Positions 1 through 64,000 of a stretch of 64,000 bases of DNA are shown piece after piece. The stretch's first letter is position 1. Every line of letters starts with the position of its first letter. Origin of the DNA: Oscillospiraceae bacterium (GTDB lineage Bacteria; Bacillota; Clostridia; Oscillospirales; Oscillospiraceae); assembly GCA_017458335.1 (NCBI GenBank), contig JAFTFT010000021.1, positions 1 through 64,000 of the forward strand, given 5' to 3'. The position numbers and the translations under genes are program-made. The notes below the pieces were generated by a model. It was not told the DNA's origin and ran no database searches. It was given only the letters and a program-made list of their open reading frames with translations.

Positions 1-189
1 CGGCACAGCTGGGTAGCTACGTCTGGACGAGATAAACGCTGAAGGCATCTAAGCGTGAAACTCCCCCTAAGATAAGATCTCCCATCCATTAGGAGTAAGG
101 GCCGAAGTAGACTACTTCGTTGATAGGCCGGCGGTGTAAGCGCGGTGACGTGTTCAGCCAACCGGTACTAATAGCCCGAGGGCTTGACC
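1..189 (+). rRNA. 23S ribosomal RNA, 3' end (partial)
   Basis: The sequence matches the conserved 3' end of 23S rRNA: the region with AGCTGGGTAGCTACGTC, the GAAACTCCCCCTAAGATAAG helix and the terminal GGTACTAATAGCCCGAGGGCTTGACC stretch are all recognisable. The 5' part lies outside the window. The exact 3' end is uncertain by a few bases. The spacer that follows (190-259) contains CTCTGTTCAGTTTTCAGGG, a motif often seen between 23S and 5S in Firmicutes rRNA operons. Confidence 0.95.
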
Positions 190-259
190 TACAGTATGCA
201 GGTTTGCCCTTGCATTCACTCCCTTCTCTGTTCAGTTTTCAGGGTGTGTCTCTGAAATA

Positions 260-377
<118 letters not shown>

Positions 378-408
378 AGAGCCGCTCAACAGAGCGGCTC
401 TGATTTTA
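378..408 (+). terminator. rRNA operon terminator
   Basis: A perfect 10-bp stem (AGAGCCGCTC / GAGCGGCTCT at 378-387 and 392-401) with a 4-nt AACA loop, followed by a T-rich tract. It lies directly after 5S rRNA and ends the rRNA transcription unit. Confidence 0.9.
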
Positions 409-473
409 TAGTTTGATTTGTTAAATCATGAACGAAGTTGCACTTCATAAAACTTTTTTTAGGAGGAACCACC

Positions 474-1013
474 ATGGCAAACAAATATGCAGGATCCAAA
501 ACCGAGAAAAACCTCTGGGAAGCCTTTGCCGGAGAGAGCCAGGCCAGAAACAAGTATACCTATTTTGCTTCCGTCGCGAAGAAGGCGGGCTATGAGCAGA
601 TCGCGGCCCTCTTTCTGAAGACGGCGGAGAACGAGAAAGAGCATGCCAAGCTCTGGTTCAAGGAGCTGGGCGAGCTGGGAACCACGGAAGAGAACCTGCT
701 GCATGCGGCAGAGGGCGAAAACTTCGAGTGGACCGATATGTACGAACGCATGGCCAAAGAGGCCGAGGAAGAGGGCTTCCCCGAGCTTGCGGAGAAGTTC
801 CGCGGCGTCGGCGCCATCGAGAAGGCTCATGAAGAGCGCTATCGCAAGCTCCTGAAGAACGTCGAGGAGAAGACGGTCTTCGAGAAGAGCGGCGTCAAGG
901 TCTGGGAGTGCCGCAACTGCGGTCACATCGTCGTCGGGACCAAAGCGCCGGATGTCTGCCCGGTCTGCAACCACCCGCAGGCCTATTTCGAGGTCCACGA
1001 AGAGAACTATTGA
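474..1013 (+). CDS. Rubrerythrin
   Basis: A 179-residue rubrerythrin, a cytoplasmic non-haem iron peroxidase that detoxifies hydrogen peroxide in anaerobes. The first ~135 residues form the ferritin-like four-helix di-iron domain, with ligand-bearing segments such as [13 protein letters not shown] and NEKEHAKLW and a later EKAHEERY. The last ~40 residues form a rubredoxin-like domain with two CxxC pairs (CRNC and CPVC) that bind one iron. The start at 474 is chosen because AGGAGG ends a few bases upstream and the protein then begins like the family; the frame is open further upstream without a ribosome site. It is a single-gene unit with its own terminator. Confidence 0.96.
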
Positions 1014-1053
1014 TCCGTCGGCAGATTCAGGAAGTGCATAAGATGATAATGCG

Positions 1054-1092
1054 AAGCGGAGAGACGGTCATGCGATCGACTCTCCGCTTTTT
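1054..1092 (+). terminator. Rho-independent terminator after rubrerythrin
   Basis: A 10-bp stem AAGCGGAGAG / CTCTCCGCTT (1054-1063 and 1080-1089) followed by a run of T. It acts on the plus strand only, because the other side has no T tract. Confidence 0.85.
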
Positions 1093-1137
1093 ATTCGGTT
1101 TCCATTCACTTCACTTTATACCGGGAAAAAACTCCCG

Positions 1138-2037
1138 TCAGACATCATATGTTTTGTCAATGGCTTTCAGCTCATTAAAGGTATCGATCTCTATAATGTC
1201 TGATTCAAGGCATTCTCTGACTTCTACTGCGTAATGTTCTTTCCGGTATACAAGAGGAACCTGTTCCCAGTACCGCTCCTTTCCGCCGGGAGACTGGTAC
1301 ACATCCTGAATATCCTGGGAAAGCTTGTGCCCGTCGGCTTCGTTCCAGTAGGAGATGCCGACCATCTGCCAGATGTCGTCTCCTTCTCCGCCGACTTTCT
1401 CTTCGACGATGACGCGGTCCTTGACCTTGAAGCACCAGTCGTCGGAGCGCTCTTTTTTGATTCCGAGGAAGTCGGAGGTATAGTGGTACTTCCGGATGAT
1501 GGACGGATTGTAGAGCAGCAGATCTGCTTCAAACACATAGGCGTTGGAGAGCATGTAACGGGCGACCAGAGAGGAACTGATGTTGTTGGCTTCGTTGTAG
1601 ACCGGGTTTTCCAGAAACTTGATCATGGGATATTTATAGAGCAGCTGATCAAAGAGCTCTCCGAGATAGCCCCGGACGATATAGATCTCATTGATTTCCG
1701 CAGCCAGGCACGCTTCAATCAGGCGGTCGATAATCCGGACGCCATGTACTCTGACCAGCGGTTTCGGCGTGTTGAACGTGATCGGCACAAGACGTGTCCC
1801 GAAGCCGGCGGCAATAAAGATCGCCCGTTTTGCCCGATACGGTTCCAGCGCGCTGATTCCCTCTCCGGTAATCGCGCCGTCACGGACATATCTGGCTTCC
1901 GATAATTCCTTCATGACCCGGTTCACAGTGCCGAGACTGTATCCTGTGAGCTTTTCCAGATCGCGCTGGGTCAATGCGGCCTCGGTTGTCGCCAGCTTTT
2001 CCAAAAGATCAAATTGTTTTCTTGTGAGATTTTCCAT
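1138..2037 (-). CDS. Winged-helix plus LicC-like nucleotidyltransferase fusion
   Basis: A 299-residue two-domain protein. Residues about 5-62 form a MarR/winged-helix-like DNA-binding module (LTQRDLEKLTGYSLGTVNRV). From about residue 70 to the end is a sugar-phosphate nucleotidyltransferase fold with the signature AAGFGTRLVPITFNTPKPL, resembling CTP:phosphocholine cytidylyltransferase LicC. The family activates phosphocholine or a similar phospho-alcohol as a CDP conjugate for attachment to cell-surface polymers. It is the last gene of a minus-strand cassette, 48 nt after the YidC-sulfatase fusion, with GGAAGG as ribosome site. No choline kinase or LicD transferase is in the window, so the substrate is open. 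The fused DNA-binding domain might give feedback regulation; that is inference. Confidence 0.85.
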   Translation of the reverse strand: MENLTRKQFDLLEKLATTEAALTQRDLEKLTGYSLGTVNRVMKELSEARYVRDGAITGEGISALEPYRAKRAIFIAAGFGTRLVPITFNTPKPLVRVHGVRIIDRLIEACLAAEINEIYIVRGYLGELFDQLLYKYPMIKFLENPVYNEANNISSSLVARYMLSNAYVFEADLLLYNPSIIRKYHYTSDFLGIKKERSDDWCFKVKDRVIVEEKVGGEGDDIWQMVGISYWNEADGHKLSQDIQDVYQSPGGKERYWEQVPLVYRKEHYAVEVRECLESDIIEIDTFNELKAIDKTYDV

Positions 2038-2085
2038 GTCAGCTTTCCTTCCCCTTCGATGATACGTTTTAAAGCGTACAGCGTG

Positions 2086-4896
2086 TCAGCTGAATCGGTT
2101 TTGCTCAACCGTCCAGTTGTTCAGATCAAAGATATTTGTATTTCGCAGCGTGAGCCACCGCTTCGGCGACCGGCTCTCATCCACATCTTCAAAAGAGTAC
2201 TTGTTGGCATCCTCTGTCGTACTCCAGTCCCGGTACAGGATATGCTGCTCGCTGTCATACTTGTGCTCATCGGTGATTGGTTTATGCAGAAACGGATTCA
2301 CAGGGACTTCGATCAACTCGTCAAAAGCCAGGAGCGGTGTGTCCGCGTTTGTCATAAAGGAGCTGTCTGTCGTGAAATCCCGGCTGCCAAAGTCCTTCAC
2401 CATCAGAAGCGGATTATATGCCAGCAGATTCAGATAGCGTTCCCCTTCATCCGCCTTGTAATAAGGGGGCGTCTCCAGAACCATATTGAAGTATTCTCCA
2501 AAATAATACCCATGGTCAGAAACAAGAATGATTCTGGTATTATCCCAAATGTCATTCTCACGGAGATAATCAAACCAGTTTCCGAGCTGTATAAACGCAG
2601 CCATCAACGCATGATAATGCGTCATGAGAAAGAGATCTTCCGTTGCCCGAAGTTCTTTGCCGGTCAGGGACAGCCTGACAGCGTGTTCTTCTTCATAAGC
2701 CGTGTTATCCACTTCGTTTTGCGGAACGTAATCCGGCGTCTGTGTCAGCATGGGCACATGCGTGATTTCATTGCTTATCATCAGAAAGGTGTTTTCCTGT
2801 GAGGCATCAAGGGCTGTGATTTCAGAGAGGTGGTTCAGGACAGCATAATTCTTCAGAAAGTCGAGATCGACGCCGCGGCTGACAAACGGGGACTCGGCCA
2901 CCTGAGGGGTGTCGATGGAAAGGCTGTTTTTGGATGACAGATAGATGCCATCGTCGTACAGGGTGTCCTGCAGGAGCAGGGGGGCTGCCTTAAAGACACT
3001 GAAGCAGAAAAAGTTCCGGTTCCAGATCGCATATTCCATCCGGAGCGTCTCCTCTTCATATCCCGTGTATCGGCCAATCGTATTATAGGTATGCATGCCG
3101 GGGTAATCATTATAGATGCTCAGATCCGGTGTCCACATGTAATTGGCAAGAGAAGGATCACATACCGTTACCTCAAACCCGTTTTCGTAGAAATTGACAG
3201 GCATGATTTTCAGGGCTTCGTTCTGTTTGTCCTTCAGCAGCACGTCGGATCGGCTGTCGATTTCTTCCGGGATGTAGTCATACCCGCCGAAGAGCGGTGG
3301 TGAGCCGACGTTTGTTCTGGCCCCATAGGACAGGGTGTTGGGGTAATATGTGAATCCGGCAAACTGTCTCTGCAGTTCCGGCCTTTCGTTCAAAACAAAA
3401 GGAACGAAAGCGTTGACAGCACGGTCCAGCATGATCACAACCACATTTTTTCCGTTTCTGCTTAGGGGAATCCGGACGCCTTCCTGCGGCTGCTGTTTGG
3501 CAAGCGCTTCAAGGGCTTTGACCTGGCGGCCTGTGTTTTGGATGTTCAGCACCGACATCGCAGCGACGGCAAGGCAGCCCGCGATGCATACCGCGCGGAC
3601 CAGATCCGGTTTCTTCTTCCAGACGAGGTAGATCAGCACTCCGGCCGCCAGCAATACGCCCGTGTTGATCAGGTAGCTGGAGGCAGAATTGAGAATCGGG
3701 AAATCATACTTCAGCAGGGGAGACAGATTGCCGTAATTCTTTCCGAAGAACATATAGTCAATCACGGCCGACCCGGACGCAATCCCAGCCGCGAGGCAGA
3801 AAGAACGTTTTCCCTGTGCGGAGGAAAGCCGGTAGAAAATACCGCACCAGAGCAGAAAGGCTCCGGCGGCAAGAAGAGCGGAGCTCACGAGATAACGGAG
3901 GGGAGAATGAAAGTCCGTTATCTCCGCAAATTCTCCCGGCGATTCGCGGATGACGGCAGAAGGAATCAGAACGCCCAGAAGAACAGTCAGAAAGATGCAG
4001 CATGCGAAGAAAACCGTATTGACGATCTTCGGATCCGGAGTGTTTTCCTGCCGTATGCCTGCCGGCTTCCGGAAACCGGACAGGAACGGAAGCTGCATCA
4101 GACCGGCAATCAAAGCAATCAGGATCCGCTCGCGGAAGCTCTCCGGCGGATCCATCAGGCAAAAGCGGACAAACACGGCGATACCTGCCAGAGAACAGAG
4201 GCCGCCCAGGTTTTTCTTCGGATGCGGGATCTTATAAAAGATATTCTTTACCAGAGAAAACAGATTGTTGAGCGTCCAGTAAAAAACAAGTCCCGAGGGC
4301 GAACGATAGAGAAAGACAAGAAAAATCAGCGCCATCCCGTACAGCTGCACCTTGCTCTTCAACGGCATTCCCCTGGTATAGACGGCTCCGGAGATGATGT
4401 TGATCGCGGTCATCAGGATGGGCAGCAGGTTCAGGCTGATTCCACCCAGGTGAATCAGCTGATCCGGACTGCCCAGGTCAGCAATCGGACCGAAGGAGAC
4501 TCCCTGAAGGAGAGACAGGCCGGAGAGGTAACGATAAGCCGCAATGAAAAAGGGAATTTCGAGCAGCAAAGAAAGAGAGCCCTTCAGGGCATAATAAGGC
4601 TTATAATTGTTCTGGCGATAATACGTCTGCAAAATCATGAAACGCTCATCGCCCTTGAACATTTTTCTGATCTGATCAATGCCGGGCTTCATCCGCATGG
4701 ACTGAAGCCGTTCCTCTTCCTGCATGGCATCGGCTCTGCGATAGAGCGGAAGAACAAGAAAATTCATGGCCAGACTCAGAAATACAATGGCCGTGCCGGG
4801 GTGTTCCGTGATCTGACAGGCCAGGGAATAGATCACGTCAAACACCAGTTCCAGAGGCCCCAGTATCAGCTGATATAAAAGATTTCCGATTGACAT
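2086..4896 (-). CDS. YidC/Oxa1 insertase domain fused to sulfatase-like transferase
   Basis: A very large (about 936-residue) membrane protein. Residues 1-225 match YidC/Oxa1/SpoIIIJ insertases: an N-terminal ILGPLELVFD segment, a cytoplasmic hairpin (MQEEERLQSMRMKPGI) and hydrophobic core helices ending in a VFYWTLNNLFSLVKNIFY motif. Residues about 230-460 add further membrane helices. From about 484 to 900 is an extracytoplasmic sulfatase/alkaline-phosphatase fold as in LtaS, phosphoglycerol and phosphoethanolamine transferases: IMLD (Asp ~491, metal), YGART (Thr ~528, candidate nucleophile) and VSDHGYYFG (Asp ~794/His ~795, metal). The start at 4896 is preferred over 4905 because AAAGGATG then sits at proper spacing. 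It lies between a TagB-like transferase and a LicC-like enzyme, so a role in making or decorating a surface phosphopolymer is inferred. Confidence 0.85.
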   Translation of the reverse strand: MSIGNLLYQLILGPLELVFDVIYSLACQITEHPGTAIVFLSLAMNFLVLPLYRRADAMQEEERLQSMRMKPGIDQIRKMFKGDERFMILQTYYRQNNYKPYYALKGSLSLLLEIPFFIAAYRYLSGLSLLQGVSFGPIADLGSPDQLIHLGGISLNLLPILMTAINIISGAVYTRGMPLKSKVQLYGMALIFLVFLYRSPSGLVFYWTLNNLFSLVKNIFYKIPHPKKNLGGLCSLAGIAVFVRFCLMDPPESFRERILIALIAGLMQLPFLSGFRKPAGIRQENTPDPKIVNTVFFACCIFLTVLLGVLIPSAVIRESPGEFAEITDFHSPLRYLVSSALLAAGAFLLWCGIFYRLSSAQGKRSFCLAAGIASGSAVIDYMFFGKNYGNLSPLLKYDFPILNSASSYLINTGVLLAAGVLIYLVWKKKPDLVRAVCIAGCLAVAAMSVLNIQNTGRQVKALEALAKQQPQEGVRIPLSRNGKNVVVIMLDRAVNAFVPFVLNERPELQRQFAGFTYYPNTLSYGARTNVGSPPLFGGYDYIPEEIDSRSDVLLKDKQNEALKIMPVNFYENGFEVTVCDPSLANYMWTPDLSIYNDYPGMHTYNTIGRYTGYEEETLRMEYAIWNRNFFCFSVFKAAPLLLQDTLYDDGIYLSSKNSLSIDTPQVAESPFVSRGVDLDFLKNYAVLNHLSEITALDASQENTFLMISNEITHVPMLTQTPDYVPQNEVDNTAYEEEHAVRLSLTGKELRATEDLFLMTHYHALMAAFIQLGNWFDYLRENDIWDNTRIILVSDHGYYFGEYFNMVLETPPYYKADEGERYLNLLAYNPLLMVKDFGSRDFTTDSSFMTNADTPLLAFDELIEVPVNPFLHKPITDEHKYDSEQHILYRDWSTTEDANKYSFEDVDESRSPKRWLTLRNTNIFDLNNWTVEQNRFS

Positions 4897-4919
4897 CTGT
4901 GTCATCCTTTATCCGATTG

Positions 4920-6167
4920 TTATGCTGCCCGGTGACCGGCTTCTGAAGAAAGCAGTTCGCCTCTTTTTTCTACCAGGTAATCCGCGACGGCTTCGACCGA
5001 GTGACCGATATTTGCCCAGGTTTCCGCCCTGGCCCGATCGCGTCCCGCCTTGAAACGGTTTTCGGAGAGGCATTGCTGAATCAGAATTTTGATATCTTTC
5101 ATGTTCTCTTCGGTCAGCTGCAGACCCAGCTGATCCAGAATGGAAAACGTCCAGAGGCCCTCCTCCAGCCACCAGGCATCATACATGCCGGCGTCGAAGG
5201 AAGTGTCCGCGTAGATAACCGGCTTGTCGAACACCAGGGTGTAGTCGAAAATGACCCCCGAGAAATCAGAAATCAGAATATCAGAGCGATGCAGCACGTC
5301 AAAATTGTCAACGCTTCGATCCCACTGCAGCTGCTCGCTTTCCGGGTATTTTTTCATCAGGGAGGACAGCATGCCGCTTTCCGAGACAAACGACTGCGGA
5401 TGCGGGCGGATGATCACGTGAAAACCCGTCTCCAGAAGCCGGTCAATGATTTTCGAGCCGTATTTGCTCAAAATTCCGCTTGGCCCCCAGGACGGAGCAA
5501 GAAGAACGGTGATTTCGTGCTCCGGCACGGGGTCAGCGCGCAGCAGCCGTTCCCGCAGGGCGTCCGTATGCGGCGATCCGGTGAGCCGGAGTTCCTTCTC
5601 AGGAAGATGACGCAGTGCTTCCAGCTCACGGATTTCCCGAATCTGGTATTCTCCGCTGAGCAGCAGGGCATCGTAGTAGTCAATGCCGAACATCCGGTAC
5701 AGGGTCACGTCATTTGCAGCATGAAAAACATGGGTATACCATTTGACATCCCGAGACCGTTTCCACTGATAGACGTCCAGCCCCGGCGTGCTGGACAGAA
5801 CCACATCCGCTTTCAGCATGTTCATCCGGGCAAACGTCTTGTTTCCGTCCCCTGCATATTCTGCCCTGATATTGCGATATTTCTCGTTCAGCAGCGGATC
5901 GTCCGGCTCTGCCGTCAGATAGAGAACCTGCTCACCACGCTTCTCCATTTCATCGCACAGGGGTTTGAAGATGTTCCAGTATCGTTTGCTGTCCGTGAAA
6001 AAAACAAAGGGAATCGCCGCATCGTCGCTGCGCCTGACGTTTCCTCCGGAGAGCAGAAACTTCAGTTTTACCAAAACGCCGCGGAAGGCATAAATGGCAG
6101 CGCTGAGCACACCGATCAGTATCGTGAACAACATGCTCCCTGTACCGGGATCAATATAGAGGAACAT
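4920..6167 (-). CDS. CDP-glycerol glycerophosphotransferase-like protein (TagB/TagF family)
   Basis: A 415-residue membrane-associated transferase. The N-terminus (FLYIDPGTGSMLFTILIG) gives one membrane helix; the rest is the GT-B-like fold of CDP-glycerol:poly(glycerophosphate) glycerophosphotransferases, with LLAPSWGP, the histidine motif IIRPHPQS and DILISDFSGVIFDY near residues 225, 260 and 300. The family adds glycerol-phosphate units (or related polyol phosphates) to wall teichoic acid-type polymers at the inner membrane face. It is the first gene of the minus-strand cassette, preceded by AAGGAG and an extended -10 promoter, and lies 23 nt upstream of the YidC-sulfatase fusion. Donor specificity cannot be read from sequence. 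Confidence 0.88.
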   Translation of the reverse strand: MFLYIDPGTGSMLFTILIGVLSAAIYAFRGVLVKLKFLLSGGNVRRSDDAAIPFVFFTDSKRYWNIFKPLCDEMEKRGEQVLYLTAEPDDPLLNEKYRNIRAEYAGDGNKTFARMNMLKADVVLSSTPGLDVYQWKRSRDVKWYTHVFHAANDVTLYRMFGIDYYDALLLSGEYQIREIRELEALRHLPEKELRLTGSPHTDALRERLLRADPVPEHEITVLLAPSWGPSGILSKYGSKIIDRLLETGFHVIIRPHPQSFVSESGMLSSLMKKYPESEQLQWDRSVDNFDVLHRSDILISDFSGVIFDYTLVFDKPVIYADTSFDAGMYDAWWLEEGLWTFSILDQLGLQLTEENMKDIKILIQQCLSENRFKAGRDRARAETWANIGHSVEAVADYLVEKRGELLSSEAGHRAA

Positions 6168-6268
6168 TTCTTTTTCTCCTTCCGGAACGGTATGATGCTC
6201 AGAGCTGGTGCCGGGCTCAAGTCGATTCTGGTTCAGACCGAATCTGCAAAGAAAGGGTCAACTTATAT

Positions 6269-6277
6269 ATTATACCA
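6269..6277 (-). promoter_or_regulatory. Extended -10 promoter of the surface-polymer cassette
   Basis: On the minus strand the sequence reads TGGTATAAT, a perfect extended -10 element, about 100 nt upstream of the TagB-like start. No good -35 is present, as is usual for extended -10 promoters. Confidence 0.55.
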
Positions 6278-6344
6278 TGTTTCATGCCGATCTGCCATAC
6301 CTTATCTCAATTGGAGGCACAGGATAAGCGAAGACCGTATGCCG

Positions 6345-7121
6345 TCAGGCAGGGATGATTTCCAGCGTAAGCACCGTGTCGCCCGTGACGTTCATGAGCA
6401 GGACGCTGCCATCTGCGTCATTCCAGACCAGTTCACCGGAAGTGGTCTCGGCATTCGCGATGTGCCAGCCTTCTTTCGGCGTGATGCGGCAGACGCTGTC
6501 CTCGCTGATGATCATGCTTTCGGCACCGGGCTCATTGACCACGCCCTCAAGCGTGACGTAGGGCTCATAGTATCCGGCGAGCTTCAGCTCATAGTAGCCG
6601 TAGATCCGGCTCTCCTGAGAATCGTCCTCGGGAAGAACGATGATATCCGCGCCTGCATTGTAGACGGTGCCGGCATGGTTAAAGACCGTCCCGGCTCTGG
6701 CATAGACCTTGCCGCCGTAGTTGTACACCGTACCGCCGTTGCAGAAGACGGTTCCGCCCATATTGGTGACGGTGGCGCCGGTACTGTAGACGGTTCCGCC
6801 GTCATTTCGGACAGCCATCCCCTCATAAGCGTAGATCGTGCTTCCCGATGAGACAAGCACGGGATCGGAGTCGGGTCTGGGAAGAGAAGTTTCCGATGGG
6901 ACGACGATTTCGGGAAAGGCGGTGGAATCGGGCTGAATCTGCTCCGCGAGCGCCGCGGCGTCCTCCGCACTTCCGGACATGGCGGATGGAGGGAGCGGAG
7001 CGCCTTCCGCGACAGGAACGGAATCCACATGCGGTTCCGTCTTCAGGGCGAGCGTCATCGCGGGCAGCAGGCAGAGCAGCAGAATCACCAACAGGACAAG
7101 AATCAAAGTTCTGTTTTTCAT
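6345..7121 (-). CDS. Exported protein with tandem 7-residue G-G-T-V-Y repeats
   Basis: A 258-residue protein of unknown function. The N-terminus (MKNRTLILVLLVILLLCLLP) is a signal peptide or membrane anchor, followed by a Pro/Ser/Glu-rich linker to about residue 90. Residues about 93-163 are a regular array of roughly ten heptads with the pattern Gly/Ala-Gly/Ala-Thr-Val-Tyr/Phe-x-x (GGTVYST, GATVTNM, GGTVFCN, GGTVYNY, GGKVYAR, AGTVFNH, AGTVYNA). The C-terminal ~90 residues look like a small beta domain. The repeat suggests a narrow beta-solenoid or stacked strand structure on the cell surface. The start has AAAGGAGG upstream. It is divergent from an LRR-type lipoprotein. I do not recognise a named family. 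Confidence 0.8.
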   Translation of the reverse strand: MKNRTLILVLLVILLLCLLPAMTLALKTEPHVDSVPVAEGAPLPPSAMSGSAEDAAALAEQIQPDSTAFPEIVVPSETSLPRPDSDPVLVSSGSTIYAYEGMAVRNDGGTVYSTGATVTNMGGTVFCNGGTVYNYGGKVYARAGTVFNHAGTVYNAGADIIVLPEDDSQESRIYGYYELKLAGYYEPYVTLEGVVNEPGAESMIISEDSVCRITPKEGWHIANAETTSGELVWNDADGSVLLMNVTGDTVLTLEIIPA

Positions 7122-7160
7122 AAAAGGGTCCTCCTTTCAGGGTAAGGAAGCGATGCGCTC

Positions 7161-7192
7161 ATTATACCCCAAGCGGGAATGATCCGTAAAGC
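7161..7192 (-). promoter_or_regulatory. Promoter of the heptad-repeat gene
   Basis: The minus strand carries a perfect TATAAT at 7161-7166, about 40 nt upstream of the start codon, with TTTACG 18 nt further upstream as a weak -35. Confidence 0.55.
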
Positions 7193-7240
7193 GGACGAAT
7201 CCAAAAGATTTATGAATATTTGCCGGAAAGCGGTTTTTTG

Positions 7241-7269
7241 TTGAAGCGGCGGCAAATGAATGATATAAT
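7241..7269 (+). promoter_or_regulatory. Sigma-A promoter of the LRR-type lipoprotein
   Basis: TTGAAG at 7241-7246, a 17-nt spacer, and TATAAT at 7264-7269, about 70 nt upstream of the start at 7340. Confidence 0.75.
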
Positions 7270-7339
7270 AAGAAGTCAAATTTCGGCATGACAAGAAATA
7301 GAGATCGAAACAGACCACATGAAACCGAGGAAATCTTTT

Positions 7340-8650
7340 ATGAAAAGAACCATCCTGCTCATCGTCCTGACCATCCTGGTGCTGGCTATGCTCTGCGGCT
7401 GCGGCGCGGCCGCGGTTTCGACGGATCCGACGCCGTCCGCGGAGAAAGAGACCACAGAAGAAACTGCGGAAGAAACACCGGAACCGACGGAGACGCCGGC
7501 GCCGACCCCGACGCCTGTCCCGGAACTGAGCTTCCCGGAAGGGAGCGTCTATCCGCTGGACGCGACCAGAGTGTCGCTCCACAAGCTGAAGCATAAAGAC
7601 GTTGCAGAGGCGGCAGAGCGCCTGAAGCAGATGCCGGCGCTGGAACGGATTGACATGGGAACCGACGGGGCCTGGACAAAGCTGAACCGTGAGGAGCTGA
7701 ACGCGGAGACCGCCGCAGTGGAGCGCCCCTTAAAAGCGACGCGGGACCTCACCTGGGCGGACCTGCGCACCTTGCAGGAAGCCGCACCGCAGGCGGAGCT
7801 GGAATACCGTTTTGTGTTTTACGGACGTTATCTGAGTACGCTGTCCGAGGAGATGGATCTGAACCACAGCGTCATGACAGACGAGGGCGCGGCGGTACGG
7901 GAAATCCTGCCCCTGATGAAACACTGCAAGCGCCTGGACATGGACTCCTGCGGCGTCTCTTCCGAGCGCATGGCGGAGATCCGGGATGCGTATCCGGATA
8001 TGGAAGTCATCTGGAGAATCTGGTTTGCCAATGACCAGTTCACCATGCGGACAGATTCCGAGCGCCTCTGGTGCGCCAACTTCTATCCCTATATGTGGGA
8101 TGAGTATACCCAGGAACTCAAGTATCTGACCAATCTGAAGTATCTGGATCTCGGCCACAATCTGGAGCTCCACGACTGGAACTTCATGCGGACCATGACC
8201 AATCTCGAGGTGTGCATCATCACGGCCAGCGGCTGGGACACGCTGGACATGCTGGAAAACTGCACCAAGCTGGAGTTCCTGGAGATTGTTCCCTGGGCAC
8301 ATATTGAGCTGGATCTCACGCCGCTGGCAGGGATGCAGGATCTGGAGCATCTGAACATCTGCGGCATGGGCCAGACACAGGGCTGGGAAGTCTTACTTGG
8401 CATGCCGAAGCTCAAGCGTCTTTGGATCGGGAGCCACACGGCCTATTTCTTCCCGGAGGGCGCGATGGAGCAGATTCTGGAAGCCCACCCGGATACAAAT
8501 ATCCTCTACCAAACAGACGGAGCGGCAACCGGCAGCTGGCGCCTTGATGAGCGCTACCAGCTGCTGCGGCAGCAGTTTGATTACGACCAATGGCCTTCTG
8601 TTGCCCCTTATCCCTACAACGACCCGAAGTATAACGCTCCCTGGGCATAA
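7340..8650 (+). CDS. Leucine-rich-repeat-like lipoprotein
   Basis: A 436-residue exported protein. The signal peptide ends in a lipobox (LCGC near residue 20), so it should be lipid-anchored outside the membrane. A Thr/Glu/Pro-rich linker (PEPTETPAPTPTPVPE) follows to about residue 65. The central and C-terminal part has leucine-rich-repeat character (LTNLKYLDLGHN, MTNLEVCIITAS, CTKLEFLEIV, MQDLEHLNICGMG), typical of large LRR lipoproteins in gut Clostridia. Binding to a protein or glycan partner is inferred. The start at 7340 is chosen over an in-frame ATG at 7319 because a GAGG ribosome site precedes only the former. Confidence 0.82.
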   Translation: MKRTILLIVLTILVLAMLCGCGAAAVSTDPTPSAEKETTEETAEETPEPTETPAPTPTPVPELSFPEGSVYPLDATRVSLHKLKHKDVAEAAERLKQMPALERIDMGTDGAWTKLNREELNAETAAVERPLKATRDLTWADLRTLQEAAPQAELEYRFVFYGRYLSTLSEEMDLNHSVMTDEGAAVREILPLMKHCKRLDMDSCGVSSERMAEIRDAYPDMEVIWRIWFANDQFTMRTDSERLWCANFYPYMWDEYTQELKYLTNLKYLDLGHNLELHDWNFMRTMTNLEVCIITASGWDTLDMLENCTKLEFLEIVPWAHIELDLTPLAGMQDLEHLNICGMGQTQGWEVLLGMPKLKRLWIGSHTAYFFPEGAMEQILEAHPDTNILYQTDGAATGSWRLDERYQLLRQQFDYDQWPSVAPYPYNDPKYNAPWA

Positions 8651-8787
8651 ACTTAAGGCAAGGAATTTCCCCCCGCCGCAGGCGGTGGGAAAGACGAAGA
8701 ACAAAAATGCACCCGGGCATAAGCGCGGGCAGAAGTCAGGCCCTGTAGAAGCGTGGGCAGAATCACAGATAACAGGCGGAGCATTCT

Positions 8788-9771
8788 ATGGAAGAGAAGA
8801 TAACTTGCAAGGTCTCGGTCCTCTGCGCCACATACAACCATGAGGAGTATCTGCGCCAGACCCTGGACAGTTTCCTGAATCAGAAGACGGATTTTCCCTT
8901 CGAGGTGCTGGTGAACGACGACGCGTCCACCGACAGCACCGGGGACATCATCCGGGAATACGCGGCGAAATACCCAGAGGTGATTCGGCCCTTCTATCAA
9001 AAGGAGAACCTCTATTCTCGGCGCATCAACCTCTATGACGTGGTGTTCTTCCCGGCCTGCCGGGGCGAGTATATCGCCGTATGCGAGGGGGACGATTACT
9101 GGAACGACCCGGAGAAGCTGCAGCTTCAGGTGGACTGGCTGGACGCCCATCCGGAGTACTCCGCCTGCGTGCACAACAGCATCGGACGCTTTTCGAATCA
9201 GCCGGACAAGGTCCTGTTTGCGCAGGACGGAGACCGGGACATCCCCTTTGAGCAGGTGGTGCAGGGCATGTCCCATGCCTACCACACGAGTTCGATCCTC
9301 GCCCGGCGCGAGTTTATCCTGAATCCGCCGGATTACCGCGACGTGGCCTATCACCAGGGCTACTTCACCGACTATGCCATCGGCGTACGACTCGGCCTCT
9401 CGGGGAAGGTGCGCTTTCTGGACCGCTGCATGTCGGTTTACCGCATCGGCAGCAACCCCTCGGCCTGGAGCAGGGGTGTCGGACAGGAGTATCACAAGCT
9501 CAAGCGCTTTGTCAGCGGCGAGATTGCCATGCTGAAGACCGTGAAGCAACATCCGTTGACACCGGAGCAGGAAGCGGCCATCGATCAGGTCCTGCTGGAG
9601 CGGGAGTATGAGCTGCTCTACATCGAAGGGCGCGTGGACGAGATGGTCAAGCCGCCCTATGACAAAATTCATAAAAGCATGGGAAAGGGCCGCATCATCT
9701 CCACCGAGCTCAAGCGCAGGCTGCCCCATCTGCACCGGCTCTATCGGAAACACCGCGGATATGAGGACTGA
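8788..9771 (+). CDS. Glycosyltransferase family 2
   Basis: A 327-residue GT-A fold glycosyltransferase. It starts with the classic SVLCATYNHEEYLRQTLDSFLNQ segment and contains NDDASTDST (nucleotide-sugar binding) and EGDDYW (metal-binding DD) near residues 50 and 105. Such enzymes add one sugar to a lipid-linked glycan on the cytoplasmic face. It is the first gene of an operon of six overlapping or closely spaced genes; GGAG lies 7 nt before the ATG. Donor and acceptor are unknown. Confidence 0.92.
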   Translation: MEEKITCKVSVLCATYNHEEYLRQTLDSFLNQKTDFPFEVLVNDDASTDSTGDIIREYAAKYPEVIRPFYQKENLYSRRINLYDVVFFPACRGEYIAVCEGDDYWNDPEKLQLQVDWLDAHPEYSACVHNSIGRFSNQPDKVLFAQDGDRDIPFEQVVQGMSHAYHTSSILARREFILNPPDYRDVAYHQGYFTDYAIGVRLGLSGKVRFLDRCMSVYRIGSNPSAWSRGVGQEYHKLKRFVSGEIAMLKTVKQHPLTPEQEAAIDQVLLEREYELLYIEGRVDEMVKPPYDKIHKSMGKGRIISTELKRRLPHLHRLYRKHRGYED

Positions 9772-9779
9772 TCAGAAGG

Positions 9780-11237
9780 ATGGGTAACGGAAGCAAAGTT
9801 GCGAGCAACTTCCTCTGGCGTTTTTTTGAGCGTTTCGGCGCGCAGCTGCTCAACATCGTGGTGGGCATCATTCTCGCGCGCAAGCTGGGCCCCGGCCCCT
9901 CCGGCCAGATCGCCGTGGTGCTGGCGGTCATCAATATCCTGAAGGTGTTTGCCGACAGCGGCATGGCGAACGCCCTGATCCAGAAAAAGGATCCGGACGA
10001 TCTGGACTTCTCGTCGGTGTTTTTCTTCAACCTCGGCTTCAGCCTGCTGCTGTATCTGGGGCTGTTTCTCGCGGCACCGCGGATCGCGGTGTTCTATCAG
10101 GAGGAGAGCTATGTGGCGATCCTCCGGGTGCTGGGCCTGCTTGTGGTGATCTCCGGCCTCTACAACGTGCAGCTGGCCTACGTGTCCAAGACCATGCAGT
10201 TCAAGCGCTTTTTCTTCGCGACCCTGGGAGGGACGCTGTTCTCCGGCGCGCTGAGCATCGCGATGGTCTATCTCGGCTTCGGCATCTGGTCCCTGGTGGC
10301 GCTGCAGCTGAGCAACTTTGCCGTCAACACCCTGATCCTCTGGTTCACGGTCAGCTGGCGGCCGAAAAAAATGTTCTCCGCCGAGCGCCTGAAGGGCCTG
10401 CTCTCCTACGGCTGGAAACTGCTGGCGGCCTCTTTCCTCGACACGCTGTATCTGCAGATCTACTCTCTGGTGATCGGCAAGCGCTATCCCAAGGAAGAGC
10501 TCGGACAGTTTGACAAGGGACGCAACTGGCCGGATCAGATCACAACCAGCATCAACGCCTCTCTCGACAGCGTGCTGCTGCCGGTGCTCTCGGCGGAGCA
10601 GGACAACGTCCATACCCTGCGGGAGATGACACGCCGCGCCATCAAGACCAGCTCTTTTGTGATGATGCCGATGATGGCGGGGCTTGCGGCCTGCGCCACA
10701 CCGCTGGTCCGGCTGCTGCTGAAGGAGCAGTGGCTGCCCTGCGTGCCGTTTATGCAGATTTTCTGCGCGATCTACGCGTTTTATCCCCTGCACACGGCAA
10801 ACCTCAACGCAATCAAGGCCATGGGGCGGAGCGATATCTTCCTGAAACTGGAAGTGATCAAGAAAATCGCGGAGACCAGCGTGCTGCTCTATACCCTGCG
10901 CTACGGCGTGCTGGCCATGGCACTGGGACAGCTGTTCTGCGATATCTTGGCGCAGCTCATTAACGCCTGGCCGAACAAGAGACTGCTGGGCTATCCGTAC
11001 TGGACCCAGCTGAAGGACCTGTTGCCCTGCCTGCTGCTGTCGCTGGTGATGGCGGGCTGTGTGGCCGCGGTGCAGCTGCTGGGGCTGCATGATCTGGTGA
11101 CCCTGCTGATCCAGGTCCCGCTGGGCATGCTGGTCTATATCCTGGGCGCAAGGCTTCTGAAGCTGGACAGCTTCGACTATATCCTCAACATGGCAAAAAC
11201 CATTCTGCAGAAAAGAAGGGCGGGAGAAAACCGATGA
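9780..11237 (+). CDS. Lipid-linked oligosaccharide flippase (Wzx/MOP family)
   Basis: A 485-residue integral membrane protein with about 12-14 hydrophobic helices. It belongs to the polysaccharide transporter branch of the MOP superfamily (WzxC-like): the N-terminal segment FLWRFFERFGAQLLNIVVGIILARKLGP and the IQKKDPDDLDFSSVF segment are typical. The family moves undecaprenyl-linked glycan units across the membrane. It follows the GT2 gene by 8 nt and overlaps the ATP-grasp gene by 4 nt (ATGA), so the genes are translationally coupled. Confidence 0.92.
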   Translation: MGNGSKVASNFLWRFFERFGAQLLNIVVGIILARKLGPGPSGQIAVVLAVINILKVFADSGMANALIQKKDPDDLDFSSVFFFNLGFSLLLYLGLFLAAPRIAVFYQEESYVAILRVLGLLVVISGLYNVQLAYVSKTMQFKRFFFATLGGTLFSGALSIAMVYLGFGIWSLVALQLSNFAVNTLILWFTVSWRPKKMFSAERLKGLLSYGWKLLAASFLDTLYLQIYSLVIGKRYPKEELGQFDKGRNWPDQITTSINASLDSVLLPVLSAEQDNVHTLREMTRRAIKTSSFVMMPMMAGLAACATPLVRLLLKEQWLPCVPFMQIFCAIYAFYPLHTANLNAIKAMGRSDIFLKLEVIKKIAETSVLLYTLRYGVLAMALGQLFCDILAQLINAWPNKRLLGYPYWTQLKDLLPCLLLSLVMAGCVAAVQLLGLHDLVTLLIQVPLGMLVYILGARLLKLDSFDYILNMAKTILQKRRAGENR

Positions 11238-12448
11238 AAAAACTGCTGCTGCTCGGCGGCTCACGCTATCTGGTCCCGGTGATCCGGGAGGCAAAGGCGC
11301 TGGGCTGTCATACGATCACCTGCGACTATCTCCCGGACAACTTCGCGCATAAGCTCTCGGATGAGTACCACAACGTGAGCATCGTCGACAGGGAAGCGAC
11401 CCTGAAGCTGGCGCAGGAGCTGAAGGTGGACGGCGTAATGTCCTTCGCCTGCGACCCCGGCGTCATCACGGCGGCCTATGTGGCGGACCGGATGGGCCTG
11501 CCGAATGTCGGCCCGTACGAATCGGTGGCGATTCTGCAGGACAAGGGGCGCTTTCGCGCCTTTCTGCGGGAGCACGGCTTCCGGGTGCCAAACTGCCGGA
11601 GCTTTTCCAGCCTCGAAGACGCCCTGAGAATGGCGGAGCAGCTCAGATATCCCCTGATTGTCAAACCCGTGGACAACGCGGGCAGCAAGGGCGTCGGCCG
11701 GGTGGACAGCCCGGCGGAGCTGGAGGCGGCGATCCGGTATGCGCTGAAGTTTACCCGCTGCGGAAGGTTCATCCTGGAAGACTTTATCCAGCAGCAGGGG
11801 TATTCCTCGGATACCGACTGCTTCTCGGTGGACGGGGAACTGAAGTTTGTCTCCTTTGATAATCAGTATTTTGACCGCAAAGCCGACAACCCTTACGCGC
11901 CGGTGGGCTATACCTGGCCGTCCACGATCCCCGAAGCGCAGCAGCGGGAGCTCCGTTCGGAGCTGCAGCGGCTGCTGAGCCTGCTGCATATGGGAACTTC
12001 GCTCTATAACGTCGAAGTCCGGCTCGGGACGGACGGAAACGCCTATCTCATGGAGGTCTCCCCACGGGGCGGCGGAAACCGGCTGAGCGAGATGCTGGAA
12101 TTCACCTCCGGGACAAGGCTGGTGCACAACGCGGTTCGCGCGGCATTGGGCCTGCCGGTGGAGGAGATGCACGACCCGGTCTATCAGGGGCACTGGTCCA
12201 TCGTGATGCTGCACGCAGAGCGCAGCGGCGCGTTCCGGAAGCTCTGGATCGCGGAGGACGCGAGAGCCTCCGTGGTTGAGGAGGACCTCTGGGTAAATCC
12301 GGGAGACCCGGTGGAAGCCTTTGCCGGCGCAAACAACGCCGTGGGCTCGCTGGTGCTGAACTGGCCGAGCGAGGCGGAACGGGATGCCCGTATGTCGGAT
12401 GTCTCAAGCTGGGCGCGGATCCTGACAGAGGGGGAGCCCGATGCATAA
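11234..12448 (+). CDS. ATP-grasp domain ligase
   Basis: A 404-residue ATP-grasp enzyme. Residues 1-110 form the pre-ATP-grasp Rossmann-like domain (LLLGGSRYLVPVIREAKALG); residues about 115-310 hold the ATP-grasp core with YPLIVKPVDNAGSKGVGRV (ATP-binding lysines and glycine loop), ILEDFI and the metal-binding segment YLMEVSPRGGGNRLSEM. The family joins a carboxylate to an amine or thiol through an acylphosphate. Inside a glycan operon next to PLP enzymes it may attach an amino acid to an amino-sugar; that is inference. It overlaps both neighbours. Confidence 0.88.
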   Translation: MKKLLLLGGSRYLVPVIREAKALGCHTITCDYLPDNFAHKLSDEYHNVSIVDREATLKLAQELKVDGVMSFACDPGVITAAYVADRMGLPNVGPYESVAILQDKGRFRAFLREHGFRVPNCRSFSSLEDALRMAEQLRYPLIVKPVDNAGSKGVGRVDSPAELEAAIRYALKFTRCGRFILEDFIQQQGYSSDTDCFSVDGELKFVSFDNQYFDRKADNPYAPVGYTWPSTIPEAQQRELRSELQRLLSLLHMGTSLYNVEVRLGTDGNAYLMEVSPRGGGNRLSEMLEFTSGTRLVHNAVRAALGLPVEEMHDPVYQGHWSIVMLHAERSGAFRKLWIAEDARASVVEEDLWVNPGDPVEAFAGANNAVGSLVLNWPSEAERDARMSDVSSWARILTEGEPDA

Positions 12449-13391
12449 GGAGATCGGCGGATACCTGGAGCTGGAGCGCTTCACGGGGCCGATGCTGCAC
12501 GAAAAGGCGCTGGCGCTCTCCAGCGGCCGGGCCTGCCTCAGCTATCTGATCGAACAGCGCGGAATCCGGAAGATTGCTCTGCCGGACTTCAACTGCGACG
12601 TGGTGGAAGCGGTCTGCCGGGCTCATGAGCTTGATATCCGCTTCTATCCCGTGGGAGCGGACCTCCGGCCGAAGGCGCTGAAGACAGAAGACGACGAGTG
12701 GTTCTACCTCGTGAACTTCTACGGACAGCTGCCGGCAGATGAGCTGCAAAGCATTGCCGAACGCGTTCCCAGACTCATCGTGGATAACGCCCAGGCGTAT
12801 TTTGACCTGCCGCTGAAGGGCGTGGACACGCTCTATACCTGCCGAAAGTTCCTGGGTGTTCCGGACGGCGGCTTCGTCTATACCGACGCGCCGGAGAGAG
12901 AACTCCCGGCGGATGAGTCGCGGGAGCGGATGGACTTTGTCCTGGGCCGCTTCGAGCGTCCGGCGGGCGAATACTTTGCCGCCGCCGCGCAGAACAACGA
13001 GGCACTCTCCATGGAACCGAAACGCATGTCCGCCCTGACGGAAAACCTCCTGCACGCGGTGGACTATGAGCGGGTGAAGAGGATCCGGACGGAAAACTTT
13101 CGGAGGCTGCATGAGGGCCTCGGGGAGCGGAACCTTCTGAAAGTGCGTCTGACGGAGGGGGGTTATGCTTATCCGCTGATGCTTCCGGAGGGGCAGACGA
13201 TCCGAAAGAAGCTCATTGAACAGAAGATTTTTGTCCCCATGCTCTGGCCGAATGTGCCCGGGCAGCAGCCGGAGGATTCGGAAGCCTGCCGGCTGGCCGA
13301 ACAGATTCTTCCGCTGCCCTGTGACCAGCGATACGGTGCGGAGGAGATGGACTTTATCATCAGGGCGGTGCGGGACTGCCTGAATCCGTGA
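12441..13391 (+). CDS. DegT/DnrJ-like PLP-fold protein, divergent
   Basis: A 316-residue protein with distant similarity to DegT/DnrJ/EryC1 sugar aminotransferases but shorter than the usual 370-400. A recognisable core includes ALSSGRACLSYLI (cofactor phosphate region), LIVDNAQAYFD (the Asp that contacts the PLP ring nitrogen) and TCRKFLGVPDGGFVYT, where the Lys would be the Schiff-base residue. It overlaps the ATP-grasp gene by 8 nt and precedes a canonical DegT enzyme by 14 nt. A catalytic or a partner role is possible. Confidence 0.7.
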   Translation: MHKEIGGYLELERFTGPMLHEKALALSSGRACLSYLIEQRGIRKIALPDFNCDVVEAVCRAHELDIRFYPVGADLRPKALKTEDDEWFYLVNFYGQLPADELQSIAERVPRLIVDNAQAYFDLPLKGVDTLYTCRKFLGVPDGGFVYTDAPERELPADESRERMDFVLGRFERPAGEYFAAAAQNNEALSMEPKRMSALTENLLHAVDYERVKRIRTENFRRLHEGLGERNLLKVRLTEGGYAYPLMLPEGQTIRKKLIEQKIFVPMLWPNVPGQQPEDSEACRLAEQILPLPCDQRYGAEEMDFIIRAVRDCLNP

Positions 13392-13405
13392 AAGGAGAAT
13401 GGAAC

Positions 13406-14500
13406 ATGACAATCAATGTGACACGGTCGTCCATGCCGCCCTTTGAAGAGTATTGTGAGGAGATCCGCGAGCTGTGGGACAGCCACTGGCTCACCAACAT
13501 GGGCAGCAAGCACCAGCAGCTGGAACAGGAGCTGAAGCACTTTCTCGGCTGCGAGGAGATTGCCCTGTTTACCAACGGGCATCTGGCCCTGGAAAACGTG
13601 ATCGAGGCCTTCCGTCTTCAAGGTGAGATCATTACGACACCGTTTACCTTTGCCTCCACAACCCATGCCATCGTGCGCTGCGGCTGCACGCCGGTGTTCT
13701 GTGACATTGACCCCAGGACCTATACCATGGATCCGGAAAAGCTGGAGGCGCTGATCACCGATAAGACGGTCGCCATTCTGCCGGTTCATGTTTACGGAAA
13801 TCTCTGCGATGTGGACCGGATCGGAGAGATTGCGGCCCGGCACGGCCTGCCGGTGATCTATGACGCAGCCCACAGCTTCGGTGTGTTCCGAAACGGGGTC
13901 AGCTCGGCCTGCTTCGGCGATGCGGCGATGTTCAGCTTCCACGCGACCAAGGTCTTCAACACCGTAGAGGGCGGCGCGGTCTGCTGCCGCAGCGCGGAGA
14001 TTCAGCGCCGGCTCTGCGATCTGAAGAATTTCGGCATCCATGACGAGGAGACGGTGGCCTATGTCGGCGGCAACGCCAAGATGAACGAGTTCTGCGCTGC
14101 GATGGGGCTGTGCAATCTGCGCCATCTTCAGGAAGAGATCGAAAAGCGGCGGCTGGTGGCGCAACATTATGACGAACGCCTCGGAGGCATTCCGGGGCTG
14201 CAGCTGAATGCGCATCCGGCGGAAATTCAGCCAAACTTCGCCTACTATCCGGTGGTGTTTGACGGCTTCCGCCTGAACCGGGACGAGGTCTTCGCACGTC
14301 TCGCGGAAAACGGGATCATCCCGAGAAAGTATTTCTACCCCCTGACGAGCGCCTTTACCTGCTATGCGGGGAAGGCCGGATTCGACCCGACAAAGACGCC
14401 GGTCGCGGCGCATGTGGCGGAGCGGGTGCTGACGCTGCCGATGTACGCGGATCTTCCAATCGAAACGGTGGATCGCATCTGTGACCTGATCCTGCAATGA
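13406..14500 (+). CDS. DegT/DnrJ/EryC1/StrS-family sugar aminotransferase
   Basis: A 364-residue PLP-dependent enzyme of the family that aminates nucleotide-linked keto-sugars. Visible motifs are SNGHLALE-like FTNGHLALENVI, TTPFTFASTTHAIVRCGCTPVFCDID, VIYDAAHSFGV (PLP ring Asp) and MFSFHATKVFNTVEGGAV, in which the Lys is the Schiff-base residue. It resembles VioA/FdtB-type enzymes. The start at 13406 is preferred because AAAGGAG lies 8 nt upstream. It overlaps the next gene by ATGA. It likely makes an amino-deoxy sugar for the glycan; no sugar dehydratase is in the window. Confidence 0.92.
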   Translation: MTINVTRSSMPPFEEYCEEIRELWDSHWLTNMGSKHQQLEQELKHFLGCEEIALFTNGHLALENVIEAFRLQGEIITTPFTFASTTHAIVRCGCTPVFCDIDPRTYTMDPEKLEALITDKTVAILPVHVYGNLCDVDRIGEIAARHGLPVIYDAAHSFGVFRNGVSSACFGDAAMFSFHATKVFNTVEGGAVCCRSAEIQRRLCDLKNFGIHDEETVAYVGGNAKMNEFCAAMGLCNLRHLQEEIEKRRLVAQHYDERLGGIPGLQLNAHPAEIQPNFAYYPVVFDGFRLNRDEVFARLAENGIIPRKYFYPLTSAFTCYAGKAGFDPTKTPVAAHVAERVLTLPMYADLPIETVDRICDLILQ

Positions 14501-16107
14501 CGAGACCGATTCTCCGGAATAAGCTCTACCTCTATCTGACGGAGTTTTTCGCCGGAATGGCGGTGATGGCGGTGGAACTGGGAGCCAGCCGCCTGCTGGC
14601 GCCGTACTTTTCCTCCTCCCAGATCGTCTGGACCATCATCATCGGGACGATCATGATCGCCATGGCTCTCGGCAATCTCTACGGCGGACGCAGTGCGGAC
14701 CGGGATCCGAATCCGGACCGCCTGTACCGGCGCATTCTCATCGCCTCGATCTGGATTGCCCTGATCCCGGTGGTCGGGAAATACGTTATCCTCGCGATCT
14801 CCGCCGTGATGATCTTCTCCGTGAACGCCAACTACCTGATCTGGGCGGCGTTTGCGGCCTGCATGGTCATCTTCGTCTTCCCGCTCTTTCTGCTGGGGAC
14901 GGTGACGCCGTCGCTGGCCAAGTACAGCATGGAGAACCTGGAGGACAATGCCCGGATCGTCGGGACGCTGGGGGCGGCCAACACCGTCGGCAGCATCATC
15001 GGGACCTTTGTCCCGACCTTTGTGACGATCCCGGCGGTCGGCACGTCGATCACCTTCCTGATCTTCGCGGGGATTCTGCTGGTGCTGGGGCTGATCTATT
15101 TTATCAGCACGAAAACACGCAGCGCCGCCTCTGTGGCGGGAGTTGCGGTGTTCCTGCTCAGCTGCGCCCTGGGATACCGGTCGAACTTCGCTTTCTGGAA
15201 GGATAATCTGGTCTATGAGGGCGAATCGGTCTACAACTATCTGCAGGTGGAGGAGACCGACGACAGCGTCATCCTCTCGACGAATGTCCTCTTCGGTGTC
15301 CAGTCCATCCTCCGCAGGGACGCGTCCCTCACCGGCATGTACTATGACTATGCCCTGGCGGCGCCCATGATGGCCGGGGCGGAGGAAAAACTGGCGGAGG
15401 GTCAGGGCTTTGACCTGCTGATCCTCGGGATGGGAACCGGGACCTACGGAAGCCAGTGTACACGATACTTCCCCGGTATCCAGATCGAGGGCGTGGAGAT
15501 TGACGAGAAGATCACCCGGCTTGCGCATCGCTATTTTGAGATGCCGGAGGATCTGAATGTCTGCACCTATGACGGCCGGGCCTATCTGAACGCGGTGGAA
15601 AAGCGGTATGACGTGATCATGGTGGACGCCTACCAAGACATCACGATCCCGTTTCAGATGTCTTCCGTCGAGTTCTTCACCATGGTGCGGGAGCACCTGA
15701 AGGACGACGGCGTGCTCGTCGTCAACATGAACATGCACGGGGAGAGAGAAGGGGAAATCAACCACTACCTCTCCGACACCATCGCCGCCGTGTTTCCGGA
15801 AGTCCGGACGATCGACGTCCCGAACAGCACGAATCGGGAGCTCTTTGCCTCCTGCAATCCGGAGATGCTGGAAACAATGTCACGCAATGCGATGCTTTGC
15901 AGCGATGCCGAGCTTCGCGGCCTGATGGAGCGGATCAGGGAAAGTCTCACGCCCTGGCAGGCAGGTAACTATCTCATGACAGACGACCGGGCGCCGGTGG
16001 AGCTCCTGGGCATGAGGGTCATCGACGACCTGATCCGGGACGAGGTCTCGGGGTACAAGTGGATCTATGAGGAATACGGCATTCAGGGCATCATCGACAT
16101 GCTGTGA
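14497..16107 (+). CDS. Membrane-anchored spermidine-synthase-like protein
   Basis: A 536-residue fusion of an N-terminal membrane domain (about residues 10-210, six to seven helices; MAVELGASRLLAPYFSSSQIVWTIIIG) and a C-terminal polyamine-synthase/methyltransferase fold with LILGMGTGTYGSQ, GVEIDEKI and MVDAYQDITIPFQMSSVEFF. This is the broad fused MFS/spermidine synthase family, often annotated but rarely characterised. In the family the enzyme domain transfers an aminopropyl group from decarboxylated SAM or a related group. Being last in a glycan operon suggests a polyamine-like modification or a spare methyltransferase role; that is inference. Confidence 0.85.
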   Translation: MTRPILRNKLYLYLTEFFAGMAVMAVELGASRLLAPYFSSSQIVWTIIIGTIMIAMALGNLYGGRSADRDPNPDRLYRRILIASIWIALIPVVGKYVILAISAVMIFSVNANYLIWAAFAACMVIFVFPLFLLGTVTPSLAKYSMENLEDNARIVGTLGAANTVGSIIGTFVPTFVTIPAVGTSITFLIFAGILLVLGLIYFISTKTRSAASVAGVAVFLLSCALGYRSNFAFWKDNLVYEGESVYNYLQVEETDDSVILSTNVLFGVQSILRRDASLTGMYYDYALAAPMMAGAEEKLAEGQGFDLLILGMGTGTYGSQCTRYFPGIQIEGVEIDEKITRLAHRYFEMPEDLNVCTYDGRAYLNAVEKRYDVIMVDAYQDITIPFQMSSVEFFTMVREHLKDDGVLVVNMNMHGEREGEINHYLSDTIAAVFPEVRTIDVPNSTNRELFASCNPEMLETMSRNAMLCSDAELRGLMERIRESLTPWQAGNYLMTDDRAPVELLGMRVIDDLIRDEVSGYKWIYEEYGIQGIIDML

Positions 16108-16137
16108 ATATAAAAGAAGAAAGAAAGGAAGAAACAC

Positions 16138-17676
16138 ATGAGCAAAGACATTTCCCGCAGATCATTTCTGAAAGGCGCTGCAGCGAGCATGGCCAGCGTC
16201 GCAGCCATGGGCCTGGTCGGCGCACCCGTCCTCGCCTCGGCGGAAGAGAACTGGGATCTGGAAACCGACGTTCTGGTCGTCGGCGGCGGCGGAACCGGTG
16301 TCTCCGCAGCGGCGGAAGCGGCGGCAGCCGGTGTCAAAGTGCTGGTGCTGGAGAAGTCCGGCATCGTCGGCGGCACCTCTAACCTCTCCGGCGGCGTCAT
16401 GCAGGCAGCCGGTACCAAGTATCAGAAGGAGTTTACAAAGTATCAGGACGACACGCCTGAGAACCACGCAGCGGTGTGGATCAAGGAAGGCGAAGGCCTG
16501 GTCGACGAGGAGCTGGTCAAGGATCTGGCCAACGGCGCTCCGGCGCACATCGACTGGCTGGCGGATACCTGCGGCCTGAAATGGACCAGCATCTATGGCC
16601 ACTGCCACATCCCCTATGTCGAGGATGAGATCATGGCAGACCGTATCCATGTCTATGAAGGCGGCGGCGCTTCCGGCGGCGGTGTCATCTATGTTCAGGC
16701 GGTATGGAAATACGCGCAGGAGCAGGGCGCCGAGATGCAGATGAACACCGAAGTCAAGAAGCTTGTCCAGGATGAGAGCGGCACGGTTGTCGGTGTCATC
16801 GCCGAGCAGGACGGCAAAGAAATCCGCGTAAAGGCCAACAAGGGCGTCATCCTGTGCACGGCATCTGTAGACCAGAACCGCGAAATGGCCAAGCGCCTCA
16901 GCCCGCAGCAGTACTATGATCTGGACAACGGCATCTGCCTGAGCGTGGCCACCGACACCGGTGACGGCATCCGCATGGGCATGGAGATCGGCGCCGACGT
17001 CGCGGGCTTCGGCGGCTGCATTGACTTCTGCGGCAAGACCGGCTTCGGCACGGACAACCGCACCCCGAACTTCCCGAGCTTCATCGTGAATCAGAACGGG
17101 TTCCGTTTTGTTTGCGAAGACACAACCTATGCCTATCACTATCGCGCCATCTATCAGCAGTGCGTCGCCCTCAACGGCCACACCTACATGATCTTCGGCA
17201 AGAGTTCCATCACCGAGTCTCAGGCGGTGGCGAGCGGTTACGCGCCCTGGAGCAGTGAAGAAGCCGCTGACGCCGAGGTCGAGGCCGGCACCCTCTTTAA
17301 GGGCGAGACCATCGAAGAGCTGGCGGAAGCCATCGGCGTCCCGGCAGCCAATCTGAAGGCGCAGCTTGACCTGTGGAACAGCTATGGCGAGTCCGGCGAA
17401 GACCTGCAGTTCGGCCGTCTGACGGGCGTTGAACCCATTACCGGGCCCTTCTACGCCTATCAGAACATTGCCTATAACCTGGGCGCTCTGGGCGGACTGA
17501 AGATCAATGTCGACACCGAGGTCATCGATGTCAACGGCAATGTGATCCCGCACCTGTACGCGGCCGGCCTGAATGCCGGCGGCTGGATCGGACCCTACTA
17601 TCCCGGCAGCGGCACGGCCATCATCGGCACGGTCCACTGGGGACGCAAGGCCGGCGCCAAGGCGGCGGCGAACTGA
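16138..17676 (+). CDS. Tat-exported FAD-dependent reductase (fumarate/urocanate reductase family)
   Basis: A 512-residue flavoprotein. The N-terminus has a twin-arginine signal (SRRSFLKG) followed by a hydrophobic stretch and an ASA-type cleavage region. The FAD-binding motif DVLVVGGGGTGVSAAAEAAAAG follows, and the C-terminus has the family's GLNAGGWIGPYYPGSGTAI. The fold is that of fumarate reductase/urocanate reductase flavoproteins, but there is no N-terminal FMN-binding domain, so electrons must come from a separate carrier or the protein is a dehydrogenase or isomerase. It begins 30 nt after the preceding operon and could be read from it. The substrate is unknown. Confidence 0.87.
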   Translation: MSKDISRRSFLKGAAASMASVAAMGLVGAPVLASAEENWDLETDVLVVGGGGTGVSAAAEAAAAGVKVLVLEKSGIVGGTSNLSGGVMQAAGTKYQKEFTKYQDDTPENHAAVWIKEGEGLVDEELVKDLANGAPAHIDWLADTCGLKWTSIYGHCHIPYVEDEIMADRIHVYEGGGASGGGVIYVQAVWKYAQEQGAEMQMNTEVKKLVQDESGTVVGVIAEQDGKEIRVKANKGVILCTASVDQNREMAKRLSPQQYYDLDNGICLSVATDTGDGIRMGMEIGADVAGFGGCIDFCGKTGFGTDNRTPNFPSFIVNQNGFRFVCEDTTYAYHYRAIYQQCVALNGHTYMIFGKSSITESQAVASGYAPWSSEEAADAEVEAGTLFKGETIEELAEAIGVPAANLKAQLDLWNSYGESGEDLQFGRLTGVEPITGPFYAYQNIAYNLGALGGLKINVDTEVIDVNGNVIPHLYAAGLNAGGWIGPYYPGSGTAIIGTVHWGRKAGAKAAAN

Positions 17677-17718
17677 TCGGGCGAAGATAACGATCGAATA
17701 AAAACAGAAACAAGAATC

Positions 17719-17752
17719 GGCGGGTGCCCGGATATCGGGCATCCGCCTTTCT
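17719..17752 (+). terminator. Rho-independent terminator after the Tat flavoprotein
   Basis: A 12-bp near-perfect stem (GGCGGGTGCCCG / CGGGCATCCGCC, 17719-17730 and 17736-17747) with a 5-nt loop, followed by TTTCTT. Confidence 0.85.
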
Positions 17753-17862
17753 TCGTCTCGGATGGTTTTGTACATTTTTCTTGTGCGGCTCTCCTTTTTT
17801 TGCTATACTCAAATCAAAGCATATCGCAGAACCGGAAAACTTGCGGAGGAGGACGGAATCTG

Positions 17863-18780
17863 ATGAAAGATGTACAGGAAACCTGCCGGATCGCCGTGAT
17901 ACAGGCGGAACCGGTGATGTTTGACAAGGCCGGCGGCCTGAAGAAGGCGCTGCGCTGCATCCGGAATGCCGCGGCGGAAGAGGCGGAGCTGATCGTGTTT
18001 CCGGAGCTTTTTATCCCCGGATACCCGATCGGGATGAATTTCGGCTTCAGCATGGGAAAGCGGACCGAAGCGGGACGGGCGGACTGGAAGCGCTACTACG
18101 ACGCCTCCCTGATCGCCGGAGGCGAGGAGTTCAAACAGCTCTCCGACGCGGCGAGAGATGCCAAAGCGTATGTGAGCATGGGCTTTTCGGAGCGGGACGC
18201 GGTAAACGGCACGCTCTATAACAGCAATGTGATCTTCTCTCCGGACGGAAGCTGGAGCGTCCATCGCAAGCTGAAACCGACCGGGACCGAACGTGTGGTC
18301 TGGGGCGACGCCAACAAGGATTACTTCCCTGTGGTGGAGACTCCCTGGGGCCCCATCGGCAGCCTGATCTGCTGGGAGAGCTATATGCCGCTGGCGCGTG
18401 TAGCGCTCTATCAGAAGGGAATCACGATCTACATTTCTCCCAACACCAACGACAATCCCGAGTGGCAGGCAACCATCCGGCACATCGCCATCGAGGGCAA
18501 GTGCTATTTCGTCAACTGCGACATGGTGGTGCGCAAATCCTCCTATCCGGAGGATCTGGAGACCATCGATGACATCAAGGACCAGCCCGACATGGTCTGC
18601 CGGGGCGGAAGCTGCATCATCGACCCCTACGGACACGCGATGATGTCGCCCGTGTGGGATGAGGAGACCATCCTTTACGCCGACCTCGACATGAGCCTGC
18701 CCGCGGCCTGCAAGATGGAGCACGACGCCGTCGGACATTACTCCCGTCCGGATGTGCTGGAACTGATTGTTCACGAGTAG
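17863..18780 (+). CDS. Nitrilase (carbon-nitrogen hydrolase)
   Basis: A 305-residue member of the nitrilase superfamily, branch 1. The catalytic triad is visible: Glu48 in VFPELFIPGYP, Lys136 in HRKLKPTGTE, and Cys170 in SLICWESYMPLAR. The CWESYMPLAR form is typical of true nitrilases that hydrolyse organic nitriles to acids and ammonia, rather than amidases. The start at 17863 is chosen because of GGAGGAGG about 13 nt upstream and family-typical length; the frame is open further upstream. It is a single-gene unit between two terminators. Confidence 0.92.
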   Translation: MKDVQETCRIAVIQAEPVMFDKAGGLKKALRCIRNAAAEEAELIVFPELFIPGYPIGMNFGFSMGKRTEAGRADWKRYYDASLIAGGEEFKQLSDAARDAKAYVSMGFSERDAVNGTLYNSNVIFSPDGSWSVHRKLKPTGTERVVWGDANKDYFPVVETPWGPIGSLICWESYMPLARVALYQKGITIYISPNTNDNPEWQATIRHIAIEGKCYFVNCDMVVRKSSYPEDLETIDDIKDQPDMVCRGGSCIIDPYGHAMMSPVWDEETILYADLDMSLPAACKMEHDAVGHYSRPDVLELIVHE

Positions 18781-18880
18781 GGCATAAACAAAACAGAGAA
18801 TCGAGATCCCTTACGCCATGCCGGGCAGAAGCTCGATGCTTCGCGGCTTCCGGGCCGGCAGGCAGAGCGAATCCCGTAAA

Positions 18881-18940
18881 ACAAGGGCGTTATCCCGGAC
18901 CGGCAGCGTTGCCGGATCTGAGATAACGCCCTTGTTCTAT
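18881..18940. terminator. Strong hairpin between convergent nitrilase and GltD-like genes
   Basis: A perfect 14-bp stem ACAAGGGCGTTATC / GATAACGCCCTTGT at 18881-18894 and 18922-18935, with a second small hairpin (CCGGCA / TGCCGG) in its loop, then a short T-rich tract. It sits between two convergent genes and probably ends transcription from one or both sides. Confidence 0.7.
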
Positions 18941-19007
18941 TTCCGAATTCTTTGTCTCCTTCCGGAAAAGCCTGAAAGAAGGAGGGAAAAACCGAGGGAA
19001 GCAGAGC

Positions 19008-20225
19008 TTATTCTCTTTCCATATAGCGGACCATGGCCTCGGCGGCCCGTTTGGCCCCTTCGACCGCATGGACGACGGTCTTGGCGCCGGTGACCACATC
19101 GCCCGCGCTGAAGACACCCTCTCTTGTGGTCATGCAGTTTTCGTCAACCGGCAGAAGACCGTTCTCGCCGAGTTCCAGCCCGTGGGTGGTGCGCACAAGC
19201 TTGGCGCGGGGAACCTGGCTGATGGAGATGATGGTGGAGTCGGCCTCCTCCTGGATGAGCTCGTCCTCATAGCCGATGACATGGTTGTCTTCATCGAAGA
19301 TGCTGCGCCTGAAGACGGGGCCCTTCTCGGTGATCTTCTGAATCTGCATGCCGTAGACGAACTCCGCCCCGTCGAGCTCGGCATACTGCAGCTCGTGGGA
19401 GCTGGCGGTGACGTGGCGGCTGCGGGCATAGAGCGTCACATGGCGGGAGCCGTTTCGAAGCGCGGTGCGGGCCACGTCCATGGCGGCGTTGCCCATGCCG
19501 ATGACCGCCACCCGGTCGCCCAGCTTGTGGCCCTTCGGGTTTGCAAGGTAGTTGAGGCCGAAGAGAACGTTTCCGAAGCTCTCGCCCTCGATGCCGAGAC
19601 TCCTGGGCTTCTCGGCGCCGGTGCCGATGAAGATGCTGGCATAGCCGTCGCGGAACAGCTCGTCGATCATCAGAACCGAGCCGATGGTGGTGTTGGTGCG
19701 GATGGTGATACCCATCTCCTCCATCCTGGCCTGATAGCGGTCGATGATGCTCTTCGGCAGGCGGAATTCCGGAATCCCGTACTGCAGAAGGCCGCCGATC
19801 TTGCCCTTCCATTCAAACACCGTGACAGGATATCCCTGCTGTGCCAGGGTGATGGCAACGGTCATGCCCGCGGGGCCGCAGCCGATGACCGCGACTTTCT
19901 TGTCCTTTTTCTCAGGCCGGTTTACCTCCATGCGGTCGAGATACATCTCGGAGATGTAGTTCTCAATGCTGGAGAAGTGAACCGGCGTATCCTTTTTTCC
20001 GCGGATACAGTGCCCGGCACACTGCATCTCATGGTTGCAGACGATGGAACAGACCGCGGACATGGGGTTGTTGCGAAACAGCATGTCGCCGGCCTCCAGG
20101 AGACGGTTCTCCTTGAAAAGCTGGATGACGACAGGGATCGGGGTGTGAACGGGGCAGCCCTGCTGACACATGGGCTTTTTGCAGTTGAGACAGCGGTTGG
20201 CTTCGTCAATGATATGAAGCGCCAT
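19008..20225 (-). CDS. GltD-like NAD(P)H oxidoreductase with N-terminal Fe-S domain
   Basis: A 405-residue protein like the small subunit of glutamate synthase and other stand-alone GltD homologues. Residues about 10-70 carry cysteines for two 4Fe-4S clusters (CLNCKKPMCQQGCPV, VCSIVCNHEMQCAGHCIRG). Two Rossmann motifs follow: VAVIGCGPAGMTVAITLA (FAD) near 110 and VAVIGMGNAAMDVARTA (NAD(P)H) near 245, and GVFSAGDVVTGAKTV near the end. No glutamate synthase large subunit is next to it, so it more likely passes electrons from NAD(P)H to another acceptor. GAGGAGG precedes the start. Two minus-strand promoters are predicted upstream. Confidence 0.9.
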   Translation of the reverse strand: MALHIIDEANRCLNCKKPMCQQGCPVHTPIPVVIQLFKENRLLEAGDMLFRNNPMSAVCSIVCNHEMQCAGHCIRGKKDTPVHFSSIENYISEMYLDRMEVNRPEKKDKKVAVIGCGPAGMTVAITLAQQGYPVTVFEWKGKIGGLLQYGIPEFRLPKSIIDRYQARMEEMGITIRTNTTIGSVLMIDELFRDGYASIFIGTGAEKPRSLGIEGESFGNVLFGLNYLANPKGHKLGDRVAVIGMGNAAMDVARTALRNGSRHVTLYARSRHVTASSHELQYAELDGAEFVYGMQIQKITEKGPVFRRSIFDEDNHVIGYEDELIQEEADSTIISISQVPRAKLVRTTHGLELGENGLLPVDENCMTTREGVFSAGDVVTGAKTVVHAVEGAKRAAEAMVRYMERE

Positions 20226-20267
20226 GAGTGTTCCTCCTCAGGTGTTTGGAATGATAATGACAGGGAA

Positions 20268-20296
20268 ATTGTACTTCAAAATCCGCTGAAATTCAA
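20268..20296 (-). promoter_or_regulatory. Proximal promoter of the GltD-like gene
   Basis: On the minus strand: TTGAAT, a 17-nt spacer, and TACAAT, about 45 nt upstream of the start codon. Confidence 0.6.
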
Positions 20297-20416
20297 TATG
20301 CTGCTTTAGCCGATTCAAAAGAGGTACCAGGATCCCCAGGGTCAGGCGGCCCGGGGCTTTGCCCGAAGATCATAAAACACCGCAATCGGGATCTGCGGAT
20401 GGCTGTATCCGCCGGG

Positions 20417-20458
20417 ATTATAGGCGATGCCAAAATTTTTCTTAACGGATACTTAACG
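20417..20458 (-). promoter_or_regulatory. Distal promoter with direct repeats upstream of the GltD-like gene
   Basis: On the minus strand: -35 TTAAGA (20440-20445), a 17-nt spacer and a perfect TATAAT (20417-20422). The -35 overlaps two copies of CGTTAAG spaced 11 bp apart (plus-strand TTAACG at 20442-20447 and 20453-20458), a layout typical of OmpR/PhoB-type response-regulator boxes. Transcription from here would give a leader of about 185 nt. Confidence 0.45.
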
Positions 20459-20475
20459 AAACATTGGAATGGTTT

Positions 20476-20508
20476 GGGCGCTGCGCACAAAAACGCAGCG
20501 CCCTTTTT
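20476..20508 (+). terminator. Orphan Rho-independent terminator
   Basis: A perfect 10-bp stem GGGCGCTGCG / CGCAGCGCCC (20476-20485 and 20494-20503) followed by TTTTT. No plus-strand gene lies upstream in the 250 nt before it. It may end an unannotated small RNA, or insulate the operon at 20624 from upstream transcription. The rest of 20226-20623 shows only the promoters listed here. Confidence 0.75.
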
Positions 20509-20548
20509 GTTCAACATACCAAAAATGCTGTGAAAGAATTGGCAAAGC

Positions 20549-20587
20549 TTGACGGTAAATTCGTCGTATTGTATAGTTGTATTACAA
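20549..20587 (+). promoter_or_regulatory. Promoter with FadR-type GntR operator
   Basis: TTGACG (20549-20554), a 17-nt spacer and TATAGT (20572-20577) form a near-consensus promoter. TTGTATTACAA at 20577-20587 is an inverted repeat (TTGTA-T-TACAA) that fits the FadR-subfamily GntR consensus TNGTNNNACNA and overlaps the expected transcription start. It lies upstream of the dehydrogenase-transketolase-TRAP operon, which ends next to a FadR-type regulator gene. Confidence 0.7.
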
Positions 20588-20623
20588 GTTTACAACCTGA
20601 CAAAAATACAGGAGGAACTCACC

Positions 20624-21646
20624 ATGAATGTATTAATGATCGGCGCCGGCGATATCGCCAAGTCCCACGGCCGCGCGGTTGTCAAACTCGGCGGAAAGGT
20701 CATTGCCGCGTTTGATGTCAACGAAGCGGGCCTGAAGCGCTACGCGGACGAATTCGGCTGCGAAATGCTGACCTACGATCAGATTGAGGAAAACGTCCCG
20801 AGAGCGGACTATGTGGTTCTCAGTACGCCGCCCACAAAGCGCCTGGACTATGTGGAGATGGTCCTGAAGCACCATGTTCCTCTCTATATGGAAAAGCCCA
20901 TCGGCACCAGCCTGGAGGATGCGGCGAAGCTCAAGGAGATGGAGCAGAAATATGACGGGAAGATCATCGTCGGCTTTGCCCACTTCTATCGCCCCGCGTT
21001 CCAGAAGATGCTGGAGCTTGTCGAAAGCGGCGAGCTCGGCGATCCCATCAATGTGTTCGATAACCGCGTCGGACCCGGATACGGCTTCCGCGGCACCTAC
21101 TTCCAGCCCTCCTGGCGCACCGACCCGAAGTTGGCCTGCGGCTTCACCATCGAGTCGATCTCCCACGAGTGGAACCTGCTGACCGCGCTCTGCGGTGAGT
21201 TTGAGACCATGAGCGCCAATGTCTGGTGCACCATCGACAATCTCCCCACCTATGACACCAACTTCTCCGGTACGATGAAGATCAAGAAGGGCGGCATCGC
21301 CACCATCAACGCCAGCTGGAGCGCCGACCTGGGCGGCAACTTCAAGGGCTACATCGGCACCAAGGGAAGCTGCTTCCTGCGCGGCAGCGACATGTTTGAG
21401 TTCGACGAAGTCACCTGGAAAACCTCGGACATGGCGCAGGCCGAAACCCTTCACTTCAACGATTCCTACAAATACAACCAGGACGGCGTGATCTTCAACA
21501 TCCACAAGTACTTCCAGGACTGCCTGAAGAACAATAAGCCCATCCGCACCCCACTGGATGAGGGCATCAAGGTCCTGAAGCTCTCCACCCTGGCGCTGGA
21601 GTCCTCCCGTGAGCACAAAGAGATCATCTTGGACGAAAGGATGTAA
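20624..21646 (+). CDS. Gfo/Idh/MocA-family dehydrogenase
   Basis: A 340-residue NAD(P)-dependent oxidoreductase. The N-terminal Rossmann domain has MIGAGDIAKSHGRAV, and the family's EKPIG motif (MEKPIGTSLEDA) with the catalytic Lys lies near residue 90. The C-terminal alpha/beta domain has ESISHEWN with a likely active-site His. The family oxidises sugars, inositols and sugar acids. The start at 20624 follows AGGAGG; an in-frame ATG further upstream would lie on the promoter. It is the first gene of an operon whose next gene starts 4 nt after its stop. The substrate is not known. Confidence 0.9.
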   Translation: MNVLMIGAGDIAKSHGRAVVKLGGKVIAAFDVNEAGLKRYADEFGCEMLTYDQIEENVPRADYVVLSTPPTKRLDYVEMVLKHHVPLYMEKPIGTSLEDAAKLKEMEQKYDGKIIVGFAHFYRPAFQKMLELVESGELGDPINVFDNRVGPGYGFRGTYFQPSWRTDPKLACGFTIESISHEWNLLTALCGEFETMSANVWCTIDNLPTYDTNFSGTMKIKKGGIATINASWSADLGGNFKGYIGTKGSCFLRGSDMFEFDEVTWKTSDMAQAETLHFNDSYKYNQDGVIFNIHKYFQDCLKNNKPIRTPLDEGIKVLKLSTLALESSREHKEIILDERM

Positions 21647-21649
21647 ACC

Positions 21650-22495
21650 ATGGATCAGAAAGAATTGATCGCGCTCAAAAACAAAGCGACAGAACTCCGC
21701 ATCCGGGCGGTGGACATGATCTGGAAGGCGCAGTCGGGACACCCCGGCGGCTCGCTTTCGGTGGCGGAATTCGTGACGGCCTGCTACTTCCGTTATATGA
21801 ACGTCGACCCGAAGAACCCCCGCTGGGCCGACCGCGACCGCTTTGTCCTGTCCAAGGGACATGTTTGCCCGGCACAATATGCGGCGCTCGCCATGAAGGG
21901 CTTTTTCCCGATGGAAGTGCTGGACACCCTTCGCAAGGAAGGATCCCCTCTGCAGGGTCACCCCAGCATGAACAAGTGCCCCGGCATCGACATCTCCACC
22001 GGTTCTCTGGGTCAGGGACTGGCCTGTGCGGTGGGCATGGCGCTGGCGGCCAAGCTGGACCATAAGACTTACAATGTCTTCTGCGCGGTGGGCGACGGCG
22101 AGTGCAACGAGGGCGAGATCTGGGAAGCCTGCGGCACGGCGCACAAGTATAAACTGGACAACCTGGTTGTTTTCGTCGACTGGAACAATCTTCAGTTGGA
22201 CGGCACCTGTGAGGAGATCATGCCTCCCATCAGCCTGGCAAAGAAGTTTGAGGCTTTCGGTTTTGAAGTTTACGAGATTGACGGCAACGACATGGCCCAG
22301 ATGGTCGATGCGATGGACAAGGCGCTTGCGGCGAAGAACGGCCTGCCGAAGTGCATCGTCGGCAAGACCATAAAGGGCAAGGGCGTGAGCTATATGGAGA
22401 ATCAGCTCGGCTGGCACGGCATGGCGCCGAACGACGAGCAATATAAACAGGCGATGGAAGAGCTGAACGCGCTCTATATCAAAGAGGAGGCCTGA
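21650..22495 (+). CDS. Transketolase, N-terminal subunit
   Basis: A 281-residue thiamine-diphosphate-binding subunit of a split transketolase. Motifs are IWKAQSGHPGGSLSVAEFV (substrate and ThDP His), LSKGHVCPAQYAALA, PGIDISTGSLGQGL, and the metal- and ThDP-binding GDGECNEGEIWEA (near 145-157). Split transketolases move two-carbon units between keto-sugar and aldose phosphates; in catabolic operons they often act on an unusual sugar. It works with the C-terminal subunit 3 nt downstream. Nothing suggests truncation. Confidence 0.93.
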   Translation: MDQKELIALKNKATELRIRAVDMIWKAQSGHPGGSLSVAEFVTACYFRYMNVDPKNPRWADRDRFVLSKGHVCPAQYAALAMKGFFPMEVLDTLRKEGSPLQGHPSMNKCPGIDISTGSLGQGLACAVGMALAAKLDHKTYNVFCAVGDGECNEGEIWEACGTAHKYKLDNLVVFVDWNNLQLDGTCEEIMPPISLAKKFEAFGFEVYEIDGNDMAQMVDAMDKALAAKNGLPKCIVGKTIKGKGVSYMENQLGWHGMAPNDEQYKQAMEELNALYIKEEA

Positions 22496-22497
22496 GC

Positions 22498-23433
22498 ATG
22501 GAGACGAAGAAAATTGCGACCCGCGACGGCTTCGGCGAGGCCATCGTTGAACTCGGAAGAGAGAACAGAGACATCCTGGTCGTCGACATCGACATCGGAA
22601 AATCCTGCAAGACCGGCGCCTTCCGCAAGGAACTGCCGGAGCAGTACCTGAACGTCGGCATCGCCGAACAGAACGGCGCCGGTGTGGCGGCAGGCCTCGC
22701 GACCTGCGGCAAGATCCCCTTTGTGGTAACCTATGCGGCCTTCGGGAGCATGCGCATCTGCGAGATGATCCGTCAGGAGATCGCCTATCCGAAACTGAAC
22801 GTCAAGATCGCCTGCTCCCACGGCGGCGTGACCCCGGCCAACGACGGCGCTTCCCATCAGGCCATCGAGGACATGGGCATTCTCCGCACCATCCCAAACA
22901 TGACGGTGATCATGCCGGCTGACTACTACGCGGCCAAGGCGCTGGTCAAGGCTTCGGCAGCCTACGACGGGCCTGTATATCTCCGCTTTACCCGCGACGC
23001 GATCCCGGTGATCTATGACGAGAACGCGACCTTTGAGATCGGCAAGGCCAAGCAGCTTCGCGACGGGAAAGACATCGCGATCCTGGCAAACGGCGATACG
23101 GTCCGTCTGGCGCTCGAAGCGGCGGACGCGCTGGCGGCGAAGGGGATCGGCGCCCGGGTGCTGGATGTCCACACCATCAAGCCGCTCGATGTGGAAGCGG
23201 TAACGGCCTGCATCGACGAGATCGGCAAAGTGATCACGGTGGAGGACCACAACATCATGAACGGCCTCGGCAGCGCCGTGGCGGAAGTGATCGCCGAAGC
23301 GGGCAAGGGCAGACTCAAACGCATCGGCATCCAGGATCAGTTCGGCCAGTCCGCCCCCTATGAGCGTCTGCTCGCCATGAACGGCATTACCGTCGAAAAC
23401 ATCGTTGCCCAGGCAGAGGCTCTGTGCAAATAA
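22498..23433 (+). CDS. Transketolase, C-terminal subunit
   Basis: A 311-residue partner of the preceding gene. It holds the pyrimidine-binding domain (ILVVDIDIGKSCKTGAF; NVGIAEQNGAGVAAGLA, in which the Glu activates ThDP) and the C-terminal transketolase domain (VLDVHTIKPLDVEAV, GKVITVEDHNIMNGLGSAVAEV). Both halves are needed to form the active site at the dimer interface. GAGGCC lies at the start in the preceding gene end. A small hairpin at 23454-23473 follows, before the next gene. Confidence 0.93.
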   Translation: METKKIATRDGFGEAIVELGRENRDILVVDIDIGKSCKTGAFRKELPEQYLNVGIAEQNGAGVAAGLATCGKIPFVVTYAAFGSMRICEMIRQEIAYPKLNVKIACSHGGVTPANDGASHQAIEDMGILRTIPNMTVIMPADYYAAKALVKASAAYDGPVYLRFTRDAIPVIYDENATFEIGKAKQLRDGKDIAILANGDTVRLALEAADALAAKGIGARVLDVHTIKPLDVEAVTACIDEIGKVITVEDHNIMNGLGSAVAEVIAEAGKGRLKRIGIQDQFGQSAPYERLLAMNGITVENIVAQAEALCK

Positions 23434-23508
23434 AATCCCCGAAGGAAGCGTAAGATCCCGGCGAAGCCGGATCAAATAAAAACCCATTTTTATCAAGGAG
23501 GAACCAAA

Positions 23509-24495
23509 ATGAAGAAATTCCTGGCAATCGCCCTGGCACTGGTCATGATCTGCTCCCTGAGCGTCACCGCCTTTGCTGCGGACAAGACCTACACCATCAG
23601 CATCGGTCACAGCGACACCACCCAGAACCTCATCCACATCTCCCTTGAGCACTTTGCGAAAGCCGTCGAAGAGCGCACCGAAGGCCGCGTGAAGGTCCAG
23701 ATCTTCGCCGCCGAGCAGCTCGGTTCCAACGCCGAGATGATCGAGATGGTCGAGATGGGCAACCTCGACGCCATGATGCTCCCCTCCGGCCAGCAGGCTT
23801 CCTTCTGCCCGAAGTTCGCGGCCCTGAGCCTTCCGTTCCTGTTCTCGGACTATGACCATGTGTACAAGGTCCTGGACGGCGAGATCGGCCAGGAGCTTCT
23901 GGAAGGTCTGGAAGACCACAACATGATCCAGCTTGCCTACTGGGAGAACGGCCTTCGTCAGTTCACCAACTCCAAGCGTCCCATTGAGAAGCCCGAGGAT
24001 CTGAAGGGCCTGAAGTTCCGCACGCCGGAAGACAAGATGACCATGGCCATCTTCGCCGCCTACGGCGCCAGCGCCTCCCCGTTTGCCTTCTCCGAGCTGT
24101 ATCTGGCCCTCCAGCAGGGAACCTTTGACGGCCAGGAGAACCCCGTCTCCAACATCTATGCCAACAACTTCCAGGATGTCCAGAAGTACCTCACCATGGT
24201 GAACTATCAGTATCAGCCGAAGAACATGATCTTCTCCCTGAGCACCTGGAACAAGCTCCCCGCCGACCTGCAGGAGATCCTTCTCGAGTGCGCGAAGGAA
24301 TTCGGCAATGAGCACCGCCAGGCCATCCGCGACAACGAGGCCACCTATCTGGCCGAGCTTGAAGCCGCCGGAATGGAAGTCGGCTATCCCGACACCGCCC
24401 CCTTCATTGAGCAGGCACAGAGCGTCTACACCGACTTCTATGCCGAGAACGACTGGGCCGAGGATCTGGTCGCCCGCATCAACGAGCTGAAGTAA
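23509..24495 (+). CDS. TRAP transporter solute-binding protein (DctP family)
   Basis: A 328-residue exported binding protein. The signal peptide (MKKFLAIALALVMICSLSVTAFAA) appears to end in a signal-peptidase-I site; the Cys at about 19 is not in a good lipobox. The mature part is a DctP fold with the family's conserved Arg region (GLKFRTPEDKM) and ALQQGTFDGQENPVSNIY, where the Gln-Gly-x-x-Asp-Gly and PxxN elements are typical. It delivers an organic acid to the DctQM membrane subunits. AAGGAGG precedes the start. Ligand likely carries a carboxylate or sulfonate. Confidence 0.92.
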   Translation: MKKFLAIALALVMICSLSVTAFAADKTYTISIGHSDTTQNLIHISLEHFAKAVEERTEGRVKVQIFAAEQLGSNAEMIEMVEMGNLDAMMLPSGQQASFCPKFAALSLPFLFSDYDHVYKVLDGEIGQELLEGLEDHNMIQLAYWENGLRQFTNSKRPIEKPEDLKGLKFRTPEDKMTMAIFAAYGASASPFAFSELYLALQQGTFDGQENPVSNIYANNFQDVQKYLTMVNYQYQPKNMIFSLSTWNKLPADLQEILLECAKEFGNEHRQAIRDNEATYLAELEAAGMEVGYPDTAPFIEQAQSVYTDFYAENDWAEDLVARINELK

Positions 24496-24533
24496 TCCTT
24501 TACGCGATCTTAGCAAACCCCGACTGTATACCG

Positions 24534-24568
24534 GGGAGGCACAGCGCCTGCCGTGCCTCCCTTCTTAT
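24534..24568 (+). terminator. Intercistronic hairpin after dctP
   Basis: A 9-bp stem GGGAGGCAC / GTGCCTCCC (24534-24542 and 24553-24561) followed by TTCTTATT. Partial termination here would give more binding protein than membrane subunits, as is common in ABC and TRAP operons. Confidence 0.6.
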
Positions 24569-24592
24569 TAAGAGAGGTGGAGTACAGATAAC

Positions 24593-25108
24593 ATGAAAGC
24601 CTTTATCCACAAGCTGAGTGAGATTCTGGATAAGATCTCCAGCGTGATCTGTGCGACGATCCTGGCAGGGCTCTGTCTGATCATCGTCTATTCCGTCATC
24701 ATGCGCTTTATCTTCAACAATCCCGTTACCTGGCAGTATGAGCTGACCCTGGTCGGACTCTGCTGGGCCATCTTCATCGGCATGCCGATGACCTTTCACA
24801 AACAGGAACATCTCCGCCTGACCTTCGTGAGCGACAAGCTTCCTCCGAAGACCTGGCGAATCTATATGGATGTCATCGATCTGCTGCTGATCGCCTTCCT
24901 GATCACCGGCATCGTCTGCAGCCAGTCGATCGTCCAGACCACCTGGAAGACATTTTACAAGACCATCGCCATCCGCAAGGGTGTTTACTATCTGTGCTTC
25001 CCGATCGGCTGCGCGTTTTCGGTGGTGCATCTGATTGACCTGATTCTGAACCGCAGGCCCGAGGATGCGCCGAGGGCATTAAGAGGAGAGGAGGGCATCG
25101 ACGTATGA
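24593..25108 (+). CDS. TRAP transporter small membrane subunit (DctQ family)
   Basis: A 171-residue integral membrane protein with four hydrophobic helices (for example VICATILAGLCLIIVYSVIM and LLLIAFLITGIVCSQSIV). The segment VTWQYELTLVGLCWAIFIGMPMTFHKQEHLRLTF is typical of DctQ. It forms the stationary partner of DctM. AGAGAGG precedes the ATG, and the gene overlaps dctM by 4 nt. Confidence 0.92.
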   Translation: MKAFIHKLSEILDKISSVICATILAGLCLIIVYSVIMRFIFNNPVTWQYELTLVGLCWAIFIGMPMTFHKQEHLRLTFVSDKLPPKTWRIYMDVIDLLLIAFLITGIVCSQSIVQTTWKTFYKTIAIRKGVYYLCFPIGCAFSVVHLIDLILNRRPEDAPRALRGEEGIDV

Positions 25109-26391
25109 GCTTCGCAGGATATGTTCTTTTGCTGATCGGCGGCTTTCTGCTGCTGATGGTGCTGGGCGTGCCCATCGCCTTCTCCCTGTCCATCTCCGCC
25201 ATCTTCACCGTGCTGGTGACCGGACAATTCACCGTCACGGCCATCTTCCACCGCATGATCGGAAACGCCAGCGGCTACACGCTGCTCGCGATCCCCTTCT
25301 TCATTCTGGCGGCGAAACTGATGAACACCGGCGGCGTCACGCGGAAGATCTTCCGCGCCTGCTCCGCCTGGGTCGGTTCGATCCCCGGCGGTCTCGGCCA
25401 TGCCAACGTTGTGGCCTCCATTGTCTTCTCCGGCATGAGCGGCTCCGCTGTCGCGGACGCCGGCGGCCTCGGCCAGATCGAGGTCGACGCCATGATCAAG
25501 GACGGCTTTGATCCGGAATTCTCCGCAGCGGTCACGGCGGCCTCCGCCACCATCGGCCCGATCATTCCGCCCAGCATCCCCATGGTCGTCTACGGCATGA
25601 TGACGGAAGTCTCCGTCGGCGCGCTGTTCATCGGCGGTATTGTTCCCGGACTGCTTCTGGCGGTTGCAACCAGCATCCTGGTCTTTTTCATGGCAAAGAA
25701 GCGCAACTATCCGGTCAAAAAGTTCAGCTGGAAGGAAGTCGGGCAGGCAACCAAGGAAGCGCTGCTCTCCCTGCTGACGCCGATCATCATCATCGGCGGT
25801 ATCTGGAGCGGTATTTTCAGCCCCACCGAAGCAGCCTGCATCGCGGCAACCTATGCCTTTATCCTTTCCGTGCTGGTTTATCGTGAACTCGGCTGGAAGG
25901 ATGTTTATCAGGCGCTCATTGAAACCGCGCGGGACAGCGCCGGCATCCTCTGCCTGATCTGCGGCGCAGCCTCCTTCTCATGGCTGGTCACGATGCTCGG
26001 CATGACCCAGGCCCTGAGCGAAGCGCTGGTAAAGCTCACGGACAACAAGTATGTCATGCTGCTCATTGTGAACATCGCCTTCCTCATCATCGGCATGTTT
26101 ATGGAAGCGCTGGCAGCCATGACCATCACGCTGCCCTTCCTGGTGCCGCTGATGTCGGTCTACGGCATCGATCCGCTGCATCTGGGTGTTGTGCTGGTCC
26201 TGAACCTCATGATCGGCCTCTGCACGCCGCCGGTCGGAACCAGCCTCTTCATCTGCGCCAAGACGGCCAACATCACCATCGAGAAAATGTACAAGGCGAT
26301 TCTGCCCTTCCTTGTACCGCTGATTATCGTTCTTTTCCTGATCACCTATGTGCCGGGCTTCGTTACCTGGCTTCCGGGCACCCTCGGCTGA
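25105..26391 (+). CDS. TRAP transporter large membrane subunit (DctM family)
   Basis: A 428-residue transport subunit with about 12 helices. Diagnostic segments are IPFFILAAKLMNTGGVTRKIF, ANVVASIVFSGMSGSAVADAGGLGQIE and TAASATIGPIIPPSIPMVVYG, which carry the sodium and substrate sites of TRAP elevators, and LMIGLCTPPVGTSLF near the C-terminus. It uses the sodium gradient to import the ligand. It is the last structural gene of the operon. Confidence 0.94.
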   Translation: MSFAGYVLLLIGGFLLLMVLGVPIAFSLSISAIFTVLVTGQFTVTAIFHRMIGNASGYTLLAIPFFILAAKLMNTGGVTRKIFRACSAWVGSIPGGLGHANVVASIVFSGMSGSAVADAGGLGQIEVDAMIKDGFDPEFSAAVTAASATIGPIIPPSIPMVVYGMMTEVSVGALFIGGIVPGLLLAVATSILVFFMAKKRNYPVKKFSWKEVGQATKEALLSLLTPIIIIGGIWSGIFSPTEAACIAATYAFILSVLVYRELGWKDVYQALIETARDSAGILCLICGAASFSWLVTMLGMTQALSEALVKLTDNKYVMLLIVNIAFLIIGMFMEALAAMTITLPFLVPLMSVYGIDPLHLGVVLVLNLMIGLCTPPVGTSLFICAKTANITIEKMYKAILPFLVPLIIVLFLITYVPGFVTWLPGTLG

Positions 26392-26507
26392 TCCGGAGAG
26401 AGGCATTCACCGACAGGGGGCCCGTGTTCCGCGGGCTCCCTGCGGCAGTTTGGCAAGACAAAACGAAATTGAAAAAGAAGCAGGAATATACTTTAACAAA
26501 GCGGAAA

Positions 26508-26536
26508 TTGACAACCAGGAACCGAAATGTTAAAAT
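26508..26536 (+). promoter_or_regulatory. Promoter of the GntR-family gene
   Basis: TTGACA (26508-26513), a 17-nt spacer and TAAAAT (26531-26536), about 27 nt before the start codon. It is close to consensus, and no FadR-type operator was seen here. Confidence 0.75.
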
Positions 26537-26562
26537 TGAGAAATCCTTAACGGAGAGGTATC

Positions 26563-27249
26563 ATGATGCAGGGATTCAGTCCGGTTGCCAGCAACAAGCT
26601 CTATATCCAGATTTACAATCAGCTCCATGACGCGATCATCAGCGGGCGCTTTCAGGTCGGGGACAAGCTCCCCAGTGAAAAAGAACTCTGTCAGGCCTTC
26701 AACGTGAGCCGCGTTCCCGTGAGAGAGGCGCTCTGCGCACTCGAACTGAACGGACTGGTGGATTCCATCCAGGGCGGCGGCGTTTACGTGAAGGCACAGC
26801 AGTCGGAAGAGGAGCTGCCGCAGGTCATTGAGCCCCAGGAGATTATCCGTGCCCGCATGGTGCTGGAGCCGGATATCGCCCGGGAGGCCGCGCTTCATCT
26901 GGATGAGGAAAACCGCAAAATCCTCGAAGAGATCCTGAAGAAGTTCCACGAGGAATCCAAGGTCGGCGTGATTACCAAAGAGACGGACCGAGCCTTTCAT
27001 CTTGCCCTGGCCAAGGCCAGCGGAAGCACCATGTATGTCATGATCATGGATCTGGTCTTCAAGGCGATGGAGCAGGAGCTCTGGGAGCTCATCCTCAGCA
27101 GGACCATTGCGACACAGCGCTATCAGGATCAGAACAACATGGAGCATATCCGCATCTGCGAAGCGATTCTGGACGGACGTGCGGACGACGCCAATGAGTT
27201 CATGAAGTCGCACATGGCGATGCTCTATGAGCGCTACTGGAGCGAATAA
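26563..27249 (+). CDS. GntR-family regulator, FadR subfamily
   Basis: A 228-residue transcription factor. Residues about 10-75 form the GntR winged helix (LHDAIISGRFQVGDKLPSEKELCQAFNVSRVPVREAL). Residues about 95-220 form an FCD all-helical ligand domain with likely metal-binding histidines and an Asp (DRAFHLALAKASG, HIRICEAILDGRADDANEFMKSHM). The family usually represses sugar-acid or organic-acid catabolism until the ligand binds. The operator at 20577 suggests it controls the adjacent operon. A second ATG lies 3 nt downstream of the chosen start. Confidence 0.93.
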   Translation: MMQGFSPVASNKLYIQIYNQLHDAIISGRFQVGDKLPSEKELCQAFNVSRVPVREALCALELNGLVDSIQGGGVYVKAQQSEEELPQVIEPQEIIRARMVLEPDIAREAALHLDEENRKILEEILKKFHEESKVGVITKETDRAFHLALAKASGSTMYVMIMDLVFKAMEQELWELILSRTIATQRYQDQNNMEHIRICEAILDGRADDANEFMKSHMAMLYERYWSE

Positions 27250-27278
27250 AAAAGTACAGCGAATCTATCCATAGAAAG

Positions 27279-27319
27279 CAGGAAACGGCATGAACATCGG
27301 TTCATGCCGTTTCCTGTTT
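27279..27319 (+). terminator. Terminator after the GntR gene
   Basis: A perfect 17-bp stem starting CAGGAAACGGCATGAAC (27279-27295 and 27300-27316) with an ATCG tetraloop, followed by TTT. It lies 30 nt after the stop and also faces the convergent surface-protein gene. Confidence 0.8.
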
Positions 27320-27377
27320 GAAGCGGTCTCTATTCGGAAAACAGAATTCCGGACGGAGTCCTGAAAACTCTTATTTG

Positions 27378-28889
27378 TCAGGGATTCACGGCCACGCCGT
27401 CCACGTACAGGGTAAAGCCGTTGAAGGAGATGTTTGCCGTGTCTCCGCTGAAGGAAGAGACATAGGTGTCTGCGGTCAGAGACCAGGTGCTGGTGCTGTC
27501 GAGCGTCACATCCACCGTCCCGGTTTCCGTGGAGACCGTGTCTCCTTTGGCGTTTACAATCTCACCGCTGACCGTGCCGGTAAAGCTGCTGCCGTTTATG
27601 AGATTCAGGGTCAGACCGGAATTGCTGCCCACGAGGATCGTCCCGCTGAGGGCCTGCCCGTCGGCGTTGAGCGTCGCGACGTTGCCCGCGCCGTTCCAGC
27701 CGTCGTCGCAGACGGAGAGGAGAACGTCGGAGGCGTCTTCGTTCCGGATTTCCACATCGCTCAGGTTGATAACGGCGTTGGTATTGGTCACATGGAACAC
27801 GTGGCCGTTTTTGCTGGTAAGGGAGCCGCCCGTCATGGTGAAGGATGAGGTGCCGCTGTCGGCGTCACCGGACATGGACTGATAGATCATGATGGTATCC
27901 AGAAACGTCGCGTTGCCGTTGCACTTCGTGTTGCTGGCGGTCAGGTCACAGTTGAGAAGGGTGATGGAGTTTTTCCCTTCGATGCAGACGCCTTCGGAGA
28001 GGTTGGAGGTCAGCACCGCGTTTTCGACGGTGATATCCGCCGTGGAATAGATGGCCGGGGAACCGAGGCCGTTGGAGGTGTAGCTGCCTCCGTCCACATG
28101 GACGGTGCCGCCGCCGCGGTCGGTGCGGATCGGCGCAGAGGAGCCGCCGGAGGTGGTGACCGTCAGATCATAGGCGTAGGTCGTACCGCCGCCCGTGGTC
28201 ATGATGCCGCCGGAGCCGCTGCCGGTGGTGGTGATCACGGTGTCGCGGATGACGACGGTAGTGCCGTCTCCTTCCGCGCCGTTGCGGCCGCCGTTTCCGC
28301 CGTAGGAGAAGACGCCGTTGGCACCGTCCGCGTCAGAAGTGATGGTTCCGCCGGTGATGGTCGTGGTGGAGCCGTCCTTGACCAGGACGGCCGCGTTAAG
28401 GCCGTAGAAGTTGCAGCTGTCACCGCCGTCGGAACTGCCGGATTTTACGACGGTCGGATTTGTGACAGTCACATCTTCTGCGGTGCTGATGAGCAGAGCG
28501 CTCTGGTCGACGGCAGCGGTTTCATACGTCAGGCTGTCCTGAGACTCAGCAGAGGTGATCTCCACGGCGCCGGAATAGTCGATGTCGCTGCTGCTGCCCG
28601 GGCCGCCTCCCGGCATTCCTCCGGGGCCGCCCATGCCGCCGTCAGGGGGTGTCCCCATGCCGCCGCCCGGTGCGCCGTCGGGAGGTGTGCCCATGCCGCT
28701 TCCCGGACCGCCCATCCCCTCAGGGGGCTCTCCGGGCGCTTCTCCGTCGGGCCTCTCGGGAGGCTGACCGCCGGTGAAAGCCGTATCGGGCATGCCGCTC
28801 TCCGCACTTGCGCTGACGGCGACGGCAGAGAAAGCCGTGATGATCATCACCATGGATAAGAAGAGACAAAACACTTTTTTGAAGTTCAT
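27378..28889 (-). CDS. Exported beta-helix surface protein with Gly/Pro-rich N-terminus
   Basis: A 503-residue exported protein. A signal peptide (to about residue 30) is followed by a low-complexity Gly/Pro/Asp/Glu/Met stretch to about residue 95 (GMGTPPDGAPGG-type repeats). Residues about 105-450 have many short TITGGTIT, VNITNSxI-like strands (for example TTITGGTITSDADGANGVF, FTMTGGSLTSKNGHVFHVTNT) that fit a right-handed parallel beta-helix as in adhesins and pectate-lyase-like proteins. No catalytic pectate lyase motif is seen. The function is probably surface adhesion or glycan binding. Its promoter shares a direct repeat with the tannase-like gene at 45480. Confidence 0.78.
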   Translation of the reverse strand: MNFKKVFCLFLSMVMIITAFSAVAVSASAESGMPDTAFTGGQPPERPDGEAPGEPPEGMGGPGSGMGTPPDGAPGGGMGTPPDGGMGGPGGMPGGGPGSSSDIDYSGAVEITSAESQDSLTYETAAVDQSALLISTAEDVTVTNPTVVKSGSSDGGDSCNFYGLNAAVLVKDGSTTTITGGTITSDADGANGVFSYGGNGGRNGAEGDGTTVVIRDTVITTTGSGSGGIMTTGGGTTYAYDLTVTTSGGSSAPIRTDRGGGTVHVDGGSYTSNGLGSPAIYSTADITVENAVLTSNLSEGVCIEGKNSITLLNCDLTASNTKCNGNATFLDTIMIYQSMSGDADSGTSSFTMTGGSLTSKNGHVFHVTNTNAVINLSDVEIRNEDASDVLLSVCDDGWNGAGNVATLNADGQALSGTILVGSNSGLTLNLINGSSFTGTVSGEIVNAKGDTVSTETGTVDVTLDSTSTWSLTADTYVSSFSGDTANISFNGFTLYVDGVAVNP

Positions 28890-28921
28890 AAACAGATGCT
28901 CCTTTTGTTTGATCTGAGGAG

Positions 28922-28952
28922 ACTATAGCAGGGCAAACTTAAAAGGACCTTA
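28922..28952 (-). promoter_or_regulatory. Promoter with TAAGG direct repeats (beta-helix gene)
   Basis: On the minus strand: TAAGG, 6 nt, TAAGT, 9 nt, then TATAGT (-10 at 28922-28927). The two pentamers are 11 bp apart and sit where a -35 would be, which suggests activation by an OmpR/PhoB-type response regulator. The same arrangement occurs before the gene at 45480. Confidence 0.6.
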
Positions 28953-29088
28953 GAATGGATCTCCGCCTGTCTGGGTTTGAAATGATGTGCTGTGCAGCAG
29001 AAGCTTCCCGAAAGAGATCATACAAGACACCGCCCTAAAAGGATAAGCAGGTTTTAGCAGAGAAGGAAGAAAATGACCATGAGATCTA

Positions 29089-29117
29089 TTGAAGAGCGGG
29101 CGGATTTCTGATATACT
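29089..29117 (+). promoter_or_regulatory. Promoter of the DMT exporter gene
   Basis: TTGAAG (29089-29094), a 17-nt spacer and TATACT (29112-29117). The rest of 28953-29222 shows no gene. Confidence 0.65.
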
Positions 29118-29222
29118 CTGCACGCGTCTCGCGGCCGATCAATGGTGTTTCGAAGAATTCGCAGGAATGCTTCGGGGGACCGGCGCCATGACGGATCGTA
29201 TGGAAGACAGGAGATACAACAG

Positions 29223-30104
29223 ATGAGTACAACCAGGGCAAAACTGCTTTTGATCGCGGTGTTTATCGCGAGGGGAACCTCTTTTCTTTTTTCGAAGGTC
29301 CTACTGCAGAGCCTGTCGCCGATGAGCATCCTCGCTGTGCGCTTCTGTCTTGCGTTCCTGGTTCTGGCTGTGGTGTTTTTTAAAAAACTGAGGAACTGCG
29401 ACCGGCCCGCCATGCACGGCGGCGTTCTGCTGGGAGTGCTGTATACGGTCTGCATGATGTTTGAGATGTACGGCCTTCGGCTGGTGGATACGGGCGTGGC
29501 TTCCCTGATCGAGAACATGGCGATTGTTCTGGTGCCTATTTATGTCGCGGTCCTGACGAGAACCATGCCCCGGAAGAAAACGATACTCTGCGCGTCTCTG
29601 GCCGTCGTCGGAGTCGGCTGCCTGTCGCTTACCCAACATGGTTCCTCGGGCAGCGGGTTCGGGATCCTGCTGACGATTCTGGCTGCCATGACCTATGCGG
29701 TCTGCATTCTGACAACAGAGAAGGTCAGCAGGCAGGCAGACCCGATCACGATCGGGATCATTCAGCTGGGCACCATGGGTGTGCTCAGCCTGATCATCTC
29801 TCTGGCAGCCGGAAGCTTTGCGGTGCCGCAGACCGGAACACAGTGGACGATGCTTCTGCTCCTGGTCCTGCTCTGCAGTTGTTTCGGATTTGCCTTTCAG
29901 CCTGTGGGGCAGAAATATGTCCCGGCGGAAACGGCGGCTGTCTTTACGGTGGTGAACCCGCTGACGGCGAGTGTTCTGGGGGTTACGGTTGCAAAGGAAG
30001 AGATCAGCGGGATGAAACTGCTCGGCTTCATCCTGATTTTGATGGCTCTGCTTCTGTACAATACCCAAATGAAAAAAGTTGAAAAAATCCGTGCAAATGG
30101 GTAA
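29223..30104 (+). CDS. DMT-superfamily transporter (EamA type)
   Basis: A 293-residue inner-membrane protein with ten hydrophobic helices in two EamA repeats. Typical segments are LLLIAVFIARGTSFLFSKVLLQ near the N-terminus, GLRLVDTGVASLIENMAIVLVPIYVAV at the end of the first repeat, and AAVFTVVNPLTASVLGVTVAKEEISGMKLLGFILIL in the second. The family exports metabolites or amino acids, or imports nucleotide sugars; the substrate cannot be told. The start at 29223 follows AGGAG; upstream in-frame codons lack a site. No regulator is adjacent. Confidence 0.9.
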   Translation: MSTTRAKLLLIAVFIARGTSFLFSKVLLQSLSPMSILAVRFCLAFLVLAVVFFKKLRNCDRPAMHGGVLLGVLYTVCMMFEMYGLRLVDTGVASLIENMAIVLVPIYVAVLTRTMPRKKTILCASLAVVGVGCLSLTQHGSSGSGFGILLTILAAMTYAVCILTTEKVSRQADPITIGIIQLGTMGVLSLIISLAAGSFAVPQTGTQWTMLLLLVLLCSCFGFAFQPVGQKYVPAETAAVFTVVNPLTASVLGVTVAKEEISGMKLLGFILILMALLLYNTQMKKVEKIRANG

Positions 30105-30165
30105 AATGATAAAAGAAAATGAGAAGCAAGAGAAAAAATAAAACACTGAAACAGGAGGCAGAACT

Positions 30166-31155
30166 ATGAGTATCAAACGAATCGGTGTGTTGACCAGCGG
30201 CGGAGATGCCCCCGGCATGAACGCGGCGGTGAGGGCGGTTGTGCGTACGGCACTGTCCTGCGGAATTGAATGCATCGGGATCCGCAGAGGATGGCAGGGG
30301 CTGATTAACGCCGATTTTGTGAAACTGGACAGCTCCAGCGTGGGGCATATCCTGTCCCGCGGCGGGACGATCCTGTATACCGCCCGGAGCGAAGATTTTA
30401 TGACCGAAAAGGGACGGGAGCGGGCTGTTATGACCTGCAAAATGCTTGGCCTGGACGGCATAGTTGCCATCGGCGGTGACGGCACGTTCCGCGGGGCATT
30501 GGAACTGTCGCGGCTCGGCGTCCCGGTGGTAGGGATTCCCGCCACCATTGACAACGATCTGGGCTGCTCGAACTATACCATCGGCTTCGACACCGCCTGC
30601 AACACCGCCATCGACTGCATCGACAAGCTGAGGGACACCATGCAGTCTCATGAGCGCTGCTCGGTTGTGGAGGTCATGGGCCGGAACGCGGGCTTCCTCG
30701 CGCTGTATGTGGGCATCGCCGTAGGCGCTACGGCGGTCCTCATTCCGGAGCATGAGGAAGACTTCCAGAAGAATGTGGTTGAGAGAATTCAGGCCTCCAG
30801 GCTTGCAGGCAATACCCACTTCATGATCGTCGTTGCCGAGGGAGCAGGAAGCGCCGTCGAAATCGGGAAACAGATCAAAGAAACAATCGGCATCGAGCCG
30901 CGTGTAACGGTCCTTGGACATATCCAGCGCGGCGGATCACCAAATGCGCGTGACCGGGAAATCGCGACCCGGATGGGCTATTACGCCGTGAGGGCTTTCG
31001 CGGAGGGACGTGGCAACACGATCATCGGAACAAAGGAAGGCGACATTGTGGAAATTCCGATCGAAGAAGCACTCGGCATGAAGAAACATCTTCAGATGGA
31101 GCGCTACAAGATCATGGAGGCAATGCAGTTCGGCCATGCGGCAAACAGTGACTGA
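30166..31155 (+). CDS. pfkA: 6-phosphofructokinase, ATP-dependent
   Basis: A 329-residue phosphofructokinase that converts fructose 6-phosphate to fructose 1,6-bisphosphate in glycolysis. Motifs are VLTSGGDAPGMNAAVRAVV (ATP loop), AIGGDGTFRGA, PATIDNDL with the catalytic Asp, and VVEVMGRNAGFLALYVGIA. GGDGT, with Gly rather than Asp at the fourth position, indicates ATP rather than pyrophosphate as donor. Length is normal for the bacterial allosteric type. AGGAGG precedes the start. It is not next to pyruvate kinase, with which it is often paired. Confidence 0.97.
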   Translation: MSIKRIGVLTSGGDAPGMNAAVRAVVRTALSCGIECIGIRRGWQGLINADFVKLDSSSVGHILSRGGTILYTARSEDFMTEKGRERAVMTCKMLGLDGIVAIGGDGTFRGALELSRLGVPVVGIPATIDNDLGCSNYTIGFDTACNTAIDCIDKLRDTMQSHERCSVVEVMGRNAGFLALYVGIAVGATAVLIPEHEEDFQKNVVERIQASRLAGNTHFMIVVAEGAGSAVEIGKQIKETIGIEPRVTVLGHIQRGGSPNARDREIATRMGYYAVRAFAEGRGNTIIGTKEGDIVEIPIEEALGMKKHLQMERYKIMEAMQFGHAANSD

Positions 31156-31219
31156 GCTTACCGGCAGGAATTCCATCGACCCATAGAGCGGCTTGTTTTG
31201 AGAAAGGGGTAATGGTACG

Positions 31220-32137
31220 ATGAAAAAGACAATATGCGTGTTCCTGACAGTCGTGATGATTCTTGCCATCGGGGCTTCAGCATCGGCTGAACAGCCGTAT
31301 CAGAACCCGGTCTATGAATTGTACAGTGCCGAGGGCGTTTATACCGACTCTGTCGGAAACGAAGAGACCTATTCCTATCATGTGCCACAGATCTTTGCCG
31401 ATTCACCGGCCGCCGATGAAATCAACGCAGAGATCGCCGCAAACTTTGGGGAACGGGTAGAAACGCAGTTCCGGAATATGGAAGGCGGCCACTCCCTCTG
31501 GTGTTGGGCCACCGAATGGCATTCCTACTGGAACGGGAGTCAGCTGTTTCTGCTCATCAAAGCGGATATAAACGGCGACTGTGATGAATACGGCGCATAC
31601 GGATATGATTTTGAAACGGACAGCCGGGTCACAAATGAGATGATTCTGAAACAGCGGGGGATCAGCGAGGAAGCGTATCTCGAGAACCTGAGAGAAGCCG
31701 CGCGTTCCAAGTTTGAGAAGGGGATCAGCGGTATTCCGGCGGATATACTGGAGACGACCGACTATGCCGAGCTGCTGGAAAGAACCTTGGAATGGCAGAC
31801 GCTGGATGAGCCGATGTTTGTCGACCAATACGGCGAGATCGAAACGATTGCGCTGATCGGTGCGATGGCCGGAGCCGGGCGGTATTATCATCTGCTTACA
31901 CCGTTTGTGCACCAGATCAGCATCCTCGGAGACCGCGATCTGGTTGCATCCTGCCCTGAAACGGCACATGCGGGAGACACCGTGACGGTCAGCCTTTACG
32001 ATGCCACGGACGGAGATCTTGAAATCTCCGTGGAAGGTGTGGACGGAACAAGAGTTGACTGGCTAGAATATCAGTTCGTCATGCCGGCACAGGATGTGGA
32101 AGTCAGGGTTGAGTTTATCGGCAACGGACTTGCATAA
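31220..32137 (+). CDS. Exported protein with DUF3298-like region
   Basis: A 305-residue exported protein. A signal peptide ends near residue 23 (ASASA). Residues about 30-220 resemble DUF4163/DUF3298-type proteins: YSYHVPQIFADSPAADEINAEI early and later a region on agitated beta strands and helices (LKADINGDCDEYGAYGYDFET). The C-terminal ~60 residues (VASCPETAHAGDTVTVSLYDATDGDLEISVEGVDG) look like a small beta-sandwich of the bacterial-repeat type. The function is unknown. GGGG precedes the start, and a strong terminator follows. Confidence 0.65.
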   Translation: MKKTICVFLTVVMILAIGASASAEQPYQNPVYELYSAEGVYTDSVGNEETYSYHVPQIFADSPAADEINAEIAANFGERVETQFRNMEGGHSLWCWATEWHSYWNGSQLFLLIKADINGDCDEYGAYGYDFETDSRVTNEMILKQRGISEEAYLENLREAARSKFEKGISGIPADILETTDYAELLERTLEWQTLDEPMFVDQYGEIETIALIGAMAGAGRYYHLLTPFVHQISILGDRDLVASCPETAHAGDTVTVSLYDATDGDLEISVEGVDGTRVDWLEYQFVMPAQDVEVRVEFIGNGLA

Positions 32138-32148
32138 AACGAAAGAAG

Positions 32149-32194
32149 GACTTCCGCAGTTCCAGCAGAGGGGAATGCGGGAGTCTTTTCTTTT
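32149..32194 (+). terminator. Rho-independent terminator after the DUF3298-like gene
   Basis: A 10-bp stem GACTTCCGCA / TGCGGGAGTC (32149-32158 and 32176-32185, one G-T pair) followed by TTTTCTTTT. Confidence 0.8.
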
Positions 32195-32253
32195 GGGAAA
32201 AGGCAATATTCCCGTCTGATGCAGCTGTAAGAGCAAAATCAAAAATGCATGGC

Positions 32254-32301
32254 TTGACAAGGAAAGCAAATTGTGTTAACATAAGGTTAGTATAAGCTAA
32301 C
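32254..32301 (+). promoter_or_regulatory. TetR gene promoter with candidate operator
   Basis: TTGACA (32254-32259), a 17-nt spacer and TAACAT (32277-32282) form a strong promoter. Directly downstream is an inverted repeat GTTAG-N6-CTAAC (32286-32301) that would let the TetR product repress its own gene. Confidence 0.65.
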
Positions 32302-32321
32302 AACGTGGACGGAGCAGATTT

Positions 32322-32930
32322 ATGCCACGGGATAAGACCGCAAATCACATCAGACTCTTGGCCGCCGCGCGGGAGGAGTTTCTCGAATATGGATTTGAGA
32401 AGGCCTCCATGCGCTCCATCGGAAAGCGCTGCGGCCTGACGGCGGCGGGAATTTACCGCCACTGCCGGGATAAAGAGGATCTGTTCGACCGGCTGGTTGC
32501 GCCTGCTGTCGAGCGGCTGAACACATGGCTGGAGGAACACGTTGCCCGCTATGTGGATATGGTCGAGAAGAACCGGGAACCGCGGTGGCATGACTCGTGG
32601 ATCGACATGATGCGGGAGCTTGTGTACCCCCATATGGAGGACTATCATCTGCTTCTGACGAAGTCTCACGGAACAAAATATGAGAATTTTCTGCACGACC
32701 TGACCGAAGGCGGACAGAGCCAGTTCCTTTCGTATTTCCCGCGGTTGAAAGAACGCGGCTATCCTGTCCGGGATATCCATCCTTCGGAACTGCACCTGCT
32801 GCTCTCCGCCTACTCGACCGCGCTGTTTGAGCCGGTGATCCACAATTACCCCCTGGAGGATGCGCTCCGCTGCCTGGATACGATCGAGGCCTTCTTCCTG
32901 CCCGGCTGGAAACAGTTGATGGGGTTTTAG
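32322..32930 (+). CDS. TetR/AcrR-family regulator
   Basis: A 202-residue regulator. The N-terminal helix-turn-helix is clear (AAREEFLEYGFEKASMRSIGKRCGLTAAGIYRHCRDKEDLF, about residues 14-53). The C-terminal ligand domain is all-helical and variable. It lies 120 nt upstream of a large importer/exporter operon on the same strand, and inverted repeats with the same GTTAG/CTAAC half-sites lie before its own gene and before that operon, so local repression is likely. GGAG precedes the start. Confidence 0.93.
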   Translation: MPRDKTANHIRLLAAAREEFLEYGFEKASMRSIGKRCGLTAAGIYRHCRDKEDLFDRLVAPAVERLNTWLEEHVARYVDMVEKNREPRWHDSWIDMMRELVYPHMEDYHLLLTKSHGTKYENFLHDLTEGGQSQFLSYFPRLKERGYPVRDIHPSELHLLLSAYSTALFEPVIHNYPLEDALRCLDTIEAFFLPGWKQLMGF

Positions 32931-33022
32931 CTTGTTTTTCCTTTTTACCAACACCGCCTATCCCTCGTTCAGGGGGATAGGCGATGGCTGTTTTCAGGGT
33001 TGGTGAACGGTCGGGCACGGTC

Positions 33023-33032
33023 GTTAGCTAAC
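33023..33032 (+). promoter_or_regulatory. Palindrome before the ABC/ECF operon
   Basis: GTTAGCTAAC is a perfect 10-bp palindrome 21 nt before the first ABC gene. It uses the same half-sites as the repeat before the TetR gene, but with no spacer, so the match is partial. It could be the operon's operator. Confidence 0.5.
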
Positions 33033-33053
33033 AAAAAAGTAGGAGGTTTGCGT

Positions 33054-34799
33054 ATGGAAGAAACAAAAAAGACTCAGTCGCCCATGGCCTGGGTGCTGGG
33101 CCAGACGGGTGATCACGGAGGACAGTATGTCCTGAGTGTGGTTCTGGCGGTTATCGGCGTCGCCTTCTCCCTTGCCCCTTATTTTGTCGTGATCGGCATC
33201 GTGCAGGGGCTGATGAGCGGGGTGAAGGACTTCTCGTTTTATCTGAGCCGCTGCCTGATCATGGCGGCGTTCTGGCTGGGGCGGGTGCTGTTCCACGCTC
33301 TGTCCACCGCCACCAGCCACAAGGCGACCTTCGCCGTGCTGGGAGAAATCCGAAAGCGCTGCATGGAAAAGCTGACGAGAATGCCGCTCGGCACCGTTCT
33401 GGAACAGAGTTCCGGCGCCCTGAAAAACACCCTCATCGAGCGGATCGACTCCATCGAGACGACACTTGCCCATATTGTACCGGAGTTTACGGCCAACCTG
33501 CTGATCCCGATCTTTATCCTGATCTATATCTTCACCATCGACTGGCGCATGGGTCTGGCTTCTCTCGCGACGGTGCCGCTGGGGCTGTTCTGCTACGTGT
33601 TCATGATGGCCGGCAGCGCGAAGTTCTATCAGCGCACCGTGACGGCCACCAAGGCCCTGAATGATACGGCGGTGGAGTATATCGGCGGCATTCAGGTCAT
33701 CAAGGTCTTCGGGAAGACCAAATCCAGCTATGAGCGTTTCGTCCACGACGCCTATGAGGCGGCCCACAGCTTCATCGACTGGATGCGCGCCAGCATCCTG
33801 CCCTTTACGTTCGCCATGGTGATCATGCCGGCCACGATGGTGAGCGTGCTGCCCATCGGCGGCCTGCTGGTCAGAAACGGCACTCTGAGTGCGCAGGACT
33901 TTGTGACAGTCATCATTCTCTCCGTCGGTGTCATCACCCCGATCATCACGATGATGAGCTATTCGGACGATTTCCGCACCATGGGCACCATCTTCGGAGA
34001 AGTTCGGGCCATCCTGGACGCGCCGGAGATGAACCGTCCGGCGGAAGGCGGCGCACCGGCGAAAAACGATCTGGAGCTCCGGGATGTGCACTTCGGCTAC
34101 CAGGAAAAGGAAGTGCTCCACGGCGTGTCCATGACAATCCCGGAGGGCAGCTTCGTGGCTTTCGTCGGCCCCAGCGGCAGCGGCAAGAGCACCATTGCCC
34201 GCCTGATCGCCTCTCTCTGGGATGTGTCAGACGGCAGCATCCGCATGGGCGGGCAGGATATCCGCCAAATTCCGCAGGAGGCCTACGCGGACCGGATTGC
34301 CTTCGTCTCCCAGGACAACTACCTCTTCAACATGACGGTGCGGGAGAACATCCGCATCGGCAGACCCTCCGCCACAGACGCGGAGGTGGAGGAGGCCGCG
34401 CGGCAGTCGGGCTGCCATGAGTTCATCATGGGCCTGGAGAAGGGCTATGACACGATGGTGGGCTCTTCCGGCGGGCACCTCTCCGGCGGCGAGCGGCAGC
34501 GCATCTCCATTGCCCGCGCCATGCTCAAGGCCGCGCCGGTGGTGATCCTCGACGAGGCCACCGCCTACACCGACCCCGAAAACGAGGCGGTGATCCAGCG
34601 CTCGGTCTCGAAACTCACCGAGGGCAAGACGCTGATTGTCATCGCGCACCGGCTCTCTACCGTCATGGACGCGGACCGGATCTATGTGATCCGCGACGGC
34701 AGAATCGACGATCAGGGAACGCATGAAGAACTGCTTCAGCACCACGGCCTGTATGAGGCCATGTGGAACGCACACATGGAGGTGAAGGACAATGGTTAA
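33054..34799 (+). CDS. ABC transporter, fused permease and ATPase (YbtP/IrtA-like)
   Basis: A 581-residue half transporter. Residues about 15-310 hold six membrane helices of the type IV exporter fold (VVLAVIGVAFSLAPYFVVIGIV); residues about 340-575 hold the ATPase with Walker A GPSGSGKST, signature LSGGERQR and Walker B VVILDEAT. The Walker-B next residues (TAYTDPENE) are normal. It pairs with the next gene, overlapping it by 8 nt. The branch includes importers of siderophores (YbtPQ, IrtAB) as well as exporters; the ECF genes that follow favour import. The start at 33054 follows AGGAGG. Confidence 0.92.
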   Translation: MEETKKTQSPMAWVLGQTGDHGGQYVLSVVLAVIGVAFSLAPYFVVIGIVQGLMSGVKDFSFYLSRCLIMAAFWLGRVLFHALSTATSHKATFAVLGEIRKRCMEKLTRMPLGTVLEQSSGALKNTLIERIDSIETTLAHIVPEFTANLLIPIFILIYIFTIDWRMGLASLATVPLGLFCYVFMMAGSAKFYQRTVTATKALNDTAVEYIGGIQVIKVFGKTKSSYERFVHDAYEAAHSFIDWMRASILPFTFAMVIMPATMVSVLPIGGLLVRNGTLSAQDFVTVIILSVGVITPIITMMSYSDDFRTMGTIFGEVRAILDAPEMNRPAEGGAPAKNDLELRDVHFGYQEKEVLHGVSMTIPEGSFVAFVGPSGSGKSTIARLIASLWDVSDGSIRMGGQDIRQIPQEAYADRIAFVSQDNYLFNMTVRENIRIGRPSATDAEVEEAARQSGCHEFIMGLEKGYDTMVGSSGGHLSGGERQRISIARAMLKAAPVVILDEATAYTDPENEAVIQRSVSKLTEGKTLIVIAHRLSTVMDADRIYVIRDGRIDDQGTHEELLQHHGLYEAMWNAHMEVKDNG

Positions 34800-36531
34800 G
34801 ATCATACAGCGGTTTTTTGCCTTCTGCGGCGAGGAGAACCGGCACAAGTTCCGTTCCTCTATCTGGCTGGGCGTGCTGCAGGCTCTGTTTGAGGCAATGA
34901 AAATTCCGGCCATTGCCTGCATGGTCCGCGCCCTGCTGCGCGGAAGCGTGACGACACAGGATATCCTGCTCAGTCTCGGCATCATGCTGCTGTCGATTCT
35001 CGGCTCCGGACTCATCAAGGCGAAGAGCACCATGCTGCAGACCGAGGCGGGCTACGACACCTGCGCCAGAAAGCGTGTGGAGATCGCGGAGCACATGCGC
35101 TACCTTCCCATGGGCTATTTCAACGAAAACTCTTTGGGGCAGATTACCTCCGTCACCACCAACGTGATGGAGAACCTGGAGAATGTGGCGACCCGTGTGG
35201 TGATGCTGGTATGCGAGGGACTTCTGACCACATCGCTGATTATTGTGATGCTCTTCTTCTTTGACTGGCGGATCGCAGTGGTTCTGCTTGCGGGCTTTGC
35301 GCTCTTCCTGCTGGCAAACCGTTTCCTCCAGAAGGCGGCCGGAGGGCTTGCCGGGCAGAAGATCGAAGCGGATGAAAAGCTGGTGGAAAAGGTGCTGGAA
35401 TACCTGCAGGGCATGGCAGAGGTCAAGGCCTATCACCTGACCGGGGTAAAGAGCCGGGAACTGAACGATGCCATTGCGGCAAACGCGAAGGTCAACACGG
35501 ATATGGAAATGACCCTGATTCCCCGTATGACGGCCCAGAACTTCATCGCGAAGCTTACGGGTGTGTGCATGGTCGCTTTCTCCTGCGCCTTCTATTGCGC
35601 GGGTACCATGGATGCGCTGACCGCGGTGGTCATGGTGATCTCCGCCTTCATCGTCTACGCCAGCCTGGAGACGGCGGGCAACTATTCCGCGCTGCTGCGG
35701 GTGGTGGATGTGAGCGTGGAGCGGGCACAGGCGATTCTCGATACGCAGCAGATGGACATCACCGGCGAAGATATAAAGCCCGCAGCACGGGACATCCATG
35801 CGGACGAGGTAGAGTTCTCCTATGAAAAACGGAAGGTCATCGACGGCATTTCCCTGCAGATTCCCGAAAAGACCACGACGGCCATCGTAGGCCCGTCCGG
35901 CGGCGGAAAGACGACGCTGGTAAATCTGCTGGCCCGTTTCTGGGATGTTGATTCCGGAGAAGTGACGCTGGGAGGAAGAAACGTCAGGGACTATGATATG
36001 GATTCCCTGATGGAGAACCTCTCCTTTGTATTCCAGAACGTCTATCTCTTCCACGATACCATCGCCAACAACATCCGCTTCGGCCAGCCGGAGGCGAGCA
36101 TGGACACTGTGATCGCGGCGGCGAAGAAGGCCTGTTGCCATGACTTCATCATGTCGCTGCCGGACGGCTACGACACGGTCATCGGCGAGGGCGGCGCATC
36201 GCTCTCCGGCGGAGAAAAACAGAGGATCTCCATTGCACGGGCCATGATGAAGGATGCGCCGGTGATTTTCCTGGACGAGGCCACCGCCAACGTGGATCCG
36301 GAGAATGAAAACGAGCTGATGCGGGCGATTCAGGCCCTGACGGCGGAGAAAACCGTTATCATGATCGCCCATCGCATGAAAACCGTGGAACACGCAGACC
36401 AGATTCTGGTGATTGACCACGGCAGGATCGTTCAGCAGGGAACCCACGAATCCCTGCTGGCCCAGGAGGGACTCTATAAGACCTTCATCGGCGAGCGCCG
36501 CGAGGCCGCCAGCTGGAAGGTCAGAGCATAA
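34792..36531 (+). CDS. ABC transporter, fused permease and ATPase (YbtQ/IrtB-like)
   Basis: A 579-residue partner of the preceding half transporter with the same layout: membrane domain to about residue 310 and ATPase after it, with Walker A GPSGGGKTT, signature LSGGEKQR and Walker B VIFLDEATANVDPEN. Both ATPases appear intact, so the heterodimer could have two active sites. The gene overlaps the first half by 8 nt and is 21 nt before the ECF S component, so all are one transcript. Confidence 0.92.
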   Translation: MVKIIQRFFAFCGEENRHKFRSSIWLGVLQALFEAMKIPAIACMVRALLRGSVTTQDILLSLGIMLLSILGSGLIKAKSTMLQTEAGYDTCARKRVEIAEHMRYLPMGYFNENSLGQITSVTTNVMENLENVATRVVMLVCEGLLTTSLIIVMLFFFDWRIAVVLLAGFALFLLANRFLQKAAGGLAGQKIEADEKLVEKVLEYLQGMAEVKAYHLTGVKSRELNDAIAANAKVNTDMEMTLIPRMTAQNFIAKLTGVCMVAFSCAFYCAGTMDALTAVVMVISAFIVYASLETAGNYSALLRVVDVSVERAQAILDTQQMDITGEDIKPAARDIHADEVEFSYEKRKVIDGISLQIPEKTTTAIVGPSGGGKTTLVNLLARFWDVDSGEVTLGGRNVRDYDMDSLMENLSFVFQNVYLFHDTIANNIRFGQPEASMDTVIAAAKKACCHDFIMSLPDGYDTVIGEGGASLSGGEKQRISIARAMMKDAPVIFLDEATANVDPENENELMRAIQALTAEKTVIMIAHRMKTVEHADQILVIDHGRIVQQGTHESLLAQEGLYKTFIGERREAASWKVRA

Positions 36532-36552
36532 AGAAACGGGAGGAATCCATCG

Positions 36553-37137
36553 ATGAAAACAGACAACAAACTCAAAGGACGCGATCTCATCAACATCGGC
36601 ATCTACGGGGCAATCTATTTCGTCATTCTCTTTGCGGTGGCCATGCTGGGCATGATTCCCATCTTCCTGCCGCTGCTGAGTGTGCTGGTCCCGATCCTGG
36701 GCGGTATTCCGTTCATGCTGTTTCTGACGAAAGTAAAGAAGCCCGGCATGATCTTCATTATGGCCATGATCATGGGCATCCTGATGCTGCTGACCGGCAT
36801 GGGCCCCTGGCCGCTGCTGACCTGCGCCATCGCAGGACTGCTGGCGGAGATCTGCTTTAAGAGCGGAGAATACAGAAGCGCAAAGAAAGCGGTGCTGAGC
36901 TACGGCCTCTTCAGCATGTGGATTTTCGGCAACTACCTGTCGCTGTTTACCGACTATGAAGGCTACTTTGCCCAGAGGGCAGATTACGGGCAGGCCTATA
37001 TCGACGCGGTGCAGAAGCTGATGCCCCTGTGGATGGCTCCGGTGCTGCTCATTGCCTGCTTCGTGTGCGGGCTCCTCGGTGGACTGCTGGGCCGTGCCCT
37101 GCTCAAAAAGCATTTTGAAAAGGCCGGACTTGCCTGA
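36553..37137 (+). CDS. ECF transporter S component, MptD/Trep_Strep family
   Basis: A 194-residue membrane protein with five to six helices (IYGAIYFVILFAVAMLGMIPIF, ILGGIPFMLFLTKVKKPGMIFIMAMIMGIL). It matches the Trep_Strep/MptD family of putative substrate-binding subunits of energy-coupling-factor transporters. The substrate is not known for most of the family; the operon context suggests a small metal-chelating or cofactor-like compound. GGGAGG precedes the start, and its stop overlaps the start of the T component. Confidence 0.9.
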   Translation: MKTDNKLKGRDLINIGIYGAIYFVILFAVAMLGMIPIFLPLLSVLVPILGGIPFMLFLTKVKKPGMIFIMAMIMGILMLLTGMGPWPLLTCAIAGLLAEICFKSGEYRSAKKAVLSYGLFSMWIFGNYLSLFTDYEGYFAQRADYGQAYIDAVQKLMPLWMAPVLLIACFVCGLLGGLLGRALLKKHFEKAGLA

Positions 37138-37874
37138 TGGCCTACTCTTCTGAGCGTTCCCAGGATGCCCGCCGGGGCTTCCTGGATCCCCGTACCAAGC
37201 TGACGCTTGTACTGGTACTGGCCGTGTTCGTGATGGGAGGTCTGGGCGGGGAGGCGCTGCGGCCTGTCAAGACGATCCTCTCCGCTCTGCCTTTTGCGCT
37301 GCTCCTCGCGGAGCGGCAGTGGAAGCGTTTCGCGAGAGGGATTCTCATGCTGGGAATCGGCTACGGCCTTCTGACCGTCATGCCGTTCCTGCCACGGGCA
37401 CTGAATTATCTTGCCCTTCTGTGCGGCGGCATCCTGACCCGCTTCGTGGTGACGGTTGTGATGGGAGAGTACCTGATTGCTACCACCTCTGTCAGCGAGT
37501 TCATCTCCGCCATGGAGCATCTGCACGTGCCCCAGGCCATTACGATTCCCATGTCAGTGATGTTCCGGCTCTTTCCTACCATCAGCGCGGAATGGAAATC
37601 GATCCGCCGTGCCATGCGGATGCGGGGGATTCATCTGGGCGGAGCAAAAGCGTCACAGGTACTGGAATACCAGCTGGTGCCGATGATGACCTCCACAGTG
37701 CGCATCGGCGAGGAGCTCTCTGCCTCCGCGCTGACCAGGGGCCTGGGCGGACCAACACGCCGGACAAACATCTGCCGGATCGGGTTTCGGGCACAGGATG
37801 CGGTTCTGCTGGCGGGGTGCGTGTTTGTGGTTGGAGTCTGGACTCTGGAACTCTGCGGGGTGAGACTGTGGTAG
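37137..37874 (+). CDS. ECF transporter T component
   Basis: A 245-residue energy-coupling-factor transmembrane protein. It begins with LDPRTKLTLVLVLAVFVMG, typical of EcfT, and has the cytoplasmic coupling motifs in the form RAMRMRGI and ALTRGLGG (the two Ala-Arg-Gly-like motifs that dock on the ATPases). It connects ATP hydrolysis to movement of the S component. The start codon overlaps the previous stop; the end overlaps the ATPase gene by 7 nt. Confidence 0.92.
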   Translation: MAYSSERSQDARRGFLDPRTKLTLVLVLAVFVMGGLGGEALRPVKTILSALPFALLLAERQWKRFARGILMLGIGYGLLTVMPFLPRALNYLALLCGGILTRFVVTVVMGEYLIATTSVSEFISAMEHLHVPQAITIPMSVMFRLFPTISAEWKSIRRAMRMRGIHLGGAKASQVLEYQLVPMMTSTVRIGEELSASALTRGLGGPTRRTNICRIGFRAQDAVLLAGCVFVVGVWTLELCGVRLW

Positions 37875-39289
37875 AACTGAAAAATGTGAGCTTCCGCTAC
37901 GGCATGGAAGAGAGCGGCAATCTGCACGAGGCAAGTCTTGACCATGTTGATCTGACGGTGCAGGATGGGGAATTCGTCCTGCTCACCGGACCCTCGGGCT
38001 GCGGTAAGACGACAATCCTGCGTCTGATCAACGGCCTGATCCCGCACTTCTACCCCGGCGTGACGAAGGGCAGCGTGACCGTCAACGGCCGATCCGTACA
38101 GGAACGGGAGCTTTATGAGACTGCCCTGCAGGTGGGGAGCGTGTTTCAGAACCCGCGCAGCCAGTTCTACAATGTGGATACCACCGGCGAGTTGGCCTTC
38201 GGCTGTGAAAACCGCGGCCTTCCGGAGAAAGAGATCTATGCACGCATCGATGATACGGTAAGGCGCTTCGGGATTGAAAAGCTCATGGACCGGAATATCT
38301 TCCGCCTGTCCGACGGGGAAAAGCAGAAGATCGCCTGTGCCTCGGTGGATGTGGCCGGGTCGGAGATCATCCTTCTGGACGAGCCCTCTGCCAATCTGGA
38401 CCACACGGCGACGCTGGCTCTGCGGGAGATGATCCGCCTCTGGCGGGCCCGGGGCAAGACGATTATCGCGGCGGAGCACCGGATCGCCTACCTCTGGGAC
38501 CTGATCGACCGGGCTGTGATTCTGCGGGATGGGAAGATCTTGAAGGAGCTTTCTGGAGAAGAAAAGAACGCCCTGACGGATGAAGAGCTCTCCGTCATGG
38601 GGCTTCGCTCCGTTACACCGGAAGCACCGGACGAGATCAACCTTCCTGCCCTGAAAGAGAGCGACAGGACCATGGTTCTGCGGGACTTTGTCCTTTCTTA
38701 TCCCGGTGCGAAGCAGCCGGTCCTGAATCTTCCGGAGCTGAGGCTTGCTGTCGGAGAAATCACGGCGATCACCGGGGCAAACGGAGCCGGAAAAACCAGT
38801 TTTCTTAATTGCCTGTGCGGACTGGAGAAACGCTGCAGGGGCACACTGGAATATGAGGGAAAACGCTATGACCGAAAAGCAAGGCAAAAGCTCTGCTTCA
38901 TGGTCATGCAGGACACCGGCAACCAGCTCTTTACGGAAAGCGTACTCGACGAGGTGCTGATCTCCCTGCCAAAAGATATGGCGGGCGGGAAGGAACGCGC
39001 CGCAGAACTCCTGAAAAGGCTGGACCTGGACGGCTTCCCGGACCGGCATCCCCAGAGCCTTTCCGGCGGCCAGAAGCAGCGCCTGGCCCTCGCCTGTGCA
39101 TTGGCTTCAGGGCGAAAGCTCCTGCTGCTGGACGAGCCCACCAGCGGGCTGGACTTTGCCCATATGATGGAAACGGCGGAGCTGTTAAAGCAACTGCGAG
39201 ACATGGGGACGACGATCCTTGTGGTGACCCACGACAGCGAACTGATCCGTGCCTGCTGCGGCAGGAAGCTTTCCTTTGACGCGCGTTGA
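37868..39289 (+). CDS. ECF transporter ATPase with two ABC domains
   Basis: A 473-residue protein with two ABC ATPase domains in one chain. Domain 1: Walker A GPSGCGKTT (about residue 40), signature LSDGEKQK, Walker B IILLDEPSANLD. Domain 2: Walker A GANGAGKTS, signature LSGGQKQR, Walker B LLLLDEPTSGLD. It replaces the usual EcfA1/EcfA2 pair. The start is the GTG at 37868, which overlaps the T-component stop and is preceded by GGGGTGAG; the frame is open upstream within the T gene but that part is not this protein. A terminator follows. Confidence 0.93.
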   Translation: MVELKNVSFRYGMEESGNLHEASLDHVDLTVQDGEFVLLTGPSGCGKTTILRLINGLIPHFYPGVTKGSVTVNGRSVQERELYETALQVGSVFQNPRSQFYNVDTTGELAFGCENRGLPEKEIYARIDDTVRRFGIEKLMDRNIFRLSDGEKQKIACASVDVAGSEIILLDEPSANLDHTATLALREMIRLWRARGKTIIAAEHRIAYLWDLIDRAVILRDGKILKELSGEEKNALTDEELSVMGLRSVTPEAPDEINLPALKESDRTMVLRDFVLSYPGAKQPVLNLPELRLAVGEITAITGANGAGKTSFLNCLCGLEKRCRGTLEYEGKRYDRKARQKLCFMVMQDTGNQLFTESVLDEVLISLPKDMAGGKERAAELLKRLDLDGFPDRHPQSLSGGQKQRLALACALASGRKLLLLDEPTSGLDFAHMMETAELLKQLRDMGTTILVVTHDSELIRACCGRKLSFDAR

Positions 39290-39308
39290 AAACCGAACAG
39301 GAACCAAG

Positions 39309-39347
39309 AAGCGCTGTGGAGATTCAAAGGTTTCCGCAGCGCTTTTT
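39309..39347 (+). terminator. Rho-independent terminator of the ABC/ECF operon
   Basis: A 12-bp stem AAGCGCTGTGGA / TCCGCAGCGCTT with one G-T pair (39309-39320 and 39333-39344), followed by a T tract. Confidence 0.85.
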
Positions 39348-39349
39348 AC

Positions 39350-39378
39350 TTGACGAATTAGGATGTACTAACTATAAT
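39350..39378 (+). promoter_or_regulatory. Near-consensus promoter of the methyltransferase cluster
   Basis: TTGACG (39350-39355), a 17-nt spacer and a perfect TATAAT (39373-39378), 35 nt before the first gene. It is one of the strongest promoters in the window. Confidence 0.85.
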
Positions 39379-39413
39379 AAGCTGTATATATCCCAAATGA
39401 AGGGGGTAAGCGC

Positions 39414-40094
39414 ATGACAAGAAAAGAACAGATCAAGAATGCCTATCATCTGACCGGAGGACATGCCGGCTTCTATGACGGGATGATGACCTATTCCACC
39501 GTTCCGGGGAAAGCGATCTGCCGGATCGTCTGGAACATGGATGCAGAGAAGAATTATCGGTACCTGGAGCGCGCACTCTCCGGTGTGCCGGAGAATTTCA
39601 CGGGAAAGCTTCTGGAGGTGCCCGTCGGCACCGGCGTGCTGACCATGCCGATCTATCGGGATCTTCCGGGTGCGGAGATCACCTGCCTTGACTATTCGCC
39701 CGATATGATGTCGGCGGCACGTGCGCGGGCGAAACGTGCGGGGATCCAGAATGTGCATTTCGTGCAGGGGGATGTCGGCGCGCTTCCGTTCGAGGACGAA
39801 AGCTTTGACATCGTGCTTTCCCTGAACGGATTCCACGCCTTCCCGGACAAGGAAGCTGCGTACAGAGAGACCTTCCGCGTTCTGAAATCCGGCGGAACCT
39901 TCTGCGGCTGCTTTTATGTTCAGGGCGGCTGCAAAAGGACAGACTGGTTCATCCAACACCTCTACCAGCCGAAAGGCTTCTTCACCCCGCCTTATGAAAC
40001 GGAGATAAGTCTGCGGCAGCGGCTGTCAGGGATGTATGCCGAGGTGAATGTGACCGGCGTGGAGGGAATCGGCTGTTTCCGGTGCAGGAAATGA
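39414..40094 (+). CDS. Class I SAM-dependent methyltransferase (1 of 3)
   Basis: A 226-residue methyltransferase of the UbiE/COQ5-like type. Motif I is in the form LLEVPVGTGVLTMP, motif II in ITCLDYSPDMMSAARARA, and the post-motifs in VQGDVGALPFEDESFDIVLSLNGFHAFPD and FRVLKSGGTFCGCFYVQGG. The Glu-Val-Pro-Val start of motif I is a little unusual (most have D-x-G-C/A-G-T-G). The acceptor is unknown. GGGGG precedes the start. It opens a cluster with two more methyltransferases and several hydrolases. Confidence 0.9.
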   Translation: MTRKEQIKNAYHLTGGHAGFYDGMMTYSTVPGKAICRIVWNMDAEKNYRYLERALSGVPENFTGKLLEVPVGTGVLTMPIYRDLPGAEITCLDYSPDMMSAARARAKRAGIQNVHFVQGDVGALPFEDESFDIVLSLNGFHAFPDKEAAYRETFRVLKSGGTFCGCFYVQGGCKRTDWFIQHLYQPKGFFTPPYETEISLRQRLSGMYAEVNVTGVEGIGCFRCRK

Positions 40095-40154
40095 ATGCCT
40101 CCCATGCCAAAGAAAAATGGAAGTAAGAAAATATAGTGTTTAAAGGAAGTAAAG

Positions 40155-40778
40155 ATGAAAGATTATGAAGCATTATCCAAAAAGCATTTTGACGGCCAGG
40201 CCGCTGAATATGACCAGAGGGACACCTATTATTATTCACGGAACGGGAAAATCAGCTGCCGAGATATTGCCGGGCAGATAAAGAATCTGACCTACGAATC
40301 ACTTCTGGATGTCGGCTGCGGGACAGGATTCCTGATAGAACTGTTGATAAAGCAAAGACCTGCGCGGTATTACGGCGCGGATCTGTCCGACGAGATGATC
40401 CGCGTGGCGAAGGAAAAGCAGATCGACGGTGCGGAGTTCGTTGTAAGCTCAGCGGATAAACTGCCGTATCCGGATGAGACGTTCGATATTGTCACCTGCT
40501 CTCAGAGTTTTCACCACTATCCTTATCCCGAAAAGGCGATGCTGGAAGCGAAGCGTGTGCTGAAGAGCGGCGGGCTGTATATTCTGTCGGATACCGGTAT
40601 TGGAGGCGTCGGCGGATGGATTGACAATCATATTCTCTTTAAGCTGATGAAGAGCGGCGATTGCCATACCACGAACCGCAAAGGGATCGAGAAAATGATG
40701 GAAGCAGCCGGCTTTACGGTGACCGATTCCCGACAGGTCAAGGGCATGATTTATACCGTTACCGGAAAGAAGAACTGA
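40155..40778 (+). CDS. Class I SAM-dependent methyltransferase (2 of 3)
   Basis: A 207-residue methyltransferase. SAM-binding motif LLDVGCGTGFLIELL lies near residue 47, followed by YYGADLSDEMIRVAKEK and LPYPDETFDIVTCSQSFHHYPYPEKAMLEAKRVLKSGG. It looks like the small-molecule methyltransferases common in Clostridia. AAAGGAAG precedes the start, 60 nt after the first methyltransferase. The substrate is unknown. Confidence 0.92.
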   Translation: MKDYEALSKKHFDGQAAEYDQRDTYYYSRNGKISCRDIAGQIKNLTYESLLDVGCGTGFLIELLIKQRPARYYGADLSDEMIRVAKEKQIDGAEFVVSSADKLPYPDETFDIVTCSQSFHHYPYPEKAMLEAKRVLKSGGLYILSDTGIGGVGGWIDNHILFKLMKSGDCHTTNRKGIEKMMEAAGFTVTDSRQVKGMIYTVTGKKN

Positions 40779-40806
40779 CATATTGGATGGGAAAAAGGAG
40801 AATTAT

Positions 40807-41667
40807 ATGGCAAGAAAAGATTCGAACAATCAGAAAAGGTCCATGAGCGCGATGTTTCGCGGACGGGCCATCTTCAAGCCCCTGAACACCGGACGGATCG
40901 ACGAGCGTGTTGCCTGTGTGCGCGAGTGGGTGGCCAATATCTTTTTCTATACCAGGAACGGTGTTACGATCATGATCGACGCGGGATACAACTACGCCCG
41001 CCTCGAGGAAAAAATGAAATGGCTGGAGATCGATCCGTCCATGATCCAACATATTCTGATCACCCACCAGGACACCGATCACATGGGAGCCCTGGAGCGT
41101 GACAGCGAGCTGCTGTTCCGGGATGCGACGGTCTACATCGGAGAGATTGAGAACCGCTATCTGACCGGCGAGACGCGGAGAAAGGTGATTCACGGCCTGT
41201 ACAAGCTGCCCATGGTCAAGATGGATAACCGGAAGGTGCTGCTGAGCGATGGTGAGGTTTTTCACATCGGCGATATCAAGATCGAGTGCATTCTGGTTCC
41301 GGGACACACCTGGGGTCATATGGTTTACCTCATCGACGACGAGTATCTGTTCACCGGGGACACGATCTGGTTCGGCGCGGACGGGGGCTACAGCTTTATC
41401 AGCACGCTGGCGGAGGATAACAAGCTGGCGGTTCGCTCCCTGAAAAAACTGGAAGAGAACATCCGGTCAAGAAAAAGCCGCATTGCAGTGATCACCGGGC
41501 ATACCGGCTGGTCGGACGATCTGGATTTCGTGTTTGCACACCGGGAGGAAATCTGCAAGCCGTTTACCAGACGCTATACCGATCCGGATGCGCCTTACGA
41601 CGGATATGAGGAAGAGGAAGACACGGAAGAGAGGGCCCGGACGGTGCCGCTTTCCAAGAAACGATAG
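40807..41667 (+). CDS. Metallo-beta-lactamase-fold hydrolase
   Basis: A 286-residue MBL-fold hydrolase. The metal motif is THQDTDHMGA at residues 86-95: His87, Asp89, Asp91 and His92, so the usual second His of HxHxDH is replaced by Asp. Further ligands are in VPGHTWGHMVYL, FTGDTIWFGADGG and ITGHTGW. The Asp-substituted form occurs in a widespread group of MBL hydrolases with undefined substrates. The start at 40807 follows AAAAAGGAG; an earlier ATG (40783) lacks a site. It lies 28 nt after a methyltransferase. Confidence 0.9.
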   Translation: MARKDSNNQKRSMSAMFRGRAIFKPLNTGRIDERVACVREWVANIFFYTRNGVTIMIDAGYNYARLEEKMKWLEIDPSMIQHILITHQDTDHMGALERDSELLFRDATVYIGEIENRYLTGETRRKVIHGLYKLPMVKMDNRKVLLSDGEVFHIGDIKIECILVPGHTWGHMVYLIDDEYLFTGDTIWFGADGGYSFISTLAEDNKLAVRSLKKLEENIRSRKSRIAVITGHTGWSDDLDFVFAHREEICKPFTRRYTDPDAPYDGYEEEEDTEERARTVPLSKKR

Positions 41668-41746
41668 AAACGAGATCGCAGGTCTGTAAGTTTTTTTGCC
41701 TCATAGCAAAATTCGGGCAGGAGTCCATGAGTTTGAGGAGTGAACC

Positions 41747-41776
41747 ATGAATGCCAAAGAAAAAAGGAGCATGTAA
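41747..41776 (+). CDS. Nine-codon mini-ORF upstream of methyltransferase 3
   Basis: An ATG preceded by GAGGAG starts a 9-residue frame (MNAKEKRSM) that stops 3 nt before the ATG of the third methyltransferase, whose own AAAAAAGGAG lies inside it. This is typical of translational coupling or re-initiation. A related but altered sequence (ATGCCAAAGAAAAATGG) occurs at 40104-40120, after the first methyltransferase. Confidence 0.4.
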   Translation: MNAKEKRSM

Positions 41777-41779
41777 ACG

Positions 41780-42403
41780 ATGGGACTGTTTAAAAACTAT
41801 GTGAGCCAGACACGAAAACCGGAAGGGTTTCTCGGAAAGATGATGTTACGGGGGATGAACTTGGGTCATGCGAAAATGGCTGACTGGGGATTCTCTCACC
41901 TGCCAAAGATTTCTGTGTCTGCCGCGGCAGATCTTGGCTGCGGAGGCGGCCGCAATGCGGGTGAACTTCTCAAAAGATTTCCCGATGCCCATGTTACCGC
42001 AATCGATTACTCCGACTTGTCCGTTGCAAAAGCGAGAGACTATAACAGGGAAATGATCGCGTCCGGAAGGTGCGTTGTGCAGCAGGGAGATGTCTCAAAT
42101 CTGCAACTGGCTGCGGAATCTCTTGACCTGGCAACGGCATTTGAAACAATCTATTTCTGGCCGGGACTGGAAAAATGCTTTGAACAGGTAGCAAAGGTTC
42201 TGAAACCCGGAGGACTGTTTATGATCTGCAACGAGTCTGACGGTACCGACGCTGCAAGTCTCAAGTTTGAGAAGATCATAGACGGGATGAAAAACCATAC
42301 CGTTGACCAGATTGAAGAAGCACTGAGAGCCGCAGGGTTCTCCAAAGTCAAAAGCGACCATCATCCCTCCAAGCCATGGATTACGGTTTTGGCAAAGAAG
42401 TAA
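41780..42403 (+). CDS. Class I SAM-dependent methyltransferase (3 of 3)
   Basis: A 207-residue methyltransferase with motif I AADLGCGGGRNAGELL near residue 50, motif II VTAIDYSDLSVAKARDYN and the later VVQQGDVSNLQLAAESLDLATAFETIYFWP and KVLKPGGLFMICNESDG. It is closer to the second than to the first methyltransferase in length but differs in sequence, so the three may act on different steps. Its ribosome site lies within a 9-codon mini-ORF. The acceptor is unknown. Confidence 0.92.
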   Translation: MGLFKNYVSQTRKPEGFLGKMMLRGMNLGHAKMADWGFSHLPKISVSAAADLGCGGGRNAGELLKRFPDAHVTAIDYSDLSVAKARDYNREMIASGRCVVQQGDVSNLQLAAESLDLATAFETIYFWPGLEKCFEQVAKVLKPGGLFMICNESDGTDAASLKFEKIIDGMKNHTVDQIEEALRAAGFSKVKSDHHPSKPWITVLAKK

Positions 42404-42509
42404 GAAGATATTGTACCGGCACTTGATGAAGGCGCCGAATGAGGTGCGTCAGTTGTACGAGAAGTTTTACCGGTGCTTGAACAAACTTATAGCAGGAAAA
42501 GGACAAAAC

Positions 42510-43175
42510 ATGAAGAAACGTAGCTATCCCAGAAACTGGGGCAGATTGTTTGAGCGCTACTGCACGCAGGTCCTCCCGGAGAAAAAAGACGAGATCTGTA
42601 AACGGGCAGACAAAGAATACCGAAGACTCATGGAGGATCTGCCGGATATCGGACTGCATGAGAACAGCATTGCTGGCTCCATAGAGACTTGGTTTTGCAT
42701 CGTCGCATTTTATGAGGCCAGCGATCATATGATCGACGGTGAGGCGTTCCAGGTCGTCTACGGCTGGCACATCGACTCCCTGCGTTTCCTGGGCAGACTC
42801 ATTGATGCGAACCGCGACCGGTGGGTTTACAGCCTGTTTGCCAAAATCTATGATCGTTATCGTAAGCAGCTCGCCGTACATCGGCAGCGCGGAGAGTGGA
42901 CGGAGGCCTGGGATGTGGAGATCAACCCGGAGAACCGGCAGGAGGGTTACGGATTCCATCTGGTGGGTTGCCCCATTGCCCGGCATGCCAGAGCACACGG
43001 CTATGAAGAACTGTTGCCATGGCTCTGCAAAACGGACCATGAGCTGGCAGAAGTACTTCATGCGAAACTGATTCGTATACAGACGGAGATTCTCGGCGGC
43101 GATTGCTGCGATTACTGGTATGTGGGAGACCGGAGTCCAGCGCTGGAAGCATACAGAGAGCTGCCGAAAATCTGA
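42510..43175 (+). CDS. L-2-amino-thiazoline-4-carboxylate hydrolase-like protein (copy 1)
   Basis: A 221-residue protein with the C-terminal signature of the ATC-hydrolase family: YGFHLVGCPIARHARAHGYEELLPWLCKTDHELAEVLHAKLIRIQTEILGGDCCDYWYVGD. The family's named member opens the thiazoline ring of L-ATC on a path to cysteine, but many members stand in unrelated contexts. Conserved Cys, His and Asp (GCPIA, the TDHE and CCDYW) are intact. The start at 42510 follows an imperfect site (GGAAAAGG); the frame stays open 100 nt further upstream. It is followed 29 nt later by a second homologue. Confidence 0.8.
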   Translation: MKKRSYPRNWGRLFERYCTQVLPEKKDEICKRADKEYRRLMEDLPDIGLHENSIAGSIETWFCIVAFYEASDHMIDGEAFQVVYGWHIDSLRFLGRLIDANRDRWVYSLFAKIYDRYRKQLAVHRQRGEWTEAWDVEINPENRQEGYGFHLVGCPIARHARAHGYEELLPWLCKTDHELAEVLHAKLIRIQTEILGGDCCDYWYVGDRSPALEAYRELPKI

Positions 43176-43204
43176 GAGGGAAAAGAAAGCATGTGGAGAT
43201 AGAG

Positions 43205-43927
43205 ATGCAGAGCATGAATCATATTCCGGTGAATGAGCTTCCTTATAATAAGCCGGTCAAAACATGGCTCAGGGACAGATACGGGAAAGAAGCGGATTGG
43301 ATCTGGGATAAGACCGTTCAGAACTATAACGGCTATCTTCCGGATCTCCCGAACTACGGAGGAAAGAAAAACGGACACGCCAGGGCAATCTACGGCGGGC
43401 TTCTGATCTTTGCGCTTTACCCGGCTTTGCCTGATCAGCCGCCGATTGCGGAGCTGCAGGACTTCGTAAATAAGATGTTCATGGGTCCTTTTACAAAGCT
43501 TGGGAGAATATTCAATCTGAACCGGGCCTTTGATATGTGGCTGATCGATAAGGTTTTCCGAAAATCGGGAAATCAGGACCGGAGGGATATCCGAAAATAT
43601 CCGGCCGGCTTCGTCAATGTTGACGAGCCGTATGACAGAGAGCATCACGCGGCCCGTTATCATTTCACTCAATGCCCGAATGCGGAATTTGCCAGAAGCC
43701 ATGATCTTCTTCATGTGCTGCCGCTTATGTGTAACGCTGACTTCTTCGGAATCGGAGAGATCCACGGTCAGCTGATCCGCTGCGGCACCTGCGGCAACAG
43801 TGAAAAATGCGATTATCTGATAGTTGGCAGCGACAATAAGACAGCGGCAGAATATGAGACCGTTACAGATGAACAGGGTTTTCTGGTAAGTCGAAGAAAA
43901 CAATTTCCGATCAGGGGGAGGGAGTAA
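43205..43927 (+). CDS. L-2-amino-thiazoline-4-carboxylate hydrolase-like protein (copy 2)
   Basis: A 240-residue paralogue of the preceding protein. The same C-terminal signature appears as YHFTQCPNAEFARSHDLLHVLPLMCNADFFGIGEIHGQL and SEKCDYLIVGSD. The first ~140 residues differ strongly and carry a hydrophobic patch (IYGGLLIFALYPALP). GGAG lies just before the ATG at 43205. The last ~65 bp of the gene recur at 44814-44878 with a few changes, which indicates that a third copy once stood downstream. Confidence 0.78.
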   Translation: MQSMNHIPVNELPYNKPVKTWLRDRYGKEADWIWDKTVQNYNGYLPDLPNYGGKKNGHARAIYGGLLIFALYPALPDQPPIAELQDFVNKMFMGPFTKLGRIFNLNRAFDMWLIDKVFRKSGNQDRRDIRKYPAGFVNVDEPYDREHHAARYHFTQCPNAEFARSHDLLHVLPLMCNADFFGIGEIHGQLIRCGTCGNSEKCDYLIVGSDNKTAAEYETVTDEQGFLVSRRKQFPIRGRE

Positions 43928-43929
43928 GC

Positions 43930-44712
43930 GTGCAATTTGTTGAAATGGGAAATCCGTCGGGAAAGACCCTGATGCTGCTGCCGGGCACGGCCTGCGACTA
44001 CCAGACGAACTTTGGCACGGTGCTGGACCGATTGGGCGAGAAATACCATTTGATCTGCGTCAATTACGACGGCTTTGATGGCAGCGATGCCGTTTTCCCG
44101 GACATGATCACGGTCACGGAGAAGATAGAAAAGTACATCAGAGAAAAACACGGCGGCCGGCTTGACGGGGCGATCGGTTCCTCTCTGGGCAGCAGCTTTG
44201 TAGGCCAGCTGATCCAGCGGGAGAACATCCATCTCGGCCACGGGATCTTTGGAAGCCCGGATCTGGACCAGAGCGGGAAAGTCAGCGCCTGGCTGCAGTC
44301 CAAGCTGGTGGTCCCGCTCCTGACCAGCTTTACCAAAAACGAAAAAAAGATGGCAAAGACCAGAGAAAAGCTTAAACGCTTTTTTGAAATGAACGACGAA
44401 ACGGCGGACCGCTTTATGGACTGCTTTGCCAAATTCAGCCCGGAGTCCATCAAAAACGAGTATTACACGGACCTGCTCACCTGGCTCAGGGACGATATTC
44501 ATGTGGAGGGCACGAAGGTCCATTTCATCTATGCCAACAAGATGGGCGAAAAGTATCTCAAGCGCTACAAAAAGTATTTCCGGGATCCGGAGATCAGGGA
44601 ATTCGATATGCAGCATGAGCAGTGGCTCTTCGGTGGGGAACAGTATACCACGCCTGTATTGAAGGCGATCGACGAGTTTATGGAACTTAACGGAGATGGA
44701 CACACTGCATGA
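43930..44712 (+). CDS. Alpha/beta hydrolase
   Basis: A 260-residue alpha/beta-hydrolase fold protein. TLMLLPGTACDYQTNF forms the oxyanion region, GAIGSSLGSSFVGQL holds the nucleophile elbow (the Ser in G-S-S-L-G-S), and FDMQHEQWLFGGE near the C-terminus likely carries the catalytic His. The lid region is rich in Lys and aromatic residues. It starts with GTG, 3 nt after the previous stop, with GGGGGAGGGAG before it. Substrate unknown. Confidence 0.83.
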   Translation: MQFVEMGNPSGKTLMLLPGTACDYQTNFGTVLDRLGEKYHLICVNYDGFDGSDAVFPDMITVTEKIEKYIREKHGGRLDGAIGSSLGSSFVGQLIQRENIHLGHGIFGSPDLDQSGKVSAWLQSKLVVPLLTSFTKNEKKMAKTREKLKRFFEMNDETADRFMDCFAKFSPESIKNEYYTDLLTWLRDDIHVEGTKVHFIYANKMGEKYLKRYKKYFRDPEIREFDMQHEQWLFGGEQYTTPVLKAIDEFMELNGDGHTA

Positions 44713-44813
44713 AAATTTATGAATATGGGGAAGAAAACCCGGAGTGCATTCTGCTGATCCACCCATCGGGGATGGATCACGGGGATATGGCGCAGGAGCT
44801 GCTTGCACTCTGA
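44709..44813 (+). pseudogene. 34-codon remnant of an alpha/beta hydrolase
   Basis: An ATG overlapping the stop of the preceding hydrolase begins a 34-residue frame (MKIYEYGEENPECILLIHPS and onward) that looks exactly like the first strand and oxyanion loop of an alpha/beta hydrolase and then stops. It is followed by sequence related to the 3' end of the ATC-hydrolase-like copy 2. It is best explained as the remains of a second hydrolase lost by recombination. Confidence 0.6.
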
Positions 44814-44878
44814 TATGAGACCGTCACAGATGAACAGGGGTTTCTGGTAAGTCGAAGAAAATCATTTCCGATCAGGAG
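44814..44878 (+). repeat. 65-bp duplicate of the 3' end of ATC-hydrolase-like copy 2
   Basis: This stretch matches 43853-43917 with about five changes. It contains no start of its own and lies between a hydrolase remnant and a membrane-protein gene. It marks a past tandem duplication followed by deletion of most of the duplicated segment. Confidence 0.8.
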
Positions 44879-44887
44879 AAGAACAAC

Positions 44888-45385
44888 ATGATTTTAACGG
44901 TATTTCTGGCAATTGTATTTTGCGCCGCGATGGCATTGATGCTGATCTCAGCCGTGGCGTTTATTCAGGACAATAAGTTTTTCTCTTCTGCTCCAAAGGA
45001 AGCGAGAGAAGTGCTGATCCAGAGAGATCATGAGCTCTTCTACGGGGCAAGAGCAATCGGATGGACCCTTTTTATCATCAGCATTCTGATGATTCTCGGA
45101 GTGGGCGTGATCGCCGTCTGGGACGGCTTTAGAAACGAATTCACTTTCCGGCAGTTCTTTTTGAGATTTGTGCTGATCCTTACCATTTACAAGATTTGCG
45201 ACATGGCTCTCATTGACAACTTCCTGCTTCTGAAATTCCATTTCTTTCAGTACTATTACCCCGAGGCAGAACATGTGATGGAGGGAAGAAAATACGGCTT
45301 CAACATCAAAAGTCAGCTGCTGAAGCTGCTGGTCATTTTCCCGGCGGTGTCTGCACTGGCGGCCTGGATCTGCACCCTGTTCTGA
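44888..45385 (+). CDS. Small membrane protein of unknown function
   Basis: A 165-residue protein with four hydrophobic helices (TVFLAIVFCAAMALMLISAVAFI, IGWTLFIISILMILGVGVIAVW, FFLRFVLILTIYKICDMALI, LLKLLVIFPAVSALAAWICTLF). I do not recognise the family. AGGAGAAG precedes the ATG. It is the last gene of the methyltransferase/hydrolase cluster, directly after the duplicated scar. It could be a transporter accessory or membrane enzyme; nothing in the sequence decides this. Confidence 0.7.
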   Translation: MILTVFLAIVFCAAMALMLISAVAFIQDNKFFSSAPKEAREVLIQRDHELFYGARAIGWTLFIISILMILGVGVIAVWDGFRNEFTFRQFFLRFVLILTIYKICDMALIDNFLLLKFHFFQYYYPEAEHVMEGRKYGFNIKSQLLKLLVIFPAVSALAAWICTLF

Positions 45386-45409
45386 CAAGAAACCGAGATG
45401 GATCGGCAT

Positions 45410-45440
45410 TAAGGCTAAATTAAGGTTTCAGGCTTATACT
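45410..45440 (+). promoter_or_regulatory. Promoter with TAAGG direct repeats (tannase-like gene)
   Basis: TAAGG (45410-45414), 6 nt, TAAGG (45421-45425), 9 nt, then TATACT (45435-45440). The repeats have an 11-bp period and replace the -35, as for genes activated by OmpR/PhoB-type regulators. The arrangement is the same as before the beta-helix gene at 28889. Confidence 0.65.
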
Positions 45441-45479
45441 ATAAGCATAAGCAAATCTTCGAACAGGAAGGGAAACAAA

Positions 45480-47309
45480 ATGAAAAAACAATTCATGGCA
45501 GGTCTTCTGAGTGCACTGATGTGCACGACGATGCTTGCCTGCGGCAGCGGCGCAGCAAGTGCGGAAGCCGCAGATGATCTCCAGAGTGAAACGGAAGCGG
45601 TGACGAATCTGCCGAAAGTCGATCAAACGGCCTGGCAGTATAACGCCGACGATGACGTATACTATCAGATCGGCATCTCCTACTGCGAAACCCCTGCGGA
45701 CACCGCGTATGAAACCCTCGCGATCTTTGTCCCGGGAGCGTATATGACCGCGACGGAGAACGGCGACGGAACTTACAGCTGTGAGATCGATCCGACGGCT
45801 GTGGTCGGATCCTATACGGCCGAGACAGCGCCCATCGTCATGCCAATCAACACGCCCGGATACTCCGCCATGGCGGCGCTGACTTCCTACTCCAGCTTTA
45901 CGTCCTATACGGATGAAGGCTTTGTCTATGTCCACGCGGGATGCCGGGGCAGAGACGCGGGAGCGCCTGCCGGTGTGACGGACCTGAAGGCCGCGGTACG
46001 GTATCTTCGCTATACGGATGATGTTATTCCCGGGAATGCGGAGCGTATCTTCACCTTTGGCATGAGCGGAGGGGGAGCCCAGTCTGCCCTGATGGGCTCA
46101 ACCGGAGACAGCACCCTGTATGATGCTTATCTGGAGGAGATCGGAGCGGTTGCCGGGGTAAGTGACGCGGTTCTGGGCTCCATGTGCTGGTGCCCGATCA
46201 CCAATCTGGACACGGCGGATGAAGCCTATGAATGGATGATGGGTGTGACCAGAAGCGGCCTGACCAAGGAAGAGCAGCAGATTTCGGATCAGCTGGCAGA
46301 GGCTTTTGCGGCGTACATCAACAGCGCGGGCATCAAGGATCCGGACGGCGTCGTGCTCACGCTGAGCGAGTCGGATGACGGAATCTATCAGGCGGGAAGT
46401 TATTACGACTATATGAAAACGGTCATAGAGGAATCGTTGAACCATTTTCTCTCGGACACGGAATTTCCCTATGACGCGTCTTCGGCGTCGGGCGGCGGAA
46501 GAGGCGGCTTCGGCGGCGGTATGCCGGGCGGTTTCGGAGGACAGTCTCCCTTTGGTGGGGGACAGCGGCCCGAGAGAGGGGAAGGCGCCCCGGACTTCGG
46601 CGCGGGACAGAAGCCGGACGGTGGAATGATGCCGGAAGATGTTTCCTTTGAGGACATCGACGATATCACGCGCAATGAGACTACAAGCGGCGTTTCCCTC
46701 TCAGGTACCTATGAGACAGCACAGGATTACATCGATGCCCTGAATGCCGAGCGGGAATGGGTTCACTATGATGCGGCGACCAACACGGCGACCATCACCA
46801 GCATTGAGGATTTTGTCCTGGCGTGCAAAAGCGCCTCGAAGAACCTGGGCGCCTTTGACCAGCTTGACGGCAGACAGGGAGAGAACACGCTTTTCGGCTA
46901 CGGTGACGGAAACGGCGCACACTTCGACGCAACGCTCGCGGGTATTCTCAACGAGCTCGGAAGCAATTATGCGGCGGACTATGCAGAAGATCTCACAAAG
47001 CAGGACAGCGCAGGAAACACGGTCGATTACAGAGTCAGAATGTACACGCCGCTCTACTATCTGCTGGAATCGTCGGAAGGATATCAGGAGAGCACAGTGG
47101 CAAAATACTGGAGAATCCGCACCGGTATCGCGCAGGGCGACTGCGCCCTCTCCACGGAGATGAATCTTGCACTGGCCCTGGAGAACGACGAACGGGTGGA
47201 ATCGGTCGACTTCGAGACGATCTGGGGCGCCGGGCATACCCAGGCGGAGCGCAGCGGCAATTCGACAGACAACTTCATTGACTGGGTGAACGCCTGCCTG
47301 GCAGAATGA
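45480..47309 (+). CDS. Exported tannase-like esterase
   Basis: A 609-residue exported hydrolase. The signal sequence ends in LACGSG, a possible lipobox near residue 20. The esterase core begins after residue 50 and has GCRGRDAGAPAGVTDLKAAVRYLR, the nucleophile elbow FGMSGGGAQSALMG (Ser near 195) and the likely catalytic His in IWGAGHTQAE near the C-terminus, as in bacterial tannases and feruloyl-esterase-like enzymes. Residues about 338-385 are a Gly-rich insertion (GGRGGFGGGMPGGFGG type). The family hydrolyses gallate or other phenolic esters. Its promoter carries direct repeats shared with the beta-helix gene. Confidence 0.75.
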   Translation: MKKQFMAGLLSALMCTTMLACGSGAASAEAADDLQSETEAVTNLPKVDQTAWQYNADDDVYYQIGISYCETPADTAYETLAIFVPGAYMTATENGDGTYSCEIDPTAVVGSYTAETAPIVMPINTPGYSAMAALTSYSSFTSYTDEGFVYVHAGCRGRDAGAPAGVTDLKAAVRYLRYTDDVIPGNAERIFTFGMSGGGAQSALMGSTGDSTLYDAYLEEIGAVAGVSDAVLGSMCWCPITNLDTADEAYEWMMGVTRSGLTKEEQQISDQLAEAFAAYINSAGIKDPDGVVLTLSESDDGIYQAGSYYDYMKTVIEESLNHFLSDTEFPYDASSASGGGRGGFGGGMPGGFGGQSPFGGGQRPERGEGAPDFGAGQKPDGGMMPEDVSFEDIDDITRNETTSGVSLSGTYETAQDYIDALNAEREWVHYDAATNTATITSIEDFVLACKSASKNLGAFDQLDGRQGENTLFGYGDGNGAHFDATLAGILNELGSNYAADYAEDLTKQDSAGNTVDYRVRMYTPLYYLLESSEGYQESTVAKYWRIRTGIAQGDCALSTEMNLALALENDERVESVDFETIWGAGHTQAERSGNSTDNFIDWVNACLAE

Positions 47310-47344
47310 GGGTGCCACAGACATTAGAATAATGTAATCAAATT

Positions 47345-47395
47345 ACAGACCTGTGATCTCTTCTGGTCACAGGTCTGTACGTTATTCTTTTTATC
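47345..47395 (+). terminator. Terminator after the tannase-like gene
   Basis: A perfect 12-bp stem ACAGACCTGTGA / TCACAGGTCTGT (47345-47356 and 47367-47378) followed after a few bases by ATTCTTTTT. Confidence 0.65.
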
Positions 47396-47479
47396 TATTT
47401 TTATTCTTTTGTTTCATGATATCATGTCAGACGGTAAGTTCTGTGGATCTTCATAAGTACCAAAGCAGGCAGGCTCCGT

Positions 47480-47780
47480 TCAAAAGAGTATTCTGCGCAG
47501 GTTTTCCGGCATGGAGTTGAACATCATCTGCACTACAGTTTCTGCTGAGGTAATGTTGTCGTTCAGGACCCATTCCTGCGTCATACCAACAGAGCCCATG
47601 CAATAAAACCGAATACTGTAAGCAAGCTGGGTGTCGAGGAGATCGGTGCCCAGCTTTTCTTTTACAAGCTCTGTATAGCGCCGGACAAAGTACTCCAGCA
47701 TATAGCGCCATAAGGCGTTCTGAGAGGAGTCTTCATATGCCCGCTGTTGAAGAGAGGCTTTATTTCTGGTATACTTCTGT
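47480..47780 (-). pseudogene. C-terminal remnant of a TetR-family regulator
   Basis: About 100 codons on the minus strand read as the C-terminal ligand domain of a TetR/DhaS-like regulator (NALWRYMLEYFVRRYTELVKEK, IRFYCMGSVGMTQEWVLNDN, MMFNSMPENLRRIL). There is no helix-turn-helix: the upstream reading runs into the opposite-strand MalY-like gene. It is probably a truncated, inactive gene. Confidence 0.6.
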
Positions 47781-47815
47781 CCGTATAAAATACATGGAGA
47801 AGGAAGGGATACACG

Positions 47816-49036
47816 ATGCAGTACAATTTTGACGAAATCATTGACCGCAGAAATACCAATGCCCTGAACACCGACGGTTTCCGTGGCTACATCTTCCACG
47901 CGGGGCCTGAAAAGGTCTTTCCTTTCAAGGATGAGGAGTTCGTCCGTATGTGGGTTGCGGACATGGAGTTTGCCTGCTGCCCCGCCATCTGTGACGCCAT
48001 CAAGGCGCGCGTGGACAAGCGCATCTTCGGCTATACCATGATGTTCGACGACGCCTATTACAAGGCCTTCAACGGCTGGTGCGAAAAGCGCTACGGCTGG
48101 AGCTTCCGGCAGGAGGAACTCTGCTTCTCTCCCGGCATCATCCCTGCCCTCTATCAGCTGGTGGAGGATCTGATCGGCGAGGGCGAGACCTTCGTCATCA
48201 CCACGCCCTCTTACGGCTACTTCCTGCACGCGGCGGAGTACAACAACGTACCGGTTCTCTGTTCCGATCTCATCAACACCGAAGACGGCTGGATCATCGA
48301 CTTTGACGACCTGGAAAAGAAGTGCGAAGACCCGCGCGTCAAAATGCTGCTCTGGTGCAATCCTCATAACCCCACCGGCCGGATCTGGACAGAGGAGGAA
48401 CTGAAGCGTGTGGCGGAGATCGTGGAGAAGCACGACCTCTGGCTCATCTCTGATGAGATCCACTGCGACCTGATCCGCCAGGGCCTCTGCCACATCCCGA
48501 TGGGAAAAATCATGCCGGATTACAAAAAGCTCATCACCTGCATGTCTGCAAGCAAGACCTTCAACATGGCGGGACTCATGTTCTCGGACATCATCATTCG
48601 CGACAAAGCCGAGCGTGAGCATTTCAACGGACGCGACAAGATCGCCGGCATGCTGAATCCCCTGTCCATTGTCGCACATCAGGCAGCCTATGAGAAGGGG
48701 GAAGAGTGGCTCGACCAGCTCAAGGATTATCTTGACGGAAACTTCAGGTATGTCGCGGACTTCCTTGCCAAACGCCTGCCGGATGCCGGGTTCCGCATCC
48801 CCGAGGCGACCTATCTCGCCTGGGTGGACCTGTCGAAATGCCTGCCCGATGTGGCCGATCTGCCCGGCTTCTTTGCCAATGAGGCGGGCGCGCTGCTCGA
48901 GGGCGGGAACAGCCTCTTTGTCGGCAACGCAGAGGGCTTTGTCCGGCTCAACCTTGCCATGCCGCGCAGTATCCTTGAGACCGGCATGGAACGGATCGCC
49001 GATTCCATCGAGCGCCACCGCAAGGGCCTCTGCTGA
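47816..49036 (+). CDS. MalY/PatB-family C-S lyase or aminotransferase
   Basis: A 406-residue class I PLP-dependent enzyme of the PatB/MalY branch, which cleaves cystathionine or other S-conjugates to thiol, pyruvate and ammonia. MWVADMEFACCPAI and FGYT are typical N-terminal motifs; LLWCNPHNPTGRIW, LISDEIHCDLI (the Asp contacting PLP) and MSASKTFNMAGL with the Schiff-base Lys near residue 245 follow, and VRLNLAMPR holds the carboxylate-binding Arg. Length is typical. It lies alone, with a regulator remnant on the other side of its promoter. Confidence 0.95.
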   Translation: MQYNFDEIIDRRNTNALNTDGFRGYIFHAGPEKVFPFKDEEFVRMWVADMEFACCPAICDAIKARVDKRIFGYTMMFDDAYYKAFNGWCEKRYGWSFRQEELCFSPGIIPALYQLVEDLIGEGETFVITTPSYGYFLHAAEYNNVPVLCSDLINTEDGWIIDFDDLEKKCEDPRVKMLLWCNPHNPTGRIWTEEELKRVAEIVEKHDLWLISDEIHCDLIRQGLCHIPMGKIMPDYKKLITCMSASKTFNMAGLMFSDIIIRDKAEREHFNGRDKIAGMLNPLSIVAHQAAYEKGEEWLDQLKDYLDGNFRYVADFLAKRLPDAGFRIPEATYLAWVDLSKCLPDVADLPGFFANEAGALLEGGNSLFVGNAEGFVRLNLAMPRSILETGMERIADSIERHRKGLC

Positions 49037-49065
49037 TCAGCATAATCTCATAACCGAAAGTAAAA

Positions 49066-49102
49066 AGAACCCGCTACTCCGACAGGGAGTAAAGCGGGTT
49101 CT
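49066..49102. terminator. Hairpin between convergent MalY-like and anti-sigma genes
   Basis: A long imperfect stem (AGAACCCGCT / AGCGGGTTCT plus ACTCC / GGGAGT, 49066-49102) lies between two convergent genes. It lacks a good T run, so termination is likely but weak. Confidence 0.4.
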
Positions 49103-49164
49103 GCCTCATTGGCCTGTCAGCGCCCTTGTCAAGGAAACGGGCACTGGGGCTATATTATGGAGCT

Positions 49165-50226
49165 TTAATTTGCTTCCCAGAGAACCAGATTGCCAAGGAC
49201 GATCTGCTGAACATCGTCGATGTTGATGGCGCTGCCCCAGCCGCAGAATTGATTCACGGTACCGTTTTCATAGGGAGTGGTCAGGGCTCCGCCAGTGGAA
49301 AATTCAGAACCATCGGAGAAAACGATCTTTGCCTCAATACAGACCTTATCCTCCAGAATGCTCCAGGGCTCATAGGCTGCCTGGTCCGATCCCGACGTAT
49401 GAAATTCTTCTGCCCCGTCGTAGCTCATTTTCCAGACCGCGCTGAAGGGCGTCAGTTCCAGTCCAATGATCTCGATATCCTTATCCAGCTCTTCATCGTG
49501 GTAAACGGCGTGCCCAAAGTCGAAATATCGGGTCTGTTCCTCTGTCAAGGAAAAGGGAACAGGGCCGAAAGTCTTGGGGTCGTTTTCTCCCACAATCATC
49601 TGAACCTGAAGAGGGACGTTTTCCTTGCCAAGTTCAGTCATTGCCTCTTCAATAAAGTCTACATCGATATAGCACTGCAGGGTCATAGTCTGTGATTCTT
49701 CATCGTAGGCATTTTCCAGCACGGCCTCACGGATTGCTTCTTCACCCGAAAAAGAAAGTCCAACCGGGAGCTGAGGTCCAGCAAAACCACCTATCTCTGT
49801 GCCAGCAATATTCCAGACAAACCTGACACCGTCGGGAAAACGTACTGCTTCTTCTTTTGTCACAGGAGAGATATTGACATAGACATGCTGCTCCTGCCCG
49901 TCATTTACTGCCGAAAGAAGAACAAGGCCGCTTGCCAGTTCATCCGGAACATCGTATTCCATATAGCTGCTTACATTATTTTCTTCGATATTCAGGTCGG
50001 CTTTCAGTTCCTGCTGACGTGTAGAGTGAATGCTCCATATAGCATAGGCTGTGATACCAAGGGCAAGCATAAGGGCTGCGGCGAGTGCAAAAGTAATGAT
50101 TCTTTTCTTCATGTGGACGATCCTTTCCGGGGGGGCCTGTATGGAATCCAGGTCAAAAACATCTGCCTCGCTGATATAATCATCATCTATGTTATTGAGC
50201 ATCAAAGTGATCGTTTCCCGCTTCAT
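49165..50226 (-). CDS. Anti-sigma-type membrane protein, DUF4179-like
   Basis: A 353-residue protein encoded 4 nt overlapping with the sigma-factor gene, as anti-sigma factors usually are. Residues 1-38 form a short cytoplasmic domain (MLNNIDDDYISEADVFDL), one membrane helix follows (IITFALAAALMLALGITAYAIW), and about 290 residues lie outside. The external part resembles DUF4179/DUF5643-type domains with many beta strands. It should hold the sigma factor at the membrane until an envelope signal is received. GGAGGGATTG lies upstream. Confidence 0.82.
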   Translation of the reverse strand: MKRETITLMLNNIDDDYISEADVFDLDSIQAPPERIVHMKKRIITFALAAALMLALGITAYAIWSIHSTRQQELKADLNIEENNVSSYMEYDVPDELASGLVLLSAVNDGQEQHVYVNISPVTKEEAVRFPDGVRFVWNIAGTEIGGFAGPQLPVGLSFSGEEAIREAVLENAYDEESQTMTLQCYIDVDFIEEAMTELGKENVPLQVQMIVGENDPKTFGPVPFSLTEEQTRYFDFGHAVYHDEELDKDIEIIGLELTPFSAVWKMSYDGAEEFHTSGSDQAAYEPWSILEDKVCIEAKIVFSDGSEFSTGGALTTPYENGTVNQFCGWGSAINIDDVQQIVLGNLVLWEAN

Positions 50227-50780
50227 ACAAGCAATCCCTCCTTCTCAAGATATAGTTTGAGTTTTTTTCTGATACGGAAAAGACGGACAGTCACACTGTT
50301 TGTTGTCGAATGTGCCATTTTGGCGATGTCCTTCACTGGGTCGGAATACCAGTATCGCCGCATAAAGAGAAATCTGTCAGAAGGATTCAGCGTCGCCAAG
50401 AATCCGTTGATCGCAACCTTGAGCTCTTTCGTCTCATAGGCTTCCTCCACGCTGTTGTTGTCTGGGAGGATCTCTGCCAGATCATCCAGTGCGAGATCGT
50501 ACTGGCTGTTTCTGATCACGGCTGTATTGGCATGATATTTCTTTGTTGCAAGATTGCGCGCGATCTTGCAGACAAATGTTCGCAACGGGCTTGGCCTGTG
50601 GGGCGGGATGGCGTTCCAGGCCCCGAGGTATGTATCATTTACGCACTCTTCAGTATCTTGCTCGTTTCCCAGAATATTCCGTGCCACTCTTGCCACCGCG
50701 TTGCCGTGCTTTTTGGCAAGCTCGTCGATCGCCTGTTCTGAGCGCTCAAAAAACAGGTTGATGATCTCAGTGTCTGTCAT
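50223..50780 (-). CDS. ECF-type RNA polymerase sigma factor (module 1)
   Basis: A 185-residue ECF sigma factor. Region 2 is near residues 15-80 (GNAVARVARNILGNEQDTEECVNDTYLGAWNAIPPHRP) and region 4 near 125-180 (LNPSDRFLFMRRYWYSDPVKDIAKMAHSTTNSVTVRLFRIRKKLK). It directs RNA polymerase to a small set of envelope-related promoters. It overlaps its anti-sigma gene by 4 nt. The promoter upstream has the same architecture as that of the second module, suggesting autoregulation or cross-control. Confidence 0.95.
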   Translation of the reverse strand: MTDTEIINLFFERSEQAIDELAKKHGNAVARVARNILGNEQDTEECVNDTYLGAWNAIPPHRPSPLRTFVCKIARNLATKKYHANTAVIRNSQYDLALDDLAEILPDNNSVEEAYETKELKVAINGFLATLNPSDRFLFMRRYWYSDPVKDIAKMAHSTTNSVTVRLFRIRKKLKLYLEKEGLLV

Positions 50781-50798
50781 AGACTGTCACCTCTTTTC

Positions 50799-50840
50799 GC
50801 CTTCACTCATATACTACGATTTCACACTAGAACATTAACA
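50799..50840 (-). promoter_or_regulatory. Candidate ECF-type promoter of module 1
   Basis: On the minus strand: TGTTAA, 20 nt, then GTATATGAGTGAAGGC. Spacing and the TATATRAGTGAARGC block match the promoter of module 2. Confidence 0.5.
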
Positions 50841-50910
50841 AACAATTTTTTTCGAAGTTGGGGAGGACCGGCAAACTATAGAAAGAACATACTATACCAT
50901 ACAAGTGCAA

Positions 50911-50955
50911 AAAGCGAGCCTGCCGCTCTATTGAGAGGTAGGCTCTGCTTTTTCA
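50911..50955. terminator. Bidirectional-looking hairpin between the two sigma modules
   Basis: AGCCTGCCGCTCT pairs imperfectly with TGAGAGGTAGGCT around an ATT loop (50917-50944), flanked by A-rich sequence on one side and TTTTT on the other. It probably ends the module 2 transcript on the minus strand, just after its last gene. Confidence 0.65.
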
Positions 50956-50996
50956 ATTGGCTTCCGGTAACCCATCAAAATCTGTTTTGATGATTA

Positions 50997-51818
50997 TTAT
51001 CCTCTCGCGAGGTCAATTGCACCAATCGGCACACCCCCGGTGTACTCAATCCGAGGTGAGCTGCTTTCTCTGATTTCCATCTCATGTGCGATATGCTCTA
51101 ACGTTTCTATATCTGACTCACCGGAGATCAGGACCAGATATCCTGTTGATTGATCAAAAAGCATGAGATAGTTTGCAGAGTCGTATGTTTGATAAGGCAG
51201 TTTGCTGTAATCTGATGTGACCTCAAGAAGCTCCCAATCTCCCAGCCGCTCCTCTTTTACCACACTCACATCGCCGCTGATTACGAGCTGAAGTCCATCG
51301 CGGATATAATCTATGGTAGAAATGCTGTATGGGATGGTATCCCCCGAATCACAGAACAGTCGTTTCGTCCAGCCTTGCTCATCTGTAATCCCTTCTGTAG
51401 CTTCCTGTGGAAGCCAGAAACAGCGGAATTCTGGTGTATATTGTATTTCTTCCGGGCAATTGAAAGTAAAAATCATTCCGGCGTCGGGGTAAGTAAGAAT
51501 TTCACTATTCCACACCTTGCCATCAACGACCTCTTCATACCGAAATCCTGAGACCAGTTCTTCGTCTGCCGATGGTTTTCGGAGGCTTAGCGTGTATTCT
51601 GCAATGGCAAATGCGACTGTACCGAAGGCCAGAACAAGTACCGCAGCAAGAAGGAAAGCCCGCGGCAATTTTCTGACTCTGCGCGGCGGAGTATTCTTTA
51701 CTCCGAGGCGGTTTTGCACGTTACCCATAATCCTTGCTGCAAGCTCTTCGTCGTATTCCCCTATGTTTATGTTTTCATCATAACAATCTTGTACCAGATC
51801 AGTAATGCGTGTCTTCAC
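50997..51818 (-). CDS. Anti-sigma-type membrane protein, DUF4367-like
   Basis: A 273-residue protein whose gene overlaps the second sigma-factor gene by about 20 nt. A cytoplasmic N-terminus of about 50 residues, one membrane helix (AFLLAAVLVLAFGTVAFAI), then about 200 external residues. The external part resembles DUF4367, including a C-terminal segment YLVLISGESDIETLEHIAHEMEIRE typical of that domain. It is likely the partner anti-sigma factor of module 2. Confidence 0.83.
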   Translation of the reverse strand: MKTRITDLVQDCYDENINIGEYDEELAARIMGNVQNRLGVKNTPPRRVRKLPRAFLLAAVLVLAFGTVAFAIAEYTLSLRKPSADEELVSGFRYEEVVDGKVWNSEILTYPDAGMIFTFNCPEEIQYTPEFRCFWLPQEATEGITDEQGWTKRLFCDSGDTIPYSISTIDYIRDGLQLVISGDVSVVKEERLGDWELLEVTSDYSKLPYQTYDSANYLMLFDQSTGYLVLISGESDIETLEHIAHEMEIRESSSPRIEYTGGVPIGAIDLARG

Positions 51819-52359
51819 AGCTGAACCCCCTTTCCGTCAAATAGTCTTTTAGTCGCTTCCGTCCACGTGCAAGTTTAGCCCGGACGGTTGCATCCTTAAG
51901 CCCAAGTGCCTTGGAAATATCTTCCGTCTTCTGATAAAAGAAATAATAGCGCTGGAAGATTTCACGGTCTGGTTCACCTAGAGAATCCACAGCTTCATGG
52001 GCAATCTCTCTCAGTTCCGACAGCAGAATCTTTTGCTCCGGCTGATTCGGGATGCTGATCTGGAGAACGTCGTCTCCCAAAGGCTCTTCTTCGTGATGCC
52101 TCCGTAATGCCGTTTTTGCTTTATTGCGAACAACCGCGGCAAGATATGCTTTCAGCATTTCCGTTTCGATGTTCTCACGGTTTTCCCAGATGCTCAGAAA
52201 GGAATCGGACACGACTTCTTCAATATCTTCTTCACCCAACGCATGGGACAGGATGTTGGAGGCAATTGCATATGCATACCCGCTGTATTGCCGTATCAAT
52301 TCCGGTAGCACAGACTCGTCACCCCGCCGCAGTCTGTGTAATAGTCTTTTTTCATTCAT
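51799..52359 (-). CDS. ECF-type RNA polymerase sigma factor (module 2)
   Basis: A 186-residue ECF sigma factor. Region 2 lies near residues 20-75 (YSGYAYAIASNILSHALGEEDIEEVVSDSFLSIWENREN), region 4 near 125-175 (LGEPDREIFQRYYFFYQKTEDISKALGLKDATVRAKLARGRKRLK). It is encoded between a lipoprotein gene (9 nt upstream) and its anti-sigma gene. With module 1 this gives two related sigma/anti-sigma systems in 4 kb, likely paralogues with different signals. Confidence 0.95.
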   Translation of the reverse strand: MNEKRLLHRLRRGDESVLPELIRQYSGYAYAIASNILSHALGEEDIEEVVSDSFLSIWENRENIETEMLKAYLAAVVRNKAKTALRRHHEEEPLGDDVLQISIPNQPEQKILLSELREIAHEAVDSLGEPDREIFQRYYFFYQKTEDISKALGLKDATVRAKLARGRKRLKDYLTERGFSCEDTHY

Positions 52360-52368
52360 CGCAATAGT

Positions 52369-52959
52369 TTATCCCTCCGGCCAGACAACCGTGTCAAACC
52401 GAATATCGACACTTTTATATAACTGTTCAACATGCAGCTTCTCGCTCAAACTGCCGCTGATTTCCCAAAAGTGTGAAGGGGTTGTGGTGATAATTGTTAC
52501 CCATGCGGTATGTTCCTTTCCGTCTTCAACACTGTGCATCTCCTTCACTTTTGCTTCACAGCCAAGTTCACTGAATTTCTCCGCCAGGGCGATGTGGTCG
52601 TCCAACGTGTCTGCACCCTGCAGCATGGCATTTGTGCGGACTACAAAAGGATATGGCTTATCCTGCGGCAGGCTCTTAAACATCTCCAGTTCCCAGTCTA
52701 TCACGTAGTAATTGCCTTCTTCCGCATAGATGCTGCGGATGAAGTCTTCATAGCTTTCGGAATACTCTACCGGACCTTGATGAGTTTCTGAATTCGGCAT
52801 TGTGTTGGTCTCGGACTGCAGCCGAACATACGGTGTTGCTTCCGGTGCGTGGCTTGGCCAGGGAGATGCGGTTACAAGAGTTGCGGCTTCCGGACGCTTC
52901 CCGCATGCTGCCAGAATAATCATGCACAAGATGAACAGAAGAGTTATTCTTCGCTTCAT
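52369..52959 (-). CDS. Lipoprotein of unknown function, first gene of sigma module 2
   Basis: A 196-residue lipoprotein. The signal peptide ends in a good lipobox (IILAACGK near residue 17). A Ser/Thr/Pro-rich linker follows to about 60, then a compact domain (VEYSESYEDFIRSIYAEEGNYYVIDW, ALAEKFSELGCEAKVKEM) without a recognised family. Its position ahead of the sigma gene, with a 9-nt gap, suggests it takes part in the signal or belongs to the response. The start at 52959 follows AAAGGAG; an earlier in-frame ATG (52986) does not have a site. Confidence 0.75.
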   Translation of the reverse strand: MKRRITLLFILCMIILAACGKRPEAATLVTASPWPSHAPEATPYVRLQSETNTMPNSETHQGPVEYSESYEDFIRSIYAEEGNYYVIDWELEMFKSLPQDKPYPFVVRTNAMLQGADTLDDHIALAEKFSELGCEAKVKEMHSVEDGKEHTAWVTIITTTPSHFWEISGSLSEKLHVEQLYKSVDIRFDTVVWPEG

Positions 52960-52978
52960 AAGCTCACTCCTTTCAATG

Positions 52979-53020
52979 GCTTTCACTTATATAGACTAAT
53001 CGTCTGAAGAAAATGTGACA
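52979..53020 (-). promoter_or_regulatory. Candidate ECF-type promoter of module 2
   Basis: On the minus strand: TGTCAC, 20 nt, then CTATATAAGTGAAAGC. The -10 block and spacing match the promoter of module 1. Confidence 0.5.
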
Positions 53021-53149
53021 TAGCCCGAATACTGTTTTTAGAAATATAACTGTCTCGTATCATATGCTTTGAGTGATAGGTTTTCAATTGTAATACGTTA
53101 GGCTGATTTGAACACCTTGAGAAAAAGATCATTTCTGAGGAAAAAGCTC

Positions 53150-53178
53150 TTGACATTCTGTGAATCCGGTGGTACTAT
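53150..53178 (+). promoter_or_regulatory. Promoter of the trp operon
   Basis: TTGACA (53150-53155), a 17-nt spacer and TACTAT (53173-53178). It lies just upstream of the T-box leader. Confidence 0.75.
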
Positions 53179-53184
53179 TCATAG

Positions 53185-53476
53185 CAATTTCATACACTAA
53201 ACCGTTGAAGCGGAGATAAAGGCAAGAATGCCTCCACAGAGAGTCCGGGGCGCTGAGAACCGGATGAGAAACAGCTTGTCAAATGGACCGCTGAGGGTGC
53301 AGTCAAATGTGCGTGAAAACGTACAGAGTATTCTGCAACGTGGAGGCATACGTCAGTTGCCGGGGATATGATGGTATCCTGACAAGCGCACGGGGAACCC
53401 CGTGAATCAAGGTGGCACCGCGGATTTCATATTCGTCCTTGACAGAAGCACGTATTTCTGTCAGGGGCGTTTTTTG
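53185..53476 (+). promoter_or_regulatory. T-box riboswitch, tryptophan-specific
   Basis: A leader RNA of about 290 nt. Stem I elements are visible: the AGAGAG-GTCCGG region near 53238, and the specifier-loop sequence AAATGGACC (53281-53289) with TGG at 53284-53286, the Trp codon. The T-box AAGGTGGCACCGCGG is at 53409-53423. A terminator hairpin (CGTCCTTGACAGAA / TTTCTGTCAGGGGCG, 53434-53447 and 53455-53469) with TTTTTT follows. Uncharged tRNA-Trp should pair with the specifier and the T-box, preventing termination and turning on trpDCFBA. Confidence 0.93.
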
Positions 53477-53538
53477 TTGCTCCTGCAGAGATACAGACGA
53501 TCCCCTTCAGGGAAAAACAGAGCAAAGGAGACAGAACC

Positions 53539-54570
53539 ATGATCAGAGAAGCCGTTGAAAAGATTGTCAACAAAGGAGATCTCAGCTTTGACGAGGCCTA
53601 TACCGTTATGAACGAGATCATGAACGGAGAGTCGTCGGCCACACAGAATGCGGCATTCCTGGCCGCACTGTCCACCAAGAGCGCGCGTGCCGAGACCACG
53701 GACGAAATCGCCGGGTGTGCGGCTGCCATGCGGGAACACGCCACACGGGTGGACACCGGGATGGATATTTTCGAGATTGTCGGAACCGGAGGAGATAACG
53801 CGAAGAGCTTCAACATCTCGACAACATCCGCCCTGGTTGCGGCGGCCGGCGGGGTGAAGGTGGCCAAGCACGGCAACCGCGCGGCGTCCTCTCTCTGCGG
53901 AACGGCCGACTGCCTGGAAGCCCTCGGGGTCAACATCCGCCAGAGCCCTTCGCGCTGCATCGAACTGCTGAACGAAGCGGGCATGTGCTTCTTCTTCGCC
54001 CAGCAGTATCACACATCCATGAAATATGTCGGCCCGATCCGCAAAGAGCTGGGTTTCCGTACGGTGTTTAACATTTTAGGGCCGCTGACAAACCCGGCGA
54101 GACCGTCCATGCAGCTCCTCGGTGTCTATGACGAATACCTGGTGGCGCCGCTGACCCAGGTGCTCATCAACCTCGGTGTCCGTCGGGGCATGGTGGTCTA
54201 TGGGCAGGACAAGCTGGATGAAATCTCGCTGAGTTCGCCGACGACCGTCAGCGAGATCCGGGACGGCTGGTATCGGACCTCCGTGATCAGGCCGGAGGAC
54301 TTCGGATTGGAACGCTGCGCCAAGGAGGAACTGAAGGGCGGCACGCCGGCGGAGAATGCGCAGATCACCCTGGATATCCTCCGCGGGGCTAAAGGCCATA
54401 AACGGAATGCGGTCCTGCTGAATGCGGGCGCTTCTCTGTACATTGCCGGAAAGGCAGAGACGATGCAGGAGGGGATTGCGCTTGCCGCGGAACTGATCGA
54501 CTCCGGCAAGGCACTGGCAACCCTGCAGAAGCTCATTGAAGTCAGCAACCGTCCGGAGGCGGAGGCGTGA
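53539..54570 (+). CDS. trpD: Anthranilate phosphoribosyltransferase
   Basis: A 343-residue enzyme that joins anthranilate to phosphoribosyl pyrophosphate, the second step of tryptophan synthesis. The signature is clear: [27 protein letters not shown] (PRPP loop) and [24 protein letters not shown] near residues 80-130. It is the first gene of the T-box-controlled operon; normally trpE and trpG would precede it but they are absent. AAAGGAG precedes the start. Confidence 0.97.
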
Positions 54571-55349
54571 ACATCCTCGAACAGCTGGCGGATCATGCAC
54601 GGGAGCGGGTCCGCGAGGCAAAACGGCGGATGCCGGAGGAGACGGTCCGGACACAGGCCCTGGCTCTGCCCAAAGGAAGCTTCGCCCTGGAAACGGCCCT
54701 CCGGAAGCCGGGGCTGTCGTTTATCTGCGAGTGCAAGAAAGCGTCACCCTCAAAGGGACTGATCGCCGAAGACTTCCCATATCTGCGGATCGCCCGGGAG
54801 TACGAGGCCGCCGGGGCGGATGCCGTCTCCGTCCTGACCGAGCCGAAGTGGTTCCTCGGGAGCGACGAATACCTGCGGGAAATCGCAGGGGCGGTTTCCA
54901 TCCCCTGCCTGCGAAAGGACTTCACGGTGGACCCCTACATGATCTATGAGGCAAAGCTCCTGGGTGCATCGGCGGTCCTGCTGATCTGCTCGATTCTGGA
55001 GCAGGGACAGCTGGAAGAGTATCACGGAATCTGTGAAGAGCTGGGGCTCTCCGCTCTGGTGGAGGCCCATGATGAGGGAGAAATCCGGATGGCGCTGGAC
55101 GCCGGCGCGCGGATTATCGGTGTCAACAACCGGAATCTGAAGGACTTCTCCGTGGACACGGAAAACAGCCGCCGCCTGCGGAGCCTGATCCCGCCGGAGA
55201 TTCTGTTTGTATCCGAGAGCGGCGTGCGCACGGCCGGGGACGCGGCAGTGCTGCGGGAGATCGGCGCGGACGCGGTGCTGATCGGCGAGGCCCTGATGCG
55301 GGCAAAGGATAAGGGACAGATGCTGAAGCAGCTGAAAGGAGAAGCATGA
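54567..55349 (+). CDS. trpC: Indole-3-glycerol phosphate synthase
   Basis: A 260-residue (beta/alpha)8 enzyme making indole-3-glycerol phosphate from Cd[17 protein letters not shown] (catalytic Lys), [33 protein letters not shown] and [14 protein letters not shown] are typical, as is [12 protein letters not shown] near the end. It starts with GTG at 54567, overlapping the trpD stop. Confidence 0.97.
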
Positions 55350-55954
55350 CGAAAATCAAACTCTGCGGACTCTCCCGCATCTGCGACATCGAAGAGGCCA
55401 ATCTCCTGCAGCCGGACTATATCGGCTTTGTCTTCGCGAAAAAGAGCCGCCGCTGTGTATCACCGGAACAGGCCGGCGAGCTGAAAAAACTGCTCCGGCC
55501 GGAGATCCGGGCGGTCGGCGTGTTTGTAAACGAGGAACCGGAAGCCGTGGCAGCGCTCCTGAACCGCGGCATGATCGACCTGGCTCAGCTTCACGGGAGC
55601 GAAGACGCGGCATACATCCGGCGGCTGCGGGAGCTGACGGACGGCCCGTTGATTCAGGCCTTCAGAATCCGATCGAAGGAGGATCTGAGCCGGGCGGCGG
55701 CCAGCGCGGCAGATGAAATCCTGCTGGACGCGGGCGCGGGGACCGGGACCGTCTTCGACTGGTCTCTTCTCAGAAACATGGAGAGACGGTATTTTCTTGC
55801 CGGAGGGCTGAATCCGGAGAATGTGCGGGAGGCGATCCGGGATCTGCACCCCTATGGGGTGGATGTCAGTTCCGGGATCGAAACGGACGCCCTGAAAGAC
55901 CGGACAAAAATGGCGGCTTTTGTTGCCGCCGTACGGGAGGAGGACAGAAGATGA
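55346..55954 (+). CDS. trpF: Phosphoribosylanthranilate isomerase
   Basis: A 202-residue (beta/alpha)8 isomerase. It begins [17 protein letters not shown] (catalytic Cys in LCGL) and ends with [31 protein letters not shown], the phosphate-binding segment and the conserved D-V-S-S-G-I-E. The start overlaps trpC by 4 nt (ATGA). It acts between TrpD and TrpC. Confidence 0.96.
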
Positions 55955-57141
55955 CAAATCCAAGAGGCCGTTTTGGCATCCACGGGGGTCAGTATATCCC
56001 GGAGACGCTGATGAACGCGGTCATCGAGCTCGAAGCGGCGTATGACCGTTATAAGGAGGATCCGGACTTCAACCGGGAGCTTACAGAGCTCTTTAACGAG
56101 TATGCCGGGCGACCGTCCAGACTCTATTACGCGGCCAAGATGACGGAGGACCTGGGCGGAGCGAAGATCTATCTGAAGCGCGAGGATCTGAACCACACGG
56201 GCGCCCACAAGATCAACAACGTCCTGGGGCAGGCGCTTCTGGCAAAGAAGATGGGCAAGACCCGTTTGATCGCCGAGACGGGAGCCGGGCAGCACGGCGT
56301 CGCGACGGCGACGGCAGCGGCCCTGATGGGCATGTCCTGTGTGGTGTTCATGGGGGAAGAGGATACCCGCCGCCAGGCGCTCAACGTTTATCGCATGAAG
56401 CTGCTGGGGGCAGAGGTCGTCCCTGTCACCACGGGAACCGCGACCCTGAAAGACGCGGTGTCCGAGGCGATGAGAGAGTGGACCTCGCGGATCAGCGACA
56501 CGCACTACTGCCTGGGTTCCGTCATGGGGCCGCATCCCTTCCCGACGATCGTGCGGGACTTTCAGGCGGTGATCTCCCGGGAAATCCGGGAACAGGTCAT
56601 GGAGAAGGAAGGACGGCTTCCCGATGTTGTGCTGGCCTGTGTGGGCGGCGGCTCCAACGCCATCGGCAGCTTTTATCATTTCATCCAGGATCCCTCGGTC
56701 CGGCTGATCGGCTGCGAAGCGGCTGGCCGCGGGGTGGATACCTTTGAGACGGCGGCCACTATTGCCACCGGCCGGCTCGGAATCTTCCACGGGATGAAGT
56801 CCTATTTCTGTCAGGATGAATACGGGCAGATTGCACCGGTCTATTCCATCTCCGCGGGACTGGATTATCCCGGAATCGGACCGGAGCATGCGTACCTGCA
56901 CGATATCGGCCGGGCGGAATATGTTCCCGTGACAGACGAGGAAGCGGTCTGCGCCTTTGAATACCTGGCGAAGACCGAGGGAATCATTCCGGCCATCGAG
57001 TCCGCCCATGCGGTGGCTCATGCCATGAAAATTGCACCGCAGATGGGAAAGGATCAGGTCATGGTCATCACGATCTCCGGCCGGGGTGACAAGGACTGCG
57101 CGGCCATCGCGCGCTACAGGGGGGAGGATATCCGTGAGTAA
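55951..57141 (+). CDS. trpB: Tryptophan synthase beta subunit
   Basis: A 396-residue PLP enzyme joining indole and serine. [17 protein letters not shown] starts it; [29 protein letters not shown] holds the Schiff-base Lys; [14 protein letters not shown] and [14 protein letters not shown] bind substrate and PLP phosphate. It is the TrpB1 type that works with TrpA. The start overlaps trpF by 4 nt. Confidence 0.98.
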
Positions 57142-57904
57142 GATCCATCAGACTTTTGAGAGCGGGAAAGCGTTCATCGCCTTTATTACCTGCGGGGATC
57201 CGGACCTGGAGACCACCGCAGCCGTGGTGAGGTCTGCCGCGGCAAACGGCGCAGACCTCATCGAGCTGGGAATTCCTTTTTCCGACCCGACAGCGGAAGG
57301 CCCGGTCATTCAGGGGGCAAATCTGCGTGCGCTGCAGGGCGGGGTCACGACGGATAAGATCTTTGACCTCGTCCGGGAGCTCAGAGAGGATGTAAGCATC
57401 CCGATGGTCTTCATGACGTATGCCAATGTCGTCTATTCCTATGAGGCGGAGCGGTTTATCCGGACCTGCCGGGAGATCGGGATCGACGGCCTGATCCTGC
57501 CGGATGTGCCGTTTGAGGAAAAGGAAGAATTCCTGCCGCTCTGTCACCAATACGGCGTCGATCTCGTCTCCCTGATCGCGCCGACTTCTGAGAACCGGAT
57601 CGCGGATATTGCGGCGGAGGCGGAGGGCTTTCTTTACATTGTCTCCAGTTTGGGCGTTACGGGAACCCGCAGCGAGATCACCACGGACCTCGCATCGATT
57701 GTATCCGTTGTACGCCGGCACAGCAAAATTCCGTGCGCGGTCGGATTCGGAATCTCTACCCCCGAGCAGGCCAGGAAAATGGCGGATGTTTCGGACGGTG
57801 CCATCGTGGGATCGGCCATTATCAAAATCCTGGAGCAATACGGCAGAGACGCGGCGCCGGAAGTGGGGAAGTATGTCAGAAGCATGAAAGACGCTTTGCG
57901 GTAG
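57134..57904 (+). CDS. trpA: Tryptophan synthase alpha subunit
   Basis: A 256-residue (beta/alpha)8 subunit that releases indole from indole-3-glycerol phosphate. [36 protein letters not shown] (catalytic Glu and Asp) and [14 protein letters not shown] are visible. The start is GTG at 57134, 8 nt inside trpB, preceded by GGGGAGG; the frame is open further upstream within trpB only by chance. The strong terminator that follows closes the operon. Confidence 0.97.
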
Positions 57905-57917
57905 AAGCAGACAAAGA

Positions 57918-57958
57918 GCAGACCCGAGAGCAGGTTTCTCAAGGGTCTGCGTTTTTTT
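57918..57958 (+). terminator. Rho-independent terminator of the trp operon
   Basis: A stem GCAGACCC / GGGTCTGC (57918-57925 and 57943-57950) with an inner GAGA / TCTC pair, followed by TTTTTTT. Confidence 0.9.
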
Positions 57959-57994
57959 GTATTGCCGTCGGATGCCGAGACGGCCTTCGGTTCG

Positions 57995-58891
57995 TCACAG
58001 AACGGAGTCCTTCCTCTGAATCTTTTTGATCAGCCAGTCGCGGAGGAGAAGGACAGGAGAGGTGGGCTCGGCTTCCACAGAAAGGAAGCTGCTGCACAGA
58101 GGCGGAACACCCTCTAACGGAATGTTTCGGACGGCTATGGCGTCATAATGGTCCCCTTTGTTGTAACGATTCAGCGCGGCGCCTCCAAAATCACTGATGT
58201 GATAGAGAACCTGATAGAAACTCGGCATGATCGTGAAATCAATTTCGGCGCCGCAGGCATCTGCGGCTTCGAACAGGGGAGAGAACTCCGGACCGTGCCC
58301 CGGCAGATAGAAGATGCCCTGATTCAAGTCTGACAGGCTGATTCTTGGACGCGAAAACAAGGGATGAGTTCGGCCGACCAGAACCGCAACGGGATGGGAC
58401 GTCAGCTCCGTTCTCTGGACTCCTGGATAATTGCTTCCCAGATCGAGCACAATCGCGGCTTCAAAGGCTTTTGACACCAGCGCGGGGCCGGCTTCGTCGT
58501 TCTCTATTCGTATCGCATCAACCGGCAGGTTTGGATAAAGCTGAGAAAAGGAAGCTAGGTGGCTTTGAAGACCGGGAAGATAGTCCGGCACCGTGGAAGC
58601 ACTGATGCCTAAGCGTATAGGATGTTCCAGGCGGATATCGGCGATCATGGAATGCTGCAAGTCCCGATAGGCTTCCATGAGAGGAAGCGCCTTGTCCCGC
58701 AGCAGCTGTCCTTTTTCGGTCAGGGAGAGGTGATTGCAGGAGTTTTGAAACAGAGCTCCGCGGCATTCTTTCTCAAGCTCCGCAATATTCTGCCTGACGG
58801 CCTGCCGGGTCATATAGACATGGCTTGCAGCGCGGGAGTAATTGAGCTCCTCGCACACAGAGAGGAAGACCATCAGTTGCTGCAGGGTCAT
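57995..58891 (-). CDS. LysR-family transcriptional regulator
   Basis: A 298-residue LysR-type regulator. The N-terminal winged helix (MTLQQLMVFLSVCEELNYSRAASHVYMTRQAVRQNIAELE) has the usual form, and a substrate-binding domain follows from about residue 90. The start at 58891 is chosen because GAGGTGATC lies before it and the protein then begins like the family; an open frame extends 40 codons upstream over the promoter. It is divergent from the FMN/FAD reductase gene, and a TTGC-N7-GCAA site lies between, so it likely activates that gene in response to the reductase's substrate. Confidence 0.93.
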   Translation of the reverse strand: MTLQQLMVFLSVCEELNYSRAASHVYMTRQAVRQNIAELEKECRGALFQNSCNHLSLTEKGQLLRDKALPLMEAYRDLQHSMIADIRLEHPIRLGISASTVPDYLPGLQSHLASFSQLYPNLPVDAIRIENDEAGPALVSKAFEAAIVLDLGSNYPGVQRTELTSHPVAVLVGRTHPLFSRPRISLSDLNQGIFYLPGHGPEFSPLFEAADACGAEIDFTIMPSFYQVLYHISDFGGAALNRYNKGDHYDAIAVRNIPLEGVPPLCSSFLSVEAEPTSPVLLLRDWLIKKIQRKDSVL

Positions 58892-58919
58892 ACCGATCAC
58901 CTCATAAAGCAAGCTGAGC

Positions 58920-58934
58920 TTGCGGTATATGCAA
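58920..58934. promoter_or_regulatory. Candidate LysR-type binding site
   Basis: TTGC-N7-GCAA (58920-58934) is a perfect interrupted palindrome containing a T-N11-A core, as for LysR-type activators. It lies upstream of the plus-strand promoter of the FMN/FAD reductase and 29 nt before the regulator start. Confidence 0.65.
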
Positions 58935-58937
58935 GAT

Positions 58938-58966
58938 TTTACACTCTTTCCCGCTTCTTGTAAATA
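58938..58966 (+). promoter_or_regulatory. Promoter of the FMN/FAD reductase gene
   Basis: TTTACA (58938-58943), a 17-nt spacer and TAAATA (58961-58966). It is weaker than consensus, as expected for an activated promoter. Confidence 0.5.
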
Positions 58967-59018
58967 GGGTAAAATGATAACAGCTGATCTTGTATATAAA
59001 AGAAAAGGAGCGATCAAT

Positions 59019-60986
59019 ATGTCAAATGAACTTTCCCGTCGTCAGTTTCTGAGGGGATCTCTTGCCACTGCGGCCGGGGTTGCACTGTTCGGAGCAGGTC
59101 TGAACGCAAAAGGGGTCAAAGCTGCTGCCGGTATGTACACCCCGGGCACTTACAGCGCAACGGCACGGGGCATGGAGAGTGAAGTCACGGTCACGATGAC
59201 CTTTGACGCGGATGCGATTACCGACGTCAAGATCGATGTGTCTGGAGAGACCGCCGGCATCGGCGCGGCCATCGGCGAGACCATGGAGCAGGCTATCCTG
59301 GACGCGCAGGGTTACGAAATCGATGCCGTCACGGGAGCCAGCACGACCAGCGCGGCCATTCGGAAGGCGGCTGCGGCCTGCGTTGCCCAGGCTACCGGTA
59401 CGGAAGTGATCATTGAAGACAACAGCACACCTGCACCGAACAATGACTGGCTCGGCGAAGAGCCCGTGGTCGCGGAAAACGAGATTACGGCCGAGTATGA
59501 GTGTGACGTGCTGGTCATCGGCGCGGGCACGGCCGGTACCTTTGCGGCCGCGTCGGCAGCGGAGGAAGGGGTCAGGACCATCCTGATCGAGCGCTTCTCC
59601 CATGATATGGCGAGCGGCATCCGCGACACGCTTGCAGCCTGCGGTTCCCGCGAGCAGAAGGAAGACGGGGACGATGTGGATAAGACCACAGCGATCAACC
59701 ACCTCTGCAACTGGAGCCAGGGTTACACCCGCCGCAGCCTTGCCAAGCTCTGGGCGGACAACAGCGGAGAGACCATCGACTGGTTCACTGACCGTCTGGC
59801 TGAGGGCGGCATGGAATTCCGCCATGAGATTGATGATCACTCGCTTCCCTCCAATTATGAATTTCTGGATGTGGGACACTCTACTCAGTACACCGCCGAG
59901 TATTATGAGCAGCTCACCATGGACAAGGTGTTCGATTATGCTGTGGCAAAAGGTCTGCAGATCGACTATGAAACCACAATGGTGAAACTGGAAAAGAATG
60001 GCGAGAGAGTCTGCGGCATCATCGCGACAAACGCAGCCGGGGAATACGTGCGTTATAAGGCGGCAAAGGGTGTGATTGTTGCCACCGGCGGCTACGGAAT
60101 GAACGCCGATATGATGGCGGCTCTGCAGCCTCATACCCAGGAAATGATCGGCGTCAACTTCAACAAGGCCGGATCCAGAGGCGACGGGATCAAGGCCTGC
60201 CTCTGGGCGGGAGCGATTATGGACACGGTCCACACCTCGATGATCTTTGACCGGGCCTGCATTAAGCCGGACGAGATCGGACTTCCGGGGCAGAGCGTGC
60301 CCGGTGCCTGGTTCTGGATGGGAAGCCAGCCCTTCCTGAAGGTCAACCTTCGCGGGGAGCGGTTCATGTGTGAATATCAGCCCTACGACTATGTTCTGCA
60401 TTCTGCCTCCGGTCAGCCCGGACACACCTTTGTTGATGTCTGGGACAGCAAGTATACCGAAGACATTGAGCGCTTTGCCACCCATGGCTGCAGCCGGCTG
60501 TATCCGCATGAGAACGGAACGGCCCCGGTCTTCCCGATGGAGATGATCGTCGGAATGAACGCCGATCTGGAAGCCCAGGGTTATATCGTCCGTGCCGACA
60601 GCATTGAGGAACTCGCAGAGAAGCTGAATATTCCCGTGGATACGTTTAAGGCGACGGTTGAACGTTACAACGAACTGGCGGCGAAAGGAGTCGACGAGGA
60701 TTTTGGAAAGGAAAGCTACCGGCTCTCCACGCTGGATACAGCGCCTTACTTCGGCACACGCCAATGCGGCGGCTACTTTATCTGCACCATGGACGGCATC
60801 CAGATCGATGACAATCTGCATGCAATTCGCGCCGACGGAAGCCCGATCGAGGGCCTCTATGTCGTAGGCGACTGCTCCGGAAACTACTTCGCCGGAAGCT
60901 ATCCCAACCTGATGGGCGGTGCGGCAGCCGGACGCAGCACAACCTTCGGAAGGATCGCGGCCAAGAACGCGGTCAAAGGGATCTGA
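59019..60986 (+). CDS. Tat-exported FMN- and FAD-containing reductase
   Basis: A 655-residue extracytoplasmic reductase. A twin-arginine signal (SRRQFLRG) is followed by an FMN-binding domain (about residues 38-125) with the flavinylation motif DAVTGASTTS at 102-111, where FMN would be attached covalently by ApbE to Ser108 or Thr109. From about residue 160 to the end is a fumarate/urocanate-reductase-type FAD domain (CDVLVIGAGTAGTFAAASAA, GYGMNADM, YFAGSYPNLMGGAAAGRSTTFGRIA). Such proteins take electrons from the membrane and reduce an alkene-type or related acceptor. The start at 59019 follows AAAAGGAG. The divergent LysR gene is its likely activator. Substrate unknown. Confidence 0.92.
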   Translation: MSNELSRRQFLRGSLATAAGVALFGAGLNAKGVKAAAGMYTPGTYSATARGMESEVTVTMTFDADAITDVKIDVSGETAGIGAAIGETMEQAILDAQGYEIDAVTGASTTSAAIRKAAAACVAQATGTEVIIEDNSTPAPNNDWLGEEPVVAENEITAEYECDVLVIGAGTAGTFAAASAAEEGVRTILIERFSHDMASGIRDTLAACGSREQKEDGDDVDKTTAINHLCNWSQGYTRRSLAKLWADNSGETIDWFTDRLAEGGMEFRHEIDDHSLPSNYEFLDVGHSTQYTAEYYEQLTMDKVFDYAVAKGLQIDYETTMVKLEKNGERVCGIIATNAAGEYVRYKAAKGVIVATGGYGMNADMMAALQPHTQEMIGVNFNKAGSRGDGIKACLWAGAIMDTVHTSMIFDRACIKPDEIGLPGQSVPGAWFWMGSQPFLKVNLRGERFMCEYQPYDYVLHSASGQPGHTFVDVWDSKYTEDIERFATHGCSRLYPHENGTAPVFPMEMIVGMNADLEAQGYIVRADSIEELAEKLNIPVDTFKATVERYNELAAKGVDEDFGKESYRLSTLDTAPYFGTRQCGGYFICTMDGIQIDDNLHAIRADGSPIEGLYVVGDCSGNYFAGSYPNLMGGAAAGRSTTFGRIAAKNAVKGI

Positions 60987-61050
60987 GATCGCCGGTCGGA
61001 GCTTCATTCGGCATAGATAGTAATGCAGTAAAAAGCAGCTGAAGTAAAAA

Positions 61051-61100
61051 CCGGAATCCCATGTGTTTGAATATAAACACAGTATGGGGTTCCGGCTTTT
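61051..61100 (+). terminator. Rho-independent terminator after the reductase
   Basis: A two-part stem: CCGGAATCCCAT / ATGGGGTTCCGG (61051-61062 and 61084-61095, one G-T pair) enclosing GTGTTT / AAACAC, followed by CTTTT. Confidence 0.85.
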
Positions 61101-61197
61101 ACGCTGTATGGGGTTGTGACACCGCAGAATCTGTGGTAGAATTCTTCCATCCCGATAACGGATGGTAAGTATCAATGACAGATCAGAATCATTGCAG

Positions 61198-61725
61198 ATG
61201 AGCACGAGGTATATTCTCATACAGGCGATCGGCCTGGTGGGAACGATTCTGTTTTTCTTTTCGTTCCAGTGCAAGAGCAACCGCGGCCTTTTCAGAATAC
61301 AGTTTCTGTCGTACCTGTTTTATACGATACATCTCCTGCTCCTCGGCGCGGTCACCGGCGGCATCAGTTATATCATCAACGTATTTCGTTCGGTTTGCCT
61401 GGGAAGCCGGTGGCGGTTTGCGAAAGGAAAAGGGATGTGCGCGGCCATCTGTCTCGCACAGATTCTGGCCATGATCTTTACGTGGTCCGGGTGGATTTCC
61501 CTCCTTCCGGTCACCGCGAATATCGCGGCGACCATCGGAGGATACACGCATAACCCGCAGAAGGTGCGACTGGCTTCCATGCTGGTCAATTCACCCCTGT
61601 GGATTGTCTATGACGTGATTGTCGGCTCCTGGGCCGGTATTCTCGATGAAGTCGTGACAGAGCTTTCCATTCTCGTCTCCATCATTCGATACGGTTGGAA
61701 GAATCTTGACAGAACGGAAGAATAG
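61198..61725 (+). CDS. YgjV-like membrane protein
   Basis: A 175-residue integral membrane protein with five to six helices, resembling the YgjV family (inner membrane protein of unknown function, related to small sugar-transporter-like proteins). Typical features are IGLVGTILFFFSFQCKSNRGLFRIQFLSYLFYTIHLLLLG and SWAGILDEVVTELSILVSIIRY. The start at 61198 is uncertain because no clear ribosome site precedes it; an earlier in-frame ATG lies at 61162. Confidence 0.8.
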   Translation: MSTRYILIQAIGLVGTILFFFSFQCKSNRGLFRIQFLSYLFYTIHLLLLGAVTGGISYIINVFRSVCLGSRWRFAKGKGMCAAICLAQILAMIFTWSGWISLLPVTANIAATIGGYTHNPQKVRLASMLVNSPLWIVYDVIVGSWAGILDEVVTELSILVSIIRYGWKNLDRTEE

Positions 61726-61891
61726 GGTGGTTTCCGGTATGCGCCGGAGCATTGCCGCAATGCGGCCCTCGTGGGATGAACACATCATCGTGCGCAGCCT
61801 GCGCTGTGGATGGCGAACAGGAGAAGATTTGAATGATCACACAGGAAAATGGAACATACAGCTGGCGCCATTAACAAAAGGAATAAATGAA

Positions 61892-61940
61892 GCAACCCCA
61901 TGGATGCATAAACATTCATGGGGTTGCGGTATTTTTGTCA
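61892..61940 (+). terminator. Terminator-like hairpin downstream of the YgjV-like gene
   Basis: A perfect 11-bp stem GCAACCCCATG / CATGGGGTTGC (61892-61902 and 61917-61927) followed by GGTATTTTT. Confidence 0.75.
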
Positions 61941-62016
61941 GCGGTAGCTCATCCTACGGCTGCCTGAATGGCATCTGCAACAATTGTCAAGAGATTGCTC
62001 AATAAACGGAATCCGG

Positions 62017-62054
62017 CAAGAAAAGCGTTGCCCATCAAGAAAAGCGTTGCCCAT
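62017..62054. repeat. Tandem duplication of a 19-mer
   Basis: CAAGAAAAGCGTTGCCCAT occurs twice without a gap at 62017-62035 and 62036-62054. There are no spacers and no further copies, so it is not a CRISPR array. Confidence 0.95.
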
Positions 62055-62079
62055 TGAGACAGGATGTGATAAACTGAAT

Positions 62080-62188
62080 TTGCCACACAGTTTCATATTG
62101 TATTTGACACCAAGGGATGTGTTTTGCCTATGGCAAAAACGCATTCTCCTTTTGGCATTCCTTGGTGTCTGTCGAAACTGTGTGGCAA
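62080..62188. repeat. Large nested inverted repeat
   Basis: Three nested stems: TTGCCACACAGTTTC / GAAACTGTGTGGCAA (15 bp, 62080-62094 and 62174-62188), GACACCAAGG / CCTTGGTGTC (10 bp, 62106-62115 and 62160-62169) and TTTTGCC / GGCAAAA (7 bp, 62122-62128 and 62132-62138). All three stems are perfect. It could be a structured RNA or a MITE-like element. Confidence 0.9.
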
Positions 62189-62211
62189 CAGATGGAGCTC
62201 TGCGTTTTTCG

Positions 62212-62241
62212 GCGTGGCTCCGTTTGGGGTCACGCTTTTTT
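62212..62241 (+). terminator. Terminator-like hairpin before the WYL regulator
   Basis: A stem GCGTG / CACGC with an inner TCC / GGG pair (62212-62235) followed directly by TTTTTT. It lies 24 nt after the nested inverted repeat, so the two may form one short transcript. Confidence 0.6.
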
Positions 62242-62402
62242 CTTTTGTGTAAATCGGAGCTAATTTTGGTGCACTTTAAAGATTGGATTATTGTATTCTC
62301 AAAACATTATTATTTTTCCACGATTCTTATAGGAACCTGTTTACAGTGACATAATATGTCCTTCTCATATGCTATATTTCATGCAAAGAATAGGAGGTAG
62401 CC

Positions 62403-63362
62403 ATGAAAGAAGACATTAGAGGAGATCAGATTGGACGGGTTTTGCAAATCTATTCCAGGTTGTTGGATGGATATATTATAAATAAGGCAGAAGAAGCTAA
62501 TCGATATGAGGTAAATGAGCGAAGCATCCAACGCGACATTGACCACATCCGTAACTTCCTGGATGATGATTCAGAGCGTACAGGCATTGTAAACACAATC
62601 GTATACGACCGAATCGAAAAAGGATATCGGCTTGAAACGATCTATCAGATGAGGTTGCAGAACAGCGAAGTGCTGGCTCTATGTAAGATTCTGCTTGACA
62701 GTAGGGCGTTTACCAAGCCAGAGATGACCGAGATGTTGGATAAGCTCATCTCCTGTTGTGTCCCTATGGTTAACCAGAAACGGGTAAAAGAGTTGATCCG
62801 TAATGAAGAATTCCATTATGTAGAGCCGCGGCACAAGACCCGGTTTATAGAAACCATGTGGGATCTTGGACAGGCTATCAGTGAGTCCAAGTATATAGAG
62901 ATCGACTACTATCGAACAAAAGACAAATCTGTCGTTCACAGAAAACTGCGACCAGCCGCGATCATGTTTTCAGAATACTATTTCTATCTGACAGCCTTTA
63001 TCGATGATGAGGATGTGAAGAAGGACTTTTGTGTTTTGGATGATGCGTTCCCAACTATTTATAGGATTGACCGAATCCGCTCATTGAAAATACTGAACGA
63101 GAGATTCAACATTCCTTATACCGGTCGGTTTGAAGAGGGAGAATTCAGAAAACGAATTCAGTTTATGTATGGAGGGAAACTACAAAAAATAAGATTCAAG
63201 TATTTTGGTCCTGATGTAGATGCGATCTTAGATCGCTTGCCTACAGCACAGATTTTGGAAGAAGACAATGGGACGTATATCATAAGCGCTGAAGTGTTCG
63301 GTACGGGAATCAATATGTGGCTACGTAGCCAAGCCCCATATGTTGAGGAGATTCAAAGTTAA
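62403..63362 (+). CDS. WYL-domain transcriptional regulator
   Basis: A 319-residue regulator. Residues about 1-70 form an HTH-type DNA-binding domain (INKAEEANRYEVNERSIQRDIDHIRNFL); residues about 150-310 form a WYL domain and its C-terminal extension (IEIDYYRTKDKSVVHRKLRPAAIMFSEYYFYLTAFIDDE; FGTGINMWLRSQAPYVEEI). The C-terminus ends a little earlier than usual, just after the final family motif. WYL proteins respond to nucleotides or DNA damage and often sit beside defence genes. AGGAGG precedes the start. Its codon use is more AT-rich than the genes to the left. Confidence 0.92.
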   Translation: MKEDIRGDQIGRVLQIYSRLLDGYIINKAEEANRYEVNERSIQRDIDHIRNFLDDDSERTGIVNTIVYDRIEKGYRLETIYQMRLQNSEVLALCKILLDSRAFTKPEMTEMLDKLISCCVPMVNQKRVKELIRNEEFHYVEPRHKTRFIETMWDLGQAISESKYIEIDYYRTKDKSVVHRKLRPAAIMFSEYYFYLTAFIDDEDVKKDFCVLDDAFPTIYRIDRIRSLKILNERFNIPYTGRFEEGEFRKRIQFMYGGKLQKIRFKYFGPDVDAILDRLPTAQILEEDNGTYIISAEVFGTGINMWLRSQAPYVEEIQS

Positions 63363-63384
63363 GAAATGGAAGGAAGTACGGTTA

Positions 63385-64000
63385 TGAAACGCTTACTATC
63401 ACTGTTACTCATTTTGGCATTGATGACATCGGCATTGGTATACTCAGGTGTTGCTTTCGCAGACGATGAAGATGATTCAGTCGATTTGTATTTTGGAGGA
63501 TATCAGCAAGAGCGCCCAGAAGATTATCCGGGTGATTCTGCCATTGAATGGATATTGTTGGATTTTGATGAGAAAACTTCATATGGTTTATTTATTTCGT
63601 TTTATGCTCTTGATGCAGTTCCTTTTGATGCTGAGAACAATGCTACATCTTGGAGTGATTCATCAATTCGTAAATGGCTGAATAACGATTTTTTAAATCT
63701 TGCATTCTCTGAAGCAGAACAGAAATCGATTGTAACGACTACAGTTGACAACGGGAAAGGCCAAAACAACCCAGAATGGGATACATCTGGAAGCAATAGT
63801 ACAGAAGACAAAATCTTTCTCTTGAGCGCAGCTGAGTATTTGAAATATTTCCCGTTCAAAGAAAAATGCCCATATACACCGTATGCACAAGAAATGGCGG
63901 GGAAAATTTTCAAAGAGACCGGGACGTGGTGGCTTCGCTCTCCTGGTAAGAAAACAGGCGAGTTTAGCGTAGCTGACAAAGGGGAGATAGGTTCACTAAA
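63385..64000 (+). CDS. Exported DUF6273-type protein, truncated by the window end
   Basis: The first 205 codons of a protein that continues beyond 64000. A signal peptide (MKRLLSLLLILALMTSALVY) ends near residue 25 (AFA). A DUF6273-like region follows: IEWILLDFDE, LFISFYALDAVPFDAE, TSWSDSSIRKWLNNDFLNLAFSEAEQKSI and, later, IFLLSAAEYLKYFP and TWWLRSPG. Such proteins are common in Clostridia and of unknown role. GGAAGGAAG precedes the ATG. It begins 23 nt after the WYL gene stop and is probably in the same operon. Confidence 0.85.

Follow-up and report, generated by a model that had tools for sequence, protein, structure and literature searches.

A branch of the YidC family fused to alkaline-phosphatase-superfamily enzymes may carry lipid head groups for surface decoration

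Introduction

What does a YidC/Oxa1-type membrane domain do in front of an enzyme of the alkaline phosphatase (AP, "sulfatase") superfamily? The question is raised by a gene in the window, which is the whole stretch of 64,000 nucleotides of DNA analyzed here. The joining of the YidC family to probable surface-decorating enzymes suggests its re-use as a carrier of lipid head groups across the membrane. Whether lipid scrambling is the main job of any YidC/Oxa1 member becomes directly testable with this branch, which has head-group-type enzymes as its partners at the two faces of the membrane. Among the papers that a literature search listed, none described a fusion of YidC to an AP domain (YidC-AP) or to a TagB-like domain (YidC-TagB). 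The family matches imply that YidC-AP proteins are at risk of going by the plain label "membrane protein insertase YidC," and the pathway would then be overlooked.

The fusion gene and its family

The gene is a single unbroken open reading frame (ORF) on the minus strand, encoding 939 residues counted from the first ATG. The chain runs from the YidC domain through about seven more helices (aa 237-451 by averaged hydropathy) to the AP domain, which probably lies on the outer side of the membrane. Its parts are:

2086..4905, minus strand: YidC-AP fusion gene, 939 aa and stop (ORF and 90-member family alignment)
4201..4905, minus strand: YidC/Oxa1-type domain, aa 1-235 (PF02096, 80.1 bits)
3475..4200, minus strand: second membrane block of about seven helices, aa 236-477 (averaged hydropathy, 90 rows)
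2089..3474, minus strand: AP-superfamily (sulfatase-like) domain, aa 478-939 (PF00884 and PDB profile matches)

The Pfam 60KD_IMP/YidC model (PF02096) matches aa 37-224 (E 2.4e-22, cut-off 35 bits). The Sulfatase model (PF00884) matches aa 631-811 at E 2.3e-05, with 24.3 bits slightly below its cut-off of 25, and is matched at E ≤ 0.001 by 24 of 30 diverse C-terminal halves from the family. A preliminary description of this DNA had proposed a YidC and sulfatase fusion in one chain, and the ORF and both family matches bear it out; the 936 residues given there correspond to a later start codon. An assembly error joining two genes had been named as a possible explanation and can be rejected, because 118 relatives were confirmed in genome contigs, the fusion is encoded at 79 loci and 90 members align.

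The 79 loci derive from the best 80 of the 118 relatives, and their carriers belong to Bacillota, Treponema and Coriobacteriia; plasmid records gave no fusion match at 1e-20. The family alignment holds 90 of 104 near-full-length fusion ORFs, the other 14 being near-duplicates, contig-end pieces, over-long starts or loci from a separate genome search. Three further alignments used 30 of the 90 fusions, and that of the TagB-like proteins used 20 genes. More than one fusion ORF is found at 29 of the 79 loci, some of the second ORFs being pieces; by a stricter count, 21 loci have at least two fusion ORFs longer than 840 aa.

The TagB-like partner and a second architecture

Immediately upstream of the fusion gene, on the same strand and ending 14 bases before it, lies a gene for a TagB-like transferase:

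4920..6167, minus strand: TagB-like transferase gene (PF04464), 415 aa (43.5 bits, cut-off 22.1)
6135..6158, minus strand: YIDPGTGS segment at the TagB-like N-terminus, aa 4-11

Residues Y4 to G10 are invariant in all 20 aligned rows, as is the motif RPHPQ, and SDFSG is nearly so. Further along the window, a gene cluster of polysaccharide type begins at 8788 and includes a Wzx-like gene.

The association recurs. A TagB-like gene lies within 150 nt of the fusion, on the same strand, at 58 of the 79 loci, and at 40 of the 50 with 1.5 kb or more of sequence to either side; it is absent from this distance at 21 loci, of which ten have enough flanking sequence left and right. In every one of the 31 fusion-bearing genomes chosen (the window's own and 30 others) the TagB-like profile is matched at E ≤ 1e-20, and 27 have exactly one standalone TagB-like gene. 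Among 99 relatives, all five genomes with a standalone TagB-like gene fall within the seven with strong YidC-AP matches (P = 2.9e-7 with kinship ignored, some of the YidC-AP matches being partial). One genome, G041, has the fusion and no TagB-like match. Where two or more near-full-length fusions occur, 19 of 21 loci have exactly one TagB-like gene; such YidC-AP paralogues would be transferases for different acceptors that draw on one common donor lipid. A PDB sequence search found no relative of the TagB-like protein, so the donor proposed for it below is a guess from its neighbors.

A YidC domain is also fused to a TagB-like domain directly, in 12 copies from 11 genomes. An unfused AP gene lies in the same examined stretch for 11 of these copies, and a separate small protein with a Y(I/L)DPS motif, akin to YIDPGTGS, accompanies all 12. 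The five copies placed in the tree form a YidC lineage apart from that of YidC-AP. Judged from the sequences, YidC-TagB is a second, independent fusion architecture. Within one pathway, YidC is thus joined to the outer enzyme in one architecture and to the cytosolic enzyme in the other.

The YidC-type domain

The YidC domain is the best-conserved part of the chain, at 3.05 bits per column against 1.82 for the second membrane block and 2.36 for the AP domain, with 25 of its 235 columns invariant in 90 rows. The alignment with structures of E. coli YidC covers residues 39-221. The NCBI YidC subfamily model TIGR03592 is narrowly missed (81.4 bits, cut-off 84.3), and the fusion domains, represented by 30 of the 90 members, form their own clade with a support of 100/100.

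The basic residue in the hydrophilic groove of YidC has been called strictly conserved, although the same paper reports that E. coli can do without the charge if position 517 holds an aromatic or hydrophilic residue (PMC8920935). Trp210 of the fusion aligns with the Tyr at that position in E. coli YidC. The groove position itself is never basic in the fusions (Asn in 75, Thr in 8 and Ser in 7 of 90). Ordinary YidCs, from the window's own genome and 29 others, have Lys or Arg there in 17 of 30 and lack it in 13, including the own-genome copy, which has Asn. This residue thus does not separate the fusions from ordinary YidCs, which weakens its loss as proof of a changed function. Residues invariant in the fusions yet rare in ordinary YidCs include Tyr55 (1/30) and Asn213 (3/30).

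Lipid scrambling in vitro has been reported for YidC/Oxa1 proteins, namely for the ordinary YidC of E. coli (PMC10491306), and by analogy the fusion branch may do so too. Alternatively, and in our view improbably, the domain would work solely for its partner enzymes, inserting, chaperoning or anchoring them in the membrane, and would move no lipid. The family is known for insertion, the domain passes the PF02096 cut-off, and the AP half of the fusion has numerous helices that need insertion. However, an ordinary YidC is also present in 29 of 30 fusion-bearing genomes tested, and in the window's own genome (83.7% complete) on another contig. The proposal that every fusion genome has one was rejected on account of G127, where a YidC search gave three matches, all of them fusions, and where the fusions may accordingly have an insertase role. 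Further against an insertase are that in the first architecture each partner already brings its own membrane parts, that the second joins YidC to a cytosolic-type enzyme, and that the domain is conserved above the catalytic domain, with Tyr55 and Asn213 setting it apart. The earlier suggestion of a lipid-facing or flippase-like module is supported, and the second architecture strengthens it.

Neighboring genes for head-group activation

Downstream of the fusion, on the same strand, is a third gene:

1138..2037, minus strand: HTH-LicC-like cytidylyltransferase

Its PDB matches include LicC (1jyk, E 1.6e-23) and PntC (6pd1, E 2.2e-9). The latter structure is the Treponema denticola enzyme shown to make CMP-2-aminoethylphosphonate (CMP-AEP) (PMC6697681), and the PntC of locus L082 matches it with 886 bits. 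At the position of Glu104 in T. denticola PntC (28 rows), the window enzyme has Glu170. This position is Ser in all 11 choline kinase loci and in L036, and Glu in all six LicC-CobD-like loci and in L041, L074, L081, L082 (as residue 104), L023, L042 and L086; L044 has His and L076 has Cys. A rule based on two residues to tell LicC from PntC was rejected, as the first residue alone separates the groups and the second does not. The predicted substrate of the window enzyme is AEP or phosphoethanolamine rather than phosphocholine.

From their annotation, the variable neighbors of the fusions are predicted to make or import a small amino-alkyl phosphate or phosphonate and to activate it with CTP. 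Four sets occur: LicC with choline kinase and EamA; PEP mutase with PntC; LicC-CobD-like, in which LicC is fused to a CobD/HisC-like PLP domain (L005 and L073 searched singly, the other four by similarity); and an AEP-type importer with HTH-LicC, importer genes being found near some fusion copies. Within 8 kb, 11 of the 79 loci have choline kinase, seven PEP mutase or phosphonopyruvate decarboxylase, and six LicC-CobD-like. The other 55 have none of these three, in a count that leaves importer sets aside and includes some short contigs. Choline kinase was never found together with another head-group set in any examined stretch. PEP mutase and choline kinase were not found in the window's own genome, at 83.7% completeness; its AEP-importer matches score under the NCBIfam cut-offs, and the TagB-like tree places the importer loci L042 and L063 apart from the window. 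The recurrence of LicC-type sets, together with the TagB-like gene adjoining the fusion at 58 loci, supports the link to both that had been noticed in the window.

The AP domain

The residues expected at the active site are encoded as follows, each being present in every one of the 90 aligned fusions, with equivalents in all seven unfused relatives examined:

3424..3426, minus strand: Asp494 codon, expected metal ligand
3313..3315, minus strand: Thr531 codon, expected nucleophile
2758..2760, minus strand: His716 codon, expected active-site His
2512..2517, minus strand: Asp797-His798 codons, expected metal ligands

Their roles are assigned by motif; the Asp, Thr and Asp-His had already been pointed out, and hold throughout the family. 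EptA- and LtaS-type enzymes take a group onto Thr and pass it to an acceptor.

The preliminary description had called the domain LtaS-like and placed it in surface phosphopolymer synthesis. The AP/sulfatase assignment stands. LtaS membership is not established: LtaS is a weak PDB profile match (E 5.2e-4) that ranks below seven entries, sulfatases and phosphonate monoester hydrolases, and no LtaS or EptA model is among the NCBIfam matches listed for the window protein. Nor is the phosphopolymer role established, as the annotated neighbors suggest small CTP-activated amino-alkyl phosphates or phosphonates, not a glycerol- or ribitol-phosphate polymer.

We find it improbable that the AP domain is nevertheless an LtaS-like polymerase, with the TagB-like enzyme starting, and the fusion extending, a phosphodiester polymer on a lipid carrier flipped by YidC, and with cytidylyl-activated groups added as decoration by other means. 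Those PF04464 enzymes whose function is known build teichoic acids, LtaS does appear among the profile matches, the window has its polysaccharide-type cluster, and PEP mutases near the fusions carry a PF01467 domain, of the family that also includes the glycerol cytidylyltransferase TagD. Against this, Treponema, which is not known for teichoic acids, also has the TagB-like/YidC-AP pair, and the recurring third partner is a cytidylyltransferase with an amino-group source. Among the neighbor representatives annotated, which cover part of the neighbors, none is named as making CDP-glycerol or CDP-ribitol, and PF01467 fusions are common in PEP mutases generally (PMC6697681).

Less probable still is a scavenging system. 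Such a system, with the AP domain as a hydrolase (phosphodiesterase, phosphonate hydrolase or sulfatase) of outside substrates, would suit its best PDB matches, to phosphonate monoester hydrolase and sulfatases, and the nearby importer genes, but the matches shown align mainly around the common DHG motif, all 90 rows have Thr at the nucleophile position, where sulfatases have Cys or Ser, and the TagB-like partner, choline kinase and LicC are left unexplained.

A proposed mechanism

On balance, the fusion probably forms the membrane-embedded and outer portion of a machine for decorating the surface with a small amino-alkyl phosphonate or phosphate, its YidC module serving as a lipid relay. The sequences themselves show the modules, the conserved catalytic residues, the association of the genes, the two architectures and the enzymes encoded nearby; the TagB-like donor, the lipid intermediate, the scrambling and the acceptor we infer. 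The HTH-LicC/PntC-type enzyme would make a CMP ester, most likely from imported AEP in the window's own genome. The TagB-like enzyme, held to the membrane by its YIDPGTGS helix, would move the group (AEP, or phosphocholine or phosphoethanolamine) from CMP to a membrane lipid at the cytosolic face. The YidC-type domain would then scramble this lipid, the head group sliding through the lipid-exposed hydrophilic groove to the outer face, where the AP domain would take the group onto Thr531 and pass it on to an acceptor at the surface, such as a glycan.

For the family at large, this Oxa1/YidC branch may well be a lipid-head-group translocator rather than an insertase, in a machine of four modules (YIDP helix, TagB-like donor enzyme, YidC and AP transferase) whose fusion took place independently in two arrangements. 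On this view, the group that the machine adds to the surfaces of Bacillota, Treponema and Coriobacteriia is AEP, phosphocholine or an amino-alkyl phosphate derived by the CobD-like enzyme. The preliminary reading is partly supported, in its fusion, its TagB/LicC link and its lipid-facing guess.

Comparison with known systems

YidC/Oxa1/60KD_IMP insertases share the fold family of the fusion by sequence (PF02096). The fusion differs in its separate clade, the missed TIGR03592 model, the lack of a basic groove residue in 90 members, the attached AP domain and the ordinary YidC alongside it in 29 of 30 genomes. The TagB/TagF CDP-glycerol glycerophosphotransferases share PF04464 with the partner enzyme, which scores far below the cut-offs of the NCBIfam TarL/TarF models, has the N-terminal YIDPGTGS helix, and has no glycerol donor enzyme among its annotated neighbor representatives. 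Like LtaS/EptA-type transferases, the fusion has helices followed by an AP domain with Asp, Thr, His and Asp-His; unlike them, it shows no clear subfamily match, carries a YidC domain in front and has about seven helices instead of five.

Lic/Pnt tailoring has in common with this system the cytidylyl activation of phosphocholine or AEP by neighbors of the same families (LicC, PntC). In the paper on that tailoring, the neighborhood genes pointed to are LicD-like phosphotransferases or glycosyltransferases, and its main text contains none of the words "YidC," "sulfatase" or "glycerophosphotransferase" (PMC6697681). The machine proposed here is a candidate for the attaching step after CMP-AEP in phosphonate tailoring, which that paper leaves open, and likewise for the attachment of phosphocholine in bacteria of the gut and rumen.

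Architecture and neighbourhood of the fusion gene

The gene set of interest lies on the minus strand of the window:

6167-4920, minus strand: TagB-like gene, first in reading order
4905-2086, minus strand: YidC-AP fusion gene, 939 aa
2037-1138, minus strand: HTH-LicC-like gene, after the fusion gene

The TagB-like and fusion genes are spaced by 14 bases. The fusion protein has a YidC domain (PF02096, 80.1 bits) and an alkaline-phosphatase-superfamily (AP, or "sulfatase") domain, with about seven further helices between them. The PF00884 match of the AP domain (24.3 bits) is 0.7 under the cut-off; this family was matched at E <= 0.001 in 24 of 30 diverse fusion members, and membership in LtaS or EptA was not reached for the domain. 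The first base of the window is also that of contig C8, and the region past the LicC side is therefore seen only in part.

A protein of secreted appearance, with GGTVY/GGTVF-like motifs repeated in series and no Pfam family above its cut-off, is encoded next to the TagB-like gene (6345-7121, minus strand). The stretch at 8788-16107 (plus strand) is the beginning of a polysaccharide-type cluster and includes a family 2 glycosyltransferase, a Wzx-like flippase, an ATP-grasp enzyme, a DegT-like aminotransferase (assigned by eye) and a spermine-synthase-like protein; it is a possible source of the acceptor. Elsewhere in the genome, a second, partial YidC-AP-like stretch with 57% identity to the window protein and one reported internal TAG lies at a contig edge (G000:C26:1-369, minus strand).

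Spread and conservation of the fusion

A scan of genome contigs gave 209 pattern matches, from which 118 relatives of the fusion were confirmed; the best 80 of these, representing 79 loci, were taken, and come from Bacillota, Treponema and Coriobacteriaceae/Eggerthellaceae. The fusion is uncommon. Counting its own genome, it occurs in 3 of 398 genomes sampled from the phylum and, as a match below 1e-90, in 7 of 99 relatives (partial in genomes G039, G044 and G001). Among 90 aligned fusions (of 104 near-full-length ORFs), the expected active-site residues Asp494, Thr531, His716, Asp797 and His798 are invariant. Conservation is highest in the YidC domain (3.05 bits per column, 25/235 columns invariant), followed by the AP domain (2.36 bits, 14/462) and the helix block (1.82 bits, 3/242). 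As the most conserved part of the chain, the YidC domain is therefore no decaying remnant.

An ordinary YidC is found alongside the fusion in 29 of the 30 genomes behind the fetched loci. In one Treponema genome (G127, carrying locus L081), all three matches of the YidC search were YidC-AP fusions; the lack of an ordinary YidC there is due to either an assembly gap or real replacement. The groove residue of YidC has been described as strictly basic (PMC8920935). The position is Asn, Thr or Ser in 90/90 fusions; by alignment only, it is also non-basic (Tyr, Asn, Glu or Gln) in 13/30 ordinary YidCs (L001, L109-L137), so that the residue in the fusions decides nothing.

The TagB-like partner

A TagB-like gene is present somewhere in 60 of the 79 fusion stretches, and in 58 it lies on the same strand within 150 nt of the fusion (43 upstream, 15 downstream); this holds for 40 of the 50 loci that have 1.5 kb or more on each side. 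All 31 chosen genomes (the window's own and the 30) have a TagB-like profile match, and 27 have exactly one standalone gene, whereas the fusion reaches about ten copies in a genome. Two or more near-full-length fusions occur in 21/79 loci, with one TagB-like gene in 19 and two in 2. Several outer transferases served by a single gene for making the donor are what would be expected of one shared donor lipid and different acceptors. Among the 99 relatives, the five genomes with a standalone TagB-like gene are all among the seven with strong fusion matches (hypergeometric P 2.9e-7, kinship ignored). The other two are G041, which has no TagB-like match, and G001, which has a second architecture instead.

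A second architecture

In genomes G104 and G106, both of which also have YidC-AP, a chain of 719-720 aa joins YidC (117-118 bits) to a TagB-like domain (39-42 bits). A free-standing AP-type membrane protein is encoded next to it, and the stretch also contains an HTH-LicC. YidC-TagB occurs in 4/147 genomes of the order of G104 (G104 counted) and in seven of the 99 relatives, totalling 12 copies in 11 genomes (G061 and G189 counted as one), assigned by Pfam for two copies and by phmmer for the others. An AP-type gene adjoins or lies within about 4 kb in 11 of the 12 stretches (two of these genes are cut by the stretch end); L184 has none. The YIDPG-like motif at the start of standalone TagB-like proteins is in 0/12 YidC-TagB chains. 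A separate small Y(I/L)DPS protein is encoded on the same strand, within 1.3 kb or overlapping, near all 12 (chance rate uncomputed); 11 are also alike by phmmer, that of L157 being assigned by motif only. Nearby head-group genes are LicC-choline kinase (L180, L181), PEP mutase (L185) and HTH-LicC, with importer-like genes in L156 and L169 and without them in L157; none were recognised near the remaining copies of the 12. A type I signal peptidase gene, identified by Pfam for the L156 copy only, lies between the AP and YidC-TagB genes at L156:8424-8924 and L157:2419-2982.

In the YidC tree, the 30 YidC-AP rows included fall into a single clade (100/100) and the five YidC-TagB rows into another (100/100), the latter placed among ordinary clostridial YidCs and set apart from YidC-AP by starred branches (98/94; bootstrap not fully settled). 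With non-sister YidC parts in the two architectures, YidC was therefore recruited to the pathway on two occasions, each time being attached to a different end.

Head-group genes

Three head-group sets were counted in the 79 stretches, with labels taken from annotated representatives: choline kinase, always accompanied by LicC-like and EamA genes, in 11; PEP mutase and/or phosphonopyruvate decarboxylase in 7; and a fusion of LicC-like and CobD/HisC-like PLP domains in 6 (L005, L010, L024, L054, L057, L073). Choline kinase was found together with another set in no stretch. Most loci (55/79) have none of the three, which counts against the pathway proposed below, as does the AP domain's failure to reach LtaS/EptA membership. 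The cytidylyltransferase-transaminase of L082 matches 6pd1 with 886 bits; 6pd1 is Treponema denticola PntC, proved to make CMP-2-aminoethylphosphonate (CMP-AEP; PMC6697681). The best PDB match of the L005 CobD-like domain is 6oux, a threonine-phosphate decarboxylase-like enzyme, which suggests phosphoethanolamine or aminopropanol phosphate as product. The LicC-CobD/HisC-like fusion perhaps couples phosphoserine/phosphothreonine decarboxylation to CTP activation, and is a possible third route. The end product common to all routes is a small CTP-activated amine carrying phosphorus.

Taken as a whole, the window HTH-LicC is similar to the LicC of pneumococcus (1jyk, E 1.6e-23), but its Glu170 occupies the position of Glu104 in T. 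denticola PntC, which is Ser in the 11 choline kinase loci; the smaller Asp of LicC there has been suggested to leave choline more room (PMC6697681). HTH-LicC lies beside PhnS2-, PhnT2- and PhnU2-like genes (binding protein, ATPase and permease of an AEP-type importer) in L042, L074 and L156, and is adjoined by PhnS2- and PhnU2-like genes in L169. For those genes scored with NCBIfam, these models are the best matches, but score under their curated cut-offs. All three genes also occur on another contig of the window's own genome (L165, G000:C27:33500-43500), where a PhnU2-like ABC permease and HTH-LicC form one 856-aa chain (L165:4253-6820, contig G000:C27) that may join import and activation, possibly of AEP, in one protein. 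Neither PEP mutase nor choline kinase was found in this genome (83.7% complete). In a quick TagB-like tree, with 36/61 rows lacking a head-group label, the window groups with L004 and L006 (PEP mutase) and L005 (CobD-like) at a starred 98, choline loci cluster (3 changes versus a shuffled mean of 7.6), but importer loci L042 and L063 are placed away from the window. For the window, imported AEP is therefore the best guess, with phosphoethanolamine second.

A proposed role for the YidC module

Among the matches listed in open-licence PMC literature, neither fusion is described by title or abstract, although absence is unproven; the topics were YidC with sulfatase, lipoteichoic, LtaS, CDP-glycerol glycerophosphotransferase, scramblase, aminoethylphosphonate, phosphocholine/LicC, phosphoethanolamine transferase and Oxa1, and phosphonates. 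In the pathway we propose, a cytosolic CMP-dependent transferase (TagB-like) would act before membrane crossing and an outer AP transferase after it. The crossing would be the step that can be tethered to either enzyme, and in both architectures is most likely the task of the YidC domain. The hydrophilic groove of YidC faces the lipids. For the E. coli protein, robust lipid scrambling in liposomes is reported (PMC10491306; also cited in PMC7618853), and simulations put its lipid path in the insertion groove (PMC10491306).
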